Shown here piece after piece: positions 1 through 64,000 of a stretch of DNA of 64,000 nt (positions are counted from its first letter, which is position 1; every line of letters begins with the position of its first letter). Position numbers and translations under genes: made by a program. The DNA is from Spirochaetia bacterium (GTDB taxonomy: Bacteria > Spirochaetota > Leptospiria > Leptospirales > Leptonemataceae), in contig VFLI01000003.1 in assembly GCA_009885105.1 (NCBI GenBank), positions 1-64,000 on the forward strand, written 5' to 3'. The notes under the pieces are model-generated. The model saw only the letters and a list, made by a program, of their open reading frames with translations. It had not been told where the DNA came from and ran no database searches.

Positions 1-199
1 CAGTATCAACAAGGACACGGCTTACGGTCGCCGCTTTTGACCGGTCAGTGACATTTTCAATTTTGCAGCCTGTGTAAAAAGAACCCATAGAGAAAAAATG
101 CCTCTGGTTTCCCGGAATGTCAATAGAAATTACAGAATCAGCGAGAAGAAGAATATAAAAAACGCTCATTTGGGGGAAGGAAATCGTCGGCGATTCCAT
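1..199 (-). CDS. Possible partial hypothetical protein running off the left edge
   Basis: From an ATG at 199 the minus strand stays open to the window edge (66 codons), beginning MESPTISFPQ. It follows the ATPase gene by 31 bases on the same strand. I recognise no family and see no strong Shine-Dalgarno. It may be a real downstream gene or chance; the fragment is too short to decide. Confidence 0.3.
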   Translation of the reverse strand, partial: MESPTISFPQMSVFYILLLADSVISIDIPGNQRHFFSMGSFYTGCKIENVTDRSKAATVSRVLVDT

Positions 200-230
200 G
201 GTGGAACTGACGTACGTTGAACGCAGGCAA

Positions 231-1436
231 TTACAAAAGCTGGGAAAGAAACGTCAATGCCGGAACGACAATCGGTCCGCGCGGCTTTGAAAAACAATCT
301 GCATCCACATATTGAGAATCTATCACAATCTGAAAAGCAAAAGGAGCCTTTATTTTCTTTTGATAATAATCGAGAGATTTACTGAGAGCTTCTTCATTCT
401 TCTTCACCTCCGCCAGAAACCATGGTTTTCCGTCACGGATAACCAAAAAATCCACTTCATTTTTTTCCTTATCACGAAGATAGCCCAACTGAAATTTTCC
501 CAGGCCCATATCATTCCAGCCGTCCACAGCTTTGAGAAGATGGCATGCTACGAAAGTTTCTGCCCTATCGCCAGGGTCTTCAATCCCGGCCCAATCACGC
601 AAATACCATTTGGGTTCCTTTCTGAGCGACCTCGATACGTTCTTAAACCAGGGATTGATCAAAAAACCTAAGTGCAGGTCTCGGAGACTGGTCACCCACC
701 GGCGCACCGTGTCAGAGGATACGCGAATTTCTGCGGCCAGATTGGAGTAAACAAGCTGATGGGCCGAACGATCCAATAAAATTTTGACCAGCACTTCGAT
801 CTGATCGATTTGCTGGATCTGCGTCAGATCCCTGATATCCTCGCGAACCAGCTGTTCACGGCGAAGATTCTGCCATCGCCGGCTGAAACGAGCGTCTCTT
901 TTCAGATATGGTTCCGGATAACCGCCATGTCTCCACAGAGCTTCAAAGTCCGATGCGCTGATTTCTTTTGGGGAACGAACGATTCTTCCCGTTTCCGGTA
1001 AATCTGTGGAGATGATTTCAGCCACGGAGAAAGGATGCATATGATAAATAAAATATCGCCCCATCATACTGTCGCCGCCTCGGCGATATACATCCATTCG
1101 ACTGCTGCCTGTGACGAGAATGCGAAGGAGATCTCCGTAGGTATCAAAAAAGCCCTTCAGATAACTCTTCCATTGCCGGTATTTATGAAGCTCATCAAAG
1201 AGAACAGCCGGAGTCTTGTTTGAGAGACGGTCCAGTTTGAGCGATTCAGCGAGCTTTTGAGGTCCGGCGAGAATCTTTTCCCGGTCATTCAAATTATCCC
1301 AGTTGATATACTGATCGGCATGGCCCCGGCATGTTGTGGTCTTTCCAACCTGCCGCGGGCCTATCACAAAGGCCATCTGACGATGAAGGAGCAATTGTTC
1401 TGCAAGAAGAGTATCGTAAATTCGGAAAGATTTCAT
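231..1436 (-). CDS. AAA+ ATPase of the DUF4143 family
   Basis: A 401-residue protein with the AAA_14/DUF4143 layout. The N-terminal ATPase has a Walker A, GPRQVGKTT, at residues 26-34, a Walker B, AVLFDE, near 77-82, and a sensor-like LVTGSSR near 107. The C-terminal part has the restriction-nuclease-like pattern EVDFLVIRDG...FLAEVKK near 329-346, which is typical of DUF4143. Family members are common in accessory regions; their biological role is poorly known and many are thought to be defence or DNA-transaction ATPases. It stands alone on the minus strand beside a pseudogene remnant and a toxin-antitoxin pair, which fits an accessory island. Family call is firm; function is open. Confidence 0.9.
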   Translation of the reverse strand: MKSFRIYDTLLAEQLLLHRQMAFVIGPRQVGKTTTCRGHADQYINWDNLNDREKILAGPQKLAESLKLDRLSNKTPAVLFDELHKYRQWKSYLKGFFDTYGDLLRILVTGSSRMDVYRRGGDSMMGRYFIYHMHPFSVAEIISTDLPETGRIVRSPKEISASDFEALWRHGGYPEPYLKRDARFSRRWQNLRREQLVREDIRDLTQIQQIDQIEVLVKILLDRSAHQLVYSNLAAEIRVSSDTVRRWVTSLRDLHLGFLINPWFKNVSRSLRKEPKWYLRDWAGIEDPGDRAETFVACHLLKAVDGWNDMGLGKFQLGYLRDKEKNEVDFLVIRDGKPWFLAEVKKNEEALSKSLDYYQKKIKAPFAFQIVIDSQYVDADCFSKPRGPIVVPALTFLSQLL

Positions 1437-1541
1437 TCCCGACTATATTCGACTGCATCGTAAAATAGTCAAGACTTTTTGACGATACCCATTATTTTAG
1501 CCAACACAACTCCTGTCCCGGCCTGGCAGACCACTGCATAG

Positions 1542-1667
1542 GCCGATGTTGATTTTCCCGCGGGAAGCACAACAGCCATTCAGGTATACGGCCAGCCGAA
1601 TTTCACATCCGGTACGGCCAATTATCCGAACGGACCTTACGGCGTTCCTCTGGCGGCGAGTCTGTAA
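1542..1667 (+). pseudogene. Remnant of an NHL-repeat protein gene
   Basis: Forty-one codons are open in one frame just after a TAG, and read ...FPAGSTTAIQVYGQPNF...NYPNGPYGVP... before a TAA. That pattern (PAGSTTA-x-QVYGQPNFTS) is the blade signature of the secreted NHL beta-propeller proteins that are abundant in Leptospirales. There is no start codon, no signal peptide and less than one full repeat, so this is a decayed fragment. It fills most of the 337-base gap between the ATPase gene and the antitoxin gene. The rest of the gap holds only the promoter described next. Confidence 0.6.
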
Positions 1668-1738
1668 TCAGCCAAAAAGATTTTAAGGCCGGTGAAGGTA
1701 CTGGAAAGTGAAATCAGCGAGATCAGCAAATGTACTTC

Positions 1739-1771
1739 TTGACAATTAAAATGACTGTCTACATATAGACA
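1739..1771 (+). promoter_or_regulatory. Promoter with palindromic operator for the toxin-antitoxin pair
   Basis: A -35 TTGACA lies at 1739-1744 and, 17 bases on, a -10 CATATA at 1762-1767. A perfect inverted repeat TGTCTA-cata-TAGACA occupies 1756-1771 and covers the -10. This is the usual arrangement for autorepression by the antitoxin or the toxin-antitoxin complex. The antitoxin ATG is at 1774, about where transcription should start, so the message may be leaderless. Confidence 0.65.
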
Positions 1772-1773
1772 TT

Positions 1774-2010
1774 ATGAAAGCCTCCATTCTCGACCTCAGG
1801 TATCGGACCAAGGACATCCTCAAAGCATTGCGCAATCGTGAGAAGGTCACCATCCTGTATCATGGAATTGAAACAGGAATCATCCATCCAGTAGAACCGG
1901 AGAATCCTCCCGGGGCAGCCCAGACAGAATTTTTTGGAATGTATGCAAAGGATAAAGAGAGCGTGCAGACAACCATGAAACGGCTCAGAAAAAACCGTTA
2001 TGCTCTTTGA
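1774..2010 (+). CDS. Phd/YefM-like antitoxin
   Basis: A 78-residue protein starting MKASILDLRYRTKDILKAL, which matches the N-terminal DNA-binding fold of Phd/YefM-type antitoxins that precede PIN toxins. The C-terminal half (PVEPENPPG onward) would be the toxin-neutralising tail. Its last 11 bases overlap the PIN toxin gene, the coupling usual in such modules. A palindrome over its promoter suggests autoregulation. No ribosome binding site is visible, consistent with leaderless translation. The family call rests on the N-terminal pattern and the neighbour. Confidence 0.8.
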   Translation: MKASILDLRYRTKDILKALRNREKVTILYHGIETGIIHPVEPENPPGAAQTEFFGMYAKDKESVQTTMKRLRKNRYAL

Positions 2011-2398
2011 TACGGACATTCTTATCTGGATGCAGCGAGGCAATCGTAAGGCTGCGGAATTGATCGATCAAACGCCGGCGCGCTGCATTTCAATTATTAC
2101 TTCAATGGAGCTTTTGCAGGAGGCGCAGAAACAGCTGCACCACCGTATTATCAAAGACTTTCTTCAAAAACTTAAATTCGATGTGCTGCCGCTCAGTGAA
2201 AACATCGGTCATCGGGCTCTTGTCTATGTGGAAGAGTACGCTCTTTCCTCCGGTTTGACAGCTGCAGATGCGATCATCGCAGCAACGGCTGCGGAGTCGG
2301 GCATGCCTCTGTGCACATCGAACCAGAAGAATTTCAAGCCGATCCAGGAACTGGAACTTAGAATCTTCAAGCCCGGGCAGGGAATTGCAAAAGGGTAA
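2000..2398 (+). CDS. PIN-domain ribonuclease toxin (VapC type)
   Basis: A 132-residue PIN domain. The acidic active-site positions are visible: Asp4 (with Asp6) in MLFDTDILIW, Glu37 in TSMELLQ and Asp90 in LTAADAIIAA; the fourth position is an Asn in TSNQKNF, a common variant. Enzymes of this family cut tRNA or other RNAs with Mg2+ and halt translation unless bound by the partner antitoxin. The gene overlaps the antitoxin by 11 bases and has no separate promoter. The target RNA cannot be told from sequence. Confidence 0.88.
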   Translation: MLFDTDILIWMQRGNRKAAELIDQTPARCISIITSMELLQEAQKQLHHRIIKDFLQKLKFDVLPLSENIGHRALVYVEEYALSSGLTAADAIIAATAAESGMPLCTSNQKNFKPIQELELRIFKPGQGIAKG

Positions 2399-2438
2399 AA
2401 AAGGTTGATTCTGAACGGGGCCGGACAAGGATAGTATT

Positions 2439-2645
2439 ATGGAAGAAGTCGGCAAATCCATCGTATCCATTCGCCGCAAAAATCAAATCAATTTGCCGGC
2501 TGATAATTATCGTCGGATGGAACAACTTCTGGCAGAAATGGAGAAGCTCCGGCCGTACCGGAAGCCTCAGAATCGTATGTATCGATTCGACACCTGGGAA
2601 GCTCTGGAAAAATTTACCATCAGACGCGCCTCGGAAAAACTTTAA
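2439..2645 (+). CDS. Small protein coupled to a nucleotidyltransferase-fold gene
   Basis: A 68-residue protein, MEEVGKSIVSIRRKNQINLP..., with a ribosome binding site AAGGA seven bases upstream of the ATG. Its stop TAA overlaps the next gene's ATG by one base (TAATG), so the two are translationally coupled. The sequence is basic at the N-terminus and has no domain I can name with confidence. By position it could be the small partner of a nucleotidyltransferase-based toxin-antitoxin module, but nothing in the sequence proves that. Confidence 0.65.
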   Translation: MEEVGKSIVSIRRKNQINLPADNYRRMEQLLAEMEKLRPYRKPQNRMYRFDTWEALEKFTIRRASEKL

Positions 2646-3100
2646 TGAGCCGCGGACTGAAAGATGTCTGTGCGGTCTTCAATCATAACAAGGTGGAGTA
2701 TATGATCGCCGGAGCGCATGCCTGCGCCCTGCAGGGACACATCCGCGCGACAGAAGATATTGATATTCTTATAAAGAATTCTCCGGAAAATCTGGAGCGG
2801 ACTGTAATGGCTCTGATGGAAATATTTCCGGATCTGCCGGAGAAAATCACAACGCATGATATTTCAGATAATATAGTATTGAAGATTGCAGATGATATCG
2901 AAGTGGATGTTTCCATAAGCGCCTGGTCTGTGAGTTACGATGAGGCGCTTCCCGGAAAGGAGAATACTGTGATCGACGGAGTGGACATACCGTATCTTGG
3001 TATCAAAGAACTGATCAGGAGCAAATCAACATCTCGCGAGATCGATATCTGGGATGTTCGTATTTTAGAAGAGATTTTGCGAAAGAAGGGAACTGTCTGA
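2645..3100 (+). CDS. Nucleotidyltransferase-fold protein (AbiEii/DUF6036-like)
   Basis: A 151-residue protein with the minimal nucleotidyltransferase pattern: a G-A-H-A stretch near residues 23-26, then GHIRATEDIDILI with Asp38 and Asp40, and a third acidic residue in EVDVS (Asp88). Such folds transfer nucleotides to proteins or tRNA. In accessory loci they often act as toxins paired with a small antitoxin. It is co-transcribed with the 68-residue protein just upstream. All three metal-binding carboxylates are present, so it should be catalytically competent; substrate unknown. Confidence 0.75.
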   Translation: MSRGLKDVCAVFNHNKVEYMIAGAHACALQGHIRATEDIDILIKNSPENLERTVMALMEIFPDLPEKITTHDISDNIVLKIADDIEVDVSISAWSVSYDEALPGKENTVIDGVDIPYLGIKELIRSKSTSREIDIWDVRILEEILRKKGTV

Positions 3101-3142
3101 TTTCTTTTTGGGCTGCGCAGAGGCTGGCGCCCAATTCTCATC

Positions 3143-3171
3143 TTGACATCTAACGCTGGTCTTCATACTTT
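3143..3171 (+). promoter_or_regulatory. Promoter for the DinB-family gene
   Basis: TTGACA at 3143-3148 and TACTTT at 3166-3171 are separated by 17 bases. The predicted start point near 3178 leaves a short leader with AGGAG just before the ATG at 3191. This placement also excludes an upstream in-frame TTG start at 3143, which would lie inside the -35 box. Confidence 0.6.
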
Positions 3172-3190
3172 AACCTTCAGGAGCCAACCT

Positions 3191-3727
3191 ATGTCGACCC
3201 TCACCACACCGGACAAAATCCAGAATATACAGGAGTATGTTTCAGCCTGGCAGATTGTCAGAAAAGAACTGCTGGACGTTCTGGGCACAGTTGCGCCGGA
3301 AAATTTTCAGAAGACCGCCGTTTCAGGATGGAACCCGTCCGAAATCGCCGAGCATCTGTATCTGACGCAGTTCAATGTTGCGCGCGTGATTCCCGTCATT
3401 CTTGCGGGTAAGTTCGGCCTTACCAGAGAAGAAATTCCCGCGCTCGATTACTCGAAGTCCTATGATCAGATCGCCCGTCCGCGCGGTGTAAAAAATCCGG
3501 ATACCGTCAGCCCAACCGGAAAAATGGCAAAAGACGAGGCTCTGGAATCGCTGCAGAAAGCGATGGACAAACTGATCAAGAACACAACCGGAAAATCGCC
3601 TGACGATCTGCGAAGCCGCGGACTGGATCATCCTCTGCTGGGAAAGCTCAGTCTGCTGGACTGGCTGTGGGTGATGATTCTGCACGAAGGATCGCACCTG
3701 AGCGCGCTGAAGGCGAAAGTGCAGTAA
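3191..3727 (+). CDS. DinB-family protein
   Basis: A 178-residue four-helix-bundle protein of the DinB/YfiT type, starting MSTLTTPDK. The usual metal-site histidines are visible: one in SEIAEHLYLTQF near residue 57 and the pair in MILHEGSHLSALK near the C-terminus. Some relatives are thiol-dependent transferases (bacillithiol or mycothiol), but this is only a fold-level match and no substrate can be assigned. The start is set by AGGAG upstream and by a good promoter. It is transcribed alone. Confidence 0.85.
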   Translation: MSTLTTPDKIQNIQEYVSAWQIVRKELLDVLGTVAPENFQKTAVSGWNPSEIAEHLYLTQFNVARVIPVILAGKFGLTREEIPALDYSKSYDQIARPRGVKNPDTVSPTGKMAKDEALESLQKAMDKLIKNTTGKSPDDLRSRGLDHPLLGKLSLLDWLWVMILHEGSHLSALKAKVQ

Positions 3728-3745
3728 TAGGCCAGTTTAAGGAAA

Positions 3746-3889
3746 ATCACGCAGAGCCCGCAATGGACGCGGAGGAGAACAATAGAAACCCTGCATTAAA
3801 AGCGCCGGAACTCTTACATGCGTGAGTTTTTTTTTGCCATCTTTTACTTTGCGCCTGCCGCAGGCAGGTCTCTGCGACCTCTGCGTGAT
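3746..3889. repeat. Long-range inverted repeat of the cgcagag type
   Basis: An 11-base arm atcacgcagag at 3746-3756 is matched perfectly by ctctgcgtgat at 3879-3889. Between them are further fragments of the same theme (gacgcggagg, ctctgcgacc) and a small palindrome gcctgc-c-gcaggc at 3853-3865. It fills the gap between the converging DinB and IMPase genes and looks like a decayed dispersed intergenic element rather than a terminator. Confidence 0.5.
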
Positions 3890-3914
3890 GTACTGTCTTT
3901 AAAGTGGCGCAGTG

Positions 3915-4727
3915 CTAATTTATTCCTTCCACGCTGCGGGCCTGGGATAGAATTTCCACGATGCGGTTGTGAATCGCTCCGTTGGAGGCGATGATTTCCG
4001 GCAGCTTCAGATCGAACATGCCGCCGGTAAAACTGGTTAATTTGCCGCCCGCCTCGCCGAGAATAACGGCAGCCGCGCAGAGATCCCAGCTCTTCACTCC
4101 CCGTTCCCACATTGCGTCAAACCGGCCTTCTGCAATCCAGCACATATCCAGAATTGCCGAACCGGTGCGGCGCAGTCCGGTGCCGCTGGACACAAAGGCG
4201 GAAATATCCGCCAGAAGCTCCGTTACGATTTCATCGCGGTGATACGGAAGCCCCGTGACGACGAGGGCGCGGCGGATATCCTCGACGGCTGTCACGCGGA
4301 TCGGCCTGCTGTTTTTGTTCGCGCCCGAGCCGTATACGGCTGTGTACGTGTCTCCCAGGGCGGGAACCAGGACAATGCCGGCAATCGGCGTGCCGCGGAA
4401 AGCCAGTCCGACTGAGCAGCAGAAGAGCGGCAGCCCGTGAATGAAGTTTCTTGTCCCGTCCACAGGATCGATCCACCATTCAAATTCGCCGTCCTCTCCC
4501 AGTGTGCCGGCTTCCTCGCTGTGGATGCGGTCCTTTGTAAAATTTGTCTGGATCGGCGCGACTATAACTTTTTCAGCGAAAAGATCCGCCGCCTGCATCA
4601 GCTGTCTGTCATGCGCGGCGGTATGCGAGTCGCGGATCGTTATTTTTTCCTGGTATTCAAGAAGCCGGGGGCCCAGCTGGATCAGAGCGGATGATACGAT
4701 TGCCAGACGAGACTGGACCTCGTCCAT
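3915..4727 (-). CDS. Inositol monophosphatase-family phosphatase
   Basis: This is a Mg2+-dependent sugar-phosphatase family enzyme (IMPase/SuhB/HisN-like). The metal-site motifs are clear: EEAGT, then WWIDPVDGTRNFIHGLP, and the C-terminal WERGVKSWDLCAAAVIL followed by EAGG. I chose the ATG at 4727 because GGTGGA lies seven bases upstream, giving 270 residues, the normal family length. In-frame ATGs at 4742, 4757 and 4820 would add a tail without family similarity. Substrate could be inositol-1-phosphate, histidinol phosphate or another sugar phosphate. It diverges from the PAP2 gene. Confidence 0.88.
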   Translation of the reverse strand: MDEVQSRLAIVSSALIQLGPRLLEYQEKITIRDSHTAAHDRQLMQAADLFAEKVIVAPIQTNFTKDRIHSEEAGTLGEDGEFEWWIDPVDGTRNFIHGLPLFCCSVGLAFRGTPIAGIVLVPALGDTYTAVYGSGANKNSRPIRVTAVEDIRRALVVTGLPYHRDEIVTELLADISAFVSSGTGLRRTGSAILDMCWIAEGRFDAMWERGVKSWDLCAAAVILGEAGGKLTSFTGGMFDLKLPEIIASNGAIHNRIVEILSQARSVEGIN

Positions 4728-4841
4728 GGGGAATTCCACCATCTGAATTTGGGTCATATATGGACAGTGGACAGGGATAAATCTTTCTGTCAACTTTTGT
4801 AATTTGCTTGCTCTGGGCAATGAGCCATTTCAAATCGCAGG

Positions 4842-5798
4842 ATGATACAAAAAGCCGGACTGGATTTCATCTTCTATATTCAGACAGCCATGCCTGGTCT
4901 GGAAAATCTCATGCAGGCTCTGTCTATGCTCGGAACGGAAAACTTTTTTATGGCCGTCATAGGTTATCTGCTATGGTGCCGCAACCGCTACGCGGCTCTG
5001 AGACTTCTGGCGCTGCTGATTTTCTGCGACTATGTGAATCTGACCGCCAAATGGATATTTTTCGAACCCCGGCCGTACTGGATCGACGCAAGATTGACGG
5101 CTTTTGCTTTTGAATCGACCTTTGGCATTCCCTCAGGGCACGCTCAGGATGCTGTTGTTTTCTGGGGTTACCTGGCCATGATCGATGGAGATCGAAAGAA
5201 GCTTAAGGGCAGGCTGCTCCTGGCCTGTTCCATGATTCTGGCGATCTGCTTTTCCCGCATGTATCTGGCCGTGCACTTTCCTCATGACATACTGCTCGGG
5301 CTTGTTCTGGGTCTGGCCGTGCTTCTGGCGGGATTGCGGTTTCTTCCAGTCCTGGAAAAATATCTTCTGGAGAAAACTTCTGTCGGTTTGATTCAAACCG
5401 GCCTAATTGTTTCTGCGCTTATGCTGGCGCTCTCAGTGATAATTCGAGCCTATTTCAAGAGTATTTCGAATGTGTATTCTGCAGATCCCTGGAGCATGAA
5501 AGGGGCTGTAATAAGCGCGGCAACAGCAGGCGCCATAATAATTTCTCTGGGTATGCTCAAATCCAATTTCGATTTTCGCGCGGATAAAAACGGACAGAAG
5601 CTGCTTCGTTTCATCATCGGCATAGCCGGCGTGGCTGCGATCATGGGTATCGGGACTCTTCTGCCGTCGGATGAAACCCTGCGGGCGCTGGAGCTGAGGT
5701 ATTTGAAATATTTCCTGATGAGCTTCTGGGCCTGCGGCGCAGTATACTTTATTTTTCAGCGCGCAGGACTGGCCAGAAACACTTCTGTTTCCACTTGA
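4842..5798 (+). CDS. PAP2-superfamily membrane phosphatase
   Basis: A 318-residue integral membrane protein with the full PAP2 signature: KWIFFEPRPYW (the K-x6-RP motif), PSGHAQ, and SRMYLAVHFPHDIL (the SR-x5-H-x3-D motif). This family removes phosphate from lipid phosphates such as undecaprenyl pyrophosphate or phosphatidic acid. The C-terminal third adds several more hydrophobic segments beyond the catalytic core, so it is longer than a minimal PgpB. The start has only a weak, very close AGG, so the exact initiation site is uncertain. It diverges from the IMPase gene. Confidence 0.88.
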   Translation: MIQKAGLDFIFYIQTAMPGLENLMQALSMLGTENFFMAVIGYLLWCRNRYAALRLLALLIFCDYVNLTAKWIFFEPRPYWIDARLTAFAFESTFGIPSGHAQDAVVFWGYLAMIDGDRKKLKGRLLLACSMILAICFSRMYLAVHFPHDILLGLVLGLAVLLAGLRFLPVLEKYLLEKTSVGLIQTGLIVSALMLALSVIIRAYFKSISNVYSADPWSMKGAVISAATAGAIIISLGMLKSNFDFRADKNGQKLLRFIIGIAGVAAIMGIGTLLPSDETLRALELRYLKYFLMSFWACGAVYFIFQRAGLARNTSVST

Positions 5799-5937
5799 AA
5801 TTTCGGGCAGAGGAGAGTCACTTTTTTGCCCGGATTCATCCGCTAAGTTCTTTTTTTATTTACAGCCAGGATTGCCGGGAGAAAATTTCGGATCGGGCGC
5901 ATGAAAGTGCGTCCAGTTGCTGGCAAGGAACCGTACA

Positions 5938-6873
5938 ATGACTTACAATGGAAAAAAACTTCAGGAATCGGGCATAAAATTTTCTTTTTATTTCGCTGCA
6001 ATTGCTGTCATTTTAGGCTCAGCGGCAATCAGCAGCTGTGCCCCTGTTGTTTACAAAAACAACGCAGAAAAGGCCGCGGCAATATACCAGTACAATCGGG
6101 ATATGTTCCAGCGGGTAGTTGTGGAGCTGGTGAAACGCAATCTTGTGTATTCAATGCCGGATGGGAAGTCGATTCTGAATGTTTTTGATTTTGATCATAC
6201 TCTCGTCAACACGCTGACAATAGTTCCGGTTCAGAACAGCGCCGGAGAAACAGAAATGCGCGATTCAAAATGCGGCGTGTTCACCGCGGCGGATAAAGCG
6301 GACTTCTCCGTATTCACGCGTAAAGCTGTCTATGACAGCGAGCCCATCGAGCCGGCATTTGCGCATCTACAGGCATACAGTTCAGAAGCATCCTGGAATT
6401 TTGTGCTGACGGCCCGCAGTCAGCCGCATACTTTTTCTTCCGTCTATGAATATACGGCCATGCACGGTCCGGAACTCAACGGTGTTATCGCGGTGAATTC
6501 CAGAATCCTTATAGAATCGCTCTGGGAAAAGCTGCGGCTTCCTTACGGCATCACGGCTGTGCCCTCAGAAATGAAGAAAGCGCTTCTCATCGCCGCGCTT
6601 GCGGACCTTGCGATGAAAAAATCGAATCGTCTGGATCTTATACGATATCATGAGGATACAGACAGTCTGATGTCCGGCGCCATGCAGCTTCTGCCGATTC
6701 TGTTTCCCCGTATCAAGCAGGAATATTACGATTACCTTCGCTCCGGGACGGACGGTCATTATACGTACCGGGAACTGCCTCCGATCCGGTGGCAGGAAGG
6801 CCGGTTGACCGCGCAATCCGGCGAGGCTGTGGAAGCCGCGGCTTATTCCAGCGGAGACTGCCCGGTTAAATGA
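5938..6873 (+). CDS. HAD-like lipoprotein
   Basis: A 311-residue exported protein. The N-terminus has a hydrophobic stretch ending in an AISSC lipobox, so it should be a lipoprotein. It contains the HAD motif I, NVFDFDHTLVNT, about 60 residues after the cysteine, including both catalytic aspartates, and a Thr/Ser motif II candidate in FVLTARSQPH. The ATG at 5938 is preferred over an in-frame upstream start because AAGGA lies eight bases before it. Its stop overlaps the adenosine deaminase start (ATGA), so the two are coupled. Substrate unknown; envelope phosphatase is the likely class. Confidence 0.75.
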   Translation: MTYNGKKLQESGIKFSFYFAAIAVILGSAAISSCAPVVYKNNAEKAAAIYQYNRDMFQRVVVELVKRNLVYSMPDGKSILNVFDFDHTLVNTLTIVPVQNSAGETEMRDSKCGVFTAADKADFSVFTRKAVYDSEPIEPAFAHLQAYSSEASWNFVLTARSQPHTFSSVYEYTAMHGPELNGVIAVNSRILIESLWEKLRLPYGITAVPSEMKKALLIAALADLAMKKSNRLDLIRYHEDTDSLMSGAMQLLPILFPRIKQEYYDYLRSGTDGHYTYRELPPIRWQEGRLTAQSGEAVEAAAYSSGDCPVK

Positions 6874-7967
6874 AGGAATCGTCGGTGAATGAAAATTCCG
6901 ATTTTAAATCGGACAGTTACTTTTCGTCCATGCCCAAAGTGGATCTGCATCTGCACATTGACGGAGCTCTTCGCACACAGACGATTCTGGACCTTGCAAA
7001 AATAAAAAATCATCCTCTTCCGGCGACGACAGCGCCTGAACTGGACCGGTATGTGAAAGTTTCGCCGGACTGCCGCTCTCTTACCGATTTTCTCGCCACA
7101 TTTCATGTGTTCTATGATCTGTTAAAAGATCCCGCCGCTCTGGAGCGAGTCACCGAAGAACTCTGCGAGGATCTTATCCAGGACAATGTTATGTACGCGG
7201 AACTACGTTTTGCTCCCGTGCTTAATATTGTGGACCCTGAAAAAAATCCGAGTAATATGAAAATCATGATTGAAGCGGCGGCACGAGGGCTGGAAAAAGG
7301 AAGGAAGAAAGGCCTGGAGGGAGGACTGATTGTCTGCTGCTACAGGGGATTTCCCGTGGAAGCGGCCGTGCAGACGGTTCAGTTTGCTCACGAGGTCAAT
7401 CAGGAGGCAATTGCCGCCGGCAGAAGCAGGCCCGTTTACGGCATTGATCTTGCCGGGGATGAATCCCGGTTTGAAGCCAGACCTTTTTCGGAAGCGTTTC
7501 GACTGGCCCGGGAACTGGGTTTTCCTATTACGGTGCATGCTGCGGAGGCCTCGGGCTCCATTTCCGCGAAAGACGCTCTGGAATTTCTTCATGCCGACAG
7601 GATCGGGCACGGTGTGCGCATACGAGAAGACGCCCAACTGATGGAAATTGTGCGAGAAAAAAAGATTCCCCTGGAAATGTGCCTGACGTCGAATCTTCAG
7701 ACGGGCACCGTGAAAAGTCTTTCAGCTCATCCATTCGCCCAATATCTCCGTAACGGAATATCTGTGACAATCAATACCGACGATCCCGGCATTTCCGGCA
7801 TCAATCTGTCGCATGAATGGAAAATCGCCTCGGAGTGTTTTTCTCTTACAGCTGAAGAGCAGAAGAAAATTCTGATGAATTCTATCCAGGCGGCTTTTGC
7901 CCCGGATGATGTAAAAAAGCGGATTGCCGAAAGAGCTGCCGCTTTTTTTGACCGTGAGAGGAGATAG
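6870..7967 (+). CDS. add: Adenosine deaminase
   Basis: A 365-residue metal-dependent hydrolase. The zinc ligands are in VDLHLHIDGAL near residues 24-34 and in the VHAAEA and RIGHGV stretches, with NTDDP giving the last ligand; the glutamate next to the alanines is the catalytic acid. This is the standard set for adenosine deaminase, which turns adenosine into inosine for purine salvage. A related adenine or AMP deaminase cannot be fully excluded. The gene overlaps the HAD lipoprotein by four bases and is followed one base after its stop by the phosphatase gene, so all three form an operon. Confidence 0.9.
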   Translation: MKESSVNENSDFKSDSYFSSMPKVDLHLHIDGALRTQTILDLAKIKNHPLPATTAPELDRYVKVSPDCRSLTDFLATFHVFYDLLKDPAALERVTEELCEDLIQDNVMYAELRFAPVLNIVDPEKNPSNMKIMIEAAARGLEKGRKKGLEGGLIVCCYRGFPVEAAVQTVQFAHEVNQEAIAAGRSRPVYGIDLAGDESRFEARPFSEAFRLARELGFPITVHAAEASGSISAKDALEFLHADRIGHGVRIREDAQLMEIVREKKIPLEMCLTSNLQTGTVKSLSAHPFAQYLRNGISVTINTDDPGISGINLSHEWKIASECFSLTAEEQKKILMNSIQAAFAPDDVKKRIAERAAAFFDRERR

Positions 7968-7968
7968 T

Positions 7969-9534
7969 TTGCAGATATTATATTTCAGTATTTTTATTAT
8001 TTCTCTCGCGGGCCTGCTGTTCCTGTTCCATTTCGTACGGATGCGTCTGTACGGCGGCCCCTTCGTCATGTTTGTGTCGCTGCTGTGGGTGTTCGCGTAT
8101 ATCACCGGCATCCTTGGTTATAAAGCGGACGTGTCCATTTTTGATTATTTCACGCTGCATATCCGTTACTCGTCCTCCATCTATGCGCTGATATTTGTGG
8201 GGCTGCTCCTGGCGTATGTGTGCGAAGGAACCAGAGAGGGAAGAAATCTGATTCTGGTATCTCTGGGCAGTCAGATCGTGATCGGTCTCTCGCAGCCTTT
8301 TCTATTCAATCTGGCCGGTATTTCCCTGACAGGCGATCAGGCAAAAGCGGCTGAAATTCTTTTCAAGCCTTCCGCAAGGCCGTTCGCCGTTTCGATTTTT
8401 GCGGCGATTGTGGATTTATTCTTCGCGGTCACTTTTTTTCAGTTCATGGTGAACCGTCTTTCGAGGAAGGCTCTGGCGCTGCCTCTGTTTGTTTCGCTTG
8501 TGGCGACAATGGCTCTGGATTCCGTGATTTTTCTCGGTCTGAACTATCCGGATGTTTTTCTGCAGAAGCTGCCATCGCATCTAATTTTCAAAACAATCAT
8601 CGTCAGCGTGCTCTCAGTTCCGCTCGCTCTGTATCTGCGCTATCTGAAAGGCCACATGCATCTGAATCTGAACCGTGGAAGCCTGGATATTTTCCGTACG
8701 ATTGAAAACCTGGAAAAAGATCTTGAGAAAGCAAACAAAGAGCTTCGTGCCTATGCGGACAATCTGGAAGTGATGGTGGAGGAGCGCACTCATGAGATCA
8801 AACAGAAGCAGGAGCTTCTGGACCTGGAACTGGAAATGGCCGCTGAGGTTCAGAAATCCATGCTGCCGGATTCGGAGCGTCTGCCAGGAATAAATTTTGC
8901 CGTCAGCTATCTGCCCTGTTCCTCGGTTTCGGGCGATCTCTACGATTTTGGGAAATTTACGGATGACGAATATTTTTTCTTTATCGCCGATATCTCCGGT
9001 CACGGCGTGCCGAGCGCTCTCGTCGGGGCCATGTGTAAAATGTCGCTCTCCAGAATCAATCTTCGTTCGACTTCTCCGGGCAATGTTCTGTCCGTCATAT
9101 CGCGGACTATTCAGCCGGTAACGGGAAATCATTATCTTACGGCCATATTTGTGACTGTGTCTAAAAAGGACCGCGAGCTTGTTTATGCAAACGGGGCTCA
9201 TGTTACGCCGCTTCTTTTAAGTCCGTCGTCGCAATGCGTGACACTTGAGCCGACAGGAAGCATCATCGGCACGGAACTTGTTTCCAACTCATTCACCCAG
9301 AAACGAATCCGCTACCCGGCCGGAAGCAGGCTGGTGCTGTACACAGACTGTGTAACAGAGCACAGAAATACCGACCGGGTCGAATTCGGACTCGACCGTT
9401 TTCGTCAGATCATGCTGGACTCCTTGAATCGTACACCGCAGGAAGCATTGGACACTGTTCTGCAGAGCCTCCGGGCCTATGATGCAACCGAATTCTCTGA
9501 CGATCTGACGCTGCTTATTGTTGATCTGCCATAG
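7969..9534 (+). CDS. Membrane SpoIIE-type serine phosphatase (PP2C family)
   Basis: A 521-residue protein. The first about 235 residues are six or seven hydrophobic segments, followed by a charged coiled coil ending in EEERTHEIKQKQE-like sequence, then a PP2C/SpoIIE catalytic domain. Seen motifs are AAEVQKSMLP, SGDLYDF, DISGHGVPSAL and, at the end, DDLTLL, which carry the metal-binding aspartates. Such enzymes dephosphorylate anti-sigma-factor antagonists in partner-switching pathways. I chose the TTG at 7969, one base after the add stop, because GAGAGGAG precedes it; a TTG at 7924 would overlap add by 44 bases. No partner gene is nearby. Confidence 0.9.
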   Translation: MQILYFSIFIISLAGLLFLFHFVRMRLYGGPFVMFVSLLWVFAYITGILGYKADVSIFDYFTLHIRYSSSIYALIFVGLLLAYVCEGTREGRNLILVSLGSQIVIGLSQPFLFNLAGISLTGDQAKAAEILFKPSARPFAVSIFAAIVDLFFAVTFFQFMVNRLSRKALALPLFVSLVATMALDSVIFLGLNYPDVFLQKLPSHLIFKTIIVSVLSVPLALYLRYLKGHMHLNLNRGSLDIFRTIENLEKDLEKANKELRAYADNLEVMVEERTHEIKQKQELLDLELEMAAEVQKSMLPDSERLPGINFAVSYLPCSSVSGDLYDFGKFTDDEYFFFIADISGHGVPSALVGAMCKMSLSRINLRSTSPGNVLSVISRTIQPVTGNHYLTAIFVTVSKKDRELVYANGAHVTPLLLSPSSQCVTLEPTGSIIGTELVSNSFTQKRIRYPAGSRLVLYTDCVTEHRNTDRVEFGLDRFRQIMLDSLNRTPQEALDTVLQSLRAYDATEFSDDLTLLIVDLP

Positions 9535-9690
9535 GCTCGCGACAGGTATCTCCCTTCGAGCTGGCGGCGGACCGCCCGCGCTCTCGGAAGACACCCGTTG
9601 CTCGCTCATTCGAATGTGTTGCCGATGTCCTGGATATGTGCCTGACTGTTATTGGAAATTGCTTGCTGATTGGGGAGACGGAATACAATA

Positions 9691-11748
9691 ATGGTATCAA
9701 GATTGGAAGTCATGGAAAACCGGCATTTTAGAATATTTATAATTTATTTTTGTTTTCTTATCTGCTCAGGCCTCGCTGCACAGCCCAGAGCTGCGGCCGG
9801 TCTTCTGGATCTCCGGGAATTAAATCTGGCAGATGACGTTGCCGCTCTGGATGGTGAATGGGATTTTTTCTGGGGTAATTTTTTAGTTCCTGGGAGTAAT
9901 CCGGAAGAGAAGGGCATTCACGTGACGTTTCCAGGCGCCTGGGAGGGAATTGCGCGAAGTGAAGGCGCTTTCCCCGCGAAGGGATATGCAACATACCGCC
10001 TGAGAATTCTTTTTTCTCAGGACCAAAAAACAGCCGCTTTCCACATGCCCATCATGGGGACTTCTTACCGATTTTATTTTGATCAGGATTTGATTGCTTC
10101 CAATGGCGAACCTGGCCGCGATGAAGCGCACTCAAGACCTGATTTCCTTCCCATGGTCACATCCGCTGTCGCGATTCCGGCCGGCGGCGAAGCGATCGTG
10201 ACGCTGCATATCGCGAATTTTCATGACAGGAGCGGAGGACCCTGGCAGTCGATCCACGTCGGCAGTCAGTCGAGCATCAGAAGAATGCGCGAAAATCTGC
10301 TGGCCGTTGATCTGTTCCTCTGCGGCGCGCTTTTGATAATTGGATTGTATCATCTGGGGCTGTTCGTTTTTCGAACAAAAGACCGCCTCCCGCTGTTTTT
10401 TGGTCTGTTCTGTCTGGTGATGGCGGTTCGTTCTCTGGGAGAGGGTGAAAAGTATTTACTGAATTTGTTTCCCGGGCTTTCCTGGACCGCAGCGGTGCGG
10501 ATCAGCTATCTGACGTTTTTTGTGCCGATTCCTCTTTTTCTGGCTTACTTCACATATCTGTTCTATCGTGAGAGTTCCCGCCTGCTCCTGTATCTAACTG
10601 CCGCCCTTTCGGCCGTTCTTTCTTTTATTGTTCTTTTGACGCCGGTTAAAATATTTTCTGAGGCCCTGCCGGTAGGGCATGTGACGGCGGTCATTCTGGG
10701 TCTTTACTGCGCAGTTGTGAATGTTCGCGCTCTCTTTCACAGGCGTATCGAAGCGCCCATTTTTATGATCGGGCTTCTCATATTCGCATTCACTGTTGTG
10801 AACGATATCGCTCTGTCTTATACGGTTTTCGGCACGCGTGTGCTTGCTCCGTTCGGTGTTTTTGTTTTCATTTTCGCGCAGGCCTATCTTCTCTCGACGC
10901 GTTTTTCCAGGGCTTTCATTGCAACGGAGCAGTTGAGCATGAACCTCGACACTTTGAACAGCGAGCTCGAGCAGCGCATCGAGGATAGAAACCGGGAATT
11001 GAACCGGACTCTGCAGTCGATACGTGTCGATCTTTCCACAGCGCGCAAGATTCAGCTGGGATCTTTACCAGGCACAGACGGCCATCCTGGTTTTTCCATC
11101 GCGTCTCTCTATATGCCGATGCAGGAGGTGGGTGGGGACATGTTCGCCATTGCGCAAACATCCGGCCGCCGATTGAGATGCTGTCTGGCGGATGCTACGG
11201 GTCATGGAGTCCAGGCGGCTTTGATAACGATGGCATTGAAGAGCGAATTTGAGAATCTTTCTCCCCTGCACGAAAACCCCGCGGATCTGCTGAAAGCCCT
11301 GAATGCCGGTTTCTGTGAAAAATTTAAATCGCTGAATGTATTCTGCTCGGCTATAATCGCCGATATAGATCCGGTTTCCCTGGAGGTTGTATACGCTTCA
11401 GCGGGGCATCCGGATCAATGGATTCTCAACGGCAATACCGGCAATCCTCTGATGAAAACAGGGCCGATCATTGGAATGTCGATCGCCTCAAAATTCACAA
11501 ACGGCAGAGTCCCTTTCAGGCACGGACAGATGCTGCTTCTTTTTTCTGACGGTCTGTTTGAGCAGCTGCGCAAGGAAGGCGCGGATTTTGGGGAGGAAGA
11601 CCTGAAGAATTTCTTGACGTCCCACAATTCGTCAGAGCCCCGCGATAGTATGAAACTTCTCTCTCAGGCGGTGGATGCATCTCTTGACGGGCAGGAACGA
11701 AAAGATGACATTACCGCTCTGGCAATAGGTTACGATCGAAATGAATGA
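9691..11748 (+). CDS. 7TMR-DISM receptor with SpoIIE phosphatase domain
   Basis: A 685-residue receptor phosphatase. After a signal peptide (RIFIIYFCFLICSGLAAQ) comes a jelly-roll extracellular domain of the 7TMR-DISMED2 type (LDGEWDFFWG, then FPGAWEG), then seven hydrophobic segments, a coiled coil and a C-terminal SpoIIE phosphatase with GGDMFA, DATGHGVQAAL and DDITAL. It should sense a small, probably sugar-like ligand outside and control a partner-switching phosphorelay inside. The ATG at 9691 is my choice; ATG 9712 also fits the signal peptide, and the in-frame TTG at 9670 is less likely. It follows another SpoIIE protein after a 156-base gap. Confidence 0.88.
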   Translation: MVSRLEVMENRHFRIFIIYFCFLICSGLAAQPRAAAGLLDLRELNLADDVAALDGEWDFFWGNFLVPGSNPEEKGIHVTFPGAWEGIARSEGAFPAKGYATYRLRILFSQDQKTAAFHMPIMGTSYRFYFDQDLIASNGEPGRDEAHSRPDFLPMVTSAVAIPAGGEAIVTLHIANFHDRSGGPWQSIHVGSQSSIRRMRENLLAVDLFLCGALLIIGLYHLGLFVFRTKDRLPLFFGLFCLVMAVRSLGEGEKYLLNLFPGLSWTAAVRISYLTFFVPIPLFLAYFTYLFYRESSRLLLYLTAALSAVLSFIVLLTPVKIFSEALPVGHVTAVILGLYCAVVNVRALFHRRIEAPIFMIGLLIFAFTVVNDIALSYTVFGTRVLAPFGVFVFIFAQAYLLSTRFSRAFIATEQLSMNLDTLNSELEQRIEDRNRELNRTLQSIRVDLSTARKIQLGSLPGTDGHPGFSIASLYMPMQEVGGDMFAIAQTSGRRLRCCLADATGHGVQAALITMALKSEFENLSPLHENPADLLKALNAGFCEKFKSLNVFCSAIIADIDPVSLEVVYASAGHPDQWILNGNTGNPLMKTGPIIGMSIASKFTNGRVPFRHGQMLLLFSDGLFEQLRKEGADFGEEDLKNFLTSHNSSEPRDSMKLLSQAVDASLDGQERKDDITALAIGYDRNE

Positions 11749-11861
11749 ATGAACGGTGCCAATAAATAGTCGTCATTTATATCTTTATTTGTTTAATTAA
11801 TTCAGGTCAGGTTTTTCAGTAACAATGATCGGAAAAGTTCAGGGGTTTATTGTCTGTGCCT

Positions 11862-12623
11862 ATGAAAGAATTATTAAGTAAAACTAAAGATCTTGAATTT
11901 CGAATTGCATCTGCCGCAGAAATTGATAGTGTGTATGAACTGCGGTACAGCATTTTTAATGAAGAACTGGGCTCGGGTCTGCTGCTTTCCGCGGCAACCT
12001 GCAAGGATACGGATGAATACGATCAGTTCTGCGATCATCTGATTGTCCTCGACCGTTCGGCGGGAAAAATCGTTGGAACGTACAGGGCTCTTAGAAAGAA
12101 GAATGCGGTGAACGGGATAGGATTCTATTCCGCCCATGAATTCGATCTGAATTCCCTTCTGAGAAGGGACGATGAAGTCGCGGAAATAGGACGCAGCTGT
12201 GTCCATTCCGATTACCGCGACGGTTCCGTTATATCGATGCTGTGGGCCGGTCTTTGCCAGTACATGAAAGTTTACAGTGTGCGTTATCTGATGGGCTGCG
12301 GTTCGATACATTCTGCGGACCCGGAATTGATTTCAGAAATATACGCGTATCTTAGATTCAAAGACGGGCTGACAGCCGACTCGCTGCGTATATTCCCGCT
12401 GGAGAGCACGCGTCTTGCGGGTTTTCGAGACGATATCGTGCTGGAATCTATCGCAGAGATACAGAAAAGAGTTCCGGCGCTTTTAAAAGGCTACATTCGC
12501 GCCGGGGCAAAAATATGCGGACCGCCCGCTTACGATCCCCTCTTTTCGACGACTGACTTCTTTCTTTTTTTTGACGTGCACGATCTGGAGAAGCGCTACA
12601 GCCGGCACTTCTGGGAGAAATAG
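11862..12623 (+). CDS. GNAT-family N-acyltransferase
   Basis: A 253-residue protein with the GNAT core: RYSIFNEELGSG near the N-terminus, and VAEIGRSCVHSDYRDGSVISMLW, which matches the acyl-CoA or acyl-ACP loop of the hemolysin/OlsB-like and FeeM-like acyltransferases. These attach fatty acyl groups from ACP to an amino acid. The start is ambiguous: ATG at 11862 is preferred, but TTG 11850 and GTG 11856 sit better behind AGGGG at 11841-11845. It heads a tight three-gene operon with a DinB protein and an ATP-grasp ligase, which suggests a pathway making an acylated amino-acid conjugate. Confidence 0.75.
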   Translation: MKELLSKTKDLEFRIASAAEIDSVYELRYSIFNEELGSGLLLSAATCKDTDEYDQFCDHLIVLDRSAGKIVGTYRALRKKNAVNGIGFYSAHEFDLNSLLRRDDEVAEIGRSCVHSDYRDGSVISMLWAGLCQYMKVYSVRYLMGCGSIHSADPELISEIYAYLRFKDGLTADSLRIFPLESTRLAGFRDDIVLESIAEIQKRVPALLKGYIRAGAKICGPPAYDPLFSTTDFFLFFDVHDLEKRYSRHFWEK

Positions 12624-12630
12624 AAGATAC

Positions 12631-13185
12631 ATGTCGCCTGAAATAATATTTAATACGAAAAAAATATCAACGGCAGCTTCCAATTTGTCTGCGATGCTTG
12701 TTCAGAACCTATCCTTGATTGAAGAGGGCGGAAACATTCTCTACGCTCAGCCAACAGGACAGAACAGATCAAGCACAGGCGCGCATATCCGCCATATTCT
12801 GGACCATGTGGACGCCTTTCTTGCCGGACTTGAAAATGGAATCATCGATTATGATGTGCGGATCCGTGGAAGCAGCCTGGAAACCAATACGGGAGAGGCC
12901 GCGGCAAAAATTCAGAGGCAGGCAGAAAGGCTTCTGCAAATAACAGACAATCTTGAAAAAAAGTTCATTCAAGTTCGAGTTCTGACCCGTTTCGATAACG
13001 ACTTTTCAGAATACCTGTCCACGATCGGTCGCGAAATTGCATTTCTCATCAATCATACTGTGCATCACGAGGCTATAATCCGGCAGGAATTTGAAAGCGC
13101 AGGGAGAGAAGTGCCGGAATTCTACGGTTATGCGCCTTCAACTGTCGCGCACAGAAAAAGCCTGCAGACTTCTCCGGCAGTTTGA
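12631..13185 (+). CDS. DinB-like protein in the acyltransferase operon
   Basis: A 184-residue helical protein starting MSPEIIFNTKK. The DinB-type metal histidines appear in STGAHIRHILDHVDAF and in LINHTVHHEAIIRQEF. The match is to the fold; no substrate is known. It starts seven bases after the acyltransferase stop and ends three bases before the ATP-grasp gene, so it is part of the same operon and may catalyse a metal-dependent transfer in that pathway. An upstream in-frame start at 12571 would only overlap the previous gene. Confidence 0.75.
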   Translation: MSPEIIFNTKKISTAASNLSAMLVQNLSLIEEGGNILYAQPTGQNRSSTGAHIRHILDHVDAFLAGLENGIIDYDVRIRGSSLETNTGEAAAKIQRQAERLLQITDNLEKKFIQVRVLTRFDNDFSEYLSTIGREIAFLINHTVHHEAIIRQEFESAGREVPEFYGYAPSTVAHRKSLQTSPAV

Positions 13186-13188
13186 ACC

Positions 13189-14391
13189 ATGCTTCTTAAT
13201 GCAATCATCTGGGCTCCTGGAACTGTCGTTGCCGCGTTCTTCACATACAGGGAGATTTCTCTGCATTATCCGGGCGCCGGCCGGCATGCTTTTGTGTCGG
13301 CGGCCATTCTTTCGATTGCTATATATATTATACTTAAAATATTGATAAATATCGCAAATTATCGTGGTCGACGGCTTCTTTTGGCGTCAATTCTCAGAAA
13401 ATGGAAATGGGAATTCTGGCCGATCTGGTTGTTCTATATCCCCGCAGGCGTCTATATTCTGTATCTGGGTATCAAGAAGGGCGGACTTCTGCTCTTCACA
13501 GCGGCGAATCCTGCGATACCCGGAAGCGGCATTGCGGGCGAATCAAAGTCGCGAATTCTTTCCTCATTTCACGAAAGCGCATATTTGGCTCGGCATATTT
13601 TGATATCCAGCGAATTATCGTGCGATCAAAAAATTGTGAGAATTGAACAATTTATGACAGATTGCAACCTGGAGTTTCCCCTGATTCTCAAGCCCGATGC
13701 CGGGGAGCGTGGAAAGAATGTTCTGATTGTGCGCGATTTTTCTGAAGCGAAAAAGTACATTCAGAGAGAACGATTTGATTTCCTGGCTCAGGAATACATT
13801 CCGGGACGAGAGTTTGGGATTTTCTATTACCGAATTCCCGGAGAGAACAGGGGAAAGATTTTTTCCATTACCGATAAACGTCTTCTCTCTCTTACAGGGG
13901 ACGGCTGCAGCACTGTGGAAGAATTGATTCTCAAAGATCCACGGGCATTCCTGATGGCGCCGACTCATTTCAGACAGAATGCAAAGCGTCTCGATTTTGT
14001 TCCCGGGTCCGGAGAATCGTATCCGCTGGTCGAATACGGGAATCACTGCCGCGGTTCGCTCTTTCTTGACGGCGGCCGACTGATCACGGATGAGCTGGAG
14101 AAAAAAATAGACGAAATCACGCGTGAGTATGAAGGTTTTTATTTCGGACGGTACGATGTGCGATCCCCTTCAGAAGAGGAACTGAAGCGGGGAAACTTCA
14201 AGATTATCGAACTCAATGGAGTTACATCCGAGGCGACCAATCTTTACGATCCCAAAAATTCACTCTTTGCCGCGTACCGGATTTTATTCAGGCAATGGAA
14301 TATCGCATTTGAAATCGGAAGACGAAACATAGAGGCGGGCGCCAGGCCGCTGACTTTCGGGCAGTTCTTCAGGATTGTATTTCTCGATTGA
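13189..14391 (+). CDS. Membrane-anchored ATP-grasp ligase
   Basis: A 400-residue protein with two or three N-terminal hydrophobic segments (LLNAIIWAPGTVVAAFF, then AAILSIAIYIILKILINIA, then WPIWLFYIPAGVYILYLG), followed by a cytoplasmic ATP-grasp domain. The nucleotide-binding FPLILKPDAGERGKNV, the AQEYIPGREFGIFYY strand and the metal-binding FKIIELNGVTSEATN are all present. ATP-grasp enzymes join a carboxylate to an amine via acyl-phosphate. As last gene of the operon with a GNAT acyltransferase, it may add an amine or amino acid to the acylated product at the membrane. Its end overlaps the converging cyclase gene by 23 bases. Confidence 0.85.
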   Translation: MLLNAIIWAPGTVVAAFFTYREISLHYPGAGRHAFVSAAILSIAIYIILKILINIANYRGRRLLLASILRKWKWEFWPIWLFYIPAGVYILYLGIKKGGLLLFTAANPAIPGSGIAGESKSRILSSFHESAYLARHILISSELSCDQKIVRIEQFMTDCNLEFPLILKPDAGERGKNVLIVRDFSEAKKYIQRERFDFLAQEYIPGREFGIFYYRIPGENRGKIFSITDKRLLSLTGDGCSTVEELILKDPRAFLMAPTHFRQNAKRLDFVPGSGESYPLVEYGNHCRGSLFLDGGRLITDELEKKIDEITREYEGFYFGRYDVRSPSEEELKRGNFKIIELNGVTSEATNLYDPKNSLFAAYRILFRQWNIAFEIGRRNIEAGARPLTFGQFFRIVFLD

Positions 14392-15964
14392 CGAAATACA
14401 TATCGATTTCTCCTTTGTTTTTTGCCGGAATTTTGCCGCGGTAGTCGCAGGAAAACCGGTCTTTTACAAGTTCGTAGAGCGCTCCCGAGATATTTACTTT
14501 TCCCGGCAGGCCGGCCGATTCCAGGCGGCTGGCTGTGTTGACCGTATCGCCCCAGACATCGTACACAAATTTTTCAGATCCAACAACTCCGGCAACGAGA
14601 TGCCCCGAATGCAGGCCTATTCTGAGTTTCCAGTATGGTTTTCCCGTCTTCGCTTTTTCCTCGGTCAGAGTTTCCATCATGGTGAGAATCTCCAGTGCGG
14701 CGCGGACTGCGTTTTCCGCATGCATCGGATTCGGGGACGGAATTCCTGAGACTGCCATATACGCATCGCCGATGGTCTTTATTTTTTCCAGGCCGTTCTT
14801 GCGGATTACCCGGTCAAAATTTCTGAAGCATTCGTCGAGCGAAGCGATGAGATCTGCCGGAGAAAGGTTTTCCGCAATCTTTGTGAATCCGACAAAATCC
14901 GTGAAAAGGACGGTAGCGCTTTCATAATATTTCGGCTCGACTGAATCGAATTTTTTCAGCTCATCCGCAATGCTCTCCGGAAGAATGTTCAGCAGCAGCT
15001 TCTCCGATTTATTTCTTTCCTGATTGAACTGATTTTTCAATACAAGAACCAGGAGCGACGTGAAAATCTGAACAAAAACGAACTGACCGGAAACGTCGAA
15101 GATGCGTGATTTTTCGTCCATGTGTCCTGTTACCCAGTCCGGATGCATGTATTCGATTGCGAACAGGGCGCCTCCGGTAATTGTGAAAAGAGCGAATGCC
15201 GCCGCTGTCGCGGCCGTGCTGCGAGACAGGATTGCCGCGATAATCAGAGCCGGAATGAGGTAGTAGTGCGCACCGCCCTGCGAACCGGCGTTCCAGAGTG
15301 AATTGATAAAAAGAAACACCAGGATGACCATTGTGAACGGCCAGTACAGGCTTCGATACACGCTCTTTACCCGTGAGAAATAGTACATGACAAGAAAAAT
15401 AAAACCGGTCACAAAATTCAGAACAAATATGTTCGAGTAGTTGGAAAAAATATTAAAACTTCCCAGTATATTGGAGACGGCATTGAGCAGCGTGATTGAA
15501 TTGAAAAGCCTGTGCTCCAGCGAAAAAAACCGCGCGTTGCCGATCAAGAGATCAACGATCTTCCTGAATCGGTCCATAAATAATGCGAACAGCGTCCTGG
15601 GATATGTCAGTAGAAGAAGCGGCGTCGTCATCGCTCCGACTGACAGAGAAAGAAAAAACAGAAGTCCGCCGTCGCCCTGAACGTCTATTCCCAGCACAAG
15701 AAGGTGAGCAAAGACAGCGCCGGTCATCAGTCCGCCGGCCGTCAGGGCGCCGAAAAAAGTTGTCGATGGAATCATCAGCAGGAGGATAGTTGCCGCTTCC
15801 AGGGAAGCCGTGAGATAGCGTCCCCAGACTTCGACACCCAGTTTTTGAAAGATATAGATCGACTCCGGGTGGCCGGTGAACTTGAAATACAGAGTCTGCC
15901 CGATTATCAATGAAATAAGAATCTTCAGCGTCCATACGACAGTGTTTTTTGTTCTATTCTGCAT
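14369..15964 (-). CDS. Membrane class III adenylate cyclase with DoxX-like N-terminus
   Basis: A 531-residue protein. The first about 130 residues resemble a DoxX-type four-helix membrane domain (LYFKFTGHPESIYIFQ, then GRYLTASLEAATILLL). A second group of hydrophobic segments follows, then a class III cyclase. Catalytic residues are intact: TDFVGFTKIAE and IKTIGDAYMA for the metals, Lys in EKIKTIGD and Asp in YDVWGDTVN for adenine choice, and Asn/Arg in NTASRLE. It should make cAMP. Its ATG overlaps the hydrolase stop by one base, so it is the last gene of the pheT-hydrolase-cyclase operon. Confidence 0.88.
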   Translation of the reverse strand: MQNRTKNTVVWTLKILISLIIGQTLYFKFTGHPESIYIFQKLGVEVWGRYLTASLEAATILLLMIPSTTFFGALTAGGLMTGAVFAHLLVLGIDVQGDGGLLFFLSLSVGAMTTPLLLLTYPRTLFALFMDRFRKIVDLLIGNARFFSLEHRLFNSITLLNAVSNILGSFNIFSNYSNIFVLNFVTGFIFLVMYYFSRVKSVYRSLYWPFTMVILVFLFINSLWNAGSQGGAHYYLIPALIIAAILSRSTAATAAAFALFTITGGALFAIEYMHPDWVTGHMDEKSRIFDVSGQFVFVQIFTSLLVLVLKNQFNQERNKSEKLLLNILPESIADELKKFDSVEPKYYESATVLFTDFVGFTKIAENLSPADLIASLDECFRNFDRVIRKNGLEKIKTIGDAYMAVSGIPSPNPMHAENAVRAALEILTMMETLTEEKAKTGKPYWKLRIGLHSGHLVAGVVGSEKFVYDVWGDTVNTASRLESAGLPGKVNISGALYELVKDRFSCDYRGKIPAKNKGEIDMYFVNREIQS

Positions 15965-16830
15965 TACGGTTTCACCTCTGTTATTTCTGTCCTTTTAGAT
16001 AATATTTCTGCTGCGCGAAGCAACTCTGTTTTTATCAGTTCTGGATTCGACCACGGAATAAAATGACCGAGCCCCGGCGCCATAACTGTATTCACCGGCC
16101 CCCGGTTCAGTTTCTTCCTTAGAAAATCTGCATTCGCGGCCGGCACCAGATCGTCGTCTTCGCCTTGAATGATAAAGGCGGGAACGTGTATCGTATTCCA
16201 CAGAGGCAGGATTTTTTCCAGCTCTCCTTTGAGCGGGAGAATTTCCTGAATCGAAGTGTCCAGATCGACGGGGAGAATCCAGCGAACAGCAGTCCAGCTG
16301 CCGACAGTCTGGTACCATGTGACTTTTTCAAGATCCGGATCGACAGAAGCGGCGACAAAAATCAGCGCAGATACGGAATCCGGATAGTCCACGGCGTAAC
16401 GCGCAATGACCGCCCCGCCGAATGAATGACCCACGAGAATCAGGGGCCCTTTAACCGTGGCAATCACCGGCTGTATCAGAGCCGCCTGACGCTGGAGCGA
16501 GATTTCATATTTCCCTTTTTCCGAGAGACCGAAACCCGGCCTGTCTATGGAGAGCATCCTGAATTTCTTTAACAACACCTCATCACTCATTAAATTCGCA
16601 AAAGCATCCCAGGATCCCGGCGAACCGTGTATGAAAACGACTGCAGGTCCTGAACCGCCCGTATCGGCATAATGGATATCGCGCCCCTGGACTTTTACTG
16701 TTATTTCACTTGCGGGAAATCCGGCCAGTACCCTGGCTCTGTCCCGTTCAATCTGTCCCTGATACGGCAGGCAGAAAGTATGAATGAGTGATAAGAGAAT
16801 CAAACAGACTTTAAGAAAAAATGACTTCAC
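15964..16830 (-). CDS. Alpha/beta hydrolase, probably envelope-located
   Basis: A 288-residue alpha/beta hydrolase. The oxyanion motif FIHGSPGSW, nucleophile elbow GHSFGG, acid GEDDDLVP and the histidine in GLGHFIPW are all visible. The N-terminus, KSFFLKVCLILLSLIHTFC, is a signal sequence with a plausible spirochaetal lipobox cysteine at residue 20. Substrate unknown: ester, epoxide or haloalkane are all possible. The gene begins on the base right after the pheT stop and overlaps the cyclase start by one base, so it is transcribed with both. Confidence 0.83.
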   Translation of the reverse strand: MKSFFLKVCLILLSLIHTFCLPYQGQIERDRARVLAGFPASEITVKVQGRDIHYADTGGSGPAVVFIHGSPGSWDAFANLMSDEVLLKKFRMLSIDRPGFGLSEKGKYEISLQRQAALIQPVIATVKGPLILVGHSFGGAVIARYAVDYPDSVSALIFVAASVDPDLEKVTWYQTVGSWTAVRWILPVDLDTSIQEILPLKGELEKILPLWNTIHVPAFIIQGEDDDLVPAANADFLRKKLNRGPVNTVMAPGLGHFIPWSNPELIKTELLRAAEILSKRTEITEVKP

Positions 16831-19350
16831 TCATCTAAGAATAAACCCTTTTTTAGCCAGAGCGGCGACACATGACTCCAGTATTTTTTGCAGTCGTTCG
16901 CCGGTGAGCGTGCCGTCCGCAATGCCGCATTCAATGCTGTAGCTCACGGATTTTTTGTCGCCGGGCAGGGGATCCCCTCTATATATATTTATCAATGAAA
17001 TATCTTTAATTTCTTTAATATTCAATCCTCGGATCACATTCACGGGCAGATGTGTGTGAGCGGTCTCATCCATTACCAGGCTCAGTTCAAAACGGGAATC
17101 CGGAAAAATAGACGGGATGCTGTATCTGTAATCTTTCCGTTTCCTGTCGTACACGGCGAAAAATCGGTCAAAAGATATGTCCGCGACAAACACATCGCGC
17201 TTGAGATCGAATCTTTTTGCAAATGACGGATTGATCATGCCCGCCATTCCGATGTTTTCTTTGTCAAGAAAAATTTCCAGTGCGCAGCCCGGATGCAGAA
17301 ATGGATACGAATTGCGAAGCGTGAATTTCTGCACAAGCTGCTCGCGAGGGTCTTCCAGTTCCGCGGTCATCACAAGCACGGCCGGAAAATTTAAAAGTTC
17401 CAGGAAAAATTTCTCCAGGACAGCGCGAAAATCTACAAACGATTCAACTGTGTCCTCCTCATTCTCTCCCGGCCGCGGAATGGAAACGATGGACAGCCGT
17501 TTTTCTTCCCTGGCCAATTCTTCCGGTTTTTTTAGCGGATCCTTCCAGTAGACTCTTCCCATTTCAAACAGACGCACTGTCTGGAAACGGTCCTGGTTGG
17601 AAGCAGCCTGACGAAGAAGCCCCGGCACAACACTCAACCGGAGTCTGTTTTGGCCCGATGCTAATGGATTCTTCAGTCCCAGACCTTTATCGCCGAATAT
17701 CTCGTTGTCTTTTTCCGATACGAAGGAATAATTATAAGTTTCTGTATACGATCCAGATTCCGCCAAATGCGATTTGACGCAGCGTTCAAAACTTCTTTCA
17801 CGATTGAACGGGCCGGCCTTTGCTTCCATCAGCGGCGCAATCGGTTTTATATTGTCGTAGCCGTAGATTCTTCCCAGTTCCTCAACAATGTCTTCCGGTA
17901 TTGTCACATCGTACTGCGATCTCCAGGAGGGAGCCGTAATGCTGAATTTTGGATTCGCCGCGCCGCCCGTCTGCCTGACAATGAATCCCAGACTGCCGAG
18001 AATTTTTTTCACAAGAGCCGCCGGTATTTCAAATCCCAGGCGAGTCCGCAGAAATGACAGAGTCACGCTGATTTTGCTCCGGTATTCTTTTGCGCCTTCG
18101 CCGGTGAGAGCTCCGGTTTTCATATCCGGGCACGACTCTTTGATCAGCTGCACGAGCCGGAAGAGCGCCGGTTTTGCCTTGGATGGATCCTGGCCTTTTT
18201 CAAAACGCACCGCCGAATCCGTGCGAAGCTGCAGAGAGGAAAGCGCGCGGCGTATCAGTTCGCGCGGGAATGTGGCCGATTCCAGAAACAGACTGTCCGT
18301 CCTGCCAGAAATGCCGCTCTTCATCCCGCCCATGATGCCGCCCAGAGCCACAACTTCGGCAGAGGGTCCCTTTCCGTCATAAATCAGAACGGTTCCGTCC
18401 GGCACGGGACGTTCGATTTCATCCAGCGTCATGAAGGACTTCACTTTTCGTTTACCGCCGTTTTTCGCCACGGCGATGATTTTCTCTTTCAGAACGCCCG
18501 CGTCGAACGTGTGGTTTGGCTGACCCATTTCCAGCATGGTGTAATTGGAAGCGTCGACGATGTTGTTGATCGGCTTCTGTCCGACGTTGATGAGCCGGGC
18601 GCGCAGCCAGAGAGGGCCGGGCGACACGGAAACATTCGAGCAGTACATTCCATAGTAGGCATGCGCACATCCCTTTTCTATTTCAATTTTTTTCGCCGGC
18701 AGTTTTGGATCGGATTTCGGCGCGGCTGTTTTTGTGGGATCAAATTTTATTTTCTTTCCAAAAATGGCCGCGATTTCGCGCGCGAAACCAAAGTGGCACC
18801 ACAGATCGGGCCTGTGTGTGATCGATTTATTGTCGATGTCGAGCACTGTATCCGTGAGCGGAAATATTTTTGAAAGCGGCCTGCCCGGCTTGATATTTTC
18901 AGGAGAGGCCCCTTCCAGAGAAAGAAGTCCATCCGTTTCTCCGGTGAGTTTTTCAAGACCCAGTTCCTGAGCGGAGCAGAGCATTCCCAGGGACGTGACT
19001 CCGCGGATTTTTGCTTCCTTGATTGTCATGGATTCTGTATCCGATACGGGCAGCACGCATCCGATCTGCGCCAGCGGCACGATCATGCCTTCTTTCACGT
19101 TGGGCGCGCCGCAGACAATGGCCAGTTTTTTTCCGCCACCGGCGTCGACCTGAACAAGACGAAGGCGGTCTGCGTCCGGATGCGGTTTGACCTCAAGAAC
19201 TTTCGCAGCAATGACATCGTTCAGATGCGAGTACACGGCCCGGCAGTGATCCACCTCGCAGACAGCCATGGTCAGACGTTCGACCAGTTTCTCCACGGGA
19301 ATTCCCGTCAGATCCACAAAATCGCCGAGCCAGTTGAGAGAAAGTTTCAA
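16831..19350 (-). CDS. pheT: Phenylalanine-tRNA ligase beta subunit
   Basis: An 839-residue protein of normal length for bacterial PheT. It starts MKLSLNWLGDFVDL, carries the N-terminal tRNA-binding OB domain (KPHPDADRLRLVQVDAG), the central B3-B5 domains, and the C-terminal anticodon-binding ferredoxin-like domain (SRFELSLVMDETAHTHLPVN). With PheS it forms the alpha2-beta2 enzyme that charges tRNA-Phe. The start is TTG at 19350, set by a strong GGAGGAG four bases upstream. It is separated from pheS by an unrelated nuclease gene, and a 10-base-arm hairpin lies just before its ribosome binding site. A hydrolase and a cyclase gene follow directly. Confidence 0.97.
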   Translation of the reverse strand: MKLSLNWLGDFVDLTGIPVEKLVERLTMAVCEVDHCRAVYSHLNDVIAAKVLEVKPHPDADRLRLVQVDAGGGKKLAIVCGAPNVKEGMIVPLAQIGCVLPVSDTESMTIKEAKIRGVTSLGMLCSAQELGLEKLTGETDGLLSLEGASPENIKPGRPLSKIFPLTDTVLDIDNKSITHRPDLWCHFGFAREIAAIFGKKIKFDPTKTAAPKSDPKLPAKKIEIEKGCAHAYYGMYCSNVSVSPGPLWLRARLINVGQKPINNIVDASNYTMLEMGQPNHTFDAGVLKEKIIAVAKNGGKRKVKSFMTLDEIERPVPDGTVLIYDGKGPSAEVVALGGIMGGMKSGISGRTDSLFLESATFPRELIRRALSSLQLRTDSAVRFEKGQDPSKAKPALFRLVQLIKESCPDMKTGALTGEGAKEYRSKISVTLSFLRTRLGFEIPAALVKKILGSLGFIVRQTGGAANPKFSITAPSWRSQYDVTIPEDIVEELGRIYGYDNIKPIAPLMEAKAGPFNRERSFERCVKSHLAESGSYTETYNYSFVSEKDNEIFGDKGLGLKNPLASGQNRLRLSVVPGLLRQAASNQDRFQTVRLFEMGRVYWKDPLKKPEELAREEKRLSIVSIPRPGENEEDTVESFVDFRAVLEKFFLELLNFPAVLVMTAELEDPREQLVQKFTLRNSYPFLHPGCALEIFLDKENIGMAGMINPSFAKRFDLKRDVFVADISFDRFFAVYDRKRKDYRYSIPSIFPDSRFELSLVMDETAHTHLPVNVIRGLNIKEIKDISLINIYRGDPLPGDKKSVSYSIECGIADGTLTGERLQKILESCVAALAKKGFILR

Positions 19351-19361
19351 AGCTCCTCCGG

Positions 19362-19391
19362 GCCAGGGGGGCTAGCGCAAGCCCCCCTGGC
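19362..19391 (-). promoter_or_regulatory. Strong hairpin just upstream of the pheT ribosome binding site
   Basis: Arms gccagggggg (19362-19371) and cccccctggc (19382-19391) are perfectly complementary around a 10-base loop; two more pairs (c-g, t-a) can extend the stem inward. In pheT mRNA the stem ends about five bases before GGAGGAG. No T tract follows, so it is not a standard terminator. It could modulate pheT translation, protect a processed mRNA end, or be a transposed palindromic element. Confidence 0.55.
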
Positions 19392-19538
19392 GACCCCGTG
19401 CGCCTGGCAAATGGGTTGACACCCTGGTAAAATTCTCTCACGAGGGACTGTTTGCCAGGAGGGGGTGCCATGAGGTATTTTTAAGATGCGAACTTTCCTT
19501 TGATATATAAATAAATATAATATAATAATCATGCTAAT

Positions 19539-20465
19539 TTATCCCCCAAGGCTTTCATAGGCTTGCTGAACCAATCCCACAGCCTGTTCTATGTCATCCT
19601 CAGACTGAACACGTAATTCTAGTTTACCGGGATAATGACTGATGTCAGTTACATCACGCATATTTTTTGCGATGGTTATTTTCTTGGGATTTAACTTCAA
19701 GTATAGCACCAATTCATTTTGCTTAATTCCCAGGCATACAAAATTTTGAGATACTTTATATGCAATGTAATGTTTTTTTGGTACTTCTTCAATATGCTCA
19801 CTGATAGCCAGGATTCGATCGCGCAAATTCAATGTCAGAACTTTAATGGTTTCTGAAACCCCGTCCATATGCTGATTAAAAGTATACTGGCCAGTAGAGC
19901 GGGTAATTGCCGCTTTCTTACCTGCTTCTATTTGAACGATTTTCTTCTGATCTAAACTCGACGTGGAATCGAAAGCATATCTTCCAAAAACCTGTTCGAA
20001 ATAAAGAGTCTTTCCATTGAATAGTTTATATTGCCAGAGTTCAATATTGGCGCCCATCATTTTCACTGCATGTAAATCGTACTTTTTATAACCCGGCGCA
20101 ATACAGATAACTCTGATTTCGGACCAATCCACTTCTGACTCATTGCCAAGCTGCTTCGTTGCCGCCACTTCAAAATCTCCCCGATGGTCATCCAGCCATG
20201 AAAGATAGAATAGACTTTGATTGACAAGATCGGACGATTCAACTTTCTTGTACTCGATAATTACAGTATTATTGTCTTCAGAAAGCGCAAGAGTGTCGAT
20301 TCGGCCAGAATGAACTGGGCCCGTCGGATATTCTGTCGCAATAAAACGACAGTTAAAAACTGTGCCTAAATTTTTCTCCACGAGAAACTGAAGCTCCTTT
20401 TCGTTGCGAAAATTCACCAATTCGGCAGATTGTAACTTCTGCCCTTCAATTTGAAATAATGGCAT
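19539..20465 (-). CDS. PD-(D/E)XK-like nuclease inserted between pheS and pheT
   Basis: A 308-residue protein whose N-terminal half has the PD-(D/E)XK core: HSGRIDTLAL followed by VIIEYKK, as in the DUF5655/NucS-like group. The C-terminal third (IEEVPKKHYIAYKVSQNF..., then DDIEQAVGLVQQAYESL) matches a DUF5655-style domain. Its DNA is more AT-rich than pheS and pheT. I used the ATG at 20465, four bases after AGAGGA, not the TTG at 20468. Position between two genes of one enzyme, on the same strand, suggests insertion by transfer. DNA substrate and role (repair or defence) are unknown. Confidence 0.75.
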   Translation of the reverse strand: MPLFQIEGQKLQSAELVNFRNEKELQFLVEKNLGTVFNCRFIATEYPTGPVHSGRIDTLALSEDNNTVIIEYKKVESSDLVNQSLFYLSWLDDHRGDFEVAATKQLGNESEVDWSEIRVICIAPGYKKYDLHAVKMMGANIELWQYKLFNGKTLYFEQVFGRYAFDSTSSLDQKKIVQIEAGKKAAITRSTGQYTFNQHMDGVSETIKVLTLNLRDRILAISEHIEEVPKKHYIAYKVSQNFVCLGIKQNELVLYLKLNPKKITIAKNMRDVTDISHYPGKLELRVQSEDDIEQAVGLVQQAYESLGG

Positions 20466-20545
20466 CAAGTCCTCTTATATACTATGCATAAATAAATATT
20501 GAAATAATTGAAAAAACATTAATTGATAATCCAATGTTTTATTCC

Positions 20546-21568
20546 TCAAAATTGATTGAGAAATCGCAAATTGCCGGACATGAAATGCCGGATATCCTCG
20601 ATTCCGTAGCGCATCATCACCAGACGCGAAAGCCCCATGCCGAAGGCGAAACCGCTGAAGATTTTTGTGTCGATACCGCTTTTTTTTAGTACATTGGGAT
20701 GCACCAGTCCGCAGGGCAGAAGTTCCAGCCATCCGCTGTGCTTGCAGACCGGGCAGCCCTTGCCCGCGCAGGTCAGGCAGTTGATATCCAGTTCAAATCC
20801 CGGCTCGACAAAAGGAAAATAACCAGGCCGAAGCCGCACCCGAACCTCTTTCTCAAAAAAAGCGGACAGAAAAGTTTTCATTACGTGGATCAAATGCGCG
20901 ACAGAAACATCGCGGTCAACCAGCATGCCTTCCGCCTGGTAGAACGTATTGTCGTGCGAGGCGTCCGTCTCCTCATAGCGGAAGCAGCGGCCCGGAGCGA
21001 TGATGCGAAAGGGAGGCTTGAGAATTCTCATGGCCCGCACCTGAATCGACGATGTGTGCGTGCGCAGCAGATTGCCGTCCTCGGTCCAGACGGTGTCCTG
21101 CATGTCGCGGGCCGGATGATCGTCGGAAAAATTCAGAGCACCGAAATTGTTTTCATCGGTCTCGACTTCCGGGCCGTCCATGATGGAAAAACCCATCGAA
21201 GTGAAGATGTCCTCCACTTCATACTGCACCCGGCTGATGGGATGCAGGCGGCCTGTTTCCAGCTGCCGGGGCTGGAGGGCGTCGATGCTGTGGCTGCTCA
21301 ATTTTGACTGCAGTTCCCGGTCTTCGATTTCTTCCCGGATTTTCAACAGCTGCCCTTCCAGCTCGGCGCGGAACTCGTTGGCCTTCTGCCCGACCGTTCT
21401 TTTTTCTTCCGGCGGCAGAACTTTGAGCGACTGCAAAATCGCCGTCAGCTGGCCTTTTTTTCCCAGGAATTTGCCCCGTACAAGATCCAGATCGGCCAGA
21501 CTTCTGGCAGAGAGAATTTCTCCGGAGGCCTCAGCCTGCAAGAGTTCGATTTCCTGAATCAGGGACAT
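20546..21568 (-). CDS. pheS: Phenylalanine-tRNA ligase alpha subunit
   Basis: A 340-residue class II synthetase subunit. Motif 1 region [17 protein letters not shown], motif 2 [20 protein letters not shown] and motif 3 [17 protein letters not shown] are present. N-terminal coiled coil ([16 protein letters not shown]) is typical. It activates phenylalanine and, with PheT, charges tRNA-Phe. The ATG at 21568 matches the family N-terminus (MSLIQEIE); a TTG five codons upstream is less likely. I see no T-box or tRNA-like leader; the upstream region holds a palindrome nearer the divergent lipoprotein gene. The nuclease gene follows after 80 bases. Confidence 0.97.
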
Positions 21569-21702
21569 GGGATAAAACCGCAACGGGCCGCCTGGGTGTC
21601 AAATCATGTTATAGGGGAATTGGCAGGCGGATTCGGCGGATAGCCGTATGATTTAAGGAATTTTTAACAGCTTTTTTCCCAGCTGATTTTAGAATTACTC
21701 TC

Positions 21703-21716
21703 AAATGTATACATTT
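21703..21716. promoter_or_regulatory. Perfect 14-base palindrome between pheS and the lipoprotein operon
   Basis: aaatgtatacattt reads the same on both strands and lies in the 261-base divergent region between pheS and the exported-protein block. It has the size and symmetry of a repressor or activator site. A weak stem (cagct / agctg, 21668-21684) lies beside it. I could not place -35/-10 boxes with confidence for either gene. Confidence 0.4.
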
Positions 21717-21829
21717 TGTTTACTTTAATAATTTTGCTTGCAAAACTAAGCCGCCCGCCAAATCATTGGCATATCATGGCTTTGTACCCCCCCCTGTCGA
21801 TAATTTCCTCTTTTAAGAATGGGGCGATT

Positions 21830-22462
21830 ATGTCTCTTTCTTTTGCATTGCTATCAATATCCTTCTCCAGCAGCTGCCTGGGAATAGAAAAGCCGGATGA
21901 GAGCAAGCTTGCAATTTTACTGGCGGCTGCCCCGCGATATGCTGTACCTGGTGCGATTGCCGGTATCCCCAATACTCCTTTCGCCTCAGTAAGCCAGCGT
22001 GAAGAGACAACCATTACAGAAATGTTTGAGCAGGTGGAAGAACAGATTGGCTGGAAAACTACGGATGACTGGGCAAGATCGACACAAACGGCTCTGGAGA
22101 TAATGCAATCAAAACCAATGAGCAATGCAGAAATGGATGCTTACGTAGAGGCAACTCTGCGGGGAGAAAATCCGGAGCGCCCACAATTCGATGTTATGGA
22201 GATGATTGAAAGGGAAAAAATCAACGGCGAAGAATTCGCAAGCGCTTTGATAGGAGACTTGGATGGGATGTCGACGGAGGATTTGATCCAGACGCGCATA
22301 CGCCTGACGCTGGGACTTGCGCTCAATCAGACCGTGGCTCAAAACAATGCCCAGGAGAACGGCATGCCTTTGGAACTTTTGAAAAACAATGTGCTGATTC
22401 TTTCGAAAGCGCGCGACGCCGTCAACGCGGAATTGCAGAAACGCGGAGTGACAGGCCTCTGA
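21830..22462 (+). CDS. Putative lipoprotein, first gene of an exported-protein block
   Basis: A 210-residue protein starting MSLSFALLSISFSSSC, a short signal with a Ser-rich spirochaetal lipobox. The mature part is helical and acidic (TTITEMFEQVEEQIGWK, then ILSKARDAVNAELQKRG) and I recognise no domain. The ATG at 21830 is the only start that gives a sensible signal; earlier in-frame starts add 38 residues with no ribosome binding site. Its stop overlaps the next gene's apparent CTG start. Location: outer or inner membrane lipoprotein; function unknown. Confidence 0.65.
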   Translation: MSLSFALLSISFSSSCLGIEKPDESKLAILLAAAPRYAVPGAIAGIPNTPFASVSQREETTITEMFEQVEEQIGWKTTDDWARSTQTALEIMQSKPMSNAEMDAYVEATLRGENPERPQFDVMEMIEREKINGEEFASALIGDLDGMSTEDLIQTRIRLTLGLALNQTVAQNNAQENGMPLELLKNNVLILSKARDAVNAELQKRGVTGL

Positions 22463-22884
22463 AAAAAGCCGCGTTGTTATTTATCGCCCTGCCATTGTGG
22501 GGATGTCCGGATGGCGACAAGACACCCATGTGGTACGAGGATCCGGTGGTGCTTTTCACTTATTTTTTTTATCATTACAAGCCTTGCGTGCCGTACACTC
22601 TTCTTCCCAAAGGTACGTCGGTGACGGTTACTCCACCGTACTCTTTTGTTTCCTGCAAATCAAATAGCGAGTCGGCCACAGCAACGGCAACGCCTCTTGC
22701 AGGGCAGGATATAACGATAGAATTCCTGGGTTGTAATGGGAGTTTAGATTTTACAAAGGATTTGAACGGTGCAGGTTTGGCTGAGACATTCTCAGTCACA
22801 CATAGTTGTGATAATACTCCCATTGATCTCGAAAGGATTATCAACAAAACCGGCAGCGGTTCAGTGACGATTACGATAAATTGA
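22459..22884 (+). CDS. Small cysteine-containing lipoprotein, apparent CTG start
   Basis: A 141-residue protein. Reading from CTG at 22459 gives MKKAALLFIALPLWGC, a textbook lipoprotein signal, and CTG forms a CTGA overlap with the previous stop. The only conventional start (TTG at 22474) would remove the two lysines needed for a good signal. The mature part has six cysteines and beta-like sequence (TVTPPYSFVSC, DITIEFLGCNG). No family recognised. It is co-transcribed with its neighbours and probably sits in the envelope. Confidence 0.6.
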   Translation: MKKAALLFIALPLWGCPDGDKTPMWYEDPVVLFTYFFYHYKPCVPYTLLPKGTSVTVTPPYSFVSCKSNSESATATATPLAGQDITIEFLGCNGSLDFTKDLNGAGLAETFSVTHSCDNTPIDLERIINKTGSGSVTITIN

Positions 22885-22892
22885 GGTTTGAC

Positions 22893-24380
22893 ATGCGTTT
22901 GAAAACAATTCTTATTTATTTTGCGACAGTCTCTATTCTTGCGGGACAGGCACGGAACTATTCTGTTCACCCGATGAACGAGAAATTTGATTGCAATCAA
23001 TCAGCCGGGCAGGATGCCAATACCACTGTTACTTTTTTTGGAGACAGCCACGGGCAATTTGTCAATTTTCCATTTTACGGCTGGCATGGTTGGCCTGCGT
23101 ATCTGGCCATTGGTGCGGGTGGCAGTGAATTCAATGTACAAAATTTAGCTGTGGGCTCCTGGACATCAGCCACAATTTTCGAACGCATAAAAAAATGTGC
23201 AAATGAAAATCCTGCTCAATTCAAAACCGCGCGCCGCTACGCCGTTGAAACCGGCGGGAACGATCTTATCTCCAATTTCTGGATTCCTGTGATAATGCCC
23301 TGGAAAATGAACGACATGCGGTTCTGGATGCTGGGGAACCAGAAGTTGGTATTGAAATTGTTAAAGATCATGGTGAAGGCACACAATACTCAGATCCCCG
23401 GAATTCAGGCAGTGACCGCAACCCCTGGTGACTACATACTTTTTTACTCCAATTTCCCGGTCATGGCGCGCGGTCCGATCTCCGGGACTGTAATGGCTCA
23501 ATGGGAGCGGATGTGGACACCATTGACTCAGTACAAACAAAATCAGCTCAAAGTCGTGCTGGGCGATCTGATGTACATGATGGGTGATAAACGCGAAAAT
23601 CCCGACGATCCCGGACGGGATGAAGGCGGCAGTCCTCCCCATGCGGAGGCAAATAAAGAGCAGATGAAAGCGGCAAAAATCGCCATGGCTATGGGGCTTG
23701 TTTTCAATCCGGTCATGGTAGCTGCGTTCACCGCTTTTCTTTATGCATTGGGGGATGCGATTCAGGATGTTTTACAGGGAATTACAGATCTCGTAAATGG
23801 CACTGGAACCGGAACAGATCATCTTCAGTCGGCAGTTACAGCATTTGGACAGCTGACCGGGGCAGTTGATCCCACACCGAAATATTTTGGCGGATACCAC
23901 GGTTCCAACGCAATTTTGCAGGCTTATGTCTGGTGGGTGAATTATCTGGTGGAAGGGGGTTCTGTCGTGACTCCCGTTGGTATGATGCTCACCGCTTCAC
24001 AGGGGGACATGGCGAAACTCGCTGCAGAGGAAGGAGTCCATTTTGTGGATGTATACTTTCCCTTGATCGACTGGAGAGACTGCGCCGTCGGTCATTGTTA
24101 TGTGGCCAATCACGACCTTTACACTGAATTTTTGCATCCGAGTCTTTCGGGGTACGTTGTCGCGGGACTATTTCTTGGATCGTGGATGAAATTGCATGGC
24201 TGGGACAAGCCGCTCGTTGTCAACGGTACAACATACGGACCTGATTTTGTGGACAGCACATTCTGGAGCAAACCTGAGAATCAAATCGAGGTCCCGAGTT
24301 CGACTCCGCCTATAAATTCAATTGATATTGGATTTCTCTTGTGGCTATGGTGGTGCCTAACGACGGGCGCGTGCGGATAG
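22893..24380 (+). CDS. Secreted SGNH/GDSL-like hydrolase
   Basis: A 495-residue exported protein with signal peptide LKTILIYFATVSILAGQ. SGNH blocks are visible: block I FFGDSHGQF with the nucleophile serine, block III VETGGNDLISN with the GxND oxyanion residues, and block V LYTEFLHPSLSGY with the catalytic histidine. Such enzymes remove acyl groups from sugars or lipids. It is long for the family and carries a hydrophobic, Met-rich insert (MAMGLVFNPVMVAAFTAFLYALG). Start ATG 22893 has GAGG six bases upstream. Its genes upstream and downstream are lipoproteins, so it likely acts on the envelope. Confidence 0.78.
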   Translation: MRLKTILIYFATVSILAGQARNYSVHPMNEKFDCNQSAGQDANTTVTFFGDSHGQFVNFPFYGWHGWPAYLAIGAGGSEFNVQNLAVGSWTSATIFERIKKCANENPAQFKTARRYAVETGGNDLISNFWIPVIMPWKMNDMRFWMLGNQKLVLKLLKIMVKAHNTQIPGIQAVTATPGDYILFYSNFPVMARGPISGTVMAQWERMWTPLTQYKQNQLKVVLGDLMYMMGDKRENPDDPGRDEGGSPPHAEANKEQMKAAKIAMAMGLVFNPVMVAAFTAFLYALGDAIQDVLQGITDLVNGTGTGTDHLQSAVTAFGQLTGAVDPTPKYFGGYHGSNAILQAYVWWVNYLVEGGSVVTPVGMMLTASQGDMAKLAAEEGVHFVDVYFPLIDWRDCAVGHCYVANHDLYTEFLHPSLSGYVVAGLFLGSWMKLHGWDKPLVVNGTTYGPDFVDSTFWSKPENQIEVPSSTPPINSIDIGFLLWLWWCLTTGACG

Positions 24381-24384
24381 ACAG

Positions 24385-24834
24385 ATGGGCAAAAAAAAGC
24401 GAAAAAAAATGCAGATTTCGGCTCAAAGTCGTGCCTTGCCTATTACTATCCTGGGTTTAGCTCTGGTCGCGCTACCGTTTATCAATTACATTTTGCTGTG
24501 CAGCTATTACAGGATCTCATTCCTTAATGCAGTCTTATTATTTCGCGTTGCGTCTCTGCCCGCAATCAGTTTTTTGTTATTTGCGCCTCTGGTGAGCATT
24601 GGAATATTTTTGAATAAGAATTGGGGCTGGCTTGCTCTTCTTGCCTTGTTTCTGGCGCTCACTGCCTATAACACCTTTACTTATTTGCGCTCCCCCGGAT
24701 CCTATAATCTTTTTACTTTGGTCTTTGCTGCTGTAGTGTTGATCTCCTGCGCGGTCATTTTTCGAAAATACTTTCTTTCCGCTTTTAGAAGTTTTCCGAA
24801 ATGGCGTAGATTGAGAATTTTACGTCTTGGATAA
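24385..24834 (+). CDS. Small membrane protein with four hydrophobic segments
   Basis: A 149-residue protein with a very basic N-terminus (MGKKKRKK) and four likely transmembrane segments (ILGLALVALPFINYILL; VASLPAISFLLFAPLVSIG; WLALLALFLALTAY; LFTLVFAAVVLISCAVIF). The tail is basic (FPKWRRLRILRLG). No named family. It starts four bases after the hydrolase stop and ends three bases before the next lipoprotein, so it belongs to the same operon. Confidence 0.6.
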   Translation: MGKKKRKKMQISAQSRALPITILGLALVALPFINYILLCSYYRISFLNAVLLFRVASLPAISFLLFAPLVSIGIFLNKNWGWLALLALFLALTAYNTFTYLRSPGSYNLFTLVFAAVVLISCAVIFRKYFLSAFRSFPKWRRLRILRLG

Positions 24835-24837
24835 TAT

Positions 24838-25227
24838 ATGAAAAAACTAATTACTTTAATTGTATTAATGCTGAGCCTTGCGTTCTGCGGAAACTCGAAG
24901 GAAAAGGACAAAGAGCAAAGCAAGAAAAATGGGGATATCTTCCTGGCTTTCATTCTGTATAACTACCTCAATCCCAGATTCACTTATTCTTGTGATTATA
25001 TCGTTGGCTCCGGAATCTGCTACAATCTGAATACAAACGCGGCGGCATACAATTGCACGGGAACCGTTTCGACTTCCCCGTGCGCCTGCAATGGTCTGGT
25101 AGTCGGCAGTTGTCGCAGGACACCCAGCATCACAGTTTATTATAATAATGTATACAATACTTCAACAGCGACAAGCAATTGCACGGCTGCCGGCGGCACA
25201 TTTACGACATCATGCCTGACACAGTAG
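24838..25227 (+). CDS. Cysteine-rich lipoprotein, last gene of the exported block
   Basis: A 129-residue protein with a clear lipoprotein signal: KKLITLIVLMLSLAFC, cysteine at residue 17, then a charged linker (KEKDKEQSKKNGD). The mature part has nine cysteines and many Thr, Asn and Ser (AAYNCTGTVSTSPCACNG), suggesting disulfide-stabilised structure. No family recognised. Position right after the membrane protein indicates co-expression. Confidence 0.65.
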   Translation: MKKLITLIVLMLSLAFCGNSKEKDKEQSKKNGDIFLAFILYNYLNPRFTYSCDYIVGSGICYNLNTNAAAYNCTGTVSTSPCACNGLVVGSCRRTPSITVYYNNVYNTSTATSNCTAAGGTFTTSCLTQ

Positions 25228-25402
25228 CCAAATCGGTTTTCTGCTGGAATTTCTTGTCAAAAGACCTTAACAGTTTGCTATCCTGCCAATCCTGACCTTA
25301 ATGCTGACCGTTCTCTGGTAATCTGCCAAAACCAAATAAAACTTGCCCGCTTTGCGCTCCTGTAAAATCTGGTTCACGGGCATATCCCGGGACGAGAAAA
25401 AA

Positions 25403-25597
25403 ATGGCAGTACCAAAAAGAAAGATTTCCCGCCAGAAGAGCAGAAGCCGAAGGTCGCACCATGCGATCGGCAAACCGAACCTGGTGCCCTGCAAGAACTG
25501 CGGCTCTTTCATCAAACCCCATCGTATCTGCCCGGAATGCGGCTGGTACAAGGCCGCCGTCGTCAGAGCCCCCAAAGCCAAGAAAACTGAAGCCTGA
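25403..25597 (+). CDS. rpmF: 50S ribosomal protein L32
   Basis: A 64-residue protein starting [20 protein letters not shown], the hallmark of L32, with a zinc ribbon made by Cys30, Cys33, Cys43 and Cys46 (CKNC and CPEC). It is part of the large ribosomal subunit. The start is ATG 25403; twenty codons of in-frame upstream sequence are not part of the family. plsX follows after a 186-base gap filled by a palindromic repeat, keeping the common rpmF-plsX order but with an insertion between. Confidence 0.97.
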
Positions 25598-25656
25598 CAG
25601 CCGGATCATCCTGCAAACTCTCCGAGGCCGAATCGGATTTCACGGAGAGAAGATTA

Positions 25657-25745
25657 GCCACGAAACCTCACGAAATGTCACGAAAGGGGGAAAAACGCCT
25701 GGACAGCGACGATTTCGTTTCGAGGTTTTCGTGCACTTTCGTGGC
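25657..25745. repeat. Imperfect palindromic element of the cacgaaa type
   Basis: The left part has cacgaaa three times (starting gccacgaaacctcacgaaa at 25657), and the right part ends in its complement tttcgtggc at 25737-25745 with further ttcgtgc and tttcga copies. The whole forms an imperfect inverted repeat about 90 bases long between rpmF and plsX. It looks like a dispersed intergenic element. I see no gene in the 25598-25783 gap. Confidence 0.55.
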
Positions 25746-25783
25746 TGTCCCCTCTTCATTATTCGGGCCTCTGCGGTGAATCT

Positions 25784-26785
25784 ATGTGGGTAGCCATCGA
25801 CACAATGAGCGGAGACTACGGCCCGGAACCGGCGGTTCACGGTGCGGTTCAGGCTGTCCGGGATTACGGCTCCAAAATCATACTGGTCGGGGATCCCAAA
25901 GTCATCACCGGTCTACTGAAACGCTTTCCCTGCGATTCCTCGCACATACAGATTGAGGAGGCCAATGAAGTAATCACAATGAACGATTCGCCGGCGCAGG
26001 CCGTCCGCTCGCGCCCCAATTCATCCGTTGTCGTAGCGGTCCGCCTTGTGAAAGAAAAAAAGGCCGTCGGCTTTTTCTCTCCGGGAAACACAGGAGCGAC
26101 GATGGCCGCGGCGCTCCTGGGACTGGGACGCATTAAGGAAGTGGACAGACCGGCCATTGCCTCGCCCCTGCCCAGGCAGGACGGAGGCACAACGGTTCTG
26201 ATCGACGCCGGCGCCAATGTGGATTGCAAGAGCAACTGGCTGGTTCAGTTCGGCATCATGGGGGAGGCATACGCCCGCGAAATTCTCGGCATCATCAATC
26301 CCCGCGTGGCGCTTCTGTCCAACGGCGAAGAAAGCAAAAAAGGAAACAGCACATCGCTGGACGCCTATAAAAAGCTGTCGGAATTGCCCTACAATTTTGT
26401 CGGCAACATCGAAGGCCGCGACCTCTACGGCGGCAAGCGCGCCGCCGATGTTGTCATCTGCGACGGTTTTATAGGAAACATAGTTCTGAAGGCGACGGAA
26501 GGTCTTGCCGGTTCGATCTTCAACATTCTTCTCCAGGGAATCGCCGGTTCTCAGCTGGCCACGGCGGGCGCGTTTTTGCTCAAGCCCGTGCTGCAGCAGG
26601 TTAAAAAAAGAATGGACTACACGGAATACGGGGGAGCGCCCCTTCTCGGAGTGAACGGCCCGGCGATCATCGGGCACGGCAGTTCCAACGCCACGGCTTT
26701 CAAGAACGCAGCACGTGTTGTGCAGGAATTTGCCAAAAAAGACATCACAGGCGTCATTGCGGAAAATATAAAACGATTCGCCTGA
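25784..26785 (+). CDS. plsX: Phosphate acyltransferase PlsX
   Basis: A 333-residue protein starting MWVAIDTMSGDYGPEPAVHG, the diagnostic PlsX N-terminus (usually M-D-x-M-GGD). It turns acyl-ACP and phosphate into acyl-phosphate for phospholipid synthesis by PlsY. Further family stretches are FFSPGNTGATMAAALLGLGR, VLIDAGANVDC and GVNGPAIIGHGSSNATAF. It lies after rpmF, the usual order. The next fatty-acid genes (fabG, acpP) are about 13 kb away, so the classical cluster is split here. Confidence 0.96.
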   Translation: MWVAIDTMSGDYGPEPAVHGAVQAVRDYGSKIILVGDPKVITGLLKRFPCDSSHIQIEEANEVITMNDSPAQAVRSRPNSSVVVAVRLVKEKKAVGFFSPGNTGATMAAALLGLGRIKEVDRPAIASPLPRQDGGTTVLIDAGANVDCKSNWLVQFGIMGEAYAREILGIINPRVALLSNGEESKKGNSTSLDAYKKLSELPYNFVGNIEGRDLYGGKRAADVVICDGFIGNIVLKATEGLAGSIFNILLQGIAGSQLATAGAFLLKPVLQQVKKRMDYTEYGGAPLLGVNGPAIIGHGSSNATAFKNAARVVQEFAKKDITGVIAENIKRFA

Positions 26786-26821
26786 TCGCAGATGTTTCTG
26801 TTTCTTGTTGGGGGAGGCTGT

Positions 26822-27226
26822 ATGCCGGATACCAACATCCTATTCTTTGACGGGGTCTGCAATCTTTGCAATCGATCTGTGCAGATTATTCTGCGGCGCG
26901 ATAAGAGCAGACTCTTTCTCTTTGCCCCTCTGCAGGGCGCGAGCGCGGAAAAATATTTGAGCGCTATTTCTTCGGAACAGCTTCTTCGCGGAATGATTCT
27001 CGTAACGCCCGGCGGAGTATTTCAGGGCTATTCGGCCGTTCTGAAAATTGCTTCAATACTGTATCCGTTGTCCCGGCCTTTTGTTTTTTTTATTTCTTAT
27101 TTTCCGCTGAACATACCGGGACGACTGATCTACGAATTGATTGCCCAAACCAGGTATCGATTTTTCGGAAGGCGTGAAAGCTGTCCTCTGCCGACTCCCG
27201 AATGGAACAGCCGCTTTCTGCCGTGA
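26822..27226 (+). CDS. DCC-family thiol-disulfide oxidoreductase-like protein (DUF393)
   Basis: A 134-residue protein with the DUF393 signature FFDGVCNLCN near the N-terminus (Cys13 and Cys16) and the C-terminal RYRFFGRRESCPLP. These proteins resemble thioredoxin-fold oxidoreductases; physiological substrates are not known. A very strong GGGGGAGG four bases before ATG 26822 sets the start. It follows plsX by 36 bases, probably in the same transcript, and converges on the transglutaminase gene. Confidence 0.88.
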   Translation: MPDTNILFFDGVCNLCNRSVQIILRRDKSRLFLFAPLQGASAEKYLSAISSEQLLRGMILVTPGGVFQGYSAVLKIASILYPLSRPFVFFISYFPLNIPGRLIYELIAQTRYRFFGRRESCPLPTPEWNSRFLP

Positions 27227-27271
27227 AGTGTCGTGTGTATCGTACTGGCTTTCCTGAACTTTCCTGGCCGA

Positions 27272-29038
27272 TTATGGAAGCAGAATTCCGCTTTTTTTCT
27301 CTTCCGCCGGCCGCTGATTTTCTCCGGGAAGCAGATAGTACAGCCATACGCGCATCGGAGCTTTGGTATTGAGTCCGCCGATCAGGACTTCCATATCACG
27401 ATAGGCTCGGCTGGCAAAAGTTCCCTGCCAGCCGTCGGGCGAGCGTATCAGACCCCCGGTTTCGCGCAGGAATCGGAAATATTTTTTTGCGCTTCCCTGT
27501 TCGACGGCCAGCATCCAGATCTCATCCAGCGCCGCTTCCAGATGAGCCGGGGGTGAGCGACGTGAAATATAAAGTCGGTCACCGATTTTTGCCGCGCGCA
27601 CTTCCCCTTCCATTTGAAGTGCGAGTCCTTCTCCTTCCAGAGTAAAACCGTCGATTACCGGAGCGATCTGTCTCTCCGGCGATTTTGCATCCATTCTGTG
27701 TTCGAGTTCCCAGAGATCGGCAGCAAGGTCGCCGTCCGTGTCCGGACTGCGTGGATTCAAATTCAACTGGATTTCCCGGACATCGTAAAGGCCGTCCCCG
27801 TCGGAATCAGCGGCGTTCTGGGGCGCTGTCGTGACGTTGACCAGATATCCCTGCGGGCGCAGGACAGAGGCGGGAGCTTCCCAGAGCTGTTCCATCAGAG
27901 TTTCTTCCATACCATGAAATACAAATCGACGCATGGCCGCGTTTGTGGAAAGTTCGTACAGCGAGTTGGACCGGAAATGTCCGCCGATATGCGCGGCAGG
28001 CGCGCGGCTTTTCTCCGGAAGAGCATCCCACTGTTTTTTTTCAAAGAGAAATCTCTTATGCTGCCAGATTGGTCGGAACAGTTCGAAATGCACAGGAATA
28101 TCCGGATTCGAAAGCCGGGGCCAGGGAGATCCTCGCTGCACCGTCATCCATCGGCCGGTCTGCCTGTGGTAGAAAGCCGGCCATTCATGCACGCCGGTCT
28201 GCGCCTGCGCGTTGCGCGAATTCTGATAGTAGGTAAGAACCGGCATACCCATCGCCCGGAAGAGAATCCAGAGATTTGTGGCGGCGGCCACGCAGTGTAT
28301 GGCGGCAAATTTTCCTGTATCGCGGTACAGCGGATAGATTTCCGGAAAATACCAGCCGCGGCGGTTGGCGGGCAGCCGCTCGACCGGCGTCAGATTCGCC
28401 CGGAAATATCTATGCAGACCGTATGCGATTTCTTCCGGCGAGTCGCCGCGAAAGGCGCCGCTTTTTAACAGCGATGCTCTGAGATCCCGCAAATCCTGGA
28501 TGCGCGGCACAATTTTGCGGTATTCTTCCAGGTTGTTTACTTTTTTTACTTCCCGGTCCAGAGAAGCCCAGTAGATCTGAGGAATCAGCGGCAGACGCGA
28601 AAGTTCCATCGACACGGGAAGACTTTCCTGCCAGGAGTTGATTTCCCGATACAGGCGGTACTGTTCAACAACTTCGGATTTTATTGTTTCGCGGATCTGT
28701 TCGTCTCCCATGCCGAAATACAGACTGTTTGCCAGAGCAATCGCCATAGGCATTGTCTCGCAGCGCGGCGGATTTGTTTCGCGAAGAATGTGGGCGAACA
28801 GAGTCAGAGCATGATTCGGGATCTCGGCCGAGATATCTTCGGATTGAAGATAACGGATCCCTTTTTCCCATTCTGCGCCGCAGTCTTTATTCTGCGACAT
28901 ATACGATTCTATTGTGCTGCTGTCTTCCTGTGACAGACTCCAGCGCTGCTGTGCGGCGAGAGCTGCGGCAAATATCAGGGAAAAAATTGCCAGAATTTTG
29001 AGTGGTGTATTTGACCGTTGAACGGGTAACGATTGCAT
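27272..29038 (-). CDS. Exported transglutaminase-like protein with calcium-type repeat
   Basis: A 588-residue protein with a signal peptide (LKILAIFSLIFAAALAAQ). The central region has the transglutaminase/cysteine-protease triad pattern: AIHCVAAATNLWILF for the cysteine and TGVHEWPAFY for the histidine. It is followed by a thrombospondin-3-like calcium loop, DSDGDGLYDVREI and SPDTDGDLAADLWE. The C-terminal 150 residues are unassigned. It probably acts in the periplasm or on the surface, as peptidase or crosslinker. The SRPBCC gene lies 24 bases upstream in the same direction. Confidence 0.75.
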   Translation of the reverse strand: MQSLPVQRSNTPLKILAIFSLIFAAALAAQQRWSLSQEDSSTIESYMSQNKDCGAEWEKGIRYLQSEDISAEIPNHALTLFAHILRETNPPRCETMPMAIALANSLYFGMGDEQIRETIKSEVVEQYRLYREINSWQESLPVSMELSRLPLIPQIYWASLDREVKKVNNLEEYRKIVPRIQDLRDLRASLLKSGAFRGDSPEEIAYGLHRYFRANLTPVERLPANRRGWYFPEIYPLYRDTGKFAAIHCVAAATNLWILFRAMGMPVLTYYQNSRNAQAQTGVHEWPAFYHRQTGRWMTVQRGSPWPRLSNPDIPVHFELFRPIWQHKRFLFEKKQWDALPEKSRAPAAHIGGHFRSNSLYELSTNAAMRRFVFHGMEETLMEQLWEAPASVLRPQGYLVNVTTAPQNAADSDGDGLYDVREIQLNLNPRSPDTDGDLAADLWELEHRMDAKSPERQIAPVIDGFTLEGEGLALQMEGEVRAAKIGDRLYISRRSPPAHLEAALDEIWMLAVEQGSAKKYFRFLRETGGLIRSPDGWQGTFASRAYRDMEVLIGGLNTKAPMRVWLYYLLPGENQRPAEEKKSGILLP

Positions 29039-29062
29039 TTTTCTACCGACCGCCCTGCGCGG

Positions 29063-29458
29063 TTATCTGTCCTTTTTCAGCCAGTCGACAAGCGGCTTCC
29101 AGTAAAAATCTTTCCAGCCTTGTGATATTTCTTTTTTCACTTCATCCGGCACGCCTGTCTGCTGAAAGACCAGCATCGTGTGATCCTTTCTATCTTCCAG
29201 CAAAAATGTGGCAATCGAGAACGCTCCCTGGGGCCAGTCGGATGCTCTCCAGGCCTGCACGATTCTTTGATTCGGAACAAGATCGAGATTGTATCCTGTG
29301 ATGTAATTGTCGTAGGCGGCGATTTTCGCGCCGACTTTCGTGCCAATTCTGGCAGAAGATGAAGTGAAAGCCGCATGCTTTTTCGAATTCATAAGCGCCG
29401 AATAAACGGCTGTTGCGGGAGCGGGAAGTTTCACTTTTTGAACGAGATTTGACGGCAT
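29063..29458 (-). CDS. SRPBCC/AHSA1-like ligand-binding protein
   Basis: A 131-residue START/SRPBCC-fold protein. Family traits are the N-terminal VYSALMNSKKHAAFT strand-helix, the glycine-rich turn, and the C-terminal helix with GWKDFYWKPLVDWLKK. Members bind hydrophobic ligands or help Hsp90-like proteins; the ligand is unknown. It is the first gene of a two-gene unit with the transglutaminase-like protein. No ribosome binding site is obvious. Confidence 0.8.
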   Translation of the reverse strand: MPSNLVQKVKLPAPATAVYSALMNSKKHAAFTSSSARIGTKVGAKIAAYDNYITGYNLDLVPNQRIVQAWRASDWPQGAFSIATFLLEDRKDHTMLVFQQTGVPDEVKKEISQGWKDFYWKPLVDWLKKDR

Positions 29459-29656
29459 AATATTACATTAATTTACTGAATTATTTTGGAAACTTATTTT
29501 TTCTATAATGTTATTTTTCTGAAAATAATCCGGGTTTTTGTTGTCAAAAACTCAATTATATTTCATTGTCATGGAATGAGTTCCCAATTCAGAAAGATTT
29601 GCAGGGCATTTTCCTCGGGCATTATCCGGCATCCTTCTGGCTCCGATATTAATGCT

Positions 29657-30140
29657 ATGGGACAACAGGTTTTACGTTTGCCGGTCATCCGAATTATTCT
29701 GATATCGGGTATTTCTATCCTTCTTCAATGTTCCGCGTCTAAGGGGCTGGACCCGGGTGACCCGGGAACTCCAGAATACTGGGCCATCAACACGGTGCGC
29801 TGCTCTATGGGCATGTGCTACGCAGCCGATACAACAGCCCCGGAGGCCCCGGCTGAGACTGCCGCATCGGCTGTCGATTCCACACAGATCAATCTATCCT
29901 GGAGCGCACCCTGGGATTGACCGCACCGGCTCGGGTCTTTTGACATACACGGTCTGTCAGACTCTTGTTTCTGGATCCTGCAGCACTTTTGCGGCAACAT
30001 ACACAGTCTCTGCAGGCGCAACAGGCTACAGTGTGACGGGTCTCTCCAGCGGAACTACGTACTATTTTGTGATTCGCGCCGTCGACCAGGCCGGAAACAC
30101 CAGTGTGTCCTCCACAGAATTTTCCGCGACCACTCTGTAG
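29657..30140 (+). pseudogene. Fibronectin type III lipoprotein gene broken by a one-base frameshift
   Basis: From ATG 29657 the frame codes a lipoprotein signal (PVIRIILISGISILLQC) and the first strands of an FN3 domain (STQINLSWSAPWD), then meets TGA at 29918-29920. In the next frame the same domain continues without gap: DRTGSGLLTYTVCQTL...GLSSGTTYYFVIRAVDQAGN up to TAG at 30140. Removing one T at 29917-29918 restores a single frame of about 160 residues. So it is a recent frameshift, a sequencing error, or phase variation. FN3 lipoproteins are common surface or adhesion proteins; no specific function is known. Confidence 0.75.
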
Positions 30141-30221
30141 TCGACATAATCCGTTCGGAATTTTTAGCATAAATCATCTTCTTTCTTGACGTCAAGAGAC
30201 TGCTGTTCTGAAGTTCCCCCC

Positions 30222-31583
30222 ATGACAAAGAAGTTCATACTCACAGAAAACAACATGCCGGACAAATGGTACAATATTCAGGCAGACATGCCGAATCCCC
30301 TGAAGCCGGCTCTACATCCTGGAACAAAATTGCCGGCCGGTCCGGAGGATTTTGCGCCACTTTTTCCTATGGAGCTCATCAAACAGGAAGTCTCCAAAGA
30401 GCGATGGATCCAGATCCCGGATCCCGTGCGCGATGCTTATCTATTGTGGCGCCCAACCCCGATGATACGCGCCCTGGCTCTGGAAAAAGCTCTCGGAACG
30501 ACGGCAAAGATTTACTATAAATATGAAGGAACCTCGCCGACTGGTTCTCACAAACCGAACACGGCCATACCGCAGGCCTACTACAACAAGCAGGAAGGCG
30601 TAAAAAAATTGGCGACGGAAACGGGAGCCGGGCAGTGGGGCAGCTCACTGGCTTTTGCCTGTCAGCATTTCGGACTTGAATGCACTGTTTTTATGGTGAA
30701 AGTTTCATTCGAACAGAAACCGTACCGTAAAAATCTGATGGAAATTTTCAAAGCGAAGGTGATCGCATCTCCTTCGACGACAACGGAAGCCGGCAAAAAA
30801 ATTCTCGCTCAGTTCCCGGACACGCCGGGTTCGCTGGGCATTGCGATTTCAGAAGCTGTGGAAGTGGCCGCAAAAGACGGGGATACCAGATATTCTCTGG
30901 GTTCAGTGCTCAATCATGTGCTCATGCACCAGACGATTATCGGACTGGAAGCAGAGAAGCAGTTTGAAATGGCCGATGATTATCCGGACATCCTGGTCGG
31001 CTGCTTTGGCGGCGGATCGAACTTTGCCGGATATACTTTCCCGTTTCTGCGCCATAAAATCGCCGGTAAAAAGATGCGTATCATAGCATCAGAGCCGGCT
31101 GCCTGTCCGACTCTCACTCGCGGTAAATTTGCGTACGATTTCGGCGATACGGTGGGAATGACTCCGCTCATGCCGATGCACACACTCGGCCGGGGTTTTG
31201 TGCCAAGTTCGATCCATGCCGGCGGTCTTCGTTACCATGGCGCGGCTCCTCTGTGCAGCCAGCTGCTTCAAGACAAACTCATTGAAGCTGTCGCGTACAA
31301 ACAGAAGGAATGTTTTGAATCGGCACTGCTCTTTGCCCGCACTGAAGGAATTGTTCCCGCGCCGGAAGCAAGTCATGTGATTCATGCCGTCATCAAAGAA
31401 GCTCTCAAATGCAAGGCAGCGGGCGAGAAAAAAACAATCGGATTCAATCTCTGCGGCCACGGTCATTTTGATATGTCTGCTTATGATGCATATCTCTCCG
31501 GAAAGATGCAGGATTACGAAATGTCGGACGAGGAATTGAAAAAGAACCTGGCGGATCTGCCGCCCGTTCCGATGCCGGCCTGA
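30222..31583 (+). CDS. trpB: Tryptophan synthase beta-like protein (TrpB2 type)
   Basis: A 453-residue PLP enzyme of the long TrpB2 group. The PLP lysine is in [14 protein letters not shown], the phosphate-binding loop is [12 protein letters not shown], and other family stretches are [15 protein letters not shown] and [10 protein letters not shown]. It joins indole (or a related nucleophile) with serine to make tryptophan. TrpB2 proteins usually act without a strong TrpA partner, and no trpA lies in the window. ATG 30222 is the likely start. A hairpin follows the stop. Confidence 0.92.
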
Positions 31584-31593
31584 GATTTCTTAT

Positions 31594-31619
31594 CTGAGCC
31601 GGAACGTGAAACGGCTCAG
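31594..31619. terminator. Hairpin between converging trpB2 and envelope-protein genes
   Basis: Perfect 8-base arms CTGAGCCG (31594-31601) and CGGCTCAG (31612-31619) with a 10-base loop lie in the convergent gap. The right arm covers the stop codon of the minus-strand gene. There is no clear T tract on either side, so it may be a weak bidirectional terminator or an mRNA 3' end structure. Confidence 0.45.
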
Positions 31620-33361
31620 AATTCCTGGGTAAAACGCCATTCCACTATCCGCGCATTTCGCGCCGCCGGATCGGGTCCGCCGGCAAGCCGGACAGTTGCG
31701 GCTGAATCACTCCAGGCGGAAGCGGAAGTCATTGGAGAACTCAAACCGTTGTCGATCAGATACAGAACATACGCTGAGAGCGCGGTGACTCCGATGGCAT
31801 TGTAATTGGAACGATGGGAATTGAATTCGGCTTGCTGGACAGCCCGCTGGTCGTGCGCGTAGGCCGCAAACAGCAGTTGAGTGGTGCCTGAAATCCCCAG
31901 GGACGTTGTCGCGGCCTCAAAGAGAATGGGATTGCCGAACACCTGGTACATCAGATTGCTGTTCGCTTCGCGTGAAAGCGTGGAGGCCGCATTCCATTCA
32001 GAAAAGCCTCCGGCAGTAAGCCCGGCAAAAAGACCCATCCAGAGATAACCTCTCTTCAGTCCGCGGCTCGTCTGTGCAAGTCCCGGTACCAGCGTTTTCC
32101 AGGCCCAGCCGCTCTCTTTCACACTGTGAAGCGCAAACAGAGCCAGAAGAGCTCCTCCGTAGTTGTAGGCGTATCTCTGATGCAGAGCATGCTGGTGCTG
32201 CAGCTCCTGGAAGCGGGTGTAGCTGTACGATCCCAGAACCAGGAAATCAGTCTGCGCCGTCATTGCATTCCCGGCAAGATACAGGAGAGATGGATTGTTG
32301 TAAAAGTTCGTAATCGGATCCGCGCCGAGATTTCGAACTGCGGCGGACGCCGCGGCAGATTCATACAGAGCGCCGCCCAGAAGCCCCGCGAAAGAGCCTC
32401 CCCACACAATCGCGCCGATTGTGCTGCCCTCAGTCTGGCTGGCCAGTCCCGGAATCAAATGCTTCCATCCGCCTGGCTGGTCCCGTCTGGTCTGTGATTC
32501 CTCCTGTCCGGGAGCGGGCGGCTCCGTAGGCTCATCGGCGGGCTGCGGACTTTCATCCACAGTAATGGATTTTTCTTTTTTCTGAATCAGACCTCCCGGA
32601 TTCTCAATGATAAGATCGTACTGACCGGCCGCTGCGAGCGAAAGATTCAGAGAAAGGGCCAGTGTTTGCGAATCCGAATCATTGTCGAACCGGGTATTTT
32701 CCAGAAGTATTTCGCCCGCTGTCGCTGACTTCAGGATAACACGGGTTTGCGCGAACAGATGTTTTCCCCTTATCAGGATTCGCCCGTCGCCGTTTTTGTA
32801 TATACGGCCGGGCCAGACGAAAGTCACTTCCGGATTCATAGTTCGTTTTACCTCAAATGGCTTCCATTCGGACCATTCTGCGGTTCTGTTGAATTTATTC
32901 AGAGGAGCGATTCGGCTCGAATACCGACCGGGCTGAAGATGAAAGTCAATGCGATTGGTTGTCACCGTGCGCTCGAAAACAATACTTTCATTGTCATCCC
33001 TGATCTGAACGATGTAACCCTTCGCTTCCTCGACCGCGTTCCATTCCAGGAAAAGAGATTTCGCCTCCGCTGAACTTTCGACGCCGGACTGCGAAGAATC
33101 TGGAGGCAGCTCCCGCGATGGACCGGCTGTATCCGGATTCAAAGGAGGGGTGTTTGTTTCCGGCTGCGCAGCCTCAGAAGGGACGGGATCAGCGGCGGGA
33201 GGATTCACTTCCGCCGGCTTTTCTGAAGGTTTTTCCTCGGCTTTTTTCTCTTCCACAACTGGCGCCGGGGTCTGTGCATACAGCGAGGCGCCGATCAAAA
33301 TACAGGCAAGCAGAAGCCTGGCAGGCCGGACATTGAGAATATTTTTAATAAATCCTTTCAT
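31616..33361 (-). CDS. Envelope protein with tandem DUF5683-like repeats
   Basis: A 581-residue exported protein (signal RLLLACILIGASLYAQ), then a Pro/Glu-rich linker (PSEKPAEVNPPAADPVPSE), an FN3-like domain (KSLFLEWNAVEEAKGYIVQI) and an IPT-like domain (PGRIYKNGDGRILIRGKHLF). The C-terminal half holds two similar units of about 115 residues: WKHLIPGLASQTEGS...GGSFAGLLGGAL and WKTLVPGLAQTSRGL...GLFAGLTAGGF, each with membrane-like helices. It is the last gene of the cyclase-FecR operon, overlapping FecR by four bases. Probably a membrane or surface partner of that system; function unknown. Confidence 0.7.
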   Translation of the reverse strand: MKGFIKNILNVRPARLLLACILIGASLYAQTPAPVVEEKKAEEKPSEKPAEVNPPAADPVPSEAAQPETNTPPLNPDTAGPSRELPPDSSQSGVESSAEAKSLFLEWNAVEEAKGYIVQIRDDNESIVFERTVTTNRIDFHLQPGRYSSRIAPLNKFNRTAEWSEWKPFEVKRTMNPEVTFVWPGRIYKNGDGRILIRGKHLFAQTRVILKSATAGEILLENTRFDNDSDSQTLALSLNLSLAAAGQYDLIIENPGGLIQKKEKSITVDESPQPADEPTEPPAPGQEESQTRRDQPGGWKHLIPGLASQTEGSTIGAIVWGGSFAGLLGGALYESAAASAAVRNLGADPITNFYNNPSLLYLAGNAMTAQTDFLVLGSYSYTRFQELQHQHALHQRYAYNYGGALLALFALHSVKESGWAWKTLVPGLAQTSRGLKRGYLWMGLFAGLTAGGFSEWNAASTLSREANSNLMYQVFGNPILFEAATTSLGISGTTQLLFAAYAHDQRAVQQAEFNSHRSNYNAIGVTALSAYVLYLIDNGLSSPMTSASAWSDSAATVRLAGGPDPAARNARIVEWRFTQEF

Positions 33362-35463
33362 TTTACAAACTGCGTTTCCGGCGAAACAATTTCCGGAGTT
33401 TCCGGCTGATTGCTGAGCGTGATATTGAAATTGAAAGCGGCCTCCCTGCTTTCTCTTCCGCCGCCGTAAGCGGTCAGCGTCCAGAGGAATCTGCCCGTAT
33501 CAAGTTTGGTCAGATCGACAAAATGATATTCCGGATCGCCCGTCACGGCGCTGGCAATTAAATTTCTATTGTTCCCTATCATCTGGTACAGCGAAAATCT
33601 GTATCTCTCCGCTCCTGGTGTCCGGTCCCATGCAAAGGTCAGGGCATTTCGGAAAGACATATCCACCACTGCATTTTCCAGCGGAAACCGGGCCGCCGGC
33701 GTCCGGAGTTTGTCGGATATTGTAAATCTCAATGTCTCGCTTTCCGTCACCACTTCTCCTCCGTCACCCAGCAGCTGGACTTTCCAGAAATGCTGACCCG
33801 CCGGCAGAGTATTCAGACTCATCTGATTAGACGAAGTTTCCAGAGACATGGATTGTGTCAGCCCTTCATTTTGGGCGACAATCAGCCGGAATTTTCCGCC
33901 CAGATCCGGTATTTCCCAGGAAAATTGAACCCCCGTCGTTCTGTAGCTGAAAGCGTCGATTTCCTCGTCATCTTTTGGAAGATAGCTTTTCAGACGTCCT
34001 TCCGACACAATCCAGAAACTGGCCGGTTCTGAATAGTCGGTCAGATTTCCCAGAGAATCCTTTCCCTGAAGGCGCCAGAAATAATGTCCCTGCGGCAGAT
34101 CCTTCTTAATTTTAATATAATTTGTAAATATTTCTTCTTCAATGATATTTCGACTGAAAGCAGCGTCGGTTGATATCCAGAGTCTCGCAGAGACGATTTC
34201 CCGGTTCGATCTCCAGTTGAAGGTCACTCCCTGACGGTCCATGAATACTTTGCCTATTTTTTTCTCGGACTCCGGCTGCACGGGAGACGGCGGTGCGGCC
34301 TTCTCCCTTTTTATGATTGAAAATGAGCGAACCGGGCTCGTCACAGCGGCTCCCGGAGCGCCGCTGACTGTAGCCACCTTCCAGAAATAGGTTCCCGGAG
34401 CGATTTCCATCCCCAGATTTGTTGACAGCGAATTCGTTTCCCTGAGTCCTTTTGTGAAGGCCAAATCCTGAGCGATGCTGATTCTGTACGACGACGCGTA
34501 TTCATTCTGCGCCCAGGAAAAGTTGACCATCGGCGAATTTGAGACGGATTCAATGCGCGCCGAGTCCGCCGGGCTGGAAAGAACGACGGGCATATTGTGC
34601 ACCACGGAAAGGCGGTAGGCGGGACTGGTCTCCTTTTCTCCGGTGGCAGGATTGCGCGCGGATATCCGCCAGTAGAAAATTCCTTCATCCAGAGGAAACA
34701 TTGTTTCTCTGCCCGTCACGGTTCTACTTGATACCGCCGAGCCAAAGCTCCGGTCCTTGCTGATTTCAAAGATAACATTCTCCATTTCTTTGGACTGTTC
34801 CCAGGAAAAATTCACCTGCTGCCGGGTCTCCTGCGAAAATGTTCTGCTGTTGTCGGCGGGCGAAATCGGTTTCAGGAGCAGACGCTGAACGTTCACGCCG
34901 TTCGTGCCGAACACTGCCCGCTGATCCTGTGAGATTCTCTGTTCCTGACCGTTGGCGGAAACGCTGGCCTGTCCGCGGCGGACCTCTATGTTCGTTGACT
35001 GGCCCCGGTCGCCGGATAATTTCACGTCGCTGTCTGCGATTCGGACCGTGTTGTTTCCCGAACTGATGCTCACTCCCGCGCCCCCGCCAGTGCTGGAAGC
35101 TGAGATCGATCCGTTTTTGAATTCAATGTTGGCCTCGCCCTGCGAAATATTCAGGATGATCATTGAATTGGCGTCGAGCGATATTTTTGTGCCGTCGTTC
35201 AGCGCAATCTCCGCCTCGGAGAGATCGGCCGTTCGGATGGAATCGCGGTTGTAAAGAGGGATCTCATTTTCCATATCTTCCCAGACAACCTGCGAATCAA
35301 ATTTTCGCTGTGCAACATTTCTCTTGAAACGGAGCGTGCCGATCACTGCTCCTTTGCCGCCGCCGCCTGCTCCGTTTATATCGCGGTAAAGAAGGATCGA
35401 GGCTGCGCTGATTATCGCCATGGATAAAGCGACGACCAGAAGGTCACTCTTCGATAATCTCAT
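33358..35463 (-). CDS. FecR-domain protein with FN3-like repeats
   Basis: A 701-residue protein with one N-terminal membrane anchor (LVVALSMAIISAASILLY), a FecR domain (DSIRTADLSEAEIALNDGTK, then ISLDANSMIILNIS), and about five repeats with the pattern FSW...A..YR.SI/..L..G.YFWKV found in FN3-like modules. FecR domains often read out or carry signals across the envelope. It overlaps the cyclase gene by 20 bases upstream and the next gene by four, so all three are co-translated. Likely a periplasmic signal or adhesion element. Confidence 0.82.
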   Translation of the reverse strand: MRLSKSDLLVVALSMAIISAASILLYRDINGAGGGGKGAVIGTLRFKRNVAQRKFDSQVVWEDMENEIPLYNRDSIRTADLSEAEIALNDGTKISLDANSMIILNISQGEANIEFKNGSISASSTGGGAGVSISSGNNTVRIADSDVKLSGDRGQSTNIEVRRGQASVSANGQEQRISQDQRAVFGTNGVNVQRLLLKPISPADNSRTFSQETRQQVNFSWEQSKEMENVIFEISKDRSFGSAVSSRTVTGRETMFPLDEGIFYWRISARNPATGEKETSPAYRLSVVHNMPVVLSSPADSARIESVSNSPMVNFSWAQNEYASSYRISIAQDLAFTKGLRETNSLSTNLGMEIAPGTYFWKVATVSGAPGAAVTSPVRSFSIIKREKAAPPSPVQPESEKKIGKVFMDRQGVTFNWRSNREIVSARLWISTDAAFSRNIIEEEIFTNYIKIKKDLPQGHYFWRLQGKDSLGNLTDYSEPASFWIVSEGRLKSYLPKDDEEIDAFSYRTTGVQFSWEIPDLGGKFRLIVAQNEGLTQSMSLETSSNQMSLNTLPAGQHFWKVQLLGDGGEVVTESETLRFTISDKLRTPAARFPLENAVVDMSFRNALTFAWDRTPGAERYRFSLYQMIGNNRNLIASAVTGDPEYHFVDLTKLDTGRFLWTLTAYGGGRESREAAFNFNITLSNQPETPEIVSPETQFVK

Positions 35464-38400
35464 ACTTCACTTCTTTTTCTTCATCGCCTTCGGTGTGGAC
35501 ATTTTCACTTTCCATGTCTATGCCTGCAATTTTTCGAACTTCTTCGAGCGTCCGGGGGCAGTTCGGATCATCCATTCTGCCGAGCACCGTATAGATTATC
35601 TGCGGTTCCGACTTTCCTTTCACTCGGATGGCCGGCATTTTGTGCACCCTGAAAATATCTTTCACAAATTCATAAGAGTCCTGCGAAATCAGAATATCCG
35701 TGCCGAATGGTTTGTTCAGCGACTCGATCCTGGACGCGAGATTCACGGCGTCTCCGATCACCGTATAATCCTGCCTGTTGTTTGAACCGATGTTTCCGGA
35801 GAGCACCGGCCCCGAATTGATGCCGCAGCCGAATTTTGCGACGGGCCGGCTCGTGCCTCCCCTTCTGTTGAATTCCACCAGGGCCGCCCGCATACCCAGA
35901 GCTGCATTGATCGCGCTTTCTGTGTCGTTCTCCGAGGTTTTCAGAGCTCCCCAGTGCGCCATGATTGCATCACCAATAAATTTGTCCACAGTGCCGTTTG
36001 TCCCGTTTACGCAGTCCACCATGGCAGTAAAATATTCGTTGAGATACTCGACGACTTCTTCCGGCTGCATTTTCTCCGACATGGCCGTGAAATTTCGGAG
36101 ATCTGAGAAAAAGATTGCCGCATCTTTTCTCTCACCTCCGAGTTTCAGTTCGCCCCGCATCGCTCTTTCCGCGATTTCCGGATCGGTGAATTTACCCAGA
36201 GCGTCCTTCATCTTTTCCCGCTCTTCCAGGCCGTTCGCCATCGCCAGGAAAGAATGCGTGAGTATGCCGACTTCGTCTCCGCTTGCCGGTTTGAGACTGA
36301 CCTGGAAGTTTCCCTGTTCGATCTGACGGGTCTCGGTTACCAGATTGACAATAGGAACCGTCAGTGTTTTGGAGAAAAAGTACACAATCAGAATGGCCAT
36401 AGTCAGTACGATTACCATGATGTACGTATTCCAGCGTTGAATCGAGTAGACCGCCGCATAGGCTTTGTCCTCTTCCACAGTGGAAATGATGCCCAGTCCG
36501 CCAAAAGGGATTTTCTTAAATGAACCCAGATACCGGACTACCGTCTGCTTTTTTGTCTGGGGATCCGTTACGGTTGTTTCGTACGGAACAAGTTTGTTGT
36601 CGATAGGGCTTTCCAGCATTGTTTTGACAATGGGCAGTGATGTCAGATTTGTCCGCGAAAGAACCAGAGGACTTTCCGGGTGTGCTATCACGTCTCCGCG
36701 GTCGTTCACCATGAAAACGATGGTCAGACATTTTTTGGTTTCCTCATCGCATTCGGAAGAGGCGCGGAATGTTTCCAGAAATTTGGAGGGTTCAATGTAG
36801 GCCACCAGTATCTTCTGCGACAGATCCCCCAGCGGCAAACTCAGCCCGATAAGCGGCATGCGAAATCCCTGTGAAGCATTGTGCACGACTTTCGCGCCCT
36901 CGAACGATTTCATGAAATACTCGCCGTTTGAAGCGTTCAGGCGGTCCATTTCTTCGTTTGTGATTTGATTGTCATTGAGAAACTTATCATTCAAAACAGT
37001 CTTTAGAAAATGCGGCCGGCCGTTTATGCTGTCTGCGATTCCGATGAAAACGAAACTGGCGTTATTTATGAAAAACAGATCCGTAAAAATCCGTCTCTGC
37101 TCGGGCTGATCAAACGCCTGCTCCATTGTGGCCGCCATCAAATGCGTGCGATACGCAATCGATTCAAATTCCGACTCAACCTTCAATCCTATCACCTGGG
37201 CCAGGCTCAAATTGTACTGCTGGATGCGGCCTTCGCTTTCCTGACGGAAAAAGCGGGTTGCGAGAAATATCATTACGCTGAGCGATGCAAAAATAATGAA
37301 AGAGATGATGGACAGAAGTTTAACCTTGATTGTCAGTCGGGAGGCTTTGAAGTCATCGGCCTGTTTCTGTCTGATGGGAGTCTGAATTGGCGGGCTGGCG
37401 GGAAGGGACGCAGTTTTCGCAGCCGGTTCGACTTTCGCAGCGGGTTCGACTTTCTTAGCCGGTTCGGCCTTCGCAGCCGGCGCAGTTTTCGCAGCCGGTT
37501 CAGCTTTCACAATCGGTTCAATTACCAGAGTCGTCTCTATTGGGGGCGTCCGATCTACTGTCTGAATTAAATCTACTGCCAGAGCTGGACCTGTTGCCTC
37601 AGTTTCGGGACTTGCTGTTGGTTCGATTGTTGTTAGAACCATTCCTGGCTCTGTGATCGGAGCTGGATCAATTGTCGGAGTCAGATCAATCGCCAGAGCC
37701 GGCTCTGCTGCTTCGCTTTCGGGACTTGCTGTAGGTTCGATTGTTGTCAGAACCATTCCAGGCTCTGAGATCGGAGCTGGATCAATTGTTGGAATCAGAT
37801 CAATCGTGGGAGTCGGCTCTGCAGTTGGAGTAATCGGGCCTTCTGGAACCGGGACTGTTGTCTGAACATTCACCGAAAGCGGGGATTCAGCTTTTTCAAC
37901 GGGAGTAACAGAAACAGGTATCACCGCAGCCGCGGGAGTCGCTGTGGAAGAAACAGTTGTAATATCAGGAGCAGGAGCACGGGTGGAAGCGGGAGAAACA
38001 GCCAGCGCCGGGGACTTCACTTTTTTTGCCGCGGGCGGGGACTCTTTTTTTATTCGCGCTTCAACAGGCGGTTTTTCAACTTTTGGCGGAGCCTCCTCAG
38101 CGGCTCTGGTTTGCGCAGCCGGTGCAGATACTTTTTCTGACACCGATGGTTGTGCCGGCAATGCGGCTGATTTGGACAGGGGAGGGGCCGCCGGTTCAGT
38201 TCTTGGAGAGGGTGGATAGTGTTTGGTGAGGTACTCTTTGAAATCCCGCACCAGGCTATCGGATATTGCGGCATTTTCGCCAAAAATAAAACGCACGGCA
38301 TCGGACGGATTGAGAGTGGAATTGCGCGGCGTTACAGGGATGGTCGCCAGATAGGATTGAATCGATTCATTTAAATTTTCTGGAAACATCAGAAGACAGG

Positions 38401-38722
38401 CTGATGTTCGAAGTGAATTGAGAATTGTATTGTTTAAACTTCTATAGTAATCGAACTTATTGGCGGCGATCGGATCTAGGTATACGGCGGTGACGCTGAA
38501 ATTCTCCTTTTCCAGAGATCTGACAAACAGGGCCAGCCGGGCCGGAGGCGCCTTTTCCGGGGAACCCTCCAGAAACAGAAAAATTTCTCGAACTCCGCGG
38601 ATAGTCCATTTGCGGACTGCCTCGCTCAAGTCCGAAGTCTCACTGTTTTCCAGAAATCGACTGTACCGGCTTTCGATGAGCAGCGGATTGGTATTTTTGA
38701 AATATATTGTGTCTTTGAGCAT
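35444..38722 (-). CDS. Receptor-type class III adenylate cyclase with long repeat linker
   Basis: A 1092-residue protein. A soluble N-terminal domain (about 1-170) of no recognised family is followed by a Pro/Ala/Lys-rich linker (170-455) with tandem 38-residue repeats and PAAK repeats, a membrane segment (LLSIISFIIFASLSVMIFLA), a Cache-like sensor region, a second membrane segment (YIMVIVLTMAILIVYFF), a HAMP-like part and a cyclase. Catalytic residues are intact: FFSDLRNFT and KFIGDAIMA for metals, DYTVIGDAVNLASRIE. It should make cAMP in response to a periplasmic signal. First gene of a three-gene operon. Confidence 0.9.
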   Translation of the reverse strand: MLKDTIYFKNTNPLLIESRYSRFLENSETSDLSEAVRKWTIRGVREIFLFLEGSPEKAPPARLALFVRSLEKENFSVTAVYLDPIAANKFDYYRSLNNTILNSLRTSACLLMFPENLNESIQSYLATIPVTPRNSTLNPSDAVRFIFGENAAISDSLVRDFKEYLTKHYPPSPRTEPAAPPLSKSAALPAQPSVSEKVSAPAAQTRAAEEAPPKVEKPPVEARIKKESPPAAKKVKSPALAVSPASTRAPAPDITTVSSTATPAAAVIPVSVTPVEKAESPLSVNVQTTVPVPEGPITPTAEPTPTIDLIPTIDPAPISEPGMVLTTIEPTASPESEAAEPALAIDLTPTIDPAPITEPGMVLTTIEPTASPETEATGPALAVDLIQTVDRTPPIETTLVIEPIVKAEPAAKTAPAAKAEPAKKVEPAAKVEPAAKTASLPASPPIQTPIRQKQADDFKASRLTIKVKLLSIISFIIFASLSVMIFLATRFFRQESEGRIQQYNLSLAQVIGLKVESEFESIAYRTHLMAATMEQAFDQPEQRRIFTDLFFINNASFVFIGIADSINGRPHFLKTVLNDKFLNDNQITNEEMDRLNASNGEYFMKSFEGAKVVHNASQGFRMPLIGLSLPLGDLSQKILVAYIEPSKFLETFRASSECDEETKKCLTIVFMVNDRGDVIAHPESPLVLSRTNLTSLPIVKTMLESPIDNKLVPYETTVTDPQTKKQTVVRYLGSFKKIPFGGLGIISTVEEDKAYAAVYSIQRWNTYIMVIVLTMAILIVYFFSKTLTVPIVNLVTETRQIEQGNFQVSLKPASGDEVGILTHSFLAMANGLEEREKMKDALGKFTDPEIAERAMRGELKLGGERKDAAIFFSDLRNFTAMSEKMQPEEVVEYLNEYFTAMVDCVNGTNGTVDKFIGDAIMAHWGALKTSENDTESAINAALGMRAALVEFNRRGGTSRPVAKFGCGINSGPVLSGNIGSNNRQDYTVIGDAVNLASRIESLNKPFGTDILISQDSYEFVKDIFRVHKMPAIRVKGKSEPQIIYTVLGRMDDPNCPRTLEEVRKIAGIDMESENVHTEGDEEKEVKYEIIEE
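37569..37796 (-). repeat. Tandem 114-base repeat coding two 38-residue units
   Basis: Two adjacent units of the cyclase linker read PTIDPAPISEPGMVLTTIEP... and PTIDPAPITEPGMVLTTIEP..., about 34 of 38 residues alike. The neighbouring 37400-37515 also codes degenerate PAAKxEP repeats. Such repeats may vary in number between strains. Boundaries are approximate. Confidence 0.7.
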
Positions 38723-38971
38723 ATACTAATTAATGAATGATTCTCTGTTCTTTTCTGCCATCCCGGCCCAGGTTTTTATTTCAACATTTGGCTATAATAT
38801 TATCGGAATATCAGCACGGTTGGACACGATCCCCCGAAGCAGCCTGATAGTGAATATCAACATAGAACGAACAATTTGTCCGAGTATAAGAATTTGGGAA
38901 TCAGAAAACGCCCTTACTTGACGGTCTGATAGCCTGTTAAAAATTTGTGAAAAATTCGATTGGAGGGCATT

Positions 38972-39739
38972 ATGATTGATCTTAAAGGAAGAAGCGCCGT
39001 GGTAACGGGTTCCGCCCGGGGTATCGGCAAGGCTATCGCTCAAAAATTGGTCTCATTTGGAGCCAGCGTCGTAATCAGTGATATCAACGCGGATGCGGCC
39101 AAGGCCGCAGCGGCGGAGATCACAGCGGGCGGCGGTAAAGCCATCGCCGTGGCCGGGGATATCTCTAAAGCCGATCAGGCAGAAGCATTGGTGGAGGCCT
39201 GTGTAAAAGAATACGGAAAAATCGATATTCTGGTGAATAATGCAGGAATTACCAAAGATACCCTGCTTTTGCGTATGAAGCCGGAGCAGTGGGATGCCGT
39301 GATTGCAGTCAATCTGACCGGAACTTTCTACTGTGCACAGGCGGCTTTTAAACAAATGTTTAAGCAGAAATCCGGTGCAATTGTCAATATTTCTTCCATA
39401 GCAGGAGAAAACGGCAATGTGGGCCAGGCCAATTATTCAGCCTCAAAGGCTGGTGTCATAGGCCTCACCAAAACGATAGCGCTGGAAGGTTCCTCCAGGG
39501 GAATCCGATGCAATGCCATCGCTCCTGGATTTGTAAAAACGGATATGACAGATGCCATTCCGGAAAAAATCCGATTAGAGATAGCCGGTATGATACCTCT
39601 GGGAAGGGCTGGATTGCCGGAAGACATAGCCAATGGCGTTGCTTTTCTTGTTTCCGACATGGCATCCTTCATTACGGCCCATGTTTTGGATATAAATGGC
39701 GGCGGTTTTATGCCTGGAAAAGCTGCAAAAAAAGAGTAG
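38972..39739 (+). CDS. fabG: 3-oxoacyl-[ACP] reductase
   Basis: A 255-residue short-chain dehydrogenase. NADP-binding GSARGIGKAIA, the NNAGITKD loop, active-site Ser in NISSIAG and the YSASKAG Tyr/Lys are present, as is the C-terminal DINGGGFM usual for FabG. It reduces 3-oxoacyl-ACP in fatty acid elongation. ATG 38972 has GGAGG five bases before it; the upstream in-frame TTG is inside that region. acpP follows 115 bases later with its own promoter. The 250-base gap upstream holds only weak promoter-like sequence (TTGACG at 38918). Confidence 0.95.
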   Translation: MIDLKGRSAVVTGSARGIGKAIAQKLVSFGASVVISDINADAAKAAAAEITAGGGKAIAVAGDISKADQAEALVEACVKEYGKIDILVNNAGITKDTLLLRMKPEQWDAVIAVNLTGTFYCAQAAFKQMFKQKSGAIVNISSIAGENGNVGQANYSASKAGVIGLTKTIALEGSSRGIRCNAIAPGFVKTDMTDAIPEKIRLEIAGMIPLGRAGLPEDIANGVAFLVSDMASFITAHVLDINGGGFMPGKAAKKE

Positions 39740-39806
39740 GAAAATTTTTTTTTTGTGTATTTTACACTTGCACCGGGGATGGCCTTTTTTCACGTTGCGC
39801 GAATCG

Positions 39807-39836
39807 TTGTAAAAAACGGTAAGTAAACTCTACTAT
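39807..39836 (+). promoter_or_regulatory. Promoter for acpP
   Basis: TTGTAA at 39807-39812 and TACTAT at 39831-39836 are 18 bases apart. The predicted start near 39843 lies directly before GGAGG at 39844-39848 and ATG 39855. It would let the abundant carrier protein be made apart from fabG. Confidence 0.45.
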
Positions 39837-39854
39837 ATCACTTGGAGGCCAAAT

Positions 39855-40088
39855 ATGGCTGATATGGAAAAAATTAAGGCTATCATCGTCGAACAACTGG
39901 GTGTGGATGAATCGGAGGTAACTCCGGAAGCACACTTTATCGATGATCTGGGTGCGGATTCACTCGACACCGTTGAGCTCGTAATGGCTCTGGAAGAGGA
40001 ATTTGGCATTGAGATTTCTGACGAGGATGCTGAAAAAATTCAGACAGTAGGTGATGTCGCCAAATATATTGACGAACATGCCGCTTGA
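39855..40088 (+). CDS. acpP: Acyl carrier protein
   Basis: A 77-residue acidic protein with the phosphopantetheine attachment motif [18 protein letters not shown]; Ser36 carries the prosthetic arm. Length and sequence are standard for bacterial ACP. It carries growing acyl chains for FabG, PlsX and the lipid A enzymes coded elsewhere in the window. GGAGG lies six bases before ATG. A strong terminator follows immediately. Confidence 0.97.
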
Positions 40089-40095
40089 TACACTC

Positions 40096-40129
40096 AAAAA
40101 AGGCCGGCATCTTGCCGGCCTTTTTTTTT
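40096..40129 (+). terminator. Rho-independent terminator after acpP
   Basis: GGCCGGC and GCCGGCC arms, extended by matching A and T runs to 13 pairs (40096-40108 with 40114-40126), enclose a five-base loop and are followed by a T tract. This is the clearest terminator in the window and separates acpP from rnc. Confidence 0.92.
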
Positions 40130-40192
40130 ATTTTTTCTCGCCTTTCTGATGTAATCAATTGATATTCTCACTCTGCCGGACGATTCAAAATT

Positions 40193-40939
40193 GTGGCCCT
40201 TTTTGATTTCAAGTTCGAAAAAAAAAACGGACCTAATAAAATAACGAAAGAACGCAGCGCTGAACTCAAAGAGTTTTTAGCCGGCTTCAAAGTTCGTTTC
40301 AAAAATGCCGCGCTTCTGAATCAATCGCTCATACACAGCAGCTATCCGAATGAAACCGGTCAGCAGATTGAGGACAACCAGCGCCTGGAATATCTGGGAG
40401 ATTCAGTCCTGGGACTGATTGTCAATGAATATCTGTATCTGCAATTTCCTGACAGAAAAGAGGGCGAGCTGGCCCGGATCAAATCGGCGGTCGTTTCTGA
40501 ATCTGCGCTGGCTGAAATTGCCGCTGAAATAAAATTAGGCGATCATCTGCTTCTTGGCAAAGGAGAGAGTCGCAGCGGCGGCCGGGCAAGGGCGTCGAAC
40601 CTGGCGGATGCGCTGGAAGCTCTGATTGGCGCCGTTTATCTGGACCAGGGTCTGGAAAAAACTTCGGTTTTCGTTGTGCGCTTAATGGAAAAGAAAATCC
40701 TTTCGTATGAGAATCCCGGAACCAGGGACGCAAAATCCGCGCTCCAGGAACTTTCGCAGAAGAAATTTAAAATACGTCCGGAATACGAAGTGGTGGAGAC
40801 GACGGGACCGGAACACAACCGGCAGTTTGTCTGCAAGGTTGTCGTTGGTGGAAAAGAGGCAGGCCGCGGGTCTGGAATATCCCGCAAGCAGGCCGAGCAG
40901 AAGGCGGCCCGTGCGGCTCTGAACAGACTGGAAAAATGA
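40193..40939 (+). CDS. rnc: Ribonuclease III
   Basis: A 248-residue protein with the RNase III signature NQRLEYLGDSVLGL at about 62-75, the second acidic site in NLADALEALIGAVYLD, and a C-terminal double-strand RNA-binding domain (KSALQELSQKKFKIRPEYEV, then GISRKQAEQKAARAAL). It processes rRNA and mRNA duplexes. Start is GTG 40193; there is no visible ribosome binding site. Its stop overlaps the aroB start (ATGA). The gene lies after acpP, the usual order in fab-rnc clusters. Confidence 0.96.
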   Translation: MALFDFKFEKKNGPNKITKERSAELKEFLAGFKVRFKNAALLNQSLIHSSYPNETGQQIEDNQRLEYLGDSVLGLIVNEYLYLQFPDRKEGELARIKSAVVSESALAEIAAEIKLGDHLLLGKGESRSGGRARASNLADALEALIGAVYLDQGLEKTSVFVVRLMEKKILSYENPGTRDAKSALQELSQKKFKIRPEYEVVETTGPEHNRQFVCKVVVGGKEAGRGSGISRKQAEQKAARAALNRLEK

Positions 40940-42039
40940 TCATGGAAGACACAGTGGTTATTAACCCGGAAAAATCCGCTCCGTATGAAGTCATTCTCAA
41001 CGCTGGCTGGGGATCTCATCTCATAGAAAGTCTCCGGAAGTTGAAGCAGGAGAGCCTTTTTATTATCACGGAAAAAATTGCGGAAGAATTTATTATGCCC
41101 GGTCTTCTTCCATTTCTGAATGGCGCGGGGTTCGACTGCGAGATACTATCCATCGAACCGGGAGAGGAGAACAAACACATTCGCAGCGCAGCTCCGGTAT
41201 ACAATCGTCTGATCGAACTTGAGGCGGATCGCTCGTCAGTTCTGCTTGCCGCTGGCGGCGGCGTGACGGGCGATTTTACCGGATTCATCGCCGCAACATT
41301 TCTTCGCGGAGTGCGATTCGTGCAGCTTCCGTCGACTCTTCTGGCCGCCGTCGATTCAAGCGTCGGAGGGAAAACAGCGGTCAACGTGGACCTGGGCAAG
41401 AATATGGTGGGCGTGTTTCATCAACCCGAGTTTGTGTACTGCAATCTGGAGCTTTTCCGGACTCTGCCTGCCCGCGAATGGAACTGCGGTCTGGCGGAAA
41501 TGGCAAAGCATGCTTTTCTTGCCGGAGGCTCGATGCTGGAGTTTCTGGAAACCGGCCATGACAGCATGCGCGATGTCTCATCAGAATCGTTTCGACAGTG
41601 CCTGAAAGACAACATTGCTTTTAAGGGATCCGTTGTTTCACAGGATGAAAATGAGAAAGGACTTCGAGCCGTCCTGAATCTGGGACACACGACAGCGCAT
41701 GCCGTCGAATCGGCGACATCGTACAGAAAATTTGCGCACGGCGAGGCCGTATCGCGCGGACTGGCGACGATGCTGCTTCTTTCGAGGGGAGCGGCCGGGC
41801 TGGATAAGAAAGAAATGTCTCGCATGCTGGATGTGCTGGTGAAATTGAAACTACCACTCGATACGGCTGGATTGAGTCCGGAAATTCTCCTGGAACACAT
41901 GAGATACGATAAAAAATCAAAAAACGGCGTCCCGGCATTTGTGCTTCTGGAGGGCCCTGGTCGGCCCGTGTATGGACGAAAAATTGAAACCCAGGATTTT
42001 ATATCAGCCTGGTCGGAACAGAAAGCGCGCTTCGGGTAA
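40936..42039 (+). CDS. aroB: 3-dehydroquinate synthase
   Basis: A 367-residue NAD-dependent enzyme. Family motifs are GGGVTGDFTGFIAATFLRG (NAD-binding), QLPSTLLAAVDSSVGGKTAV, the zinc-site region GLAEMAKHA and LNLGHTTAHAVE. It makes 3-dehydroquinate from DAHP in the shikimate pathway. It overlaps rnc by four bases and is followed 42 bases later by aroQ, the next-step enzyme. Confidence 0.95.
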   Translation: MIMEDTVVINPEKSAPYEVILNAGWGSHLIESLRKLKQESLFIITEKIAEEFIMPGLLPFLNGAGFDCEILSIEPGEENKHIRSAAPVYNRLIELEADRSSVLLAAGGGVTGDFTGFIAATFLRGVRFVQLPSTLLAAVDSSVGGKTAVNVDLGKNMVGVFHQPEFVYCNLELFRTLPAREWNCGLAEMAKHAFLAGGSMLEFLETGHDSMRDVSSESFRQCLKDNIAFKGSVVSQDENEKGLRAVLNLGHTTAHAVESATSYRKFAHGEAVSRGLATMLLLSRGAAGLDKKEMSRMLDVLVKLKLPLDTAGLSPEILLEHMRYDKKSKNGVPAFVLLEGPGRPVYGRKIETQDFISAWSEQKARFG

Positions 42040-42081
42040 GCTTCCTGTTTATCTTGTTCGAGGTTTGGTCGAAAATACACT

Positions 42082-42543
42082 ATGCCGGATAAAACTCTCA
42101 AAATTCTCGTGATCCAGGGACCCAATCTGAATCTGCTGGGTCAGCGCGAATCGTTAATATACGGCAGCGAAACACTGGAAACAGTTCATGCCGCTCTGGA
42201 AAAAAGATCAGGGCCGCTTCAGACCTCGCTTTCTTTTTTTCAATCAAACCATGAAGGCGCCATCATCGACCGAATACAGGCCGCAAAGAAGGACGGCGTC
42301 GACGGCATTCTGATCAATGCCGGCGCGCTGACGCACACTTCCATCGGTTTGCGAGATGTTCTGGCCGGCACGGCGATTCCGTTTGTTGAAGTGCACATCT
42401 CCAATGTGCATGCGCGGGAAGAATTCCGGCATCACTCGTACCTGAGCGCCATCGCTGCAGGCATTGTGGTGGGATTCGGCACAGCCGGATACGATCTGGG
42501 ACTGGAAGGACTCGTCCGTCATCTGCGCAGACCGAAAAGCTGA
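42082..42543 (+). CDS. aroQ: 3-dehydroquinate dehydratase, type II
   Basis: A 153-residue type II dehydroquinase. The catalytic tyrosine loop region NLNLLGQRE, then [14 protein letters not shown] and [20 protein letters not shown] match the family. It dehydrates 3-dehydroquinate, the product of AroB coded just upstream, so the two steps are adjacent. The following gene begins two bases after its stop. Confidence 0.95.
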
Positions 42544-42545
42544 AT

Positions 42546-42938
42546 ATGCCGGTTGTATCCAGATTTTTTCTGCGTTCCGGTTTTGTATGTCTTGCACTCG
42601 CCCTGCTGCTTCGCATGTGGATATTTTCCGGCTGGTCCGACAGGGCGATTTCGTTCATGCCTGTATTCTACCATCTGCTCACAGTCGGCTGGGCCACGCA
42701 GATTATTTTCGGCGTCGCTCACTGGATGTTTCCGCGTTATTCGCAGGAACGGCCGCGCGGACATGAATCACTGACCTGGATCGTCTATGTCTGCCTGAAT
42801 TCGGGATTGCTGCTTCGCCTTATATGCGAACCTTATTCCGAGAATTTTTTTGCCGTCATTGGACTTGGATTTTCCGCGGCTCTGCAGTTTTTCGCCGCGG
42901 CAATTTTTTCAGGCCAGATCTGGCTGCGGGTGCGCTGA
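42546..42938 (+). CDS. Heme-copper-oxidase-like mini membrane protein, copy 1
   Basis: A 130-residue protein with four hydrophobic segments and the motif FYHLLTVGWATQIIFGVAHW followed by MFPR. The histidine plus GW-x2-Q-x-I-x-G-V-x2-W-x2-PR resembles a helix pair of cytochrome oxidase subunit I or NnrS-type proteins. A heme or metal role is inference. It is too short for an oxidase. Its stop overlaps the next gene (TGATG), which has the same motif, so the two form a tandem paralogous pair. Confidence 0.6.
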   Translation: MPVVSRFFLRSGFVCLALALLLRMWIFSGWSDRAISFMPVFYHLLTVGWATQIIFGVAHWMFPRYSQERPRGHESLTWIVYVCLNSGLLLRLICEPYSENFFAVIGLGFSAALQFFAAAIFSGQIWLRVR

Positions 42939-43351
42939 TGCCTCTATTCAGCCGGGTCTCCATTCGAATCTCGCTTGTCTATTTTCTGACCGGTTCTCTT
43001 GCCGGATCGGCGCTCCTTGTGTCGAAGGCGTTGAATTTTCCGCTCTGGCAGGCGCTGAGCGCGCACATTGAGATTATGATTTTCGGATGGTTGTTTCAGT
43101 TCATCATGGGAGTGTCGTTCTGGATTCTGCCCCGTATGAAAAAGAACAGCCGCGGCTGGCCTGGTTTTGTCTGGATTTCTACCGGGCTTTTGAATGCGGG
43201 CGTGCTGCTTTTTATACTTTCGGATATTAATAAAATATTCAGACTTACTGGCATGACCTTCGAAGCGTTGGCCCTGGTTTTTTATGTACGATCCATCCTG
43301 CCTCGCCTCAGGTATGTGAAAAATTGGGGATCGGGAGATAAAAGGGGATAA
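42938..43351 (+). CDS. Heme-copper-oxidase-like mini membrane protein, copy 2
   Basis: A 137-residue protein starting MPLFSRVSIRISLVYFL, with four hydrophobic segments and SAHIEIMIFGWLFQFIMGV followed by SFWILPR. This aligns without gaps to copy 1 over GW-x2-Q-x-I-x-G-V-x2-W-x2-PR and shares the preceding histidine. The ATG overlaps the previous stop; in-frame starts further upstream would run through copy 1 in another frame. The pair probably works as a heterodimer in the membrane. A repeat element follows. Confidence 0.6.
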   Translation: MPLFSRVSIRISLVYFLTGSLAGSALLVSKALNFPLWQALSAHIEIMIFGWLFQFIMGVSFWILPRMKKNSRGWPGFVWISTGLLNAGVLLFILSDINKIFRLTGMTFEALALVFYVRSILPRLRYVKNWGSGDKRG

Positions 43352-43500
43352 GGAGATAATGGGGGATAAGGAGATAATAATAAAAAGAGAATATGGATAA
43401 ATATTTTATAAAATATCTGTAATTTCAATTTATCCGCCCCAGTTTTCATTTCATCCCCAAATCTCACCGATCTCTGCATCTCCTTTTTTTACACTCTTGA
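43344..43500. repeat. Intergenic repeat element with ggggataaggagataa units
   Basis: Two perfect copies of ggggataaggagataa lie at 43344-43359 and 43362-43377, with a partial copy before them. The far end carries tctctgcatctcc (43471-43483) and further complementary aggagata. A related element lies at 48883-48977, so this is a dispersed repeat family. It fills the gap before the radical SAM gene. Confidence 0.6.
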
Positions 43501-43552
43501 GGAGATAATATTTTTTTGCAACCATCTGCCCGGGAAGGGGTTCAGATACCAT

Positions 43553-45244
43553 ATGGAACGAACCCTGCATGTTCACCTGATCAAACCGTCCTTTTATGAC
43601 GAGGACGGCTATGTAATTCGATACAAAAAAGGAGTGCTTCCCTCCAACACTCTGGCCTGTCTGTACGGCCTGACGCGGGGTGTGGCAGAGGAAAAGCAGC
43701 TGGGAGATGTTTCCATCGAATGCTCGATGCTGGATGAGATGGTTGACCGCGTCGATCCGACGGCAATCATAAAAAAAATAGATAAAAATCAGCTTCACAT
43801 ATTCTGTCTATGCGGTGTTCAGACTTCTCAATTCCCGCGCGCTTCTGATATCGCGCGCGAATTTTCCAAACTCGGTCAGAAAGTGATGATCGGGGGTTTT
43901 CATATCAGCGGAATATTTTCTGTTTTCGGGCAGCCGTCTGAGGAAATGGAGGATCTTATGGAACTCGGCGTAACTCTTGTGGCCGGGGAAGTTGAAGACT
44001 CCTGGGCGCAGCTTCTCAGGGATTTCATATCCGATGAAATGAAGCCCGTCTACAATTATCTGAATGAAAAACCGGATCTAAAAACAAAGTACCTTCCGCA
44101 GATGAATGCGGAATATTTAAAAAAATTCGCTCTCACCGGTTTTGCCACGATGGACTGCGGCCGGGGCTGTCCCTATCGTTGCTCGTTCTGCACAATTATC
44201 AACGTGCACGGAAACCAGATGCGCTGCCGGGATGTGAATCATCTTCGGGAACATTTCATCCGCAGTTACAGAGAATCGGGCATTCGTTTCTATTTTTTTA
44301 CAGATGACAATTTTTCCAGAAACAAAAACTGGCAGGCAATATTCGATATTCTAATTCAGCTGCGCGAAGAGGGCATGGATCTCGATTTTATGATGCAGGT
44401 CGATGTGCTGGCCTACAGGATTCCAGCTTTTGTTGAAAAAGCCGCAAAGGCAGGCTGCACCCAGGTATTCATGGGCATGGAATCCGTAAATCCTCTCAAC
44501 CTGGCGTCGGCCGGTAAAAAGCAGAACCGCGCCCATGAATACCGCGAAATGATCGAAACCTGGAGGCGCGCCGGAGTGATGACGCACGTCGGATACATCA
44601 TCGGCTTTCCGCATGATTCTGTCGAATCGGTTAAAGATGATGTTCACACTCTGGCGTACGATGTCGGTGTGGATCTGGCTTCCTTCTTTGTGCTCACGCC
44701 GCTTCCGGGATCGGAGGATCACAGACAGCTCGTCAATGACCAGACGCCCATGGATTCGGATTACAATTCGTTCGACTCGTTTCATCCTGTGGTCGATCAT
44801 CCGCTCATGACACGAAAAGACTGGCAGAGCGTGTACGATTATGCCTGGAATGAATTTTATTCCGTCCCCAGAATCGAACATACGCTCCGCCGCCTCAAAG
44901 GTCGGAAGCTTCGCGATATGCTGGGCAGCTATCTCTGGTACAGCTACGCGGCGTTTGTCGACAGGCAGCATCCGATGATCTGCGGTTTTCATCGTCTCAA
45001 AGACAGGCAAGCCAGAAGAAGCGGGATGCTGTTTGAATCAGGGGCCGTATTCTATCTGCGCCGCAGCGCCGAACTCATTGTGGAAACGGCGCGGACAGCG
45101 CGCATTCTATTTCGCTTCGGGTATCTCTATTTGAAATTCAGGAAGGGCCTGCACTCGAAGGTGAAAGTGGAAAAGGTATTTCCAGAGCCTGCGCCCTCTC
45201 GGGCTCAATCACCGTCCGAGCTGACAGCGGTCGATGGAATCTGA
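43553..45244 (+). CDS. B12-binding-domain radical SAM protein
   Basis: A 563-residue protein. The N-terminal Rossmann part (IFCLCGVQTSQFPRAS, then VMIGGFHISGIFS) resembles the B12-binding domain of this family; the iron-sulfur motif CPYRCSFC supplies Cys206, Cys210 and Cys213. TDDNFSRNKNWQ and GFPHDSVESVKDDV are further radical SAM features. It could methylate or rearrange a lipid or cofactor; the substrate is unknown. It stands alone between a repeat element and a converging acyltransferase gene. Confidence 0.88.
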   Translation: MERTLHVHLIKPSFYDEDGYVIRYKKGVLPSNTLACLYGLTRGVAEEKQLGDVSIECSMLDEMVDRVDPTAIIKKIDKNQLHIFCLCGVQTSQFPRASDIAREFSKLGQKVMIGGFHISGIFSVFGQPSEEMEDLMELGVTLVAGEVEDSWAQLLRDFISDEMKPVYNYLNEKPDLKTKYLPQMNAEYLKKFALTGFATMDCGRGCPYRCSFCTIINVHGNQMRCRDVNHLREHFIRSYRESGIRFYFFTDDNFSRNKNWQAIFDILIQLREEGMDLDFMMQVDVLAYRIPAFVEKAAKAGCTQVFMGMESVNPLNLASAGKKQNRAHEYREMIETWRRAGVMTHVGYIIGFPHDSVESVKDDVHTLAYDVGVDLASFFVLTPLPGSEDHRQLVNDQTPMDSDYNSFDSFHPVVDHPLMTRKDWQSVYDYAWNEFYSVPRIEHTLRRLKGRKLRDMLGSYLWYSYAAFVDRQHPMICGFHRLKDRQARRSGMLFESGAVFYLRRSAELIVETARTARILFRFGYLYLKFRKGLHSKVKVEKVFPEPAPSRAQSPSELTAVDGI

Positions 45245-45306
45245 ATCAAACCCGGAACAAGATGACACGTCTAATTTCAGAAAAGCAGCCGTTCGTTTTT
45301 TATATT

Positions 45307-46398
45307 TTAAAGTTTTATAAATATTTTCCGACGGTCCATAAAATACAGAACGCCGAACCAGAATATCAGGTATACGAGTGAATACAGAAACGAAGCGGTT
45401 TGGGCCGGTCTGAAAAACGGTTCGAAAACAGTTGTGTAAACTATAGTTTTGAGAGACTGTGTATGTCCGTACGGGGCCGCTTTCACAAACAGTAGAATCC
45501 GTCCCAGCAGTCCGGAGCCAAAAAAAAGGATAAGAGCATTCTTGCCCATAATCTCAAAAGGACGCGCCGCGACTTTCCATTTCGTAGATTCAAAAAAGAA
45601 GTGCAGAATCGAAAAGAAAATTGCCGCGCCTCCGGCCGTCACCAGAGTGTATGAGGGCGACCAGAGATTCTTGTTGAAGGGAAACCAGAACGAGGCGGCA
45701 ATTCCAGCCCCCATTGCCAGGATTGCGCCCGCAGCGAATTCCGGTTTCTTCCCGGTAAGAAAAAATTCTGCGAATATCCCGCCCAGCAGGCAGCTTACGG
45801 CTGCGGGAATTGTGCTGAGAATTCCCTCCGGGTCATGCGCCGTTGTCCAGAGATGACCTCCAGGAAGCAGGCGGTCCAGGTACGATGCGAAATTTCCAGC
45901 CATCGACAGATCTCCCGCTGAAAAACCGGGCGCGCTCAGATTCTTCATCAAAAACCAGTAGAGAGACAGCAAAGAGATCGATGCGAGAATTCGGCCGGTT
46001 TGTCGGAAGAAAAGGAAGCACAACGATGCGATACAGTAGCACAGAGCGATTCTCTGCAGGACGCCCGGAATTCGGATGGTGCGCAAATCAAAAAACGGGA
46101 AACCCGTCAGAAACAGCCCCATGAAAAACAGGATCAGGCTGCGCAGCAGTATTTTGCCCGCCAGTTTTGTCTTTGTTGAATCCGGATGATTCCGGCGCGC
46201 AATTATCCAGGAAAAACCTGTGATAAATAAAAAAAAAGGAAAAATAAAATCGGCCATCATCAGGCCGTCCCAGGCAGCATGGCGCAGAGCGGGATACATA
46301 AAGCTCCAGGTCCCGGGATTGTTTACCAGAACCATGGCCGCCATGGTCAGCCCGCGAAAAACATCGAGAGAATACAGCCGTTTCGAATAATCAACCAT
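45307..46398 (-). CDS. DUF5009/NagX-like membrane acyltransferase
   Basis: A 363-residue protein with about ten hydrophobic segments. It starts with RLYSLDVFRGLTMAAMVLVNN and has the family's AAWDGLMMADFIFPFFLFITG and RIPGVLQRIALCYCIASL. These match the heparan-alpha-glucosaminide acetyltransferase/NagX family that passes acetyl groups across the membrane to amino sugars. It diverges from the TPR gene across 111 bases in which I see only a weak -10 (TATACAAT). Confidence 0.85.
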   Translation of the reverse strand: MVDYSKRLYSLDVFRGLTMAAMVLVNNPGTWSFMYPALRHAAWDGLMMADFIFPFFLFITGFSWIIARRNHPDSTKTKLAGKILLRSLILFFMGLFLTGFPFFDLRTIRIPGVLQRIALCYCIASLCFLFFRQTGRILASISLLSLYWFLMKNLSAPGFSAGDLSMAGNFASYLDRLLPGGHLWTTAHDPEGILSTIPAAVSCLLGGIFAEFFLTGKKPEFAAGAILAMGAGIAASFWFPFNKNLWSPSYTLVTAGGAAIFFSILHFFFESTKWKVAARPFEIMGKNALILFFGSGLLGRILLFVKAAPYGHTQSLKTIVYTTVFEPFFRPAQTASFLYSLVYLIFWFGVLYFMDRRKIFIKL

Positions 46399-46509
46399 GC
46401 TGGATTTCCGTCAGTCGTGCTCGCCGCGGTCATTCTTTCCGTATACAATAATGTAAAAAAAGCTCTCGCAAAATTTCCGCTTTTTTTGCATTCTGACGAA
46501 ATCGCTTCT

Positions 46510-47640
46510 ATGAAAAAACAGCCTTTTCCAGAAATCCAGCAGCTTCTGCGTGATGCCCGATTTGATGAAGCATTCCGGCTGTGCCAGCAGATTCGCAGCC
46601 TGAACAGAAGACCGCCCGCGCCGCTTTTGTATCTCGGAGCCTGCGCTCTTTTCGGCATGGGGCATATTCATCAGGCGGAAACCTGGGTCCAGGATCATGC
46701 TGCCTCCGGGGGCAGCGCTGTTGACAATCTTTATCTTCTGGCATATGTCCATCTTCATTCCCGTCGACTGGATCAGGCTCTGGTATGCTGGACCCGGATA
46801 CTTCAAATCGATCCCGCGCAAATTTTTGCGGATACTCTGATTGAAAAACTCAAAGAGGGCGAAAAAACAATTGTGCGCGAAATACATCGTCCCGCCTCGT
46901 ATTTGAGTTTTGTTCCGCTGGAATTCGCGGAGGAAAAAAACCACCTTCCGGTTCTGTCGTATTTGAAAAATATGATGCCGGAACTTCCCGGAAAAAAAAT
47001 TACCGCGGCGGCATTGATCGGTCTGGTTGTGGCAGTCGTCGCCGGTCTGTATTTTTCAGGATTTTTCCGGCACGATCCGTACCGCGGCCTGACAGAAAAA
47101 CTGCCCGGCCCCCCGGCCACCGGCACGGTGATCCCGCCGGAAGAATTCAAGCGGGAAAAACCCAGGTTTTACTTTGAGGACAGAAACGCCGCCATCCGTC
47201 TGTACAATGAAGCCCGTGAAAAAATCGGCCAGGGACAGATCAACCAGGCGCGCTATCTGCTTTCCCGTATCGAACTTTCCAACGCCGGATTTGAAATAAA
47301 AGAAAGAGCCGACCTGCTGCGCGATCTGATCCCCGATGTGGATAAAAAAGATTTTCGTGATGAAGTAAAAATTTCAGACATCTGGAACGATCCGTACATG
47401 TTCCGGGGAGCGCAGGTTCTCTGGGAGGGGCGGATTTCTTCTCTTCAGAAAAATGAGAAAATCAGCCGGTTCACGCTCAATCAGGACGACGTTTCCTCCG
47501 CGTTGATCGTGGTGGAAACCCAGAATGACAGGAATTCGAGCAGCCTGGAGGAGGGCAGCCGGATCCTGGTGTTTGGCACATTTCTGGAAAAGCAGGGCAG
47601 CCGTCTGATTGTGCGCGCGCGGGAGATTACGAAGCCTTGA
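46510..47640 (+). CDS. TPR-containing membrane protein with C-terminal OB-like domain
   Basis: A 376-residue protein starting MKKQPFPEIQQLL. Cytoplasmic TPR-like helices (ARFDEAFRLCQQIR, LYLLAYVHLHSRRLDQALVCW) are followed by one membrane segment (AALIGLVVAVVAGLYFSGFF) and an outside region with another TPR unit and a beta-rich end (GAQVLWEGRISSL, ILVFGTFLEKQGSRLIV) that resembles an OB fold. No named family. ATG 46510 is preferred over in-frame upstream starts that read through the promoter region of the divergent gene. Confidence 0.7.
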   Translation: MKKQPFPEIQQLLRDARFDEAFRLCQQIRSLNRRPPAPLLYLGACALFGMGHIHQAETWVQDHAASGGSAVDNLYLLAYVHLHSRRLDQALVCWTRILQIDPAQIFADTLIEKLKEGEKTIVREIHRPASYLSFVPLEFAEEKNHLPVLSYLKNMMPELPGKKITAAALIGLVVAVVAGLYFSGFFRHDPYRGLTEKLPGPPATGTVIPPEEFKREKPRFYFEDRNAAIRLYNEAREKIGQGQINQARYLLSRIELSNAGFEIKERADLLRDLIPDVDKKDFRDEVKISDIWNDPYMFRGAQVLWEGRISSLQKNEKISRFTLNQDDVSSALIVVETQNDRNSSSLEEGSRILVFGTFLEKQGSRLIVRAREITKP

Positions 47641-47751
47641 GAAATTATTAAATCGTAATATTTTTACCCCGGGACTGGCGAATCCGGAATCAAATCGTTA
47701 TCTTGAGTACAGAAAGTATTCTGAGTAACAGGGAAAATCCAGGAGTTATTA

Positions 47752-48483
47752 ATGAAAAAAGTAAATCAATATTATAATATTATTTCTCGGCCCAGGCGGC
47801 TTCTGTCGGTCCTGGCGGCTGGTTTTTTTCTTGCGGTAGCCCTCCTCTTTGTTTCTTTTTCCGTACGTGCAGATCAGGAGCAGGCTAAAATCACCAGTAT
47901 TACCGGTACTGTGCAGATACAGCGGTCCGGCCATACAAACTGGGAAAACGCAGCTGTGAATATGCCCGTGGGCCAGAGCGACACGGTCAAGACCCTTTCG
48001 ACCAGCCGGGTGATCGTCATGTTCCGTGGTATTGAGATCCGTCTGGGTCAGAATACTTCAGCCGTTATGGAGCAGCTTTCGAACGCCGCAGCTCCCTCCC
48101 GAGTGCGTGTCCAGCGCGGATTTGGATGGTTCGGTGTACGGCCCGGCAGCGGTGGTTTTACGGCCGTCACACCGACAGCTATAGCCTCTGTTCGTGGAAC
48201 AAAATTCTCGCTGGCGGTAAATGAAAGCGGCACTATTTCCTGTGTCTGTGAAGGAACCGTATCTACGGCCGCATCTCCCGGATCCCAGGAAGCCAGCGTT
48301 TCAGCCGGGGGCTCGCATTCATTCAGACCGGATGGGACAAGGGAAACTCACAATTTCAGCAAATATTTCAAAAAACTGGTCATGGATCCGGCCTTTGAGG
48401 CTGAAATTAAGGCGGATGGCCGGCTGGCAAACTGCAAAACCTGTCACAGTCCGGTACGGGAAGCCTCGGATAGGGAATACTGA
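47752..48483 (+). CDS. FecR-domain protein ending in a CxxCH motif
   Basis: A 243-residue exported protein. Signal RLLSVLAAGFFLAVALLFV is followed by a FecR domain (ITGTVQIQRSGHTNWENA, SDTVKTLSTSRVIVMFRG, IASVRGTKFSLAVNESG). The C-terminus has LANCKTCHSP, with Cys228, Cys231 and His232, which fits a c-type heme site; another cysteine pair is in SCVCEG. Start ATG 47752 has AGGAG six bases upstream. Whether heme is bound is inference. It may sense or report redox state in the periplasm. Confidence 0.82.
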   Translation: MKKVNQYYNIISRPRRLLSVLAAGFFLAVALLFVSFSVRADQEQAKITSITGTVQIQRSGHTNWENAAVNMPVGQSDTVKTLSTSRVIVMFRGIEIRLGQNTSAVMEQLSNAAAPSRVRVQRGFGWFGVRPGSGGFTAVTPTAIASVRGTKFSLAVNESGTISCVCEGTVSTAASPGSQEASVSAGGSHSFRPDGTRETHNFSKYFKKLVMDPAFEAEIKADGRLANCKTCHSPVREASDREY

Positions 48484-48590
48484 TTGAGTGAATCAGAGTA
48501 AAAATCCTTCTGTTTACTATATTTCTGATAAATTTTTTTGTTTATTAAAATATAGATGTATCCGAACGTATCATTATAGAAGGGATTTAT

Positions 48591-48854
48591 ATGCAGGTGA
48601 ATGGAGTCACATTGCCCAATCCTACCGCCAGAGGGCCGGTAGAAGCATTGGAAACACACACAACTCAAAGCTCTAACAAAGCCCGGGTGGACCTTGAAAA
48701 ACTCGTGCTCAAACCAAAATCTGTGCCGGTGGAAGAGCGCATGGAACAGGTCATCAGCCTGGAAGATATCAAACGGATTTTTTCATTGATCGTCCCGTAC
48801 CGCCCCCGTCAGGAAAAAATCGACCTCGGCCGATCTGTTGACGTGAGATCTTGA
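48591..48854 (+). CDS. Small hypothetical protein
   Basis: An 87-residue soluble protein, MQVNGVTLPNPTARG..., with a charged middle and KIDLGRSVDVRS at the end. AAGGG lies seven bases before ATG. I considered FlgM because of the short, polar sequence but its C-terminal pattern is not there. It sits after the FecR gene in an AT-rich stretch that may hold its promoter, and is followed by a repeat element. No function can be given. Confidence 0.55.
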   Translation: MQVNGVTLPNPTARGPVEALETHTTQSSNKARVDLEKLVLKPKSVPVEERMEQVISLEDIKRIFSLIVPYRPRQEKIDLGRSVDVRS

Positions 48855-48882
48855 TCTCTACCTATATTTTTGTTTAAGATCA

Positions 48883-48977
48883 GGGGATAAGGTGATAGAC
48901 GAGATGAGGGGGATAATCTTAAAAACAATCTCTGCATCTCATTATCTCATCTATCCCCACATCTCCTTCATCATCTC
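48883..48977. repeat. Second copy of the ggggataa repeat family
   Basis: ggggataaggtgatag at 48883-48898 and a second ggggataat, followed by atctctgcatctc and complementary tatctcatctatcccc, form an imperfect palindrome of about 95 bases. It shares ggggataagg and tctctgcatctc with the element at 43344-43500. It ends at the stop codon of icmF. Confidence 0.55.
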
Positions 48978-51900
48978 TCACATGTTTCGACGGTAGCTGC
49001 CGCCCACGCTGTAAAGAGCTCCGCTGATCTGGCCAAGTGTGCAGGTTTTGACAGTTTCCATTAATTCTTCAAAAATATTTTTTCCCTGAAGCGACTTTTG
49101 TTTCAACCGGGCCAGATCGGTCCTGGAAGTTTCTGAAAACGCTTTTTGAATAATTTCAATTTCCCGAATCTGCCTGGCCTTCTCCTCTTCCGTGGACCGG
49201 ATGAGGGCGACAGGAGCTCCGGAATCCTCTGTCTGCCGGAGAAAGGTGTTCACTCCAATGATGGGCAGCTCGCCGGAATGCTTGAGATTTTCATAGTACA
49301 GGGATTCTTCCTGAATTTTGGACCTCTGGTACATCGTTTCCATCGCGCCGAGTACTCCGCCTCTGTCTGTCAGCCGGTCGAACTCGGAAAGGACGGCCTC
49401 CTCGACAAGATCGGTCAGCTCTTCAATGATGTAAGCGCCCTGAATGGGATTCTGATTTTTGTTCAGGCCAAGCTCGCTGTTGATGATCAGCTGTATTGCC
49501 AGAGCGCGCCGGACCGATTCCTCCGTGGGAGTTGTGATCGCTTCATCGTACGCGTTGGTATGAAGGCTGTTGCAATTGTCGTATATAGCGTACAGGGCCT
49601 GCAGGGTGGTCCGTATGTCATTGAAGTCAATTTCGCGCGCATGGAGCGATCTACCGCTCGTCTGTATGTGGTATTTTAATTTCTGCGACCGTTCCGACGC
49701 GCCGTACAGCCTCTTCATCGCCACGGCCCATATCCGCCGGGCTACCCGTCCGATCACGGAATACTCCGCGTCGATTCCGTTGGAAAAAAAGAAACTCAGA
49801 TTCGGCGCAAAATCGTCGATGGACAATCCGCGTCTGAGATAGTATTCAACGTATGTAAAACCGTTTGCCAGAGTGAAGGCCAGCTGCGTGACTGGATTGG
49901 CGCCCGCCTCGGCGATGTGGTATCCGGAGATGGACACGGAATAAAAATTTCGCACTGAGCGTTCCGAGAAATATTTCTGAACATCGCCCATCATGCGAAG
50001 AGCAAATCCCGTGGAAAAAATGCAGGTATTCTGGGCCTGGTCCTCTTTCAGTATATCCGCTTGAACTGTGCCGCGTACTTTTTTTAACACATCGGCGCGG
50101 ATGTTTTCATAGACCTCGCGCTCAAGCAGCCTGTCCCCTGAAAGACCGAGCAGGCTCAGGCCGGATCCGTCGTGACCGTCCGGCAGTTCCCTGCGGTATT
50201 CCGGAGAGGGAAGATTCTTTTCTTTATAAAAATTATTAATATGATTTCTTGCGCTTTCTGAGCGCCCGTGCCGCCGCAGATATCTTTCCACCTCCTGGTC
50301 GATGGCCGTGTTGAAAAAGAAAGCCAGTATTACCGGGGCCGGGCCGTTGATTGTCATGCTCACGGATGTCTGCGGATTTGTCAGATCGAAGCCGGAATAC
50401 AGCCGTTTGCAGTCGTCGAGCGACGGAACGCTCACGCCGGAATTTCCGATTTTTCCATATATATCAGGACGAACTTCCGGATCCTCGCCGTAAAGGGTCA
50501 CCGAATCAAAAGCGGTTGAAAGCCTGCAGGCCCCTTTATTTTTTCCGCCGGTCAGAAGGTGAAAACGGACATTGGTCCGTTCTGGACCTCCCTCTCCGGC
50601 GAACATTCGCGTGGGCGCCTCATCCTGCTTGCGAAAAGGAAAAACTCCGGCTGTGAAAGGAAAATTCCCCGGCAGATTCTCTCTGAAGTAATACGAAACC
50701 AGTTCCCGGCTTGAGGTGAACGAAGGCAGGGCGACTTTTGAAAATTCGAGCCCGCCGAGAGTGCGCGATTTCAGGCTCTCACGGATTTCGCTGTCCCGCA
50801 CATGAAACACCAGTTCCTGTCCGCGGTACTGATCTCTTATTCTGGGCCAGTCTTTCAGCCATTGATGCAGGTCCTTGTCTGTCTGTTGTTCGCGTTTCTC
50901 GATTTCCCTGTCGAAATGCGCGGTGGCAGGGTCTTTCTCCGGCAGAGATAGAAGCGATTTCGCGCCCCTGAGCGCTTCCAGTTCCCCGGCGAGATCCGCC
51001 TGTCTGGCGGCCTCCTGATGGTATTTGCGCACTGTGCCGGCAACTTCGGCAAGATAGCGGATCCGAGCCGGCGGAATGATATCCTGATCGGAAGCGTCTT
51101 CGCGGCGGGAATCGACAATTTTAATTTTGGAAAAAGCCCCGAGAGTTTTTTTGTGTATCAGATCCACAAGAACATTGTAGAGTGTGTTGATGCCTCTGTC
51201 GTTGTAGCGGCCGGCAATCGTCGGGTATACGGGCATGCTTTCCAGATCATGAGAGTGCAGATTGTGGTTTCTCTGATACTGTTTGCGAACATGCAAAAGA
51301 GCGTCTAAGGCTCCGGCCTTCTCAAATTTGTTAAGCGCCACAAGATCGGCAAAATCCAGCATGGCGATTTTTTCCAGCTGCGTCGGCGCTCCGAATTCAG
51401 GCGTCATGACATACAGGGAGATATCGCAGTGCGCGGCGATTTCAGAATCGGACTGGCCGGTTCCGGAAGTTTCCACAATGATACAGTCGTAGTCCGATGC
51501 TCGCAGAGCGCTGATGGCCAGATCGATTGAGGCTGAAAGACTTCCGGCCCCCCGTGTGGCAAGTGAGCGCATGTACGACCGGTCTGGATGTATCGTCAGA
51601 CTGTTCATTCGGATGCGATCCCCGAGCAGAGCGCCGCCGGTTTTTTTGCGGGTCGGATCCACGGCAAGAACGGCGATTTTTTTATCCGGATGCTGCTCCA
51701 GAAAGCGCAGCATGATTTCATCCGTCAGAGACGACTTGCCGGCGCCTCCCGGACCTGTAATTCCAATTACGGGCTGGATCTTTTTTCCGGTCGCGGCTGT
51801 GAGAAGTGTTTTCAATTCCGCCGGATGTTCCTGCGAGTGATTTTCGATGAATGTCAGTATCTTGCCCGTGTGGAAAAAGCCGGATTTTATTCTAGCCATG

Positions 51901-52379
51901 TGTCCGTCGAGAGCCGGGCAGGGATCGAAATCGCATTCCCGCATCATGAAGTCGATGATGCCCTGAAGTCCCATCATGCGTCCGTCTTCCGGTGAAAAAA
52001 TTTTTATGATTCCGTGTTTTTCCAGTTCCTGGATTTCTTCCGGAACGATGACGCCTCCGCCTCCGCCGAAAATCCGGATGTGATCGGCGCCGTTTTCGCG
52101 CAAAAGATCTTTCAGATACTTGAAGTACTCTATGTGCCCGCCCTGGTAGCTGCTGACGGCAACACCCTGCGCGTCTTCCTGTAAAGCGGCATTGACAACC
52201 TCCTGCACGGATCTGTTGTGCCCGAGATGGATCACCTCGGCGCCGGAAGACTGCAGAATGCGGCGCATGATATTGATGGAAACATCGTGGCCGTCGAAAA
52301 GGGAGGCCGCAGTGACAAATCGGATTTTATTTTTTGCGCGGAATTCTGTTTGTTCGTTGTGTTTAGTCGGTAGAAGCAT
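48978..52379 (-). CDS. icmF: Fused isobutyryl-CoA mutase IcmF
   Basis: An 1133-residue fusion in the IcmF order: B12-binding domain ([15 protein letters not shown], lower axial ligand His31), a MeaB-like GTPase chaperone (Walker [10 protein letters not shown] near 209-217), a linker, and the mutase barrel ([20 protein letters not shown]). The phenylalanine in AGVFPF is what isobutyryl-CoA mutases have where methylmalonyl-CoA mutase has tyrosine. It interconverts isobutyryl-CoA and butyryl-CoA with adenosylcobalamin. Its end overlaps none, and a repeat element directly follows the stop. No cobalamin riboswitch is visible upstream. Confidence 0.95.
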
Positions 52380-52491
52380 AGGTTAACGGCGTTCAGTTCC
52401 TTAGAGTAGGAAAAAATTCTGAAACACATCTGTCGAGCCTATTTTAAGGCGGGGTCAGAAACAGTTCGATGCGGGTTTTCCCGGCTTTTGA

Positions 52492-54186
52492 TTACAGATC
52501 CGGTTTCGGTTTCACATCGACATGAATTTCCGCTGCCTGCGCCGATTCCTGGTCCGGCGCATTTGGTTCGTTGTACGCAGACACTGAAAAGTAATATGTT
52601 CTGTTGTTATCAAGCAAAGGCAGTGTGACGGGGCGCCCGTCCCTCATTCGCTGAACCATGTTTCTTTCAATGATTTCATTTGTGATCAAGAGGCGAATCT
52701 TGTTGTGGAGTTTTCTGTTCAGGCTGTCCGGATGTTCTTTGCTTTCCTGGAGCTCGCCCCGTGTCAATTCTGAAGGCAGAGGAATATGGCGGATTCTTTC
52801 CGGACCCGCGCCGCCAAAACGATAATCGAGGCGGCCCAGATATTCACCCGGCCGCAATCCGTAATAGACATAGTATCCGCCGGTCTGTTGAACGCTGCCC
52901 TCCGGACTTTTTGACCATTCGAGACAGACGACTCTGTCCTGGGTCAGTTCCGGCACAGAACGGAGATTCGTAGGAGTGTGGGGAGCAAATATTGGAGCGA
53001 AATCCAGTTTTACTTCTTTGAGCACCGGAGTCGCACGGCCGTCCGCTTCGCCGCGCAGTCTTGCTTTCCACTGCAGATAGCTGAAGGGCGGTATCCTGTC
53101 AGTGCGAATATCGATCCTTCTCCACGGGATCACGTCTTCCGGCGTGTCGACCGTAAACGGTTTGGTATCGTAACGAATCAAGAAATCGATTCCGGTTCCC
53201 GGCGGCATATCTGCCGAATACGCAAGCCGGCCGTATGCTGATTTTCTGCCGCGCGCGGGAGCAAGCACGGACGAAACAACGCTGCCGGTCATCTGCTCCG
53301 AACGGGCATTTACGGCATTGACATGCACAGGAGGAAACAGGGCGCTTCCTCCCGCGTCGGGCGAGAACTCAGAGGTGATGCGGAAATCATCAATGATGCC
53401 GGAATAACTTTCGCCCAGGATGAGGGGAGACCGGTCGAGAGGATGAAAACTCGCCCGCCATACACCGGACCGGCCGCGGGCATTGGCAGTGCCTTCTTCT
53501 CGTCCGTTCAGTGTCATCAGAAGACGGCCTTCAGCAGCCCTGTAGGCGACGGCGATGTGCGACCATTCTTTGATCGGGATGCGGGAAATAGAACGAAGTT
53601 CGATGGTGTGTCTGTTTTCTTCTCCGTCCTCGAACATGTTGTAAAGAGAAAAATGCGCCCGGTCATCATGAATGGAAAGCTCGATGCCGCGTTTCACGCC
53701 CTCCATCATTCCGACTTTCTTGAACACGGTGTTATTTCTGTAAAAGTATCCCGGATTGATCCAGAGTTCCATTGTGAAATCATCCAGCGGTCCGGTTCCC
53801 GGCCACAGTTCTTCGGGAGAGCCGATGACAATTTTATTGCCTATTCGGTTGAAGAGAGCAGCCCCGCGTCCAATCCGTGAATCGGCTGTAAAAATGTAAT
53901 TGGATTCGCGGATAGCAAAATTTCCGGATATGTCTTTTAACAGAAACGGAAGTTCATTATCGAAATTCAGGAATAGAATATTGCCCGGGTCTTCGGCGTA
54001 ATTGAAGTGGGAAAGGCGGATATCCTGGGTTGTATCGTCGCCGCGGAATTTTTCCGTTCTGTCCAGCATGACACCGGCAAAATCCGGATTTCTCCGGGAG
54101 CCCGATTCCAGAGTCTCCGCCTTCGACCAGACCGGGATTAGAACAAACAGAGCCATGATGAAAATATTTCTTAAATAAATATGCAT
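52492..54186 (-). CDS. Exported LamG/FN3 domain protein
   Basis: A 564-residue protein with signal YLRNIFIMALFVLIPVWSKA. A LamG/concanavalin-like domain (DDFTMELWINPGYFYRNNTV, EWSHIAVAYRAAEGRLLMTL, SGIIDDFRIT) is followed by FN3-like sequence (NLRSVPELTQDRVVCLEWSK, RTYYFSVSAYNE). Such proteins bind carbohydrates or other surface ligands. ATG 54186 is chosen for the signal; ATG 54201 is also in frame. It is transcribed after the small exported protein 54286-54951 and may be its partner. Biological role unknown. Confidence 0.72.
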   Translation of the reverse strand: MHIYLRNIFIMALFVLIPVWSKAETLESGSRRNPDFAGVMLDRTEKFRGDDTTQDIRLSHFNYAEDPGNILFLNFDNELPFLLKDISGNFAIRESNYIFTADSRIGRGAALFNRIGNKIVIGSPEELWPGTGPLDDFTMELWINPGYFYRNNTVFKKVGMMEGVKRGIELSIHDDRAHFSLYNMFEDGEENRHTIELRSISRIPIKEWSHIAVAYRAAEGRLLMTLNGREEGTANARGRSGVWRASFHPLDRSPLILGESYSGIIDDFRITSEFSPDAGGSALFPPVHVNAVNARSEQMTGSVVSSVLAPARGRKSAYGRLAYSADMPPGTGIDFLIRYDTKPFTVDTPEDVIPWRRIDIRTDRIPPFSYLQWKARLRGEADGRATPVLKEVKLDFAPIFAPHTPTNLRSVPELTQDRVVCLEWSKSPEGSVQQTGGYYVYYGLRPGEYLGRLDYRFGGAGPERIRHIPLPSELTRGELQESKEHPDSLNRKLHNKIRLLITNEIIERNMVQRMRDGRPVTLPLLDNNRTYYFSVSAYNEPNAPDQESAQAAEIHVDVKPKPDL

Positions 54187-54285
54187 AGGCGTACCGGGCA
54201 TAGTACAGTATCGGTCTTTTCAGTGTAAGGGTTTCTGCGAAAAAATTATGGTTCCCGACGAGCAGGAGGCCGGGGCGCATGTCTG

Positions 54286-54951
54286 TCAGCGCAGAATCAG
54301 AATTATCCTGGCTCTCTCCAGAGCGTTCAGCTGGGTAAAAAATCTGAACTGGGCAAGATAGAACGGGCTGAAAAGCTCTTCTGTGGGCAGCTCTTCCGGG
54401 ACTGTGGATTTTTCACATTCCTGACCCGGGGCGGTGATTTTTTTTTCGAGTGAATCGAACAGGCCCTGCCAGGATCGGGAAATAATCGTCTGTCTTTCCA
54501 GGGCCATGGTGCGGGCTGTGCGCCGTGCTTCCAGCACAGGGGCGATGTCTTTTCTAAATATCTTTAAATTATTGGCAACATAACTTTCATACTGATCCTG
54601 AATGCGGCGCCAGAGTTGGAACTGGCGGTCCTGCTCGATCCGGGCGCTGTCGAGCTGGGTTTTTCTATCGGAAGAATTTTTACTGCAGATTGCACTGGCA
54701 AACAAACGCCGTCTGCCGGTCAGGAGTTGGCGGCTTTTTTCCTCCAGACGACCGGCCATGGCCAGAATCAGGTCCTGGTCCAGCACCGGCGCTGTAAAGT
54801 AGGGAATCATTGTATTTTCTGTCGTCGGTGATAGTTCCGGGGGGATTGGAAGAAGAAAGAATGCGCTGGTTTCCGGAATAAATTCAGGAACAGGATTCGC
54901 TGAAAGGGGAAGCGCGCAAATAAGAATAATTATAGAAATTTTAGCAGTCAT
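54286..54951 (-). CDS. Exported protein of unknown function
   Basis: A 221-residue protein with signal peptide AKISIIILICALPLSA. The mature part is mostly helical and charged (SARIEQDRQFQLWRRIQDQ, NNLKIFRKDIAPVLEARRTA), like a periplasmic coiled coil. It lies 85 to 100 bases upstream of the LamG gene on the same strand, and its start diverges from the TolC gene. I recognise no family. Confidence 0.6.
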   Translation of the reverse strand: MTAKISIIILICALPLSANPVPEFIPETSAFFLLPIPPELSPTTENTMIPYFTAPVLDQDLILAMAGRLEEKSRQLLTGRRRLFASAICSKNSSDRKTQLDSARIEQDRQFQLWRRIQDQYESYVANNLKIFRKDIAPVLEARRTARTMALERQTIISRSWQGLFDSLEKKITAPGQECEKSTVPEELPTEELFSPFYLAQFRFFTQLNALERARIILILR

Positions 54952-55037
54952 TTAATAAAACACAGCGCCATTTTTTTCTTCAATTTGCTCAAAAGGATAT
55001 AGCCACATTTACCCGTTGTTCGGTTTCTGGTAATTTT

Positions 55038-56639
55038 ATGAAGTCCATGAAGTTCTGTCTTCTATTCTTCACAACTGTTTTTTTTCTGATCGCGGCGGGA
55101 GCTCTGGCGGCGCAGAATTCTCAGCAGCCGGCGCCCAATGTCCAGGTTCAGCCGGCCGGCCAGATTCAGGTCGATTCAGAAGGAAAACCTGTGCCACTGT
55201 CTATTGAAGAGACCATACGCACAGTTCTGTCGAACAACAATTCCGTTCGGTTGCAGCAACTGGAAATTCTAAAGTCTGACACAGAGCTCCTTAAAAATGA
55301 GACGCAGTACACTCCGGTTGTCGCATTTTCCTATCAGGGACAGGAAACCAGGAACAAGGTTCAGCCTTCGACCCTTTTTTCAGGAACGCAGATCAACAAT
55401 GATATTTATACCGCAACCCTTTCCAAACTTTTCAGCACGGGAACCTATTTTCAGGCTCTGGTGTCGGATACCCGGTTTGACAGCAACGCCGGTGAAACTA
55501 CCGCATCCAGAGGGACTCTTGCCGCAAGTCTGGCGCAGCCTCCCCTGCACACGGGCGCTCTGACACTGGTGCTGCGACAGGAACTCATGCGAAATGCGTT
55601 CGGGTACAGTCTTCGTCGTCTGAATGAGATTGCGAGAAACCGGGCCGTCATACAGAGGCAGGATTTGATCTATCAGCTGGGTCAGCTTGTTGTGAAGACA
55701 ATGATCGACTACTGGACGCTGGCCATCGCTGAAGAATCGGTGAAAACCACGGAAATGCTTCTGGCAAATGTTCGCAATATTCAAGGAATCACAATCGCCA
55801 AGCGAAACATCGGTCTGGCAGAGGCCTTTGAAGTCAATCAGTGGACGGCTCTGGCCATGCAGTCTGAAAATCAGCTGAGTTCGACCATGCTGGAAAGAAA
55901 TACAAAACGACGCGATTTATTGCGGGTTATGAATCTGGATCCACAAACGCAGATCACGGGTGTCACGGAGTTGATTGAGCTGCTGCCCACGGACATCAAT
56001 CCAGAAAAAGATCTGGCAGAGGCCTATATGACCCGGCCGGATTTAAAGAATATCAAACTGCAGATACAGAACGCGCAGATGGCGGAGGAGCTTGCCGACA
56101 ACGCGCTTCTTCCTTCCGTTGTGCTGCAGGGCCGCTATGCCAGCCGCGACCAGGGTCGTCATGCCAATACGGCATTCAACGAGGTTCCCAACGGCCTCTA
56201 TCCTGAAAGCGGAGTGGAATTCAAAGTGGAATACCCTCTCTGGGATGAGGGCGCCCGCGTCGACGCCAGAAATGCGAGAATCACACGCAAGCAGCTGGCC
56301 ATTCAGGAAGAACAGCTTCGCCGTCAGATCAGCGATGAAATACACGATTCGTATGACAGAATTCAGGCCGGATTCAACTCGCTTCAGAAAGCCCGCGAGG
56401 CCGTTGCGCAGTCAGAAGCGTACTATACAGGACTTCTGTTTCGCTACAGACAGGGACGGTTTACGGCAGTGGCGGTGAAGACAGCGCTGGATGCCCTGGT
56501 GCAGTCCCGGCTCGCTCTTATTCAATCAAAGATAAATTACAATATTTCAATTGTGCGATACGATCTTGTTCGCAATAAAATATTTGAAAAGTACAACATC
56601 GATGTGAATCTGGTCGTCGATCGTCTTCGCGCTCAGTGA
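55038..56639 (+). CDS. TolC-family outer membrane efflux protein
   Basis: A 533-residue exported protein, signal MKFCLLFFTTVFFLIAAGAL. It has the two-repeat TolC/OEP pattern: long helical stretches with SIEETIRTVLSNNNSVRLQQ, then later KNIKLQIQNAQMAEELADNA and LQKAREAVAQSEAYYTGLLF. Three of these form an outer-membrane channel for efflux or type I secretion. No inner-membrane pump or adaptor gene lies beside it. Its end overlaps the converging GT2 gene by seven bases. Confidence 0.9.
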   Translation: MKSMKFCLLFFTTVFFLIAAGALAAQNSQQPAPNVQVQPAGQIQVDSEGKPVPLSIEETIRTVLSNNNSVRLQQLEILKSDTELLKNETQYTPVVAFSYQGQETRNKVQPSTLFSGTQINNDIYTATLSKLFSTGTYFQALVSDTRFDSNAGETTASRGTLAASLAQPPLHTGALTLVLRQELMRNAFGYSLRRLNEIARNRAVIQRQDLIYQLGQLVVKTMIDYWTLAIAEESVKTTEMLLANVRNIQGITIAKRNIGLAEAFEVNQWTALAMQSENQLSSTMLERNTKRRDLLRVMNLDPQTQITGVTELIELLPTDINPEKDLAEAYMTRPDLKNIKLQIQNAQMAEELADNALLPSVVLQGRYASRDQGRHANTAFNEVPNGLYPESGVEFKVEYPLWDEGARVDARNARITRKQLAIQEEQLRRQISDEIHDSYDRIQAGFNSLQKAREAVAQSEAYYTGLLFRYRQGRFTAVAVKTALDALVQSRLALIQSKINYNISIVRYDLVRNKIFEKYNIDVNLVVDRLRAQ

Positions 56640-57541
56640 AATACAGTTGCAATTTCGTTCCGCAGTTCCTCCAGTGCAGCGAAGTCAACGCCCCGTTTTG
56701 CGGCGCCTGTCATTAGAATCTGCAGTTTTTCCATACAGACGATTTTCGCCCGTTCGCGTTCTTCCTCTTTCATCCGGGAGCTTTTTACAGTTTTAAGTAT
56801 GGCCCGGATTCTTTCCCGGTCCAGACTGTGGCGTGCGCTCAGCTGCGGCCAGTCCCCGGAACGTTTTATTGTAAGATCCAGCGGCACGAGCCCGATTGGT
56901 CGTGTTGAAAGATAGCGCAGGTTGAATTCAAAATCTTCGCAGACAAAAAAGTCCGGATCGTACCCGTCCATTTCCTGAAATACCTGCCGGCTGATCAGCA
57001 GAGAAGAGGGTGAAATCAAGCAGTGACTCAGAGAATCTTTAAAAAATCGCCCGCAGAGCGGCTGCAGATGAGCCGGCTGTGTTAATAATTTTCCGTTTTT
57101 AATCCAGGTTTCCCGTGTGCATACGGCCTGCAGATGGGGTCTTTTCCTCAGATACTCAAATTGGAATTCCAGCTTTTCTCTGTTCCACAAATCATCGGAA
57201 TCCAGAAAAGCCAGGTAAGAGGAATGACTTGCGGCGGCGCCTGCATTTCGTGCCGGGCCCGGTCCCAGACCGGAAGTATGAATTATCTTATACTCGATTC
57301 GTCCGGATCGAACCGCCTCCGAACTGTCCCCAAATTTGACCGCTGACAATTCATCTGGATTCCCAATTTTCTCGAGACTGTCTATAACAACAACGATTTC
57401 GGCCGGAATTCCTGTTCCGGCGGTAATGGAGTGGAGCGCCTCTGAAAGCATCGCCGGTCTCCCGCTCACAGGGAGAATTGCGGCAACGGGCAATGTTTGG
57501 ATTGACCCCGGCGGTGACCTTTTTACTTTGCTTCCGTGCAT
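56633..57541 (-). CDS. Family 2 glycosyltransferase
   Basis: A 302-residue GT-A enzyme: LPVAAILPVSGRPAMLSEAL at the N-terminus, GPGPARNAGAAASHSSYLAF and the acidic FLDSDDLW that binds metal-nucleotide sugar. It adds a sugar to a polymer or lipid, probably for the cell surface. Its ATG at 57541 overlaps the start of the divergent UbiA-like gene at 57536, so at least one start or the promoter arrangement is unusual. Substrate unknown. Confidence 0.88.
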   Translation of the reverse strand: MHGSKVKRSPPGSIQTLPVAAILPVSGRPAMLSEALHSITAGTGIPAEIVVVIDSLEKIGNPDELSAVKFGDSSEAVRSGRIEYKIIHTSGLGPGPARNAGAAASHSSYLAFLDSDDLWNREKLEFQFEYLRKRPHLQAVCTRETWIKNGKLLTQPAHLQPLCGRFFKDSLSHCLISPSSLLISRQVFQEMDGYDPDFFVCEDFEFNLRYLSTRPIGLVPLDLTIKRSGDWPQLSARHSLDRERIRAILKTVKSSRMKEEERERAKIVCMEKLQILMTGAAKRGVDFAALEELRNEIATVFH

Positions 57542-58438
57542 TCTATAAAAAGCATATTCAAATTGCTCAGGGTCTATCAGTGGACCAAGTCGGGATTCAT
57601 CTTTCTTCCGTTCGTTTTTTCGGATTATCTTCTATATATAAAGAATTCTCCCCTGGATCCTGAATCGCTTGCAATTGTTATGCGTCTTCTGTCAGCTTTT
57701 TTTGGTTTTTCATTTCTGGCAAGTTCTGTCTATGTGATGAATGACTGGAAGGACCGCGAACAGGACAGACTGGATCCAAGAAAAATGCGGCGTCCCCTGG
57801 CCTCGGGCGACGTGAGCCCGGTAACCGGCTTTCTGGTTTTTCTGGCACTGCTCTCGGGGGCTCTCGTGCTGGGATTCTTCCTTTCGAAATGGCTTCTTGT
57901 GATATTTCTGATTTATTTCGGTATGAATGTTTTTTATTCTCTTCTCGGCAAACGCATCATACTTGTGGATGTGTTTATTATTTCAATAGGATTTGTGCTT
58001 CGAGTGCTTGCCGGGGCCGTAGCGCTCAATATTGAAGCCAGTCCCTGGCTTCTGAGCTGCACGTTTTTTATCGCCCTGTTCCTGGGATTTTTTAAACGAT
58101 TCTATGAAATAAAGGTCGGGCCGGCGGAGATACTGGTGGGCGGAATTTACAACGCGGATACTCTCAAACAGTTTATCAATATCACCGCGGCTCTTTCAAT
58201 AATGAATTACACGATCTACAGCCTGCAGGGCCGGCATGCAAACGCCCATCTTGTCTGGACAGTGCCGTTTGTTGTTCTGGGAATATTCCGGTACTACATG
58301 CTTCTGCAGAATCCGGAATCTCTTCGCGAAGGCAATCCGTCGGATATACTTCTGGCTGATAAATTTCTGATTCTGATAATCCTGCTCTGGGTTCTTCTGT
58401 GCGCGGCGCTCATACTCTGGGTGCAGAAAGCCGGCTGA
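57536..58438 (+). CDS. UbiA-family prenyltransferase, DPPR-synthase-like
   Basis: A 300-residue protein with about eight hydrophobic segments. The first Asp-rich motif is YVMNDWKDREQDRLDPRKMR followed by RPLASGDVSP, the form seen in decaprenyl-phosphate phosphoribosyltransferases and related UbiA enzymes; the opening LLRVYQWTKSGFIFLPF also fits that branch. It could make a polyprenyl-phosphoryl pentose or a quinone precursor. Start GTG 57536 overlaps the GT2 start codon; no ribosome binding site. The adjacent GT2 suggests a polyprenyl-linked sugar pathway, which is inference. Confidence 0.82.
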   Translation: MHSIKSIFKLLRVYQWTKSGFIFLPFVFSDYLLYIKNSPLDPESLAIVMRLLSAFFGFSFLASSVYVMNDWKDREQDRLDPRKMRRPLASGDVSPVTGFLVFLALLSGALVLGFFLSKWLLVIFLIYFGMNVFYSLLGKRIILVDVFIISIGFVLRVLAGAVALNIEASPWLLSCTFFIALFLGFFKRFYEIKVGPAEILVGGIYNADTLKQFINITAALSIMNYTIYSLQGRHANAHLVWTVPFVVLGIFRYYMLLQNPESLREGNPSDILLADKFLILIILLWVLLCAALILWVQKAG

Positions 58439-58444
58439 ACGCCT

Positions 58445-59290
58445 TTATATTTTTGCAGCAAACACTTTAATACTGGAAATCCGGCCGGACAGCATTGCTC
58501 CGCCGAGATAAACCAGGGGCGTCATATATATCCGGTGAATTGCGGATATCTTGCCTGTTGGTCCGGCGCCCAGGGAGTGTCCGGCCTCTACGGCCAGCAT
58601 TCTGCGAAAACGCGGCCCGGTGAAAACAGTGCGCTCTTTTATTTCAATCTGCGTCAGCCCGGACCTCTGTAAAATTTGGAGGTAATTGGTTTCATCAAGC
58701 AGCGTATTCACCGATTTATTGAAAATCGCCGCGGTTCGTCTGAGCCAGGAGGGAACTCCGGATACCACCGTATCGGAAATCACCATCTTCCCTCCGGGCC
58801 TGAGCACACGAAGAATCTCTGCGAACACTTTTTGTTTTTCCGGAGAAAGGTTTATGACACAGTTGGAAATGACCCAGTCCACGCTTTCGCTCTCAATCGG
58901 CAGCTCCTCAATGAGTCCGCGGCGGACTTCCACATTCGCGAGGCCGGCTTTCTGTATGCTGGCGCGGGCCAGCGTGATCATACCTTCCGTCATATCCACG
59001 CCAATCACTTTTCCCGATGATCCCGTTCTACGCGCGGCCAGCAGCAAATCCAGACCGGCTCCAGAACCCAGGTCCACGACCGTGTCACCCGGCTGGATGT
59101 TTGTATACAGAAGAGGATTTCCGCAGCCGTCGGAACACTGCACGGCTGTCAGCGGCATATCTGACAGTTCATCCTGAGAATACCGTTCCTCAGCCGGGAT
59201 AGCGCTCTGTCTTCCCTCATGGTGCGAAAAATGACGGACCACATCATTGCGAATCGAGTCCGGGGTTGTCGTTGAATTCAGTGTATCCAT
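58445..59290 (-). CDS. ArsM-like SAM methyltransferase
   Basis: A 281-residue methyltransferase. SAM-binding DLGSGAGLDLLLAA, then VIGVDMTEGMI and the ArsM-like CVINLSPEKQKVF are present. Cysteines at 52, 56 (CSDGCGNP) and 144 (SNCVINL) match the first arsenite ligands, but the later cysteine usual in ArsM is missing (FNKSVNTLLDETNYL). So it could methylate arsenite weakly or act on another thiophilic or small-molecule substrate. No ars operon is nearby. It converges on the UbiA gene. Confidence 0.8.
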   Translation of the reverse strand: MDTLNSTTTPDSIRNDVVRHFSHHEGRQSAIPAEERYSQDELSDMPLTAVQCSDGCGNPLLYTNIQPGDTVVDLGSGAGLDLLLAARRTGSSGKVIGVDMTEGMITLARASIQKAGLANVEVRRGLIEELPIESESVDWVISNCVINLSPEKQKVFAEILRVLRPGGKMVISDTVVSGVPSWLRRTAAIFNKSVNTLLDETNYLQILQRSGLTQIEIKERTVFTGPRFRRMLAVEAGHSLGAGPTGKISAIHRIYMTPLVYLGGAMLSGRISSIKVFAAKI

Positions 59291-59413
59291 TCAATATCCT
59301 TTCAGGCCGCCAGCAGTTAACTTCAGTCGTAAATGATAGATACAGTCAATAGAAAAACTCTCGACAGAGCCGGCCTCATTATTCTATAATATCGAAAATA
59401 TCGAATATCCTGC

Positions 59414-60769
59414 ATGGAGCGGTATTGCGCTGTCATAGAAATCATGAAAAAAAATCCTGTACGAGATGCGCTGGCAGAGTTGATGGGCAGGCATTTGCTG
59501 CAACACTTGCAGGCAGAACTTCAGAAGCCGGCTGAGGTTACTGATTACAATACGGCAGAGGGAGCTCCGTTCAAAACAGTGACCTCAGAGCTCCTGGATA
59601 AATTGTCCCGGCTCCTGCCCGGCATCGCGGATGCGGATTCTCCTGCGGAAAATATTTTTAAAAAATGGTGGGATATCTCGCGGCGCGATTCGGGCCGGTC
59701 ACAGCCTGCGTATGAGAAAACAACATTCAATACAATCAACCAGGCCGCGCTTTTTAAAATCGCCGATCTCAAAGATCCCTCTCAGGCCAGGCGGACCGCT
59801 TTCGCTGCCAGGATTTACCGCCATCTGGATGCTCTGGCGAATCGCGGAAGAGGCATCGAGTACGGTCCCGTAATGAGCATGGAAATTTTACTTCTGCAGC
59901 TCTGGCTTGAAGCCGCGGAGCGGGAGGGTCTGCGTCCGGCCGATGTCCTGCCCCTGCTGACGGATCAGATGAATTTCAATCTGACAAGCGTTTACGGAGT
60001 TCTGGATGATCTCCTGCGTCGTTCTTATGAACGGACGGACCAGATTCTGCAATCTGTGCTGCCGGTCAGAATAGTTGAGGAACTCAAAAAAACAGGACAG
60101 GTCGAACCGCGAAAAATCGACAGCGCATCCATTATGTTCTGCGATATAGTTGGATTCACAAAAATAGCGGAAACGCTGGCTCCGGATGAGCTCATATCAG
60201 AGCTCAATCTCTGTTTCTTGCATTTCGAACATGCCATGCTTCCGGGTCATATGGAAAAGATAAAAACCATCGGCGATTCTTTTATGTGCGCGGGCGGGAT
60301 ATCAGAAACAGACCGGCTGCATGCTGTCGATGCGGTGATCTGCGCTCTGCGGATTCAGGAATTTATGAGAAAACATAAAAAGAGCCGGGAAAGAAAAGGC
60401 CTCCACGCCTGGCAGCTTAGAATTGGAATTCATACAGGTCCTGTCGTCGCGGGTATTCTCGGAAAAGAGAGATTCAACTATGATATCTGGGGCGATTCGG
60501 TTAATATCGCAAGCCGGATCGAAGCGGCCGGTGAGGCAGAAATGGTGAATATTTCGGCCGAAACCGCTCTCCTTGTAAAGGACTTTTTTGATCTGGAATC
60601 CCGGGGAAAAATTCCGGTAAAGAATAAAGCCGACACGGAAATGTTTTTTGTGCTGGGAATCCGCTCCGAGCTTTCCGTTGGTGGAACCGGAAAAGTGCCC
60701 TCGGCCGAATTTCGAAAAAAGTATTCTCAGTATATTAAAAAATGGAAAACCAGGCCGGCCCCTGCTTGA
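59414..60769 (+). CDS. Soluble class III adenylate cyclase
   Basis: A 451-residue protein without membrane segments. The first about 210 residues are helical and unassigned; the C-terminal cyclase has FCDIVGFTKIAETLAPDEL, EKIKTIGDSFMCAGG and YDIWGDSVNIASRIEAAGE, so metal-, adenine- and transition-state residues are all kept. It is close to the cyclase of 14369-15964 in its catalytic domain. ATG 59414 or ATG 59444 could start it; neither has a good ribosome binding site. The fmdB-lpx chain follows. Confidence 0.88.
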   Translation: MERYCAVIEIMKKNPVRDALAELMGRHLLQHLQAELQKPAEVTDYNTAEGAPFKTVTSELLDKLSRLLPGIADADSPAENIFKKWWDISRRDSGRSQPAYEKTTFNTINQAALFKIADLKDPSQARRTAFAARIYRHLDALANRGRGIEYGPVMSMEILLLQLWLEAAEREGLRPADVLPLLTDQMNFNLTSVYGVLDDLLRRSYERTDQILQSVLPVRIVEELKKTGQVEPRKIDSASIMFCDIVGFTKIAETLAPDELISELNLCFLHFEHAMLPGHMEKIKTIGDSFMCAGGISETDRLHAVDAVICALRIQEFMRKHKKSRERKGLHAWQLRIGIHTGPVVAGILGKERFNYDIWGDSVNIASRIEAAGEAEMVNISAETALLVKDFFDLESRGKIPVKNKADTEMFFVLGIRSELSVGGTGKVPSAEFRKKYSQYIKKWKTRPAPA

Positions 60770-60812
60770 ATTTACACTTGACGACCGGAGTATTTCTCAA
60801 TATTTTGCCAAT

Positions 60813-61184
60813 ATGCCGACCTACAGTTACGTGTGCCACGATTGCGACCATACTTATGACGCTCTTCAGTCGATGAGCCGGGACCCGGATACCCTCTGTC
60901 CCGAGTGCGGAGGCCGTGTGGACCGTCTGATCGGAGCCGGAGCGGGCATTCACTTCAAAGGAACTGGTTTTTATGTAACCGATTACAAATCCAAAACTTC
61001 AACAGATTCCGCCCCGAAAGTTGAGACTGCTGCGGCCGCAGCTTCGAGTTCTTCCGCCGCGGCAGCGCCGTCAACTGCTGCAGGCGCTTCATCGACCGCG
61101 CCCGCCGCTTCCTCGGCTTCATCCGGCAGTAAAGGCTCCGGAAATTCATCTGCATCGGGCGGCTCGTCCGGCTCAGGTTCTTGA
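60813..61184 (+). CDS. FmdB-type zinc ribbon protein with Ser/Ala-rich tail
   Basis: A 123-residue protein starting MPTYSYVCHDCDHTYDALQS. A zinc ribbon uses CHDC and CPECGG, as in FmdB regulators. After residue 65 comes a long low-complexity tail of Ala, Ser and Gly. Family role is unclear. Its stop TGA is overlapped by the next start (TTGA), so it is translationally coupled to lpxI. Upstream in-frame sequence lies inside the cyclase gene in another frame, so ATG 60813 is the start. Confidence 0.82.
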   Translation: MPTYSYVCHDCDHTYDALQSMSRDPDTLCPECGGRVDRLIGAGAGIHFKGTGFYVTDYKSKTSTDSAPKVETAAAAASSSSAAAAPSTAAGASSTAPAASSASSGSKGSGNSSASGGSSGSGS

Positions 61185-62053
61185 GTCCGGAAGGACGTCT
61201 CGGTATACTGGCGGGAAGAGGGGAACTTCCCTGGATTGCTGCTCGCAGAGCCCGTCTTATGGGCGAAGACGTTCATATTTTCTCCATATACGATGATGAA
61301 CCGCCCGCCGAATTTCGTGACGTGAATCACAGAATCATTCTGACAAAGCTGTATTCCTCGACAATACGGATCATGAAAAAATGGGAGATACGCCGGCTGA
61401 TTCTTCTGGGCAAGGCAACCCGAGATATTCTCTACGATCATCCGCGTTTCGATCTCCGGTCGATTATTTTGCTCGCCCGTATGGCCAGCCAGAGCGATTA
61501 TTCCCTTTTTGACACCGTTTCACGAGAATTTGAGAAGAAAGGAATCCATATAATAGAACAGAATAAATATCTGAAAGAACTGTTTCTGCCGTCGGGCCGG
61601 TACGGTCGCAAATGCACACTGCGTGAACTTCATGATGTGAGTTTCGGAATGTATCATGCACGGGAAATAAATCGTCTGGATATCGGTCAGACGGTGGTCG
61701 TGGGCAAAAAATCTGTGCTTGCGGTTGAAGGAGCGGAGGGCACCGACAATTGTGTGCGAAGAGGCGGGGAGCTGTTTCATAAAAAAGGCGCAATCGTCTG
61801 CAAGGTCGCCAAAATAAATCATGACATGCGTTTCGACATTCCGGCGACAGGTGCTGCCACGCTCAAAACGATGAAGGAGGCGGGATGCCGTGTTCTTGCC
61901 ATTGAATCGGCCCGTACATTTGTGCTGGATCCTCCCGGATTTATTACCGCGGCGCTCAAAGCGGGGATAACAGTTCTGGCGGTGGATCCGGAGAAAACAG
62001 ATCTGGCCTGTCTGAAAAAAATAAATGCGCGCGCCGCCAAAAAAGTCGTATGA
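61181..62053 (+). CDS. lpxI: UDP-2,3-diacylglucosamine pyrophosphatase LpxI
   Basis: A 290-residue protein of the LpxI (DUF1009) family: GRLGILAGRGELPWIAARRA at the start, DIGQTVVVGKKSVLAVEGAE and EGTDNCVRRGG in the middle, and DPEKTDLACLKKINA at the end. It cuts UDP-diacylglucosamine to lipid X, the step before LpxB. Start is TTG 61181 overlapping the fmdB stop. It takes the place of LpxH, as in many non-enteric diderms. Stop overlaps the lpxB start (ATGA). Confidence 0.93.
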   Translation: MSPEGRLGILAGRGELPWIAARRARLMGEDVHIFSIYDDEPPAEFRDVNHRIILTKLYSSTIRIMKKWEIRRLILLGKATRDILYDHPRFDLRSIILLARMASQSDYSLFDTVSREFEKKGIHIIEQNKYLKELFLPSGRYGRKCTLRELHDVSFGMYHAREINRLDIGQTVVVGKKSVLAVEGAEGTDNCVRRGGELFHKKGAIVCKVAKINHDMRFDIPATGAATLKTMKEAGCRVLAIESARTFVLDPPGFITAALKAGITVLAVDPEKTDLACLKKINARAAKKVV

Positions 62054-63222
62054 AGAAACAGAACAGCAAAAAAGTTTCCGGCGCTTCTGCTCAGTTTAAA
62101 AAATTTCCGGTGCTCATCGCGGCCGGTGAGCCTTCCGGCGATCTTCTCGGCGGAGATCTTGTCAGCGCCATGAACCGGCTGGGATTCAAATATTTTTTTG
62201 GAACCGGCGGAGAGTCTATGCGAGAGGCCGGAGTGAAAATTATTCACGATGTGAATGAAATGGCCGTGATGGGATTTGTGGAGGCGGTCAAGGCATACAG
62301 ACGTCTGAAGCGTCTTGCAAAACAGCTGACGGATATGGCCGTTGAGTCCCGGACAAAAGTTGCGATATTGATCGATTATCCGGGCTTCAATCTGGCGCTG
62401 GCGAAGATGCTGCACGGCCGCGGGATACGTGTCGTATTTCTTGTCAGTCCGCAGATATGGGCCTGGCATTACAGCCGGATAGAAAAAATCCGCGCCAGTG
62501 TCGATCTGATGCTGCCGCTTTTCGCATTTGAAGAAGAAATCTATTTAAAAGAAAATATCCAGGCTAAATGCGTGGGTCATCCGCTCGTCCAGAGAATTCC
62601 CAAAAAACTGCGTGAAGAGGCTCCCGTTCCGTTCTCCAGAAAAAAGACGATCGCGCTTCTTCCGGGCAGCCGCATGTCAGAAGTTTCGCGGCTTCTTTCT
62701 CCGATTCTGGAATCGGCGAGGCTGATCCACGAGCGCTTTCCCAATGTTCGTTTTCTTCTGGCCGGGTATCCTCCTCTGGAAGGCTTCATCAAACACAATC
62801 TGAAGCGGTATTCGGACCTGCCGATCGAGTATATCGACGGCCGGTCTCTTAGAGTTATGGAGGCCAGCGACCTTGTGATTCTCGCATCCGGCACGGCAAC
62901 TCTGGAGACGGCCTGGTTCACAAAACCGATGATCATAGTTTACAGGACGGGCTGGATCAATCTCCTGCTGGCAGCGGCGCTGATGCGCACCCGATTTGTA
63001 GGCATGGTGAATTTACTTGCTAAAAAACAGGTGGCCATCGAGCTGTTGCAGACGGAAGTCACGGGCGAAAATATATGCAGAGAAGCGGAGAAGATTCTGA
63101 CGGACGACGGATACCGTCGGGGCATTGTTGATGAACTGGAAAATGTAAAACGACAGCTGGGCCGCGGACATCCCGCTGATAAAGCGGCTCGATATATAAC
63201 GGAATTTACTGATAAAATATAG
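62050..63222 (+). CDS. lpxB: Lipid-A-disaccharide synthase
   Basis: A 390-residue GT-B enzyme. Diagnostic stretches are VLIAAGEPSGDLLGGDLVSA, FGTGGESMREAGVK, MGFVEAVKAYRRLKRLAKQL, and later LASGTATLETAWFTKPMII. It joins lipid X and UDP-diacylglucosamine into the lipid A disaccharide. It is directly coupled to lpxI by a four-base overlap, putting consecutive lipid A steps in one transcript. The carbamoyltransferase gene follows after three bases. Confidence 0.96.
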   Translation: MKKQNSKKVSGASAQFKKFPVLIAAGEPSGDLLGGDLVSAMNRLGFKYFFGTGGESMREAGVKIIHDVNEMAVMGFVEAVKAYRRLKRLAKQLTDMAVESRTKVAILIDYPGFNLALAKMLHGRGIRVVFLVSPQIWAWHYSRIEKIRASVDLMLPLFAFEEEIYLKENIQAKCVGHPLVQRIPKKLREEAPVPFSRKKTIALLPGSRMSEVSRLLSPILESARLIHERFPNVRFLLAGYPPLEGFIKHNLKRYSDLPIEYIDGRSLRVMEASDLVILASGTATLETAWFTKPMIIVYRTGWINLLLAAALMRTRFVGMVNLLAKKQVAIELLQTEVTGENICREAEKILTDDGYRRGIVDELENVKRQLGRGHPADKAARYITEFTDKI

Positions 63223-63225
63223 AAA

Positions 63226-64000
63226 ATGAGACATTTACTTTCCATACGAAACCTGACTGAAACTGAATTTTTCCGCCTTCTGGAAAGAGGAAAGGTTCAT
63301 CGAAGAAATCGGATGCTGCATCCCGCAGCGCTGGCCGGAAAAAAAGTCGCTCTGCTGTTCGAAAAATCGTCCACAAGAACCAGACTGTCCTTCACCGTTG
63401 CTGTCTACGAACTGGGCGGTATGGCCATACCTCTGGAAACCCAGATGCTGCAGATGGGACGCGGGGAAAGCATTGAGGATACCACGGAAGTCATGGCAAG
63501 ATATGTCGACGCTGTGATGCTACGGGCCCGCCATCATTCGACGCTCGAAAAAATGGCCGCCATGAACCGGATTCCCGTCATAAACGGACTTTCCGACGCC
63601 TATCATCCCTGCCAGGCGCTTGCTGATTTTATGACTGTGGAGCAGTACGGTCTGAGTGTTCGCGGCGGACTCAGACTGGCTTTTGTGGGTGAGCCCAACA
63701 ATGTTTTTAATTCACTGGCGCTCGGGTCGATTTATGCGAAGGCGCAGATTCGTATAGCCACCCCGCCCGGGTATCCGGTGCGGCCTGACGTGCTTTCTCT
63801 GTTGAGAGAAAACGGCATCAGTCTGGAAATCTTCACGGATCCTGTCGAAGCGGTGAAAGGCGCTCAGGTGGTCTACACGGATGTCTGGGTTTCCATGGGG
63901 CAGGAGCAGGAAGAGCAGGAAAGAAAAAAAGCTTTTTCGCCGTACTGCGTGAGCGAATCACTTCTGAAACATGCGGCGGACGAGCACATCGTTCTGCACT
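63226..64000 (+). CDS. argF: Ornithine carbamoyltransferase, cut by the window edge
   Basis: From ATG 63226 (three bases after the lpxB stop) the frame stays open to the edge, 258 codons. It starts MRHLLSIRNLTETEFFRLLE and has the carbamoyl-phosphate motif FEKSSTRTRLSF, HPCQALADFMTVEQYG and YTDVWVSMGQE, typical of ornithine carbamoyltransferase; the HCLP motif would lie beyond the edge. It makes citrulline in arginine synthesis. Transcription with lpx genes is likely from spacing. A related N-acetylornithine enzyme is less likely but not excluded. Confidence 0.93.
   Translation, partial: MRHLLSIRNLTETEFFRLLERGKVHRRNRMLHPAALAGKKVALLFEKSSTRTRLSFTVAVYELGGMAIPLETQMLQMGRGESIEDTTEVMARYVDAVMLRARHHSTLEKMAAMNRIPVINGLSDAYHPCQALADFMTVEQYGLSVRGGLRLAFVGEPNNVFNSLALGSIYAKAQIRIATPPGYPVRPDVLSLLRENGISLEIFTDPVEAVKGAQVVYTDVWVSMGQEQEEQERKKAFSPYCVSESLLKHAADEHIVLH

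Follow-up and report, generated by a model that had tools for sequence, protein, structure and literature searches.

The three-unit core of haem-copper oxidases, which is fused into one chain, is thought to derive from four-helix units. Pei et al. reportedly described, in 2014 (Protein Sci 23:1220, doi 10.1002/pro.2503), stand-alone four-helix proteins with single-evolutionary-unit HCO homology (HCOH) as a class, whose homology is said to extend to all three four-helix units in oxidase subunit I; they are also said to have proposed that HCOH proteins form homo- or heterotrimers and act in denitrification and NO detoxification. The two genes considered here, A and B, lie in a window of 64,000 nucleotides, the whole stretch of DNA that was analyzed, and likewise encode stand-alone four-helix homologues of an oxidase unit. 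They differ from HCOH proteins in that they are arranged in tandem, overlap, and divide the H-x-H pair between them. The building block is already known, and the interest lies in the divided pair, not in a new kind of protein. A tandem pair with divided ligands would be new, unless such a pair is already listed by Pei et al. in 2014, which might be the case.

Three further systems invite comparison. CcoN of the cbb3 oxidase (3mk7) is a single chain of 12 helices that carries haem b, haem b3 and CuB; its helices 2, 6 and 10 stand in gap-free register with helix 2 of A and B, whereas A and B lack the extra histidines for the high-spin and copper sites. WP_014511188.1 of Thermus thermophilus (L032:7980-8414), the best match of gene A in the plasmid collection, is of similar length and contains the same motif block (HVHAGLVGFFLQMVMGVAYWMMPR), but it is a single gene carrying both histidines, located in the nar region, with drpA/drpB before it and a protoglobin gene after it. 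DUF2871 (PF11070) is a four-helix unit with H-G-H or H-A-H at the place of the H-x-H of single-unit proteins, and the DUF2871-like proteins seen keep both histidines, unlike A and B. Some single-unit relatives are matched by both PF11070 and COX1, by PF11070 weakly, and the PF11070 profile gave no match to A or B at E≤10.

Layout and oxidase kinship of genes A and B

The features of the locus, with the histidine positions H1 and H2 taken from a register table, are as follows.

42546..42938, + strand: gene A, 130-aa four-helix single-unit haem-copper-oxidase homologue; FYH, second-position His only
42666..42668, + strand: Phe41 codon of A, at the place of H1 in single-gene relatives (register table)
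42672..42674, + strand: His43 codon of A, at H2 (second position); counterpart of the low-spin-haem His in CcoN unit 3 and of the CuB His in unit 2 (register table)
42936..42940, + strand: TGATG, stop of A overlapping the start of B (sequence)
42938..43351, + strand: gene B, 137-aa four-helix single-unit homologue; HIE, first-position His only
43064..43066, + strand: His43 codon of B, at H1 (first position); counterpart of the low-spin-haem His in CcoN unit 1 (register table)
43070..43072, + strand: Glu45 codon of B, at the place of H2 in single-gene relatives (register table); B of the second genome, G018, likewise has Glu

A preliminary description of this DNA had reported two adjacent, coupled genes for proteins of 130 and 137 residues with shikimate genes as neighbours, and the reading frames bear this out: aroB and aroQ precede the pair, gene A starts two bases past aroQ, and the TGATG overlap makes translational coupling of A and B likely. 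The shared motif GW-x2-Q-x-I-x-G-V-x2-W-x2-PR was recovered in A (GWATQIIFGVAHWMFPR) and in B (GWLFQFIMGVSFWILPR). It had been described as following a histidine in both proteins, which is correct for the motif but not for a common histidine, since the register places the histidine of A two residues away from that of B. The two proteins are homologues (BLASTP aligned 79 aa at 33% identity, E=2e-10), and four transmembrane helices were found in each by hydropathy peaks and in the AlphaFold2 models, which have a mean pLDDT of 86 for A and 69 for B. Elsewhere in the window, a 1133-residue reading frame (48978-52379, - strand) resembles, by eye, a fused B12-binding, G-protein and mutase protein of the IcmF type.

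The homology of A and B extends to the four-helix units of haem-copper oxidase subunit I. The Pfam COX1 profile (PF00115) matched B with E=2.4e-8 and 33.7 bits and A with E=0.005 and 16.2 bits, both below the cut-off of 34.8, while a profile built exclusively from single-gene relatives retrieved A and B with E-values between roughly 1e-15 and 1e-24, for a search space of 1000 sequences. These matches, together with intact homologues of both proteins in another genus, indicate that the resemblance exceeds chance. The NnrS profile (PF05940), a search that had been suggested alongside the one with COX1, matched neither protein at E≤10, and a specific kinship with NnrS was consequently dropped; a search of A and B against NCBIfam returned nothing meaningful. 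Kinship with a duplicated unit of oxidase subunit I was supported, but the two proteins had been called halves of the oxidase core and each is one third of it, a single four-helix unit. As had been pointed out, proteins of 130 and 137 aa are far too short for an oxidase; A and B, with one canonical His each, lack the 12 helices, the six conserved histidines and the Pfam gathering score of subunit I of a haem-copper oxidase or NO reductase, and the pair is not an oxidase.

The relationship can also be followed along CcoN itself, where a profile of the mini-proteins gave two good matches (helices 1-3 and helices 9-12) and a weak one at helix 6. The profile of single-gene forms scored 21-34 bits on CcoN units 1 and 3, and none of the shuffled or reversed sequences exceeded 5.3 bits. 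The profile made from A and B only was weaker, yet with 19 bits versus 6.4 for the null it still exceeded the latter. Unit 2 of CcoN was matched by register only and was not significant by profile. Among solved structures, a sequence search with a six-row profile gave zero matches even at E=10. Foldseek likewise found no significant match to the models of the pair in the PDB, because small four-helix bundles look like many folds: the model of A resembled CcoN (9g6b) at a TM score of 0.57, with other helical bundles scoring likewise, and that of B resembled the MAPEG protein LTC4 synthase at 0.58. These resemblances fit, without proving, a published comparison, namely a passage that cites Pei et al. 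2014 and assigns the oxidase core the topology of trimers of four-helix proteins (PMC4602095).

Division of the H-x-H pair

In the register table, all seven single-gene forms (7/7) have H-x-H at the start of helix 2, with the two histidines seven (H1) and five (H2) residues ahead of the helix-2 glycine. At this place A reads F-Y-H in both genomes that contain the pair, having kept H2 and lost H1, and B reads H-I-E here and H-R-E in the other genome, having kept H1 and lost H2. Both haem-ligand positions at the start of helix 2 are filled only by A and B jointly. From H1 to a position 22 residues on, which is nearly always proline, the alignment is free of gaps for A, B, the single-gene forms and all units of CcoN. 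In six CcoN proteins, the sequences used being close homologues of P. stutzeri CcoN 3mk7, unit 1 has H-T-N (H-T-C in one), unit 2 has Y-G-H and unit 3 has H-V-H. By counting along the alignment, the histidine of unit 2 is His207 of 3mk7, a CuB ligand in that structure. In these enzymes TMII and TMX hold haem b, and in cNOR the two histidines of H-x-H hold haem b3 and haem b (PMC10256718). Register and ligand roles taken together show that at each site one unit contributes H1 and another the opposing H2: haem b is bound by H1 of unit 1 and H2 of unit 3, and haem b3/CuB by H1 of unit 3 and H2 of unit 2. In the aligned residues B follows unit 1 and A follows unit 2, so that A and B would jointly retain exactly one bis-His pair, one H1 and one H2, and no copper site.

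Given that one His was lost per copy, complementary losses have a chance of about one half, and the weight of the observation therefore comes from its retention at 33-44% identity and not from the pattern alone. This retention also bears on the question whether A and B form a complex in which the remaining histidines no longer bind haem, and which acts as a structural or regulatory membrane protein such as an accessory or assembly factor. Each of the two proteins is missing a residue that all single-gene relatives seen possess, and some relatives of oxidase subunit I appear to be ligand-less, among them a 498-residue CcoN-like protein of the same genome, in which the ligand histidines are replaced and the fold is kept apparently without those cofactors. 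However, one His per protein was kept, at two different canonical positions and in two genera in spite of the low identity, and we consider a haem-less complex unlikely.

Relatives, gene context and other oxidase genes

Tandem pairs were surveyed in Spirochaetota and in the plasmid collection. Among 22 genomes of the same family, the A-B pair was found once more, in another genus (G018), where contig C70 ends with A and contig C127 begins with B; an exact 127-bp overlap of the contig ends places A directly before B with the junction TAATG. The known tandem pairs are these two, both from draft genomes and that of G018 read across the contig overlap. In G018 the pair is flanked by genes that were identified by eye as an RlmI-like methyltransferase and feoB. 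The different flanks in the two genomes indicate that the pair was retained as a unit and that the shikimate neighbours look incidental. Gene context was rejected as a clue to function, as the pair follows aroB/aroQ here and adjoins feoB in G018; that the context in both genomes is devoid of a functional hint counts against the reading that we prefer, a small membrane cytochrome formed by A and B together.

Two further genomes of the family (G004 and G012) contain one gene only each, and these were the sole relatives retrieved from the genome contigs with a two-row profile; with B alone, the profile search of the contigs yielded no relative. In a tree, the A proteins cluster together (86/87), as do the B proteins (95/93), apart from the single genes of G004 and G012 (99/97). 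Between the two genera, identity is 44% for A and 33% for B. The grouping of A with A and of B with B indicates that the duplication and the division of the histidines are older than the split of the two genera. The sequence likeness to CcoN units might suggest that the pair was left over, as a remnant or fragment, when a full-length oxidase or NO reductase decayed or was split. We give this explanation very little credit and rejected it, because both frames are intact in two genera, each gene encodes a complete four-helix protein with its own start, and the nearest relatives, which come from several phyla, are not oxidases but four-helix proteins of equal length encoded by single genes.

Single-gene relatives occur in Thermus, Bacillota, rhizobia and other spirochaetes. 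More distant forms are common on rhizobial plasmids and also present in Priestia, and are annotated as 'cytochrome-c oxidase', 'cbb3-type cytochrome c oxidase subunit I' or hypothetical; we found no functional study of single-unit relatives in the literature. On Thermus plasmids, the single-unit gene is part of a nitrate-respiration island, between a DUF1858/DUF2249 gene and the protoglobin gene. The gene preceding it corresponds to drpB, which was studied in Thermus NAR1 (PMC6282519). Two genes past the single-unit gene, on the same strand, a 383-residue protein (L032:9307-10458) is encoded that has no Pfam match at E≤0.1. A spirochaete protein (L029; G059:C13) is a fusion of one four-helix oxidase unit (MHVHYNLLGF) with two DUF1858 domains, which ties the four-helix fold to proteins of the DUF1858/DUF2249 type. 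A 359-residue membrane protein encoded in the genome under study (L025; G000:C16:36621-36944) matched the mini-protein profile weakly (DMHGALMVCGF ... LHSFFMGFIFLLIFGHAP) and may be a longer relative; it has no convincing Pfam family.

The company of the Thermus genes may also point to A and B forming two separate homo-oligomers that are merely co-transcribed, each with a haem or metal on the single His of its subunits, for example a haem with one axial His and an open site that binds NO or O2. Single-gene relatives are presumably homo-oligomeric, and a lone axial His would leave an open site suited to a gas ligand. We nevertheless hold this arrangement to be quite improbable: stop and start codons overlap in both genomes, the pair was kept at different loci, and complementary losses of His favor joint assembly.

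The absence of oxidase genes noted in the preliminary description holds for the neighborhood of the pair, yet other contigs of the genome carry five full-length COX1-family genes. Two COX1-family genes of this genome (L003 and L005; G000:C75:6224-9811) lie side by side, matched none of the specific NCBIfam models for oxidases or NO reductases above cut-off, and adjoin, by eye, a gene for a regulator of the Crp/Fnr type. The 498-residue CcoN-like protein mentioned above is encoded on another contig (L004; G000:C109:17546-18760). Its haem and CuB ligand histidines are replaced in all three units, with RPVFTT for RPVHTN, YRS for YGH and no HxH, and its gene is surrounded by cytochrome c genes in a cluster that resembles, by eye, an alternative complex III with a cbb3-like set.

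Proposed assembly and its meaning

We propose, with a probability of roughly 0.55, that A and B assemble into a ring-like hetero-oligomer, probably a trimer, that holds one low-spin b-type haem as a small membrane cytochrome. A and B are diverged duplicates of a free-standing four-helix unit with the haem-copper-oxidase fold, and their ring, most likely A2B or AB2, would imitate the three-unit core of oxidase subunit I. In the oxidase fold each haem sits between the H1 His of one unit and the H2 residue of the next. In a ring of A and B only one interface would pair H1 of B with H2 of A in any trimer stoichiometry, and the other interfaces would be short of at least one His. As H1 is missing from A and H2 from B, a mixed ring would have exactly one complete bis-His site, and one bis-His haem per ring is predicted from register and fold. 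This site would hold a low-spin b-type haem close to the periplasmic end of helix 2, and the complex would have no high-spin haem, no CuB and no oxygen-reducing site.

Such a small b-type cytochrome may serve in electron transfer, or in sensing or handling of NO or redox state, a putative role that is suggested by the company of its relatives in the nitrate island of Thermus and in the DUF1858 fusion of G059. Haem binding, stoichiometry and function are what we infer for A and B. Of the complex binding haem or quinone that had been suggested earlier, a hetero-oligomer perhaps binding haem is in line with the profile matches, the CcoN register and the complementary histidines, and quinone was abandoned for lack of evidence.

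More tentatively, and at odds clearly below even, the A/B heterotrimer may be a minimal, split 'one-haem oxidase core' that retains only the low-spin haem b site, with the ancestral H-x-H divided between the duplicates. If true, it would be a living model of an intermediate on the way from homotrimeric single units to fused three-unit oxidases, and would parallel the latter, in which units 1 and 2 likewise each kept one of the two histidines. Single-unit relatives are widespread and often annotated as 'cytochrome-c oxidase' or hypothetical. The present-day A-B pair divides the haem ligands just as units 1 and 2 of CcoN do, with the first His only in one and the second His only in the other, and offers a small, expressible system for testing the origin of the asymmetric sites of respiratory oxidases.
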